This document shows positions 1-24,055 of a DNA stretch of 24,055 nt, piece by piece. Each line of letters opens with the position of its first letter. Position 1 is the first letter of the stretch. The DNA lies in IMG/VR virus record IMGVR_UViG_3300025131_003988, positions 1 to 24,055 of that record; one strand, written 5' to 3'. Under the pieces are notes generated by a model. It was not told the origin of the DNA and did not search any database. It was given only the letters and a program-made list of their open reading frames with translations. The stretch is from a virus. A program made the translations under genes and the position numbers.

Positions 1-1014
1 TTAGATGAGGGTTCACTTGTAAATTTAAAGGGGTCCTCATTTACAGCACAAGAATGTAAAGTACGTTCACCAATTTATATGTATCAAAAAATACCCATCG
101 GTTATCGTGAACCAGGTGATATCAAAATAGATAAATTTGCTTTCACAGACTTTTCACTTCAAAGTCAACAAGAGTTTTATGATCACATTATAAGAAATTT
201 TAATACAGATGTGTGGATATGTTCTTGGGCCGAAGATACTGCAACAAATGATATCTTTGATACGCAATTAGGTTTGCAAAAAGTCGGTACAAAGGTTACT
301 ACATTTGGTGAATTGATTGTGTATTGGTTTTTACCATACTCAAAAGATATGTTTGGTGAAAGCAGAAAACATCCAAAAGTCCCTGACACAGAATACCATA
401 ATCTTGTAAAATTAAAATTGCCTACTGATATCTCACATCTTATATCTGCAATACAAGAGAAAATTTCTAAACTTCCTGTATTTACTAACCATTATTCAAA
501 CTATAATAAACGCAAATCTTGGTCAGCAGTATCTTTAAGAGGGTACAGTGCAGAACCAGAGTTTATTACAGACCCAGCAGAAATGAATAAGAAATGGAAA
601 GAGGAAAATAAAGATGTGTTATTTGAAATGCAAGATACATATCTATATGATGACTTTCCTGAAGTGAGAGAATTGGTGAAGATGCTCAAAGCAGAAGAGA
701 TACATCGTGTGCGATTTATGAAATTAAATGCTGGAGATGGTGAATTAGACCGACATACTGATTTGGTTGATCCGAAAGGAGGATTGGCAGATGGTAAGTT
801 AATGCGAATACATTTTCCTATTATCACTAATGACAAAGTTCTGTTTGAGTCCTGGGACTTGACAGGGCATAAGCAATGTGCTAATATGAAGGTTAATGAA
901 GCATGGATGTTGGATACTAGAAAACCTCATCGTGCAGTAAATGAAGGAACAGAAGATAGAGTGCATTTAGTGATTGACATTGTTTCAAATGAACGATCTA
1001 GAACATTATTATGA
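1..1014 (+). CDS. Aspartyl/asparaginyl beta-hydroxylase-like 2OG-Fe(II) oxygenase, 5'-partial
   Basis: The frame is open from base 1, so the gene continues beyond the left edge; the first in-frame ATG is at 79 but has no Shine-Dalgarno and is probably internal. Counting from that Met, the C-terminal third shows a cupin-type metal site: H226-x-D228 (in DRHTD) and a distal H284 (in KPHRAVN), followed by R294, which suits 2-oxoglutarate binding. This order and spacing match the aspartyl/asparaginyl beta-hydroxylase family, which hydroxylates side chains of proteins or free amino acids with Fe(II), O2 and 2OG. The N-terminal part (about 150 residues) is not recognised and may be a second domain. 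The stop overlaps the next start as ATGA (1011-1014), so the two are translationally coupled. The substrate is unknown. The fold call is fairly secure, the exact reaction is not. Confidence 0.7.
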   Translation, partial: LDEGSLVNLKGSSFTAQECKVRSPIYMYQKIPIGYREPGDIKIDKFAFTDFSLQSQQEFYDHIIRNFNTDVWICSWAEDTATNDIFDTQLGLQKVGTKVTTFGELIVYWFLPYSKDMFGESRKHPKVPDTEYHNLVKLKLPTDISHLISAIQEKISKLPVFTNHYSNYNKRKSWSAVSLRGYSAEPEFITDPAEMNKKWKEENKDVLFEMQDTYLYDDFPEVRELVKMLKAEEIHRVRFMKLNAGDGELDRHTDLVDPKGGLADGKLMRIHFPIITNDKVLFESWDLTGHKQCANMKVNEAWMLDTRKPHRAVNEGTEDRVHLVIDIVSNERSRTLL

Positions 1015-1613
1015 ACATATTTTTTCTTGACAAAGATCCTGTACTTGCGGCACGTTATCATTGCGATAAACATGTGCCGAAAATGATCGTTGAATATGCT
1101 CAACTTATGAGTACCGCTCACCGATTAATTGATGGCGAACCATATGAAACAAAAAATAAGCGAGGTCACAAACTGACTAGATGGAGATTATCAGATGACC
1201 GAGAACATAAATTATATTTTGCCTCCCATTTTAAGCATCCTTCTAATATTTGGGTGCGGTCTAGCACTCAACATTATGATTGGTTGTATGAGTTATTTAA
1301 TGCTTTGTGTGCTGAATTCACGTTGCGATATGGAAAGTTTCATAAAACAGACCTTGACTTACGTGAATATATTAAAAGAAAACCTGACAATCTTCAAGAC
1401 AATGGATGGTCAGATCCACCACTTGCAATGCCAGAACAGTACAAATTAAACAAAGCAATTCCTTCTTATCGTAATTTCTATGCTACTGAAAAACGTAGAT
1501 TTGCGACATGGAAAACGGAAAAACCTCACTGGTACGATTGGTGGTGTATGATGAATGACACTTTTAATTCTAAATCTAAATCAATAGAGGAACATGTACA
1601 CTTTAATAGTTGA
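1011..1613 (+). CDS. Conserved phage protein of the MNIFxLDxDP...CDKHVxKM type, unknown function
   Basis: This is a 200-aa soluble protein. Its N-terminal signature, MNIFFLDKDP followed by CDKHVPKMIVEYAQL and STAHR, is a pattern I associate with proteins common in marine T4-like phages and usually left unannotated. Conserved-looking features are the CDKHV motif (about residues 18-22), an ASHFKHPSNIWVR segment in the middle, LAMPEQY near residue 137 and a Trp/Tyr-rich C-terminus (KPHWYDWW). The general layout, with a His-rich helical N-terminus and an aromatic 'PxWYxxW' end, faintly recalls T4 DenV-type pyrimidine-dimer glycosylases, but I cannot align it and do not make that call. It starts at the ATGA overlap with the oxygenase gene, and the downstream 39-aa ORF begins inside its 3' end, so it sits within one coupled operon. 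Confidence 0.7.
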   Translation: MNIFFLDKDPVLAARYHCDKHVPKMIVEYAQLMSTAHRLIDGEPYETKNKRGHKLTRWRLSDDREHKLYFASHFKHPSNIWVRSSTQHYDWLYELFNALCAEFTLRYGKFHKTDLDLREYIKRKPDNLQDNGWSDPPLAMPEQYKLNKAIPSYRNFYATEKRRFATWKTEKPHWYDWWCMMNDTFNSKSKSIEEHVHFNS

Positions 1614-1713
1614 GAATGGAACATATACAGAAGATACGTTATTTAAATTATTTTTAACTGTTATGAAACATAGATTTGAACACCTGTTTAAAGGTGAAGG
1701 ATGGATTGATTGA
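1594..1713 (+). CDS. Small 39-aa phage ORF
   Basis: This short ORF overlaps the 3' end of the upstream gene by 20 bases. It has a good Shine-Dalgarno (AGAGG, 1585-1589) a few bases before its ATG and ends in TTGA, which also provides the TTG start of the next gene. The product begins MYTLIVENGTYTED and contains a short amphipathic stretch (LFKLFLTVMKHRFEHLF). There is no recognised domain. The ribosome site and the stop/start overlaps on both sides are the reasons to accept it: it bridges what would otherwise be a gap of about 100 bases in a coupled operon. It may act mainly to carry ribosomes to the TTG-started gene that follows. Confidence 0.55.
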   Translation: MYTLIVENGTYTEDTLFKLFLTVMKHRFEHLFKGEGWID

Positions 1714-2705
1714 GTGAACATTTTGTAATTGTTGCTGGTTTTTTAGACACAAAAGAAAAAGAAAAATATGCCGTTGAGATATTTGATAAGTTATCTGAAA
1801 TTGATAAAATAACAACATGTTATGTTACTCATCATAAAAAGATTCCTGATAAAATTTTAGATGCGGCAAATTATGTGATTTACAATAGTTATAATCCTAT
1901 TATGAATTGGGATATTTATGATGATCACTCAAAAAAATTTCAATCTGTTTTGAGTATTAATAATTTATTAAGTTCATTAGAATTACATTATGCTCAACCT
2001 TATCATGGTTTTGCACAGTTAATTTCAATGTGTGATGGTATTGCATTAGGAATTAATAAAGGTTATCATACATTTTCTTTTATGAATTATGATGTAGTAG
2101 ATTTTTGTTTACAACAATTACCACAACATATAATAGAGATTAAGAAAAATAATACGGATACTATTTTTTATCCTTATTATATAGAGAATATTAAAAAAAT
2201 CGTTGGAAGTACAGAATTTTTTACATTTAATTCAAAATTTGCAAAGGCAATTTATATTTACAGTAAATATTCAGAATTTAAAAAAATAGAAGATCCTGGT
2301 TTAGAAAATTTTGTAAGCATTGTATGTAAATTACATGGTATTAAAACATTATTTGTCGAGAACTCACATTCAAAAAATGGAACGCTCGGCAAAGTAAATT
2401 TTGGTATAGATTATGTAATTCATGATTATTTTTATCCTATTGTAAAAATAAAATATAAAGATAAAATATATGATATGTTAGTCATACCATTCAAACATGA
2501 AGATGGGCATTATATATGTTATCAAAAACTAGAATCTGATGATGGATTTATAGATAATTTGAATTTTTTTGTAAATTCATTAGAAATCGAAGAAAAAACT
2601 GTGGTTAAAATAACAAAACCTTGCGAGATAAAAATATTACATCATAAAAAAGAAGTTTTCAATTTTAAATTGCATGATGATAGACATTTCGGATGGACAA
2701 AATGA
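1710..2705 (+). CDS. Glycosyltransferase-like phage protein (tentative)
   Basis: The product has 331 aa and is markedly AT-rich in codon use (Asn, Lys, Ile, Tyr, Phe) compared with its neighbours. The start is TTG, inside the TTGA stop of the 39-aa ORF, with GAAGG about 9 bases upstream. The N-terminal half has alternating beta strands and helices: FVIVAGFLDTKEKEKY, a VTHHKKIPD strand-turn, then PYHGFAQLISMCDGIALGINKGY and FMNYDVVDF. That last arrangement ('HGFA...GYhxhxFhNYD') resembles the donor-binding half of phage and giant-virus glycosyltransferase-like proteins, with NYD in the place of a metal-binding DxD. The C-terminal half is unrecognised. A sugar-transfer role (to DNA, virion or host surface) is only an inference. 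The composition fits recent acquisition. Confidence 0.4.
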   Translation: MSEHFVIVAGFLDTKEKEKYAVEIFDKLSEIDKITTCYVTHHKKIPDKILDAANYVIYNSYNPIMNWDIYDDHSKKFQSVLSINNLLSSLELHYAQPYHGFAQLISMCDGIALGINKGYHTFSFMNYDVVDFCLQQLPQHIIEIKKNNTDTIFYPYYIENIKKIVGSTEFFTFNSKFAKAIYIYSKYSEFKKIEDPGLENFVSIVCKLHGIKTLFVENSHSKNGTLGKVNFGIDYVIHDYFYPIVKIKYKDKIYDMLVIPFKHEDGHYICYQKLESDDGFIDNLNFFVNSLEIEEKTVVKITKPCEIKILHHKKEVFNFKLHDDRHFGWTK

Positions 2706-3490
2706 GTACATTATGGGATGAGACTGATGAAGATTGCCTTGAACTTGTAAAAGATTGGACAGATCCATATCCCACTCCACAACTTATTGAGTATGATGGT
2801 GTTCTTGTAGTAAGAGATGATTTGCTCAATGCAGGTTCAAAAGTTCGTTTCGTAGATTATCTTATTGGTTCAAATAAAAACATAAATGAATGGGTCTTTG
2901 GTTCATGTCCTGCTACAGGATATGCACAGATAAGTTTACCTATTGCATGTAAACGTCATAACAAAAAAGCAGTTTTGTTCATGGCTAAACGTGATGAGAA
3001 AAATTTTACTGAGTATCAAAAACGTGGCATAGAATTAGGTGTTGATTATCATTGGGTAGAAAATGGTATGTTGACAGTCACACAAAAACGTGCAAAAGAT
3101 TATGCCGCCGAGTCATCTGACAGAATGGTATTGCCATTGGGACTTGAACATCCAACAGTTCTAGGGTCAATAATCAAAATTGCAAGAAGTTTACCAATCA
3201 CACCAAATGAGGTATGGACTGTAGGTTCAAGCGGAACATTAAATAGGGGGTTGCAATTAGCGTGGCCATATGCTACAATACATGTTGTAAGTGTGGGGCA
3301 CATCATGAATGAACGAGAAATAGGTAGAGCAATTTATCATCGTAGTGAATATAGGTTTGACCAACCTGTAAAAGAGTATGAGATGCCACCGTTTCCTTCC
3401 GCTCCTACATATGATGCAAAAGCATGGAAGTTTATTCAAGAACTTTCTGACAAAAAAGGTACAACATTATTTTGGAATGTGGGTGCATGA
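2702..3490 (+). CDS. Fold-type-II PLP-dependent enzyme homologue (ACC deaminase / D-cysteine desulfhydrase-like)
   Basis: I place the start at ATG 2702, which overlaps the upstream stop as ATGA; an in-frame ATG at 2693 is the alternative. The 262-aa product shows the layout of the tryptophan-synthase-beta superfamily: GSKVRFVDYL with K47 where the Schiff-base lysine sits, then GSCPATGYAQISLPIACKRH in the place of the usual GGxxSNHxR motif, a strand AVLFMAKR, and a late glycine loop GSSGT (175-179), the usual phosphate-binding GxGGT position. Family members cleave or deaminate small amino acids. Here the substrate-side SNH residues are replaced, so the reaction may differ or be lost. It is shorter than typical members (about 320-340 aa). 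Its stop overlaps the DNA methyltransferase start (ATGA), suggesting joint expression and possibly joint function. Confidence 0.6.
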   Translation: MSTLWDETDEDCLELVKDWTDPYPTPQLIEYDGVLVVRDDLLNAGSKVRFVDYLIGSNKNINEWVFGSCPATGYAQISLPIACKRHNKKAVLFMAKRDEKNFTEYQKRGIELGVDYHWVENGMLTVTQKRAKDYAAESSDRMVLPLGLEHPTVLGSIIKIARSLPITPNEVWTVGSSGTLNRGLQLAWPYATIHVVSVGHIMNEREIGRAIYHRSEYRFDQPVKEYEMPPFPSAPTYDAKAWKFIQELSDKKGTTLFWNVGA

Positions 3491-5028
3491 AACATTTTTA
3501 TGAACGTAATGACTATGTTCTAGATCATGAAGTCAACAGAACATTTGACGATATTCTTTGGATGTCAGATGATGAATTTCGTCAATGGTTGACTGATATG
3601 AGAAAGACAATTGCATATGCTTGGGATGAACTTGGGTTGCCACCAAGAGTTGGTTGGAATGAAAATGATATTATAGAACAGTTTAACAAGATGTCATCGT
3701 TTCCTGTTCATGAGATGGACAAAGGTGATAACATAGTTCGTAATACATCTGTCATCGGTAATGCTTGTAATCAGTTCTTTCCGACGATGATGAAGACCAG
3801 AATTAATTATTCTAAAAATGATGATGGTCTTTCAATCTACGACCATTTTGTAGATGATAAACTATCTGAAAAAGTTTACAAATATTCACATCGTCATTTC
3901 AAGCGAGACAGTTTTTATGAGTATTCACAAACAGTTCCTGTTCGTGGTAAGATTAAAGACTTTCTAATACCTGCCGAATCTGGTAAGCAATGGGTAGAAA
4001 TATTTGAGAGAGATTTTAGACATAAAGAAACTCATGACTACTGGATTGCACCTCATTCAGAAGATACAGAATATACTGGTCATAATCAAGAACTTGTGAA
4101 TGTGAAATGGTGTACACTTACGAAAGATGAAATCAACGAATTGAATATTCCTGAAAAATGCCTTGTCAATGCAAAACTAGATGAGAATGATTTATTTCGT
4201 ATTCGTTTATTCAAGTTCGGTCAAAGAATATTTCCTGTTGGTTTCAAAGCATTTAGAATTTCATGGTGTCAGTATGCAGTAAACTTTCCACCACTCACCG
4301 CTAAATATTTGTATGAGAGATACACCGAACACATTAAAGAGCAAGATGTTATCAACATTTATGACCCTTCTAGCGGTTGGGGCGGTCGTATTCTTGGGGC
4401 TATGGCTGTCCGTGACGACCGTAATATCCACTATATTGGGACTGACCCGAACACGGATCATACGATTGAAGAATTGGGTATTACAAAGTATGAATACCTT
4501 GCAAACTTTTTTAACGAAAATAAATATGGATCTCTTTTCCCGCACAACAATACCTATGAAATCTATCAACTCGGTTCGGAAGAAATCAGTAATAATAAGC
4601 AGTTTCAAACGTACAGAGGAAAACTTGATATCGTTTTCACAAGTCCTCCATATTTTGCAAAAGAAGCCTATTCAGAAGACGAAGAACAATCTTACAAAAA
4701 ATTCCCAGAATACCAGTCTTGGGTAGATGGGTTTTTACGACCAACTCTTGAAACATGTATTGAGTACCTAAAACCAAACAGATATTTGCTTTGGAACATT
4801 GCCGATGCAAAGTTTGGTCCTGATATGTTACCGCTTGAAGAAGACAGTAACAAGATATTGCGAGAGCATGGTATGGAGTTTGTTGAAGTAGTGAAGATGA
4901 CACTTGCTTGGATGCCAGGTGGTAATCGTATTGGTGAAGATGGTAAGCCTAGTTACAAAAATGCAGTACAAGTAGATGGTAAGTGGTTCAAGTATGAGCC
5001 GATATTTGTTTGGAAGAAACCTGCTTGA
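3487..5028 (+). CDS. DNA methyltransferase, TSPPY type (N4-cytosine or N6-adenine)
   Basis: I chose ATG 3487, which overlaps the upstream TGA as ATGA; an in-frame ATG lies at 3472. The 513-aa protein has a SAM-binding motif I, DPSSGWGG (293-300), followed by an acidic strand end (GTDPN), and a catalytic motif IV, TSPPY (385-389), in the order I then IV. The SPPY form is most common in N4-cytosine methyltransferases. The N-terminal ~280 residues hold no recognised domain and could contribute target recognition. The C-terminus (AWMPGGNRIGED, FVWKKP) is typical of phage and prophage methylases. Its stop codon lies inside the -35 box of the next promoter. A tRNA and a BglII-like nuclease follow directly, so it could be the protective half of a restriction-modification pair, or serve anti-restriction alone. 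Confidence 0.85.
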   Translation: MKHFYERNDYVLDHEVNRTFDDILWMSDDEFRQWLTDMRKTIAYAWDELGLPPRVGWNENDIIEQFNKMSSFPVHEMDKGDNIVRNTSVIGNACNQFFPTMMKTRINYSKNDDGLSIYDHFVDDKLSEKVYKYSHRHFKRDSFYEYSQTVPVRGKIKDFLIPAESGKQWVEIFERDFRHKETHDYWIAPHSEDTEYTGHNQELVNVKWCTLTKDEINELNIPEKCLVNAKLDENDLFRIRLFKFGQRIFPVGFKAFRISWCQYAVNFPPLTAKYLYERYTEHIKEQDVINIYDPSSGWGGRILGAMAVRDDRNIHYIGTDPNTDHTIEELGITKYEYLANFFNENKYGSLFPHNNTYEIYQLGSEEISNNKQFQTYRGKLDIVFTSPPYFAKEAYSEDEEQSYKKFPEYQSWVDGFLRPTLETCIEYLKPNRYLLWNIADAKFGPDMLPLEEDSNKILREHGMEFVEVVKMTLAWMPGGNRIGEDGKPSYKNAVQVDGKWFKYEPIFVWKKPA

Positions 5029-5053
5029 CCTTTCGCATTATTTTTGATACAAT
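5025..5053 (+). promoter_or_regulatory. Sigma70-type promoter with extended -10, before tRNA-Gly
   Basis: TTGACC (5025-5030), a 17-bp spacer and TACAAT (5048-5053), preceded by TG at 5045-5046, give an extended -10. The methyltransferase stop TGA is embedded in the -35 box. Predicted transcription start is near 5060, about 29 bases before the tRNA. Confidence 0.75.
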
Positions 5054-5088
5054 CAATTATAGATGATGCGATATATACATCTCCTAAA

Positions 5089-5164
5089 GCGAGTATAGTT
5101 CAGTCGGTAGAACATCTGCTTGCCAAGCAGAAGGTCACGAGTTCGAATCTCGTTACTCGCTCCA
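5089..5164 (+). tRNA. tRNA-Gly (anticodon GCC), CCA encoded
   Basis: The 76-nt sequence folds into a full cloverleaf. The acceptor GCGAGTA pairs with TACTCGC, the D stem is GTTC/GAAC with GG in the loop, the anticodon stem is TCTGC/GCAGA around TTGCCAA (anticodon GCC), and the T arm is ACGAG-TTCGAAT-CTCGT. The discriminator is T, as usual for bacterial tRNA-Gly, and CCA is encoded (5162-5164). It reads GGC and GGU. It lies between a methyltransferase and a restriction-endonuclease-like gene and shares a promoter with the latter. Confidence 0.96.
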
Positions 5165-5187
5165 TGAAAATTAAAATCAATAAATGA
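5164..5187 (+). other. Seven-codon mini-ORF fused to the tRNA 3' end, overlapping the nuclease start
   Basis: The last A of the encoded CCA begins an ATG that opens a 7-codon ORF (MKIKINK). Its TGA overlaps the ATG of the nuclease gene (ATGA at 5184-5187). The 14 bases from 5164 to 5177 are repeated exactly at 5184-5197, so the mini-ORF looks like a duplicated copy of the nuclease start. There is no Shine-Dalgarno for either start. Whether it is translated is unknown. Confidence 0.4.
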
Positions 5188-5711
5188 AAATTAAAATTGA
5201 AAAATTCAATGGTTCATCCAAATTTTTGGATGATCTAAGTGATGTTGCATTCAAACTTCCATATTTCACTAAACCATCAAAACAAAAAACAAAGATCGGC
5301 AGTTTGGTATTTGATCCTGTTAAAACAAATAACTATTTTAAAGAGACTTTGGTAGAAAGTGGCTGGAAACCAAATGTGAAAATTCCTTCTTCTTTACGTC
5401 ACATGGGTAAAGATGTTGATTTTTTCAAAGATGGTGTCGTAATGGAAGTACAGTTTTCAAATTATCCTTTTCTTTTGAATAATATTATTAGAACAGAGTT
5501 ATTCAAAAAATCTTCATTGAAACTGGATGACTCTTTTGTACATGAATTAATTATTATTACCAAGACAAAAGACATTCCCTCTGCCAACAGTTCACTTTAT
5601 TTTGAACAGGCAAAGAATCAAATTACTTCCATCATTGAATATAATATGATTGACTTGCCAATTACCTTGATAGGTTTGTACGAAAATGAAGTCAGTTCAA
5701 AAAACCCTTGA
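5184..5711 (+). CDS. BglII/BstYI-like type II restriction endonuclease
   Basis: This is a 175-aa PD-(D/E)xK-fold protein. Its core GKDVDFFKDGVVMEVQFSN has D79, E88 and Q90; the D-x8-E-V-Q arrangement is the same as the active site of BglII (Asp84, Glu93, Val94, Gln95), and the following helix (NYPFLLNNIIRTELF) also has the look of that family. BglII cuts A/GATCT and BstYI R/GATCY; the site here is not predictable by eye. It is shorter than BglII (223 aa). No Shine-Dalgarno is visible and translation may depend on the 7-codon mini-ORF upstream. It is transcribed with the tRNA from the promoter at 5025. Roles could be degradation of host or rival phage DNA, with the upstream methyltransferase protecting the phage. 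Confidence 0.72.
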   Translation: MKIKIEKFNGSSKFLDDLSDVAFKLPYFTKPSKQKTKIGSLVFDPVKTNNYFKETLVESGWKPNVKIPSSLRHMGKDVDFFKDGVVMEVQFSNYPFLLNNIIRTELFKKSSLKLDDSFVHELIIITKTKDIPSANSSLYFEQAKNQITSIIEYNMIDLPITLIGLYENEVSSKNP

Positions 5712-5735
5712 CATTCCTACCCAGTTTGCTATTAT
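5708..5735 (+). promoter_or_regulatory. Promoter with consensus -35 and extended -10
   Basis: TTGACA (5708-5713), a 16-bp spacer and TATTAT (5730-5735) with TG at 5727-5728. The stop of the nuclease gene is inside the -35 box. It drives the HExxH/VWA gene. The leader holds a 6-codon ATG-to-TAA frame (5746-5766) and no clear Shine-Dalgarno before the gene at 5772. Confidence 0.75.
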
Positions 5736-5771
5736 ATAACTATAGATGAGTAACCCTAATCAATAAATCTT

Positions 5772-8159
5772 ATGGATATTAGAGAATCAAAATCGATGTT
5801 AGCCAAATTGTTGGCCACTGAGAACATCAAAGTTGAACACGGCAATTATGAAACTGCCGCCTTTGATCCTAATAAACGTGTGCTTTATCTTCCGATTTTC
5901 AAGTGGATGGACGGTGATGTCTATGACCTTCTTGTTCTTCATGAAGTGAGTCATGCACTTAATACTCCTGCTGATGGTTGGCATTCTTCTGCTAGTTCAA
6001 AAGGCAAAGGTTACAAGTCATTTCTTAATGTCACCGAAGATGCTCGTATTGAGAAGAAAATCAAGCGAAAGTATCCTGGTGCTTCCAAAGCAATGGTACT
6101 TGGGTATCGTGAATTGATGAAAAATGATTTCTTTGGTATCAGTCATGTAAATGTTGACGGACTGCCTCTCATTGACCGTATCAATCTTCATACAAAAGGT
6201 GGTGCTTCAATGGGTATTTCTTTTACCGAAGATGAAATGAAGTGGGTTGATAAATTGATGTCTCTTGAAACTTTTCCTGAGATTGTCGAGTTTACTGACC
6301 GACTTTATGATTATTGTGCAGAAAATGAAAGTATGACCGATGATCATGATTTCGATATGTTTTCAAGTAAAGGTTATGGTGAAGATGATGAAGAAATTAA
6401 TCCTGATATGATGGGTGATTCTCCTTTTGAATGGGATGATACTGAAGAAACTGAAGGTGAAACTGGTATGAAAGGTTCTTCAAGTGAAAGTGAGGATGAA
6501 AGCGAAGGTGAAGATGAAGAATCTTCTAATTCTGATGGTCCTTCTGCCGAGTCTGATGATTCTTCAAATGGTTCAGAAGAAACCAATTCTTCTTCTGGTA
6601 ATTCACCTGCTGATAAATTTAAAGATGAATTTGAGAATGATGAATCTGATGGTCAAGTCAATCCGTCAAACACTGTAGGTGCTGAAGGTGGTGTCAATAC
6701 TAACATTAATCCGAATGCAGTTGCTGGTCCTCGTTCAATTACTGATGAATTCTTTCGCAGAAAAGAAACAGAATTGAATGATAGAATTGATAGTGACAAA
6801 AAATATATCTATGCTAATTTACCAAAGCCAGTTCTTGAAAATATTGTTATAGATTATAAAAAATTGGCTCAGTTACATGATAAGTATTATAATCAAGAAC
6901 AACATTCAGGATATTGGGGCACAATGACACCATCGGAGTCATGGTCAACCGCTCCAAAACGATATAAGGAATTCCGTGAGCAAAATAAATCAATTGTTGA
7001 TTATCTTGCCAAAGAGTTTGAGATGAAGAAACGTGCAGATGAGTACAAACGTACTGCATCGGCAAATACTGGTGTTCTTGAAACTTCAAAACTTTACTCT
7101 TACAAGTATTCTGATAATCTTTTTAAGCGAGTGGCTACGGTTGCTAGTGGTAAAAATCATGGTCTTGTCATGTTTATTGACTGGTCTGGTTCAATGAGTG
7201 CTAATATGGCGGGTACGGTTGAACAAATGATGATACTTGTGATGTTCTGCAAAAAAGTAAACATTCCGTTTGATGTTTATGCTTTTACTGACAGAATATG
7301 GCGTTCTAATGATGAATCAATCATTGATACAGATGATGGTAAACCCAAATGGGATTATCAACCTGGTGATTTTTGTGAGCAAGGTCATTTCAATCTCATG
7401 CAGTTATTTTCGAGTAAAATGTCAAATATCGAATTCAACAAAGCATGTTGGAATGCTATCAACATCCGTGATTATTACAACAGTAAAGTTGATTGGCACT
7501 ATAATGGTGGCAAGAGTCCTTCAATCCCTAGTCAATACTCGTTGGGTGGTACACCGTTGAATGCCGCTATCGTTGCTAGTCATGAACTGGTTCGCAGATT
7601 CAAGCGAGACCACAATGTTCAGATTGTTAATACCGTATTTCTTACTGATGGTGATTCATGTCAAGCAGGTTATTATCTTGATTCAGAAGGTAAAGAACAA
7701 CATATTGGTCGTAATGATCAATTGACGGTACGTGATATACCATCAAAGTCGGAAGTTGTACGTTCCAAAACAATGGGTTGGTTTGCTTCTCACCGAGCAA
7801 CTACTGAATTGTTGTTCAATTCTTTGCGTAAAGCGACTGGTGCAAACATCATTGGTTTCTTTCTTGTCAATCGTCTTGACCGTCATAAAGCGAGTTATTA
7901 TTCAAATGATAATAACGATTTCAATGACATGATGGATTCATGGCGTAAAGAAAAATGCATTGTTGCTGAGATTGACGGTTACGACAACCTCTATATAATT
8001 AAAGATGGTTCAGATTTGCAGATTGATGAAAAGTCAGAACTTGACAAAGTTGATGCTGGCTCTAAAAAATCTGCGATTCGTACCGCTTTCAAAAAAATGA
8101 ATCGTAAGAAATTACGCAACCGTGTAGTCCTTAACAAATTCATTGAACAGGTAGCATAG
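5772..8159 (+). CDS. CobT-like protein: HExxH metallopeptidase-like domain plus acidic linker plus VWA domain
   Basis: The 795-aa protein is built of three parts. An N-terminal domain carries H57-E58-V-S-H61, a gluzincin-type zinc motif, followed by a conserved-looking NVTEDARIEKK segment, so it resembles the VWA-associated metallopeptidase domain. A very acidic, Ser/Glu/Asp-rich linker occupies roughly residues 200-295. A C-terminal von Willebrand A domain starts with the MIDAS motif D470-W-S472-G-S474, with further MIDAS elements in GGTPLNA and LTDGDS. The same organisation occurs in CobT of aerobic cobaltochelatase and in MoxR-partner VWA proteins. Paired with the MoxR/CobS ATPase downstream, it is better read as a metal-dependent remodelling partner than as a cobalamin enzyme, since no chelatase large subunit is present. 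There is no good Shine-Dalgarno at its start. Confidence 0.8.
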   Translation: MDIRESKSMLAKLLATENIKVEHGNYETAAFDPNKRVLYLPIFKWMDGDVYDLLVLHEVSHALNTPADGWHSSASSKGKGYKSFLNVTEDARIEKKIKRKYPGASKAMVLGYRELMKNDFFGISHVNVDGLPLIDRINLHTKGGASMGISFTEDEMKWVDKLMSLETFPEIVEFTDRLYDYCAENESMTDDHDFDMFSSKGYGEDDEEINPDMMGDSPFEWDDTEETEGETGMKGSSSESEDESEGEDEESSNSDGPSAESDDSSNGSEETNSSSGNSPADKFKDEFENDESDGQVNPSNTVGAEGGVNTNINPNAVAGPRSITDEFFRRKETELNDRIDSDKKYIYANLPKPVLENIVIDYKKLAQLHDKYYNQEQHSGYWGTMTPSESWSTAPKRYKEFREQNKSIVDYLAKEFEMKKRADEYKRTASANTGVLETSKLYSYKYSDNLFKRVATVASGKNHGLVMFIDWSGSMSANMAGTVEQMMILVMFCKKVNIPFDVYAFTDRIWRSNDESIIDTDDGKPKWDYQPGDFCEQGHFNLMQLFSSKMSNIEFNKACWNAINIRDYYNSKVDWHYNGGKSPSIPSQYSLGGTPLNAAIVASHELVRRFKRDHNVQIVNTVFLTDGDSCQAGYYLDSEGKEQHIGRNDQLTVRDIPSKSEVVRSKTMGWFASHRATTELLFNSLRKATGANIIGFFLVNRLDRHKASYYSNDNNDFNDMMDSWRKEKCIVAEIDGYDNLYIIKDGSDLQIDEKSELDKVDAGSKKSAIRTAFKKMNRKKLRNRVVLNKFIEQVA

Positions 8160-8167
8160 AGGTAAAT

Positions 8168-8299
8168 ATGGCAGAAGAAAAAGATGAAAAGGAAAAAGAT
8201 GAACAGTATTATTCAGAAGAAGAATGGGGTGATATTCTTTTTGCAAAAGAAATGGCAATTAGAGATATTGCAGAAAAAACCCTTGACAATTCTGAATAA
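8168..8299 (+). CDS. Small acidic 43-aa ORF between the VWA protein and its ATPase
   Basis: The ORF has a convincing Shine-Dalgarno (GAGGT, 8159-8163) that overlaps the end of the VWA gene. It encodes a highly charged peptide, starting MAEEKDEKEKDEQYYSEEEW and continuing with a helical segment ILFAKEMAIRDIAEK. No family is recognised. Its 3' end contains the promoter of the ATPase gene. Its place between two genes expected to work together suggests a small accessory or adaptor, but this rests on context only. Confidence 0.6.
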   Translation: MAEEKDEKEKDEQYYSEEEWGDILFAKEMAIRDIAEKTLDNSE

Positions 8300-8310
8300 T
8301 TTGCTACAAT
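8283..8310 (+). promoter_or_regulatory. Promoter with extended -10 before the CobS-like ATPase
   Basis: TTGACA (8283-8288), a 16-bp spacer and TACAAT (8305-8310) with TG at 8302-8303. The -35 lies inside the 43-aa ORF. The leader is about 38 bases and ends in a TGAGGT ribosome site before ATG 8355. Confidence 0.78.
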
Positions 8311-8354
8311 ACTAAATGTAAGTGAGATTTTTAATTCTTTCGTAATGAGGTAAT

Positions 8355-9572
8355 ATGATATTGACTGGTAAACAACAAAAGTTTCTTGACCTTTTAAAAT
8401 CTGAAGGTTTTGAAGATTCCTTGACAATGAGTGATATTAAGGAATTGAGAAAAAAACATGGAACTATAACTTGCCAATGGCTGATGAAAGATCCTGTTTT
8501 TCGTATGTCTCGTGGTGTTTATAGCATTCCTGAAGTTGCCGCTAATGGTGAAGTAATTATGGGTGAAAGCACTGCCTCACCTTTAACCGCAGAACCTGTT
8601 ATGATTGCTACAAAAGTTGATGAGAAGGTCACTCGTATTGAACCTTCTCTTCCTGCATCTATCACTAATACTGAAGATGTCAGTTTTGTACCTGAAATTG
8701 ATGGAACATTTGTTCCTTTTGGTCAGTTTAAAGATATTCATAATATCATTAAATCAAATTTGTTCTATACAGGTTTTATTACTGGCCTGTCTGGTAATGG
8801 TAAAACTTTTCTTGTTGAGCAGGCTTGTGCTAAAGCCAAACGTGAATTGTTTCGTGTCAATATTACTGTTGAGACTGATGAAGATGATCTTCTCGGTCAT
8901 TACGTATTGATTGACGGTCAAACTGTCTGGCAAAATGGTCCTGTCATTCAAGCAATGGATCGTGGTGCTATTCTGCTTCTTGATGAAGTTGATCTTGCAT
9001 CTAATAAGATCATGTGTTTGCAACCAGTCCTTGAGGGTAAAGGTGTTTATGTCAAAAAGATTAATCGTTTTGTCAAACCCAAGACTGGTTTCAATGTGAT
9101 TGCTACCGCAAACACTAAAGGTAAAGGTTCTGATGATGGACGTTTCATCGGCACTAACATTCTCAATGAGGCATTCCTTGAGCGTTTTGCAATTACTATT
9201 GAGCAAGAGTATCCTACTCCTGCTACCGAGAAGAAAATCCTCGTTGGTATTATGCAATCACTTGGGTGTTTTGATGAAGAGTTTGCACAGAAACTTGTAG
9301 ATTGGGCAGACATTATCCGCAAGACATTCTATGATGGTGGCATTGATGAAATCATATCCACCAGGCGACTTGTTCACATCGTAAATGCATTCAAGATTTT
9401 CGGTGACCGAATGAAGTCAATCCAACTTTGTGTCAATCGTTTTGATGATGAAACAAAACAGGCATTTCTTGACCTGTACACCAAAGTTGATGGTGAAGTT
9501 AATAAACCTTCAGAAGAAACTTCAGAAGGAGGTGAATCCCAAGTTGATTCTGATGACAGAACACCTTTCTAA
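8355..9572 (+). CDS. cobS: MoxR/CobS-like AAA+ ATPase
   Basis: The 405-aa protein has an N-terminal helical segment (about 60 residues, winged-helix-like), a variable stretch, then an AAA+ core: Walker A GLSGNGKT (144-151), Walker B ILLLDEVD (D210, E211), a sensor-1 segment FNVIATANTKGKG, and an arginine-finger region near FLERFAI. Marine T4-like phages carry this gene and it is conventionally named cobS after the cobaltochelatase subunit. The neighbouring VWA/HExxH protein is the expected partner, so the pair would form a MoxR-VWA type remodelling complex. The acidic, Ser/Glu-rich tail resembles the linker of the partner. It has its own promoter and a TGAGGT ribosome site, and is closed by the terminator at 9586. 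The ATPase call is firm; the cobalamin role is doubtful. Confidence 0.87.
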   Translation: MILTGKQQKFLDLLKSEGFEDSLTMSDIKELRKKHGTITCQWLMKDPVFRMSRGVYSIPEVAANGEVIMGESTASPLTAEPVMIATKVDEKVTRIEPSLPASITNTEDVSFVPEIDGTFVPFGQFKDIHNIIKSNLFYTGFITGLSGNGKTFLVEQACAKAKRELFRVNITVETDEDDLLGHYVLIDGQTVWQNGPVIQAMDRGAILLLDEVDLASNKIMCLQPVLEGKGVYVKKINRFVKPKTGFNVIATANTKGKGSDDGRFIGTNILNEAFLERFAITIEQEYPTPATEKKILVGIMQSLGCFDEEFAQKLVDWADIIRKTFYDGGIDEIISTRRLVHIVNAFKIFGDRMKSIQLCVNRFDDETKQAFLDLYTKVDGEVNKPSEETSEGGESQVDSDDRTPF

Positions 9573-9578
9573 TTGATG

Positions 9579-9586
9579 CATAAATA
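9579..9586 (+). promoter_or_regulatory. T4-late-like promoter box CATAAATA
   Basis: CATAAATA differs from the T4 late consensus TATAAATA at one base. It touches the 5' arm of the terminator at 9586-9615, and a start 6-7 bases downstream would fall inside that arm. Downstream is the glutaredoxin gene. In AT-rich DNA a 7/8 match can occur by chance. Confidence 0.4.
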
Positions 9587-9620
9587 ATAGGTGAGTTCAG
9601 CAGGGCTCACCTATTTTTTT
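9586..9620 (+). terminator. Strong intrinsic terminator after the CobS-like gene
   Basis: A perfect 10-bp stem AATAGGTGAG (9586-9595) / CTCACCTATT (9606-9615), a 10-base loop, and a run of T to 9620. Confidence 0.92.
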
Positions 9621-9639
9621 ATTTACTCGTGAGAAAATT

Positions 9640-9900
9640 ATGGAAATTAATATTAATGGAAACGTGATTGTGAGACACCAATCAGTTCCCGAATGTCAAT
9701 GGTGCGATAAAGCAAAAGAATTGTTTGAGGAAAATCAAGAAAAATATACAGTTATATATTCGGATAAACGATTTTTTGGAGATTTGATGAAAATCACCAA
9801 ATCTACTATGGTTCCTCAAATATTTATTAAAGGAAAATATGTAGGAGATTATAATAATTTATTAGACTATTATGATAAGGAGAACAATGAAAGTACCTAA
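9640..9900 (+). CDS. Glutaredoxin
   Basis: The product is 86 aa, the normal size for a small glutaredoxin. It has the redox site C22-Q-W-C25 after a short beta strand, the cis-proline loop TMVPQIFI and a terminal YVGDYNNLLDYY helix where the family has GG(Y/F)xx(L/Y). It would reduce disulfides with glutathione; in T4-like phages such proteins (like NrdC) serve phage or host ribonucleotide reductase. It follows the terminator, with a possible late-type box upstream, and no clear Shine-Dalgarno is visible before ATG 9640. Its last codons overlap a 15-codon ORF. Confidence 0.85.
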   Translation: MEININGNVIVRHQSVPECQWCDKAKELFEENQEKYTVIYSDKRFFGDLMKITKSTMVPQIFIKGKYVGDYNNLLDYYDKENNEST

Positions 9901-9934
9901 TACTAAACCTGAAAATTTACTGAAATTTTTATAA
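9887..9934 (+). CDS. Possible 15-aa micro-ORF
   Basis: The ORF starts inside the end of the glutaredoxin gene behind an excellent Shine-Dalgarno (AAGGAG, 9878-9883) and encodes MKVPNTKPENLLKFL. It is too short to judge by content. It may be a micro-peptide, the remnant of a longer gene, or simply a coupling device for the next gene at 9952. Confidence 0.3.
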   Translation: MKVPNTKPENLLKFL

Positions 9935-9951
9935 TATAACATAGGATTATA

Positions 9952-10944
9952 ATGCAAATTGAAGTACAAGCAAAAGATTTACAGAAGAAAAAAATATTTG
10001 TAGCAACACCAATGTATGGCGGTCAATGTGCAGGAATGTACACTAAAGCCTGCATTGACCTTGCTACAATGTGTGCTAATTACGGAGTTGAATGTAGATT
10101 CTTTTTTATATTTAATGAATCACTTATTACAAGAGCAAGAAATTATCTTGTAGATGAATTTTTGAGAGCCGAAGAGTTTACTCATTTGATGTTCATTGAT
10201 GCGGATATTAATTTTAATCCAAAAGATGTACTTTCGCTTGCGGTACTTTGTGATGATGAAAGACCTATCATTGGAGGTCCTTATGGTAAAAAATGCATTG
10301 CTTGGGAAAAGATTAGACAAGCCGTTGATGCTGGAACTGCTGATGAAGATCCAAATGAACTTCAAAAATTCACAGGTGATTTTGTTTTCAATCCTGTGAT
10401 GGGAACAAAAGAATTACAGATTAATGAGCCGTGTGAAGTTTTAGAAATTGGCACAGGTTTTTTCATGGCTCAAAGAGAAGTTTTTTCGAAATGGAAAGAG
10501 GCATACCCTCAGTTTCATTATAAACCTGACCATAATCGTTCAGAACATTTTACTGGTGACCGATACATTCATGCATATTTTGATACTGTCATTGATAATG
10601 ACAAATATATGCCTATGGGTGCTTCCAATGGTTCAGACAGATATTTATCTGAAGATTATGCATTCTGTCAATTGGCCAGACATATTGGTATCAAAATCTT
10701 TTTGTGTCCTTGGATGAAGTTAGGTCATGTCGGTACATATGTTTTTGATGGTACAATGTCAGACCTTGGAAGAATAGATCCTTCGAATAAATGGGCATTG
10801 AAAAATATGAAACAATCTCAGCAAATGAGAGAGGACAGAAAAAGAGAAGTTGAAAATGCTAGAGCGGTTCAAGAAGTTGAAGAAATTCAAAAAAGGAGTG
10901 AATCTAGAAAAGAAAGGAGAAGTAAAACCAAAAAGAAAAAATAA
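9952..10944 (+). CDS. GT-A family glycosyltransferase (family-2-like)
   Basis: The product has 330 aa. After a short lead, a Rossmann-like strand KIFVATPMYGG opens the domain; then comes SLITRARNYLVDEFL, a strand HLMFIDADI with the metal/sugar-nucleotide binding D83-A-D85, then GPYGKK, EIGTGFFMAQR and LSEDYAFCQLARHIG. The SEDY acidic pair near the end of the domain is where GT-A enzymes place the catalytic acidic residue. The tail after about residue 285 is a charged, Lys/Arg/Glu-rich helix, probably coiled-coil. Proteins like this are frequent in marine myoviruses and may decorate virion proteins or DNA; the acceptor is unknown. The next promoter begins one base after its stop. Confidence 0.75.
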   Translation: MQIEVQAKDLQKKKIFVATPMYGGQCAGMYTKACIDLATMCANYGVECRFFFIFNESLITRARNYLVDEFLRAEEFTHLMFIDADINFNPKDVLSLAVLCDDERPIIGGPYGKKCIAWEKIRQAVDAGTADEDPNELQKFTGDFVFNPVMGTKELQINEPCEVLEIGTGFFMAQREVFSKWKEAYPQFHYKPDHNRSEHFTGDRYIHAYFDTVIDNDKYMPMGASNGSDRYLSEDYAFCQLARHIGIKIFLCPWMKLGHVGTYVFDGTMSDLGRIDPSNKWALKNMKQSQQMREDRKREVENARAVQEVEEIQKRSESRKERRSKTKKKK

Positions 10945-10972
10945 TTGACAAATAATGTTAATATGTTATAAT
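10945..10972 (+). promoter_or_regulatory. Consensus promoter before the sliding clamp gene
   Basis: TTGACA (10945-10950), a 16-bp spacer and TATAAT (10967-10972) with TG at 10964-10965: perfect hexamers plus an extended -10, the strongest-looking promoter in the window. The TAA stop of the upstream gene is immediately before it. Confidence 0.85.
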
Positions 10973-11003
10973 ATGAACAATACAAAATCAATATGGAGTT
11001 ATT

Positions 11004-11672
11004 ATGAAATTTAGTGAAGAAACTATGTCAATTCTCAAAAATTTTTCCGCTATCAATAACGGAATTTATTTTGAGCAAGGTAATGTTGTCAAAACAGTAT
11101 CACCTAAAAAATCAATTTTAGCAGAGGCTAAAACTGAAGATTCTGTTCCTGTAGAATTTGGTATTTACGATTTAAATAAATTTCTTGGTGCTATCTCATT
11201 ATTTGATTCTCCAGAACTTTCTTTTGAATCTAATCATCTTGTTATGACCAGTGATAAGGCTAAAGTAATCTATTCATTTTGTGATGCCAGTTTAGTTGTA
11301 AGACCGCCTAATAAAGAACTAGCATTACCTAATGTAGATGTCTCATTTAAATTATCAAAAGATATCTATGATTCAACTGTAAAGGCGGCACTTGTGCTTC
11401 AAGTTCCAGAGATTGGAATTGTTGGTGATGGATCTAAATTGAAATTACAAGCGTATGAAAGTAAGAACAATTTGAGTGAGCAATTTAGTTATGAACTTGG
11501 TGATACAACTGACACCTTTTCTATCATATTCAAAGTAGAAAACTTTAGTAAATTGATGAGTAAAGACTATAATGTATCCATGTCTTCTAAAGGTCTTTCC
11601 AAGTTTGTTTCTGATGATGAGAAACTTGTCTATCACATTGCAATAGAAAATAATTCTACATTTAATGCTTAA
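11004..11672 (+). CDS. 45: Sliding clamp (T4 gp45-like)
   Basis: The 222-aa protein has the length of T4 gp45 (228 aa) and starts with the MKFSEETMSILKNFSAINNGIYFEQG segment of that family. The trimeric clamp encircles DNA and tethers the gp43 polymerase; in T4 it also activates late transcription. It has its own consensus promoter and a TGGAG ribosome site (ATG 11004). It is followed after two bases by gp44. The clamp-then-loader order is that of T4. Confidence 0.92.
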   Translation: MKFSEETMSILKNFSAINNGIYFEQGNVVKTVSPKKSILAEAKTEDSVPVEFGIYDLNKFLGAISLFDSPELSFESNHLVMTSDKAKVIYSFCDASLVVRPPNKELALPNVDVSFKLSKDIYDSTVKAALVLQVPEIGIVGDGSKLKLQAYESKNNLSEQFSYELGDTTDTFSIIFKVENFSKLMSKDYNVSMSSKGLSKFVSDDEKLVYHIAIENNSTFNA

Positions 11673-11674
11673 TT

Positions 11675-12619
11675 ATGCAAAATCGTAAATCGTTTCTTTG
11701 GGTGGAGCGTTACCGTCCAAAAACAATTTCGGAATGCATCCTACCAGACCATATAAAATCTCTTTTTGAAGATATAAAAAAACAAGGTCGTATTCCCAAT
11801 CTTATTCTCAATGGTGGTCCAGGTACTGGTAAGACCACTGTTGCAAAGGCACTTTGTAATGAGGTTGGGTGCGATTATTTGTTCATTAATGGTTCCGAAG
11901 ATTCTGGTATTGATATTCTCAGAAATAAAGTTCGTGGATATGCTTCTACTATGGGTTTTGATGGTGGAGCAAAGGTTGTCATACTTGATGAGGCAGATTA
12001 TCTCAATCCACAAAGCACTCAGCCAGCCTTGAGAGCCTTCATTGAAGAGTTTGAGAAAAGTTGTACTTTTATTCTTACATGCAACTATGCAAATCGTATT
12101 ATATCTCCTTTACATTCAAGATGTCAGGTAGTTGAATTCAAAATAAGTAATTCTGAAAAACCTGCTATAGCCCATGCTTTTTTAAAAAGAATTGTATATA
12201 TATTAGACGAAGAGAAGATAGAGTACGATAAAAAGGTAGTTGCTAACATTATTATGAAACATTTTCCTGATAACAGGAGAGTGTTAAATGAACTTCAAAA
12301 ATATGCATCATCTGGTATAATAGATGAAGGCATACTTTCTCAAGTTGCAGAAGTCAATTTAAAAGAATTGATGTTTGCTATGAAGGATAAACATTTCAAT
12401 GAAGTTCGCAAGTGGGTTGCCGACAACATTGATAATGACCCACAAAAAGTGTTTCGCAAGATTTATGATGTTTCATCCGAGTATGTCCAACAATCTTCAA
12501 TTCCGCAATTAATATTAATACTGGCAGACTATCAATACAAATCTGCATTTGCGGCCGATCAAGAATTAAATCTAGTGGCTTGTCTTACAGAAGTTATGGT
12601 AGAATGTCAGTTTAATTAA
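11675..12619 (+). CDS. 44: Clamp loader large subunit (T4 gp44-like)
   Basis: This is a 314-aa AAA+ ATPase of the RFC/DnaX group. It opens with WVERYRPKTISECILP, has Walker A GGPGTGKT (47-54), Walker B with the DEAD box (105-108), sensor 1 FILTCNYANRI and the arginine finger SRC. T4 gp44 is 319 aa. With gp62 it loads the gp45 clamp using ATP. It begins two bases after the clamp stop, so expression is coupled. Unusually, gp62 does not follow directly: two accessory genes intervene. Confidence 0.95.
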   Translation: MQNRKSFLWVERYRPKTISECILPDHIKSLFEDIKKQGRIPNLILNGGPGTGKTTVAKALCNEVGCDYLFINGSEDSGIDILRNKVRGYASTMGFDGGAKVVILDEADYLNPQSTQPALRAFIEEFEKSCTFILTCNYANRIISPLHSRCQVVEFKISNSEKPAIAHAFLKRIVYILDEEKIEYDKKVVANIIMKHFPDNRRVLNELQKYASSGIIDEGILSQVAEVNLKELMFAMKDKHFNEVRKWVADNIDNDPQKVFRKIYDVSSEYVQQSSIPQLILILADYQYKSAFAADQELNLVACLTEVMVECQFN

Positions 12620-12627
12620 AGGAACAA

Positions 12628-13077
12628 ATGTTTAAAAAATCAATACTCATAATGGTTTTGATGACAAGTATTGGTTATGGATGTATAAAACATGAAGCAA
12701 AAATTGATACTCCACCTGATACAGATAATGCTACAGTTGAAGCATCACCTGTAAGACAATGGGATCCAGTTCGAAAAGAATTTTGGACGGCAATGTTATT
12801 TACACAATTATCTAATATTTCTGGTATAAGAACAAGATTTGTTCCTAAGCATTTACATTTAATGGTTAGATGTGCAATAGATGAGTATGAAAGAAGATAT
12901 GAGTTAGATCAGTTTGTAGAAGTTTTTGGGGCTCCTCCAACAGGAGGTTTATCTCCGGACAATGCTAGAATATCATATGATATAACTTTTCAATGTTCTC
13001 AAAGACAAATGTTTCTTCAACAACAAGATTTTCAAAGACAACAATTAAAACCTCTTGACTTGAAAGATTCTATATAA
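12628..13077 (+). CDS. Putative exported lipoprotein, 149 aa
   Basis: The N-terminus is a short signal peptide: FKK, a hydrophobic stretch SILIMVLMTSIGYG, then C19. The -3 residue is G rather than L, so the lipobox is imperfect and a plain signal peptide is possible. The rest is soluble, with a Pro/Asp-rich spacer, a central segment RKEFWTAMLFTQLSNISG, two further Cys and a Gln-rich tail (FLQQQDFQRQQ). There is a Shine-Dalgarno (AAAGGAA) before ATG 12628. No family is recognised. A phage lipoprotein could act in superinfection exclusion or at the envelope during lysis. It lies between the two clamp loader subunits, where T4 has nothing. Confidence 0.6.
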   Translation: MFKKSILIMVLMTSIGYGCIKHEAKIDTPPDTDNATVEASPVRQWDPVRKEFWTAMLFTQLSNISGIRTRFVPKHLHLMVRCAIDEYERRYELDQFVEVFGAPPTGGLSPDNARISYDITFQCSQRQMFLQQQDFQRQQLKPLDLKDSI

Positions 13078-13094
13078 TGTCGCCATTCGTTTTT

Positions 13095-13122
13095 TTGCAA
13101 AATTTACAAAATATGTTGTAAT
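13095..13122 (+). promoter_or_regulatory. Weak promoter resembling the extended -10 family
   Basis: TTGCAA (13095-13100), a 16-bp spacer and TGTAAT (13117-13122) with TG at 13114-13115. Both hexamers are off consensus. A start at about 13129 would lie after the first ATG (13123) of the next gene, so either the promoter is not real or translation starts later. Confidence 0.4.
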
Positions 13123-13866
13123 ATGGATGGATATAAAGGTACTTTTATAGACTCTGAAAAAATGTATTATGAGTCGAAAGTTAATTTTCATAGATTTAGA
13201 GAAGCAGAAGAAATTTATGGTTTTTTGTTGACAAATGGTGGTCTTGATTTTAGTGCTTTGAAAAAGGCATATGAATTAGATCCAATTTTGTTTAGTCAAT
13301 ATTTGAGTGTAAAAAAGTCTGATTTAGGATACGGTGAGAAAATAAAATATCAATTAATTGATCAGTGTGATAGTAGACATATTATGATGTCTTCAATAAT
13401 TTTTTCAAAATATAAAGTTTTTGATAATATTTTGGAAATTGGTGGAGGTTATGGGAATTGGTATAGACTTAACAGAAATTTGATATCTTTTAATAAATGG
13501 ATTATGGTAGATTTACCATTTTGTTTGGATTTACAAAAATGGTATTTGAATAAAGAAATTGGAGATACAAATAAACTTGATTTTAGGTCTGCATATAATT
13601 ATACTATAAATGAACCTATAGATTTGGCTATTGCGGCTCATAGTTTGAGTGAATTATCATGGGATGATTTCTTAACATATTTTGCAAAAGTTTTGCTCAA
13701 ATGCAAATATTTATTTTACGCTGGTCATGCTTGGAATTGTGGCTCAGAAATGTTGTCTAACAAATTAAATAAAATATCTGAAAATTTTGACTTGATTGAA
13801 TCATATATGGAAGATAATGATAATGTTTATAATAATTTATATGTGAGAAAAGATGACACCATTTGA
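13123..13866 (+). CDS. SAM-dependent methyltransferase, sugar O-methyltransferase-like
   Basis: The product is 247 aa and clearly AT-rich. It contains a class-I SAM motif, NILEIGGGYGNWYRL, followed by a strand WIMVDLPFCLDLQKWYL and a later LAIAAHSLSELSW. The EIGGGYG...VDLP...Q.YL pattern is what I recognise from 'putative sugar O-methyltransferases'. The target might be a glycan or a small metabolite. The first ATG (13123) lies directly against a candidate -10 element and lacks a Shine-Dalgarno; M14 (ATG 13162) is an alternative start. Its 3' end overlaps gp62 by 14 bases, so ribosomes finishing here could start gp62. Composition and position suggest insertion into the clamp loader operon. 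Confidence 0.62.
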   Translation: MDGYKGTFIDSEKMYYESKVNFHRFREAEEIYGFLLTNGGLDFSALKKAYELDPILFSQYLSVKKSDLGYGEKIKYQLIDQCDSRHIMMSSIIFSKYKVFDNILEIGGGYGNWYRLNRNLISFNKWIMVDLPFCLDLQKWYLNKEIGDTNKLDFRSAYNYTINEPIDLAIAAHSLSELSWDDFLTYFAKVLLKCKYLFYAGHAWNCGSEMLSNKLNKISENFDLIESYMEDNDNVYNNLYVRKDDTI

Positions 13867-14248
13867 TTTTTTAAATGAAATAAATCATGGCAAGAACGAC
13901 CTGATGGTTGATGATATTGACCATCAGGTTGAAAAGCAATATAATCCTTACATTATCAATCGTGGTTTGTCTTTCTTTTTAGATACTATAATGGATGCTA
14001 ATGAGATGAACATTCGGCACCATCTTGATAAAAAACTTCAAAACTCTTATTATCTAAATAATATCAGGAAACGTAAACGATTCTCTAAATGGCATAAAGC
14101 AGAAAAATCTGAGTTGTTAGAAATCGTTATGGAATTTTATGGATATAGTATTAAACGAGCAAAAGAAGTTTTACCTTTATTAACGGTTGAGAATATAGAA
14201 GAGATGAAAAAGGTGTTGGATAAAGGTGGGATGAAAGGAGTGAAATGA
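13853..14248 (+). CDS. 62: Clamp loader small subunit (T4 gp62-like)
   Basis: The 131-aa protein starts MTPFDFLNEINHGKN and has PYIINRGLSFFLDT, an ANEMN helix and RKRKRFSKWHKAEK, which are hallmarks of gp62 in marine T4-like phages; T4 gp62 is longer (187 aa). gp62 binds one to four with gp44. The start lies inside the preceding methyltransferase gene (14-base overlap) and the stop overlaps RegA as ATGA. A 12-bp inverted repeat sits within codons 15-27 and could slow ribosomes. Position before regA agrees with the T4 order 44-62-regA except for the two inserted genes. Confidence 0.85.
   Translation: MTPFDFLNEINHGKNDLMVDDIDHQVEKQYNPYIINRGLSFFLDTIMDANEMNIRHHLDKKLQNSYYLNNIRKRKRFSKWHKAEKSELLEIVMEFYGYSIKRAKEVLPLLTVENIEEMKKVLDKGGMKGVK
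13897..13931 (+). repeat. Long inverted repeat inside the gp62 5' coding region
   Basis: ACCTGATGGT (13899-13908) and ACCATCAGGT (13920-13929) are perfect complements. A C-G and a G-U pair extend the stem outwards (13897-13898 with 13930-13931), giving 12 bp around an 11-base loop. No T-run follows, so it is not a terminator. Confidence 0.7.
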
Positions 14249-14643
14249 CTTATGGCGTTGACCAAATGATAGAGATCACTATCAAGGAATCTGATGACTT
14301 CCTTAAAATTAAAGAGACACTAACACGCATTGGTGTCGCATCACGCAAAGATAAGACACTATATCAGTCTTGTCATATTTTACACAAACAACAGAAATAT
14401 TATATTGTGCATTTCAAAGAATTGTTTGCACTAGATGGTAAGCCTACAAATTTTTCAGAAAATGATATTGCAAGAAGAAATACAATTACAAATCTTTTAG
14501 CAGAATGGGAATTGCTTACAATAGTTGAGCCAGAAAAAACAAAAGATCCTGTTGTATCTCTTAATCAATTAAAAATACTTTCATTTTCAGAGAAAGAAGA
14601 GTGGACACTTACTCCCAAATATAACATTGGTAAAAAATCATAA
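14245..14643 (+). CDS. regA: RegA translational repressor
   Basis: From residue 8 onward the sequence follows T4 RegA closely: MIEITIKESDDFLKIKETLTRIG, then KTLYQSCHILHKQ, YYIVHFKELFALDGK and the terminal KEEWTLTPKY. RegA binds the start region of early mRNAs and blocks ribosomes. The start at 14245 has an excellent Shine-Dalgarno (AAAGGAG) and overlaps the gp62 stop (ATGA), giving 132 aa; the internal ATG 14266 corresponds to the T4 start and would give 125 aa (T4: 122). The strong ribosome site favours 14245. It ends in TAATG, which starts the dUTPase. Confidence 0.95.
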   Translation: MTYGVDQMIEITIKESDDFLKIKETLTRIGVASRKDKTLYQSCHILHKQQKYYIVHFKELFALDGKPTNFSENDIARRNTITNLLAEWELLTIVEPEKTKDPVVSLNQLKILSFSEKEEWTLTPKYNIGKKS

Positions 14644-15164
14644 TGAGCAGTGTAAAAATTCAACAGAAACTAGGAGTATTCTGTTTACATGATGATATTG
14701 AGATTCCATCATTGGCAACAGAAAAATCCGCATGTTTTGACCTTAAAGCATATCTTAAAAAAGATGCAAAACTTTTAGCATTCAATCAATATAATCACAA
14801 AAAAGAAGTTACACTCAAAGGTGATCATCTTGAAATGATACCTAAATGGAGATATTTAATATCTACAGGATTGATATTTGATATTCCTCCAGGATATTAT
14901 ATAAAAGTACATCCACGATCCGGTAATGCATTAAAAAAGGGATTGGTCACTGCAAATAATACAGGTATTATAGATGAAGATTATGTAGAAGAATGTAATT
15001 GTATAATGATTAATTTATCAGATGATCCTTATATAGTAGAACATGGTGATAGAATAGCACAAGCAGAACTAAGACAAGCCGAATCATATGTAATAGGTCG
15101 TATTAATAATAGACCTTTACAAAAGACTGAAAGAGATGGTGGATTTGGATCCACAGGAACTTGA
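14643..15164 (+). CDS. dut: dUTPase (trimeric, Dut-like)
   Basis: The 173-aa protein has all five conserved motifs in order: SACFDL (29-34), PRSG (91-94), NNTGIIDEDY (105-114, with the catalytic Asp), GDRIAQ (135-140) and the C-terminal RDGGFGSTG (164-172). It hydrolyses dUTP to dUMP and PPi, keeping uracil out of DNA and supplying dTMP synthesis. There is a stretch of about 20 extra residues between motifs 1 and 2 (around KKEVTLKGDHLEM), as in other phage forms. Its start overlaps the regA stop (TAATG), and its own stop lies inside the -35 box of the Hsp20 promoter. Confidence 0.95.
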   Translation: MSSVKIQQKLGVFCLHDDIEIPSLATEKSACFDLKAYLKKDAKLLAFNQYNHKKEVTLKGDHLEMIPKWRYLISTGLIFDIPPGYYIKVHPRSGNALKKGLVTANNTGIIDEDYVEECNCIMINLSDDPYIVEHGDRIAQAELRQAESYVIGRINNRPLQKTERDGGFGSTGT

Positions 15165-15188
15165 CAAATCCGAAATTTGTGTTATAAT
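15161..15188 (+). promoter_or_regulatory. Consensus early-type promoter of the Hsp20 transcript
   Basis: TTGACA (15161-15166), a 16-bp spacer and TATAAT (15183-15188) with TG at 15180-15181. A start near 15195 would give a structured leader of about 120 bases before ATG 15318. Confidence 0.85.
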
Positions 15189-15192
15189 TTAT

Positions 15193-15200
15193 TATAAATA
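15193..15200 (+). promoter_or_regulatory. T4-type late promoter box TATAAATA before Hsp20
   Basis: The exact T4 late consensus TATAAATA lies just downstream of the early promoter. A start at about 15206-15208 still precedes all four leader hairpins, so Hsp20 could be made early and late with the same RNA control. Confidence 0.55.
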
Positions 15201-15216
15201 GAATTATAGTTGTTAT

Positions 15217-15317
15217 GAGATGTGCCAATATTGGACATCTCTTATCGTGGCATATTGCCACACGGAGTTAGCCTATGCGTAACTCCAAAATTAATCTCGC
15301 TAATATAGGAGATAATT
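15217..15317 (+). promoter_or_regulatory. ROSE-like RNA thermometer, four-hairpin 5' leader of hsp20
   Basis: Four consecutive stem-loops fill the leader. H1 is GAGATGT/ACATCTC (15217-15223 with 15235-15241), extended by CCA/TGG past a bulged G. H2 is GTGGCA/TGCCAC (15247-15252 with 15256-15261). H3 is GGAGTTA/TAACTCC (15264-15270 with 15280-15286). H4 pairs ATCTC (15294-15298) and CTA (15300-15302) with TAGGAGAT (15306-15313), leaving G15299 bulged. H4 therefore buries the Shine-Dalgarno AGGAG. The anti-SD strand reads UCGCU, which fits the U(U/C)GCU of ROSE elements, where the bulged G lies opposite AGGA. Known ROSE elements sit before small heat-shock genes, have two to four hairpins and melt on warming. 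Structures were drawn by eye without energy calculation. Confidence 0.72.
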
Positions 15318-15800
15318 ATGTTGAATCAAGAAATGGCTATAACATTCCCCAATAACATCCGAGATTTTGAAAGAGCATTCCAGACAAGTGTTGGATTAGA
15401 CTCTTTATTTTCCCGTCTATTTGATGTTGATCCTGGTACCTCAAGTTCAGGATACCCTCCATATAACATCAAAAAAACTGGTGAGTATGCGTATCAAATT
15501 GAGATGGCTCTCGCTGGATTCTCTAAAGACGAATTACAGGTAGAAGTGGCGGACGGTACACTTTCAATTAAGACCGTTCCCTCTAAAAAAGAGGAAGAAA
15601 ATGACTTTCTTCATCGTGGAATTGCCAAGAGGCAATTTTCTCGCAGATTTACCCTATCCGACGATGTGGTTGTGAAGGGTGCAGACCTGTATAACGGGCT
15701 TCTTACTATTGACTTGGAGAGAGTATTACCAGAGGAAAAGAAACCTCGGCAAATCCAAATCAATGATGGAATGAAAGTTGTAGATCATAAAGTAGTATAA
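15318..15800 (+). CDS. hsp20: Small heat-shock protein, Hsp20/IbpA family
   Basis: The 160-aa protein has an N-terminal arm, then an alpha-crystallin domain from about residue 48 (PYNIKKTGEYAYQIEMALAGF) to about 140, ending with the strand NGLLTIDLERVLPEEKKP. The GLLTIDL segment is the A-x-x-x-n-G-v-L family signature, followed by the expected PEEKKP. It binds unfolding proteins without ATP; in phages it is thought to protect phage or host proteins during infection. Hsp20 is a common passenger of marine T4-like phages. GC looks higher than in neighbours. It has its own early and late promoters, a ROSE-like leader and a strong terminator, so it is an independently regulated unit. Confidence 0.93.
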   Translation: MLNQEMAITFPNNIRDFERAFQTSVGLDSLFSRLFDVDPGTSSSGYPPYNIKKTGEYAYQIEMALAGFSKDELQVEVADGTLSIKTVPSKKEEENDFLHRGIAKRQFSRRFTLSDDVVVKGADLYNGLLTIDLERVLPEEKKPRQIQINDGMKVVDHKVV

Positions 15801-15806
15801 CTTTTG

Positions 15807-15830
15807 AGGCGGTCTTCGGACCGCCTTTTT
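15807..15830 (+). terminator. Intrinsic terminator of hsp20
   Basis: AGGCGGTC (15807-15814) and GACCGCCT (15819-15826) form a perfect 8-bp stem capped by the stable TTCG tetraloop, followed by T to 15830. Confidence 0.96.
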
Positions 15831-15884
15831 AGGAGTATATTTGAGAAATTTTAACACACACAACACACATATAGAAAGGAAATT

Positions 15885-16115
15885 ATGTCTAGTAATCCAT
15901 TTGAACTACGTTTTAAACTCTTAGAAATGGCACAAGGTTATCTCAATGATAATTATGCTAGATCCGAAAATATGATGTATCAATTATGGGATGAAGCAAA
16001 GGCTCATGGTGATGCAAACATGAAATTATGGAAAGAACTTCAACCCGAATCATATACCATTGATGATATTAAGAAGAAGGCATCTGAGTTGTATGAATTC
16101 GTAGAAAAGAAATAA
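15885..16115 (+). CDS. Small phage protein, 76 aa, unknown function
   Basis: This small soluble protein begins MSSNPFELRFKLLEMAQGYL and is mostly helical and charged (LWDEAKAHGDANMKLWKEL, then IDDIKKKASELYEFVEKK). The pattern resembles short structural or assembly proteins found next to hsp20 in marine T4-like phages, but I cannot name it. It has a clear ribosome site (GAAAGGAA) before ATG 15885 and is bounded by two terminators (15807 and 16130), so it is a single-gene unit; no convincing sigma70 promoter is visible in the 54 bases before it, which contain an ACACAC-rich stretch (15855-15869). Confidence 0.75.
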   Translation: MSSNPFELRFKLLEMAQGYLNDNYARSENMMYQLWDEAKAHGDANMKLWKELQPESYTIDDIKKKASELYEFVEKK

Positions 16116-16129
16116 TTTTTGATAAATTG

Positions 16130-16162
16130 GGAAGGAAATGCTTATATATTTCCTTCCTTTTT
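16130..16162 (+). terminator. Intrinsic terminator
   Basis: GGAAGGAAAT (16130-16139) pairs perfectly with ATTTCCTTCC (16148-16157) over an 8-base loop, followed by TTTTT to 16162. Confidence 0.92.
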
Positions 16163-16185
16163 GTTAATAAAAATAAGTAGAAAAT

Positions 16186-16752
16186 ATGTTATCATTTAAT
16201 ACATATATCACAGAGTCAAGTCTTTCCAGAATTATGACCCATGTAGAGAAAACAGAAAATTTTGGTGTAATGTCACCTTTTAGAAAAGAATTTTCTAATA
16301 AAGAAAATCTTGAGCGTTATAAAGAACTTAAAAAAATAGTCAGAGATAATGGTTATGGTTTTATTGAAATGAAAGGTGGTTATCAAGAAGAAGATGGATT
16401 TGTTAATGAAAAATCTTTATTTATTCCTAATATTAGACAAAAAGAAATGATAGAGTTGGGTAAGAAATATGACCAACATTCAGTAATTATAAAGGATAGA
16501 CAAACCTTTGCGATGATAGGCACAAATAAAAGTGCAGGAATTGGTAAAGTATTAGATAAATTTGATGTGAAAGGAAGAAATATTTCCATAGATGATGTTG
16601 GAGATAAATTTAAAGATTTCTTTTCTCGTCTATTGAAGGGTTCTCATAGAGGAAAAAAATTCTTATTTAAAATGCAAGAGAAAAAAGAAACAAGTATGTA
16701 TTATTATAAAAAACATGGACCCCAATGGGTCACCATTTTAGAAGAGGATTAA
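16186..16752 (+). CDS. Phage protein of unknown function with capsid-targeting-like N-terminus
   Basis: The 188-aa protein starts MLSFNTYITES, close to the ten-residue capsid-targeting peptide of T4 internal proteins (MKTYQEFIAE in IPIII) and ending in I-T-E, a gp21-protease-type (I/L)-x-E cleavage site. The rest is a compact domain: FGVMSPFRKEFSNKEN, then GYGFIEMKGGYQE, KSLFIPNIRQKEMIELGKKY, SVIIKD and a basic Lys-rich C-terminus (GSHRGKKFLFKMQEKK). The core looks like a small conserved domain shared by many phages, with no known activity. If the N-terminus works as in T4, it would be packed in the head and trimmed. The gene abuts the M15 peptidase gene with no gap. Confidence 0.7.
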   Translation: MLSFNTYITESSLSRIMTHVEKTENFGVMSPFRKEFSNKENLERYKELKKIVRDNGYGFIEMKGGYQEEDGFVNEKSLFIPNIRQKEMIELGKKYDQHSVIIKDRQTFAMIGTNKSAGIGKVLDKFDVKGRNISIDDVGDKFKDFFSRLLKGSHRGKKFLFKMQEKKETSMYYYKKHGPQWVTILEED

Positions 16753-17217
16753 ATGAAACTGACAAAGAATTTTTCGTTAAAAGAAATGACATTTTCTGAC
16801 ACCGCTATTCGTAGAAATATACCGAATGAGCCTACAATGGAAGAAGTTGTCAGTTTAACAAATCTTTGTTGCTATATTCTTCAGCCTGTCAGAGAGCATT
16901 TCGGTAAAGCAGTCCGTATAAACTCTGGTTTCAGGTCAGTTAAATTATGTGAAGCAGTGGGAAGTTCAGCAAAATCACAACATGCAAAAGGCCAGGCCGC
17001 CGATTTTGAGATCAATGGACTATCAAATAAAGAATTAGCGACATGGATTTATAAGAATTGTGATTTTGACCAGATCATATTAGAATTTCATGATCCAGAG
17101 GGAGATCCGAATAGCGGATGGGTCCATTGTTCGTATAGAAACGATGGTTCTAATCGCCATAATGGACTAATTATAAATCAAAAAACAAAAGGCAAGTATT
17201 TGCCATGGAAACCGTAA
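16753..17217 (+). CDS. M15-family peptidase, candidate endolysin (D-Ala-D-Ala carboxypeptidase-like)
   Basis: The 154-aa protein is a single peptidase M15 domain: FSLKEMTFSDTAIRR at the start, INSGFRS (56-62), the zinc ligands H77 and D84 in QHAKGQAADF, and H125 in GWVH. These are the His/Asp/His metal site and the substrate-arginine motif of the family, which cleaves peptide cross-links or stem peptides of peptidoglycan. No signal peptide or wall-binding domain is present. It starts immediately after the upstream stop. A 56-aa ORF with a membrane segment overlaps its end, so it may be a lysis gene; a virion-associated or assembly role is the alternative. Confidence 0.88.
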   Translation: MKLTKNFSLKEMTFSDTAIRRNIPNEPTMEEVVSLTNLCCYILQPVREHFGKAVRINSGFRSVKLCEAVGSSAKSQHAKGQAADFEINGLSNKELATWIYKNCDFDQIILEFHDPEGDPNSGWVHCSYRNDGSNRHNGLIINQKTKGKYLPWKP

Positions 17218-17375
17218 AAGCATTATTTTGGAAAATATATTTACAGTTTTTATTTTTAATAGGTGCATTTCAATCTAAGAAAACTTGGATTGACAAACAC
17301 ATATTATTGTGTTATGATAAACTTGATGAAATGGGGAGTTCCTATCAATACAGATATACCAGATTCAATGCATGA
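17205..17375 (+). CDS. Small membrane protein, 56 aa
   Basis: The ORF begins inside the M15 peptidase gene (13-base overlap) and ends in ATGA shared with the polymerase start, so both junctions are of the coupled kind used throughout the window. It encodes one hydrophobic segment (about residues 7-23, FWKIYLQFLFLIGAFQS) followed by a basic, soluble tail (KKTWIDKH..., ending YTRFNA). No Shine-Dalgarno is evident. Its sequence also contains the promoter of the polymerase gene. A holin-like or anti-holin role is conceivable because of the upstream peptidase, but one segment and a lone location are not enough to call it. Confidence 0.55.
   Translation: METVKALFWKIYLQFLFLIGAFQSKKTWIDKHILLCYDKLDEMGSSYQYRYTRFNA
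17290..17318 (+). promoter_or_regulatory. Promoter before DNA polymerase, inside the 56-aa ORF
   Basis: TTGACA (17290-17295), a 17-bp spacer and TATGAT (17313-17318) with TG at 17310-17311. Predicted start near 17325, about 47 bases before ATG 17372. Confidence 0.72.
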
Positions 17376-19891
17376 GTTTTTATACTAACGTTCAAAATGT
17401 AAAAGGCAAAGTCTTTTTTCGTGGTGTGGACGAAAAAGGCAAACACTTCAAACACAAGGTTGATTACAACCCTACCCTATACGTCCCTTCTCAAAAAGAA
17501 TCAAATTGGAAAACACTTGAAGGTGAGAATGTTTCTGAAATAAATTGTGGCTCAATATCAGAAGCAAAAAATTTTATTCGTAAATATGAAGGTGTAGACA
17601 ATTTCAAAATCTATGGCAATACAAATTTTCATTATTGTTTCATAGCAGATAATTATCCAGACACAATGCAATACGATAAAAATCTGATTGGTATTGCAAA
17701 CATTGATATTGAGACAAGATCAGAGAATGGATTTCCAGAACCTCAACTCGCACAAGAAGAGGTCATATCGATTACAGTGAAATATAAAGGTAAGTTTTTT
17801 TCTTTTGGTTGTGGAGATTATACTCCTAGTCAAGAGAATGTTCACTATATGAAATGTGGTAATGAAATACATTTGTTACAAGAGTTTCTTTCTTTTTGGG
17901 AAAGACTCGATATTGATGTGGTGACTGGTTGGAATGTGAAATTTTTTGATATTCCATATCTTGTCAATCGTATGAATAAATTATTTGATAAACCTGAATA
18001 TCAAAGACTGTCTCCATGGAAGTTTGTGAGTGAAAGAACAGTCAATCAAATGGGTTTTGGAGGTACACGAGAGCAACAAGCATTTGAATTAGTTGGTGTT
18101 GCGACACTTGACTATCTTGACTTATATCGTAAATTCACTTATACACAACAAGAAAATTATAGACTTGACCATATAGCACACGTAGAACTTGGTGATAAGA
18201 AATTAGATTACTCAGAATTTGGTAGTTTGCATCAATTATACAAACAAGATTTTCAAAAGTTTATGGATTACAACGTAAAAGACGTTGACCTTGTAGATAG
18301 ACTTGAAGATAAATTGAAATTAATTGAAACTGCTATTGTGCTTGCATATGATGCTAAAGTGAATTATACAGATGTATTTACTCAAGTGAGAATGTGGGAT
18401 ACTTTAATATATAATGAATTGCGTGGTAAAAATATTGTACTACCACCAAAGAAAAATACATTCAAGGATAATCCATACGAAGGTGCTTATGTAAAAGAAC
18501 CGAAACCTGGTGCATATAACTGGGTTGTGTCGTTTGACTTAAACAGTTTGTATCCACATTTGATTATGCAATACAATGTGTCACCTGAAACTATGGTTCT
18601 AGATTATCCTCCACAATCTGTAACAGTTGACAAACTGCTAGATAAAGAAATCAATACAAAATATTGTCAACGTGAAGAATTATCTATGGCGGCAAATGGT
18701 TATCATTTTCGTAGAGACATACAAGGGTTTCTACCTGCTATGATGGAGCGTATGTATAATGAGAGATCCAAGTTTAAGAAGCAAATGCTTGAAACTCAAC
18801 AACTATACGAGAATGAGAAGAATCCGTCTGAACGAGTGAAACTATCAAAAGAAGTCGCAAGACTTGACAACATGCAGATGGCAAGAAAAATTCAACTGAA
18901 TTCTGCTTATGGTGCTTTGGGTAATCAGTATTTTCGTTTCTTTGATGTGAGATGTGCAGAAGCAATTACTACTGGTGGTCAGTTGTCTACCAGATGGGTT
19001 GAACGAGATGTGAATGAGTATCTAAACAAAATACTCAAAACAAAAGATAATGATTATGTCATTGCATCTGATACAGATTCAATTTATGTGTGTCTTGATG
19101 ACCTTGTGAAGAGTGTATTTGATGATGATAGTGATAAGAAAAAGGTAATCGACTTTCTAGATAAGGTATGTGCTGGCAAAGTACAAGATTGTATTGACAG
19201 ATCGTTCAATGGGTTACGTGAATACATGAATGCATATCAGCAAAAGATGTTCATGAAACGTGAGGTTCTTGCTGACAGAGCAATCTGGACTGGTAAGAAA
19301 CATTATATCATTAATGTACATGACAGTGAAGGTGTGCGATTTGAGAAACCTAAAATCAAAGTCAAGGGACTTGAATCGGTTAAATCTTCAACACCTGCTA
19401 TTGTGAGACAAAAACTTGCTGATGCATATAAGATATTGATGAATGATACAGAAGAAGATATGATTGCATTCGTTGAAAGTTTTCGTAATGAGTTTGAAAC
19501 ATTGCCACCAGAAGATGTTGCGTTTCCTCGTTCAGTCAAAGGTATCGAAAAGTATAGTGATAGTGTTCAACTCTACAAGAAAGGTACGCCAATACATGTG
19601 AAAGGTACTCTCATACATAATAAATTACTACGAGAACATAAACTTACGAGAAAATATCAGATCATTCAAGAGGGTGAGAAGATAAAGTTTTCGTATCTAA
19701 AAACACCAAATCCAGTAGGTGATACAGTTATCAGTATGGGTAATACACTGCCTGCCGAATTTGACTTACATAAATTTATTGACTACGATACGCAATTTGA
19801 GAAAACATTTCTCGATCCTTTGAAAGATATTTTGGATTGTGTCGGATGGGATCATGAAAAAAGATATACAATTGATGATTTTTTTATTTAA
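17372..19891 (+). CDS. 43: DNA polymerase, family B (T4 gp43-like)
   Basis: The 839-aa polymerase (T4 gp43: 898 aa) has intact exonuclease and polymerase sites. Exo I is D112-I-E114 (IDIETRS), Exo II is NVKFFDIPYLV, and Exo III lies around YNVKDVDLVDRL. Polymerase motif A is FDLNSLYP (about 388-395), motif B is KIQLNSAYGALGNQ (about 505-518), motif C is SDTDSIYV (about 567-574), and KKHYII is the downstream Lys motif. It replicates the phage genome with the gp45 clamp and proofreads. The start overlaps the stop of the 56-aa ORF (ATGA) and lacks its own nearby Shine-Dalgarno; a GGGGAG lies too far upstream (about 17332). UvsX follows after 9 bases. Confidence 0.97.
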   Translation: MSFYTNVQNVKGKVFFRGVDEKGKHFKHKVDYNPTLYVPSQKESNWKTLEGENVSEINCGSISEAKNFIRKYEGVDNFKIYGNTNFHYCFIADNYPDTMQYDKNLIGIANIDIETRSENGFPEPQLAQEEVISITVKYKGKFFSFGCGDYTPSQENVHYMKCGNEIHLLQEFLSFWERLDIDVVTGWNVKFFDIPYLVNRMNKLFDKPEYQRLSPWKFVSERTVNQMGFGGTREQQAFELVGVATLDYLDLYRKFTYTQQENYRLDHIAHVELGDKKLDYSEFGSLHQLYKQDFQKFMDYNVKDVDLVDRLEDKLKLIETAIVLAYDAKVNYTDVFTQVRMWDTLIYNELRGKNIVLPPKKNTFKDNPYEGAYVKEPKPGAYNWVVSFDLNSLYPHLIMQYNVSPETMVLDYPPQSVTVDKLLDKEINTKYCQREELSMAANGYHFRRDIQGFLPAMMERMYNERSKFKKQMLETQQLYENEKNPSERVKLSKEVARLDNMQMARKIQLNSAYGALGNQYFRFFDVRCAEAITTGGQLSTRWVERDVNEYLNKILKTKDNDYVIASDTDSIYVCLDDLVKSVFDDDSDKKKVIDFLDKVCAGKVQDCIDRSFNGLREYMNAYQQKMFMKREVLADRAIWTGKKHYIINVHDSEGVRFEKPKIKVKGLESVKSSTPAIVRQKLADAYKILMNDTEEDMIAFVESFRNEFETLPPEDVAFPRSVKGIEKYSDSVQLYKKGTPIHVKGTLIHNKLLREHKLTRKYQIIQEGEKIKFSYLKTPNPVGDTVISMGNTLPAEFDLHKFIDYDTQFEKTFLDPLKDILDCVGWDHEKRYTIDDFFI

Positions 19892-19900
19892 GGAGTTGTA

Positions 19901-20959
19901 ATGAGTTTTTTGACAGATATGATTAAGGAGACAGGAAATGAATATGCTGGATTGGTTTCTGATGGTGTTGAAGCAGGTGATGTTGAATCCTTTATTGATT
20001 CCGGTAGTTATGCTCTCAATGCTTTACTATCGGGAAGTATCTATGGTGGGCTTGCAGGGAACAAGATTACCGCCTTTGCTGGAGAATCGGCTACAGGAAA
20101 AACATTTTTTGTACTCGGTATTGTCAAACAGTTTTTGTCAGATAATCCTGACGGTGGTGTTCTTTACTTTGAGTCTGAGTCTGCAATAACAAAAGACATG
20201 ATTGAGAAGAGAGGTATTGATTCTTCTCGTATGGTCATGTTGCCAGTCGCATCAATACAAGAGTTTGCTCATCAATCGACAAAAGTTCTTGACAAATATC
20301 TAGCAGATCAAGAACGTAAACCTTTGATGATTTGTCTTGATAGTCTTGGTATGTTATCTACATCAAAAGAACTAGGTGATATTGCTGATGGAAAAGAGAC
20401 AAAAGACATGACACGAGCCGCCCTTGTAAAAGGAGCATTTAGAGTATTGACACTCAAAGCAGGTAAAGCGAAAGTTCCTATGCTCGTTACAAATCATACA
20501 TATTCACAAGTTGGTGTGATGTTTCCACAACAAGTGATGGGTGGTGGTACAGGGTTGTACTATGCTTCAAGCAATATAGTATTTTTATCAAAGAGAAAAG
20601 AAAAAGAAGGTACAGAAGTTATTGGTAATGTGATTCATTGTAAGAATCACAAGTCTAGATTAACGGTAGAAAATAGAATGATTGATGCTCTTGTCACATA
20701 TGATAAAGGTTTAGACAGATGGTATGGTATGTTAGAACTTGCAGAAGAAGCCGGTATTTTTTCTAAAGTTTCTACACGTTTTGAGTTACCAGACGGATCA
20801 AAATTATTTGGTAAGCAAATTTTGCAACAACCTGAAAAATATTTTACAGAAGATGTCATGAAAAATATTGACGATTTTTGTAAAGAAAAGTTTTTATATG
20901 GAACAACAAAAAACGATGAAGGAGTGGTACGAGATAGTACAGAATCCTCAGAGTGTTGA
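19901..20959 (+). CDS. uvsX: UvsX recombinase (RecA-like)
   Basis: The 352-aa protein has a RecA core: Walker A GESATGKT (61-68), a strand [10 protein letters not shown], Walker [12 protein letters not shown], and a glycine-rich DNA-binding loop [13 protein letters not shown]4 UvsX is 391 aa. It forms filaments on single-stranded DNA and drives recombination-dependent replication with the polymerase and helicase encoded on each side. It has a strong ribosome site (AAGGAG) before ATG 19901. The C-terminus ends with a Ser/Glu/Asp tail, typical of UvsX, and overlaps the next gene by about 60 bases in another frame. Confidence 0.96.
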
Positions 20960-21260
20960 AGAGGATCAAAAAGCATTTCGTATAGCAAAAGGTAAATTTA
21001 CAGATGTTATTTACAAATATCATACATTTGGTGTTAATGATAGGGCTAATGAAGACGGAACATTGACATATAAATTTGAGTATGATATACTTGAAATACC
21101 TGAAGAAATTGTAAATAAAAAATATGCTGATGAGGAAGGTAAAGAATTTGAAACTCTCATTGGTGAGATTTTATTAGAATTAGTGCAAGAAAACATAGAC
21201 ACAACCGAAAGCGAGGATGGAAAGACTAGAAAATACGATTTTAAAGAATCTCTTGTATAA
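20898..21260 (+). CDS. Small phage protein between uvsX and the helicase gene, unknown function
   Basis: This frame runs from within uvsX to within the helicase gene. I choose ATG 20898 (120 aa); ATG 20868 (130 aa) or ATG 20916 (114 aa) are also possible, and none has a strong Shine-Dalgarno. The body is acidic: [18 protein letters not shown], then [19 protein letters not shown], a strand [14 protein letters not shown] and an acidic helical end. No family is recognised. It overlaps UvsX by about 60 bases and the helicase start by about 44 bases. It occupies the place where T4 carries gene 40, but no membrane segment is present, so it is not a gp40. Confidence 0.7.
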
Positions 21261-22677
21261 TGATGAATTTGTAAGAAAATCATTACCATATTTAAAAAGT
21301 GAATATTTCCTTGAACAAACAGACAAAATTTTATTTGAAGAAATCAATGACTACATTCAAAAGCATAATCATTCGCCACTTGAGGAAAACCTTGAAATTG
21401 ATCTAAGTGAAAATCCTAAATTAAATGAAGAGCAACTAAAAAGTGTAATTGAAAGATTACATCAATACAAAGGCACCGTAATTGATAAAAATTCTCAAGA
21501 ATGGCTTTTAGAAAAGACCGAAGAATTTTGTCAAGACAAAGCAATCTACAATGCAGTATTAGAGTCGATTAGCATTATTGATGGTCAAAAGAAGACCAAT
21601 AAAACAAAAGGTGCCATACCCAGTATATTGTCTGATGCACTTGCAGTCTGTTTTGATCCTCATATCGGTCATGATTACATAGAAGACTCTGATGAAAGAT
21701 ATGAATCATATCATAGAGTAGAAGAACGTATTAAGTTTGATTTAGAATATTTCAATACAATCACCTCAGGCGGTCTTCCAAATAAGACATTGAACATTGC
21801 AATGGCAGGTACTGGTGTTGGTAAATCTTTGTTTATGTGTCATGTGGCGTCAAGTTGTCTATCTCAAGGATATAATGTACTGTATATCACACTTGAAATG
21901 GCAGAAGAAAAAATTGCAGAAAGAATTGATGCAAATTTGATGAACATCACACTTGATGATTTGAAAAAATTACCTAAAGATTTGTACGATAGAAAAGTTT
22001 CACAGATAAGTAAGGTTACAGATGGTAAATTAATTGTCAAAGAGTATCCAACCGCATCAGCAAATGTAAATCATTTTCATAGTTTGATGAACGAACTGAA
22101 ACTCAAACGACAATTTGTTCCTCAAATTATTTTTGTAGATTATTTAAATATATGTTCTTCTTCTAGATTGAAGCAAGGGGCGAATGTAAACTCTTATACA
22201 TTCATAAAATCCATTGCTGAAGAACTGCGTGGTATGGCAGTCGAATATAATGTGCCTATTGTGTCTGCCACGCAGACCACAAGGTCTGGTTTTACAAGTA
22301 CAGATGTTGGACTTGAGGATACATCTGAATCGTTTGGACTTCCTGCAACGGCTGATTTGATGTTTGCTTTGATATCTACTGAAGAACTTGAACAGTTAAA
22401 TCAAATCATGGTCAAACAACTTAAAAATAGATATAACGATCCAACAAGTTCTAAAAGATTTGTGATTGGTATTGACCGAGCAAAAATGAAATTATATGAC
22501 CTTGAGGAGTCTGCACAAGATGATTTGATTGATAGAATGACAGAAAAGAAAACAAAAAAAGGTGGGTTTAAAGCACCTTGGAACAAACAAGAATCAGATG
22601 ATGAACCTGCATTTGATAAAGCCACGCATGGCAAAATGAAAAACAAAAAAGATTTTTCGGAGTTTAATTACGCATGA
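21217..22677 (+). CDS. 41: Replicative DNA helicase (T4 gp41 / DnaB-like)
   Basis: The 486-aa protein has an N-terminal helical domain, then a DnaB-type RecA fold: Walker A GTGVGKS (198-204), the strand YITLEMAEEKIAERI (the helicase H1a motif), Walker B IIFVDYLN (D308) and the glutamine/arginine region VSATQTTRSGF. T4 gp41 is 475 aa. It unwinds DNA ahead of the fork as a hexamer and works with primase. The start lies in the preceding ORF; GAGG directly abuts the ATG. The C-terminal tail is Lys-rich with KKDFSEFNYA at the end. The stop overlaps the next start as ATGA. Confidence 0.95.
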   Translation: MERLENTILKNLLYNDEFVRKSLPYLKSEYFLEQTDKILFEEINDYIQKHNHSPLEENLEIDLSENPKLNEEQLKSVIERLHQYKGTVIDKNSQEWLLEKTEEFCQDKAIYNAVLESISIIDGQKKTNKTKGAIPSILSDALAVCFDPHIGHDYIEDSDERYESYHRVEERIKFDLEYFNTITSGGLPNKTLNIAMAGTGVGKSLFMCHVASSCLSQGYNVLYITLEMAEEKIAERIDANLMNITLDDLKKLPKDLYDRKVSQISKVTDGKLIVKEYPTASANVNHFHSLMNELKLKRQFVPQIIFVDYLNICSSSRLKQGANVNSYTFIKSIAEELRGMAVEYNVPIVSATQTTRSGFTSTDVGLEDTSESFGLPATADLMFALISTEELEQLNQIMVKQLKNRYNDPTSSKRFVIGIDRAKMKLYDLEESAQDDLIDRMTEKKTKKGGFKAPWNKQESDDEPAFDKATHGKMKNKKDFSEFNYA

Positions 22678-22895
22678 TTAAAGTATCATCAGCACCTGGA
22701 GAGGTATTTTCTATCAATATAGAATATAAGGGGTATAACATATTAATGGTAGGGATACCAGTGGACGATTCAGATTCATATGATTGTGACATGAAAGTAT
22801 TTAAGGATAATGTGGATGTCAGCGAACAATTTGAGAATCTAGATTTAACAGGTGATGGGTTGAAGAAAACACTTGACTTAATCGATACCTTTTGA
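22674..22895 (+). CDS. Small phage protein, 73 aa, unknown function
   Basis: The gene starts at the ATGA overlap with the helicase stop and is likely read by ribosomes leaving that gene. The product is a small acidic, beta-rich protein: VFSINIEYKGYNILMVGIPVDD, then CDMKVFKDNVDVSEQFENLDLTGDG and a short helix. No known family. Its end contains the promoter at 22873. Confidence 0.65.
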   Translation: MIKVSSAPGEVFSINIEYKGYNILMVGIPVDDSDSYDCDMKVFKDNVDVSEQFENLDLTGDGLKKTLDLIDTF

Positions 22896-22901
22896 TAAAA
22901 T
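22873..22901 (+). promoter_or_regulatory. Promoter with extended -10, directly followed by a terminator-like hairpin
   Basis: TTGACT (22873-22878), a 17-bp spacer and TAAAAT (22896-22901) with TG at 22893-22894. A start near 22908 lies just before the hairpin at 22914. Confidence 0.65.
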
Positions 22902-22913
22902 ATATCTGTAAAT

Positions 22914-22933
22914 GAGAGTTTTACTCTCTTTTT
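22914..22933 (+). terminator. Short terminator-like hairpin
   Basis: GAGAGT (22914-22919) pairs with ACTCTC (22923-22928) over a TTT loop and is followed by TTTTT (22929-22933). The stem is short, so it may be a weak terminator for the helicase operon or an attenuator for the promoter just upstream. Confidence 0.65.
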
Positions 22934-22958
22934 GTTAATCTCTTATAAATGAGGTGAT

Positions 22959-23624
22959 ATGATTCGTTTTATCTTAATGTTATTTGTAGTAGTCTTTGTA
23001 GCATTTCCGACATTTGCTAAAGTTATTGAAATGAATGGCACGAAGTATGAAGTCATCGTTCAATCCGATGGTCAATTGTTACTGAAACCCATCAATGTAA
23101 AACCATTATCAGGACCAAAAATCACAAAACTTCCTTTTGTTGTGCATGGGAAACAAGAAGAAGTTGAAGAACCATTAGTTGTTTCTGAAAACACAGATGT
23201 AATTTATAAGAAACAAACCGTAGAAGAAAGCAAAAAAATTCAAGTTTGTGATGAACCTATGGGTTGTGAAATGACACCTGAAGGTGATTGTCCAACATGT
23301 AAAACTGAATATGTTTCTGAAAAGAAAGTTGAACTTATACCAGAAGCCCTTCCTAAAGTTGAAAAAGAACCTGATTACGTTCATTTCAATGAAAAACTTC
23401 CTGAGTATTTAGAAATACAGGCAAAAAGATTGCGTGATATTGGACATCCAGCATGGATATGTTTGAAGCCTTATCTATTATGTCGGAATGGTGATCCAGT
23501 CAAGCGATCCGACTTGGCTAAAGCAAAAATAAATGCAAATTATTGTAGTTCTAGAACGCCACAGGCTAAGCAATTCTTCCATAATCCCTACGAACATTGT
23601 AATTCAACTATCGTAAATCTTTAA
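22959..23624 (+). CDS. Exported Cys-rich phage protein, 221 aa
   Basis: Residues 1-20 are a standard signal peptide (MIRF, hydrophobic core, FPTFA) with a likely cut after A20; no lipobox. The mature part starts with VIEMNGTKYEV and a Pro/Val-rich section, then a group of Cys spaced C-x5-C-x7-C-x2-C (in CDEPMGC and CPTC), and a C-terminal domain with C-x6-C and two further Cys (NYCSS, EHCN). Paired Cys suit a disulfide-bonded periplasmic or surface protein, or a small metal site. No family is recognised. It has a good ribosome site (GAGGTGAT) and its own promoter/hairpin unit upstream. An exported phage protein near early genes might act in envelope modification or exclusion of other phages. 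Confidence 0.65.
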   Translation: MIRFILMLFVVVFVAFPTFAKVIEMNGTKYEVIVQSDGQLLLKPINVKPLSGPKITKLPFVVHGKQEEVEEPLVVSENTDVIYKKQTVEESKKIQVCDEPMGCEMTPEGDCPTCKTEYVSEKKVELIPEALPKVEKEPDYVHFNEKLPEYLEIQAKRLRDIGHPAWICLKPYLLCRNGDPVKRSDLAKAKINANYCSSRTPQAKQFFHNPYEHCNSTIVNL

Positions 23625-23627
23625 TTA

Positions 23628-23635
23628 GATAAATA
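23628..23635 (+). promoter_or_regulatory. T4-late-like promoter box GATAAATA
   Basis: GATAAATA matches TATAAATA at seven of eight positions. It lies directly before the inverted repeat at 23636 and 25 bases upstream of the last gene's ATG. A start 6-7 bases downstream would remove most of the left repeat arm from the mRNA. Confidence 0.42.
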
Positions 23636-23676
23636 GTTTGAAACGAGTTATGCGGAAATAATGCAAAGTTTCAAAC
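23636..23676 (+). repeat. Inverted repeat enclosing ribosome site and start codon
   Basis: GTTTGAAAC (23636-23644) is the perfect complement of GTTTCAAAC (23668-23676). The 23-base loop holds a weak ribosome site (GCGGAA) and the ATG at 23661. Confidence 0.55.
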
Positions 23677-24055
23677 AATATTTAAATGAAGATAAGAACC
23701 TACACCTTGAACATATTGAAGATGAGGTTCTTAACAATGGAGTTGATGGAACTAGACAAGCAATAAACTTTCTCAGAGGTTTGAGAGATATGCTTGCTGG
23801 TTCTACAAAAAGCGGAAAGCAGGTTCGCATCACCGTTAAATGGGATGGTGCGCCTGCTATTTTTGCAGGAACAAATCCTGAAAACGGAAAGTTTTTTGTC
23901 GGCACAAAAGGTGTTTTTGCAAAAAATGCAAAACTTAATTATACTCCAGAAGACATTGATAGGAATCATCCTGCAGAAGGTTTGAATAAAAAGTTAAAAA
24001 CGGCACTTGAGTTTTTATCTGAATTGAATATAAAAGGTGTCATTCAAGGTGACAT
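23661..24055 (+). CDS. KxDG nucleotidyltransferase-like phage protein with capsid-targeting-like N-terminus, 3'-partial
   Basis: The frame is open to the right edge (131 codons visible). It starts MQSFKQYLNEDKN, whose first ten residues resemble the T4 capsid-targeting peptide and end in L-N-E, a gp21-type cleavage site. The next part, HLEHIEDEVLNNGVDGTRQAI and FLRGLRDMLAG, leads to VKWDGAPAIFAGT: KWDG fits motif I (KxDG, the nucleotidylated lysine) of the DNA/RNA ligase superfamily, and FFVGTKGVF could be motif Ia/III-like. The pattern is one I know from an uncharacterised phage family (DUF6267-like; name from memory). Function is open: ligase, RNA-repair or AMP-transfer enzyme. The rest of the gene, including further ligase motifs, lies outside. 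Confidence 0.7.
   Translation, partial: MQSFKQYLNEDKNLHLEHIEDEVLNNGVDGTRQAINFLRGLRDMLAGSTKSGKQVRITVKWDGAPAIFAGTNPENGKFFVGTKGVFAKNAKLNYTPEDIDRNHPAEGLNKKLKTALEFLSELNIKGVIQGD

What the first reader, a model, noticed from the sequence alone, without database searches (positions are those of the whole stretch)
3487..5711. Methyltransferase - tRNA - BglII-like nuclease unit: a possible phage-borne restriction-modification pair
Seen: a TSPPY methyltransferase, then a promoter, tRNA-Gly, and a nuclease with the D-x8-E-V-Q active-site pattern of BglII. Known: BglII/BstYI cut GATC-centred sites, and SPPY is typical of N4-cytosine methylases, the class used by M.BglII. Inference: the phage modifies its own DNA and then makes the nuclease, which would destroy host or rival DNA. 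A complete pair within a T4-like genome split by a tRNA is unusual.
Basis: partly seen in the sequence, partly recalled or inferred. Interest (0 to 1): 0.7.

Follow-up and report, generated by a model that had tools for sequence, protein, structure and literature searches.

The report
Lone BglII-type cutter in T4-like phage
A T4-like phage carries a restriction enzyme of the BglII family without its protective methylase and seems to survive it because its own sequenced DNA has no copy of the enzyme's cutting site, so the enzyme looks like a stand-alone weapon or mobile nuclease rather than half of a restriction-modification pair.

Summary
The parts are real: methyltransferase 3487-5028, promoter-like site 5025-5053, tRNA-Gly 5089-5164, BglII-family nuclease 5184-5711. 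The nuclease is a true BglII relative (phmmer E 5e-48; model TM 0.93, rmsd 1.4 A to 1d2i) with catalytic and core DNA-contact residues kept, but it lacks the C-terminal arm of about 50 residues. The pairing is not supported. The methyltransferase is an old gene found at this place in about 80 related phage contigs without the nuclease, and it is not M.BglII-like. All ten BglII relatives found in bacterial, archaeal and other viral contigs sit beside a convergent M.BglII-like methylase; window and L002, both T4-like, do not. The nuclease is a clean 534-bp insertion between the tRNA's CCA end and the next gene's promoter, in a slot where relatives carry HNH, GIY-YIG or XhoI-like nucleases. The window has no AGATCT (7.5 expected by codon shuffling, P<0.001); nuclease-free relatives have expected numbers, and AGATCT ranks 1st of 1945 hexamer classes for window-specific depletion against two relatives. 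Best reading: a solitary AGATCT-specific endonuclease, tolerated by site loss, acting on rival or host DNA like a free-standing homing endonuclease. Activity, and the effect of the truncation, are untested.

The parts
5184..5711 (+). Solitary BglII-family endonuclease (175 aa), C-terminal arm missing; N64, D79, E88, Q90 (catalytic in BglII) and S92, N93, R103, N135, S136 (core DNA contacts in BglII) kept
5165..5698 (+). Inserted segment: lies between the CCA end of tRNA-Gly and the backbone in front of gene 5772; relatives G003-G008/L003-L008 have the two flanks adjoining; G+C 29% against 37% in neighbours
5089..5164 (+). tRNA-Gly (GCC), backbone gene, 76 nt ending in an encoded CCA, also in relatives without the nuclease
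5025..5053 (+). promoter-like site upstream of tRNA-Gly and nuclease (TTGACC-17-TACAAT)
   Evidence: consensus match only; count in region not above shuffles
5708..5735 (+). promoter-like site (TTGACA-16-TATTAT) of the downstream conserved gene; the nuclease's stop codon TGA 5709-5711 lies inside its -35 hexamer, so the ORF ends in backbone sequence
3487..5028 (+). conserved class-I methyltransferase with TSPPY, not the cognate partner; old backbone gene of this phage clade
2693..3490 (+). conserved neighbour of the methyltransferase (phrog_7093, annotated threonine dehydratase)
5772..8159 (+). conserved T4-like gene (phrog_459, peptidase) that bounds the cargo slot on the right

Best explanation
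The nuclease is a solitary type II restriction endonuclease of the BglII family that was inserted as cargo beside tRNA-Gly in a T4-like phage, in a slot where related phages carry homing-type nucleases. Shown: homology and fold, kept active site, absence of an M.BglII-like methylase in the window, clean insertion, absence of AGATCT in 24 kb. Inferred: it cuts AGATCT; the phage tolerates it because its genome has lost those sites, as reported for PacI in its bacterial host; during infection it cuts DNA that still has the sites, that is co-infecting related phages and/or the host chromosome. Breaks in co-infecting relatives, which have AGATCT about 1.1 kb on either side of the insertion point, would be repaired from the nuclease-bearing genome, spreading the gene as a free-standing homing endonuclease does. 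The neighbouring methyltransferase has a separate job.
For: BglII homology and fold. Active-site and core contact columns invariant. Methyltransferase conserved without nuclease. All ten other BglII relatives with context (bacteria, one archaeal bin, three viral contigs) have a convergent M.BglII-like methylase; window and L002 do not. AGATCT 0 in window against 7.54 expected from codon shuffling (0 of 1000 shuffles), relatives near expectation (6/5.9, 7/9.2, 10/10.4, 8/12.8, 9/12.8). AGATCT ranks 1 of 1945 hexamer classes for window-specific depletion against G003+G004, 1-18 against other single relatives of 20 kb or more. Six relative sites fall in aligned window sequence, none kept (other 2-GC palindromes keep 43%). 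Viral contigs with nuclease plus methylase keep AGATCT (35 in 114 kb, 36.8 expected; 15 in 169 kb). Same slot carries HNH, GIY-YIG, XhoI-like genes in relatives. Precedents: PMC3488263 (PacI), PMC2988022 (free-standing endonucleases in intergenic regions, embedded downstream promoters, segB in tRNA region).
Against: The nuclease lacks the C-terminal arm with the near-invariant RYSR motif (BglII Y190/R192), so it may be inactive or altered; no assay. Only one carrier of this insertion is known and only 24 kb of its genome, so a cognate methylase elsewhere is not excluded. Depletion could come from a host AGATCT restriction system rather than from the phage's own nuclease. Site depletion rests on about 7.5 expected sites; against the short relative L003 (1 site) it is not significant (rank 384). 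Mobility was not seen directly.
Confidence: 0.62

Rival explanations
1. Restriction-modification pair: the TSPPY methyltransferase methylates the BglII site and protects the phage.
For: Adjacent genes; methyltransferase has an SPPY motif.
Against: Methyltransferase conserved without nuclease in about 80 contigs; not of the cognate family (no hit to PADLOC PDLC03230, which the true partner of L001 hits at 8.5e-125); motif order I-IV; site absent from the window, so nothing to protect there; relatives with the methyltransferase but no nuclease have normal AGATCT counts.
Confidence: 0.05
2. Decaying remnant: a once complete BglII gene, truncated at the insertion junction, no longer active; site loss is a relic of past activity or chance.
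For: C-terminal arm lost exactly at the junction with backbone; last codons and stop are backbone; long branch in the tree.
Against: 170 codons open without frameshift; all catalytic and core contact residues kept after divergence to 37-49% identity; BstYI, an active relative, ends at the equivalent point (203 aa, aligned to its residue 201).
Confidence: 0.2
3. Site loss is caused by a host AGATCT restriction system; the phage nuclease was taken from such a host and is only a weapon against other phages.
For: These phages clearly avoid other restriction-type sites (AGCT 0 in window, G003, G004; GATC 0 in G008 and L016).
Against: AGATCT avoidance is seen only in the nuclease carrier, not in its relatives G003-G007, whereas AGCT avoidance is shared with G003 and G004.
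Confidence: 0.12
4. A cognate M.BglII-like methylase lies elsewhere in the unsequenced part of the phage genome (separated R-M system).
For: Window is only 24 kb of what must be a larger genome (relatives reach 117 kb).
Against: With a methylase the sites need not vanish; contigs with the pair keep them; G006, 117 kb of a close relative, has no such methylase.
Confidence: 0.06

Closest known systems
BglII restriction endonuclease (PDB 1d2i, 1dfm, 1es8)
   Same: 46-47% identity, same fold (TMq 0.93), same catalytic and core DNA-contact residues
   Different: no C-terminal arm (BglII ~174-223, with Y190/R192), no cognate methylase beside it, phage-borne
BstYI (PDB 1sdo, 1vrr, 2p0j)
   Same: same superfamily; also ends at the point where the window protein ends
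   Different: recognises RGATCY; only 23% identity; RGATCY is not avoided in the window (16 sites)
PacI, solitary endonuclease tolerated because its host genome lacks the sites (discussed in PMC3488263)
   Same: solitary enzyme plus site-free genome
   Different: bacterial host; unrelated nuclease family and 8-bp site (from my knowledge)
Free-standing homing endonucleases of T4-like phages (SegB, MobE and others; PMC2988022)
   Same: intergenic position between conserved genes, next to a tRNA gene, overlapping the downstream gene's promoter
   Different: GIY-YIG or HNH enzymes with long sites, not a palindromic 6-bp type II enzyme
Bacterial homing endonuclease with a restriction fold (Zhao, Bonocora, Shub, Stoddard; cited in PMC10448857)
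   Same: restriction fold used for homing
   Different: intron-encoded in a bacterial tRNA gene (from my knowledge); not a close BglII relative

Membership tests
BglII-family type II endonuclease | sequence and fold of BglII | tested here: met
BglII-family type II endonuclease | catalytic N69/D84/E93/Q95 and core contacts S97/N98/R108/N140/S141 (roles from my knowledge of the BglII structure) | tested here: met
   equivalent N64, D79, E88, Q90, S92, N93, R103, N135, S136
BglII-family type II endonuclease | C-terminal arm with RYSR motif (Y190/R192) | tested here: not met
   absent in window; present in the other 9 aligned members and BglII, in most as RYSR
BglII-family type II endonuclease | cleavage of A^GATCT | not testable with these tools
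   only indirect: AGATCT absent from the window
Type II restriction-modification system (BglII type) | cognate M.BglII-like methylase next to the nuclease | tested here: not met
   present in ten other loci, absent in window and L002
M.BglII-type beta-class methyltransferase (for ORF 3487-5028) | motif IV (SPPY) before motif I; family similarity | tested here: not met
   DPSSGWGG (motif I) at about 293 precedes TSPPY at about 385; weak local similarity only; no PDLC03230 hit
Free-standing homing endonuclease of T4-like phages | insertion between conserved genes, absent from close relatives | tested here: met
Free-standing homing endonuclease of T4-like phages | cleaves the allele without insertion near the insertion site and is inherited preferentially in mixed infection | not testable with these tools
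   relatives have AGATCT at window-equivalent 4089 and 6770, about 1.1 kb on either side; inheritance needs a cross

The most novel reading that the evidence does not exclude
T4-like phages recruit ordinary type II restriction enzymes (BglII-type here and in L002, XhoI-like in L033, L047, L107) without methylases as interchangeable free-standing homing or interference nucleases, and immunise their own genomes by erasing every copy of a 6-bp palindrome.
Probability: 0.4. Interest if true: 0.75.

Novelty: new variant of a known kind. Interest (0 to 1): 0.6.

Why it matters
Type II restriction enzymes are thought to need a matching methylase; a phage that keeps only the cutter and removes its sites would link restriction enzymes to homing endonucleases and phage-phage interference. 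It is easy to test: one small protein, one plasmid with an AGATCT site, and the rest of the phage genome. No BglII relative was found in 50,697 annotated phage records.

Tried and rejected
Looked for a frameshifted C-terminal arm after the stop: none in any frame. Tested RGATCY (BstYI specificity): 16 sites in window, not avoided. A simple Markov estimate of AGATCT alone (2.9 expected) is not significant; the comparison with relatives and codon shuffling is. A tree of 12 nucleases has no well supported fork, so it cannot say whether window and L002 share an origin. Tested whether XhoI-like carriers avoid CTCGAG: zero in all relatives, no power. L002 is too short (4.6 kb) for a site test. The MTase model matches only generic class-I methyltransferases among its top 50 hits (TMq below 0.3), so its target stays unknown. 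Searches of phage records gave no nuclease relative; plasmids gave one remote BglII/BstYI-family hit in Acinetobacter.

Full report
What is there. The window is a complete 24,055-bp virus record of a T4-like phage (clamp loader A subunit; clamp loader, polymerase and UvsX-like proteins are read from the translations).

The nuclease. It matches BglII with E 5.2e-48 over residues 16-168, a PADLOC type II REase model of BglII's length with 1.8e-50, and its AlphaFold model (pLDDT 85.8) superposes on 1d2i with TMq 0.93 and rmsd 1.4 A; BstYI, OkrAI and BamHI follow. Columns for N64, D79, E88, Q90, N93, R103, N135 and S136 are invariant in the four-way alignment with BglII. Relative to BglII and nine other aligned relatives it lacks the C-terminal arm with the near-invariant RYSR. 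BstYI (203 aa) ends at the equivalent point, so the arm is not needed in every family member, but whether this protein cuts is not shown.

The methyltransferase is not its partner. About 80 phage contigs carry the same methyltransferase (47-94% identity), usually behind the same phrog_7093 gene, and none of those loci has the nuclease. By contrast, ten BglII relatives found in bacteria, one archaeal bin and three other viral contigs (L001, L095-L103) have a convergent methylase of about 350 aa with SSPPYN(I/L)GKEY or a close variant immediately downstream; those compared are 52-72% identical to each other, and the L001 one hits a 360-aa PADLOC type II methylase model at 8.5e-125. The window methyltransferase has its SAM motif before TSPPY, shares only short weak similarity with them and does not hit that model. 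No such methylase is encoded in the window, in L002 or in three nuclease-free relatives.

An insertion in a cargo slot. In relatives the tRNA's CCA end runs directly into the promoter of gene 5772. In the window 5165-5698 is inserted between them; the nuclease's last codons and its stop TGA come from the backbone, the stop lying inside the TTGACA of that promoter. The truncation is thus tied to the junction. The interval between methyltransferase and gene 5772 is variable: HNH in L003, GIY-YIG in L016 and L078, XhoI-like genes in L033 and L047 (Pfam E 0.004 and 3e-5, just below cut-off; PADLOC 3.6e-6 for L033), a Tet/JBP oxygenase in L055, others unknown. L002, another T4-like contig, has a full-length solitary BglII relative in a different place, between clamp-loader genes. 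T4's free-standing homing endonucleases sit in such intergenic places, one in the tRNA region, and can overlap the next gene's promoter (PMC2988022).

Self-tolerance. AGATCT is absent from the window. Codon shuffling that keeps proteins and codon use predicts 7.54 sites, and none of 1000 shuffles had zero; five nuclease-free relative contigs have about the expected number. In an unguided comparison of all hexamer classes against the two lineages G003 and G004, AGATCT is the most window-depleted of 1945 (p 0.0066 as a single test; ranks 1-18 with other single relatives of 20 kb or more, 384 against the short L003). Six AGATCT sites of relatives lie in sequence aligned to the window and none is kept, against 43% for other palindromes of the same composition, which alone is weak evidence. 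Viral contigs that have the nuclease with its methylase keep sites: 35 in 114 kb (36.8 expected) and 15 in 169 kb. GATC itself (58) and RGATCY (16) are not avoided. This is the pattern expected from an AGATCT-specific enzyme without methylation. A host AGATCT system would give the same loss, but relatives that share the AGCT avoidance do not show it.

Mechanism. Shown: family, fold, kept residues, insertion, missing partner, missing sites. Inferred: cleavage of AGATCT, use against rival phage or host DNA, and spread by repair. Relatives have AGATCT at window-equivalent 4089 and 6770, about 1.1 kb on each side of the insertion, so a cut there would favour conversion to the nuclease-bearing type. 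PacI is the known example of a solitary enzyme in a site-free genome (PMC3488263).

Verdict. Observation confirmed; pairing rejected; the likely truth is more interesting: a solitary type II restriction enzyme in a homing-nuclease niche of a T4-like phage. The family is known, the arrangement is a new variant. Main doubts are the lost arm, one carrier, and only 24 kb of sequence.

Noticed in passing
window 1-24055; loci L084 (G003), L085/L086 (G004), L093/L094 (G008), L016: Whole tetranucleotides are missing: AGCT 0 in window (73 expected by composition), G003 and G004; GATC 0 of 97 in G008 and 0 of 39 in L016. Different members of one phage clade avoid different 4-bp palindromes, presumably host restriction sites.
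   Followed up: partly
window 2693-5028 and about 80 loci (L003-L082): A phrog_7093 protein (annotated threonine dehydratase, PLP-enzyme-like) and the TSPPY methyltransferase form a conserved neighbouring pair across the clade; the methyltransferase has an unassigned N-terminal half of about 250 aa. May be a DNA or nucleotide modification pathway of unknown chemistry.
   Followed up: partly
L033:7566-8159, L047:8201-8791, L107:569-1135: XhoI-family-like solitary endonuclease genes close behind the conserved methyltransferase in related phages (position checked for L033 and L047).
   Followed up: partly
L055:4854-6218: Tet/JBP-type oxygenase (Pfam 2.5e-27) in the same slot of a related phage.
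   Followed up: no
L002:2120-2806: Full-length solitary BglII relative between clamp-loader genes (gp44 and gp62 homologues) of another T4-like contig, start and stop overlapping the neighbours.
   Followed up: partly
window 5164-5203: Imperfect tandem duplication ATGAAAATTAAAATCAATAA/ATGAAAATTAAAATTGAAAA at the nuclease start; the first copy is a mini-ORF MKIKIN-stop.
   Followed up: no
window 1-1015 against L003:33-1047: 99% identity to L003 that drops to 75-87% beyond it: recent recombination between these phages.
   Followed up: no
window 13123-13866: Unassigned protein with a SAM-methyltransferase-like motif (ILEIGGGYGNWYR) between the clamp-loader genes, the same junction where L002 carries its nuclease.
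   Followed up: no
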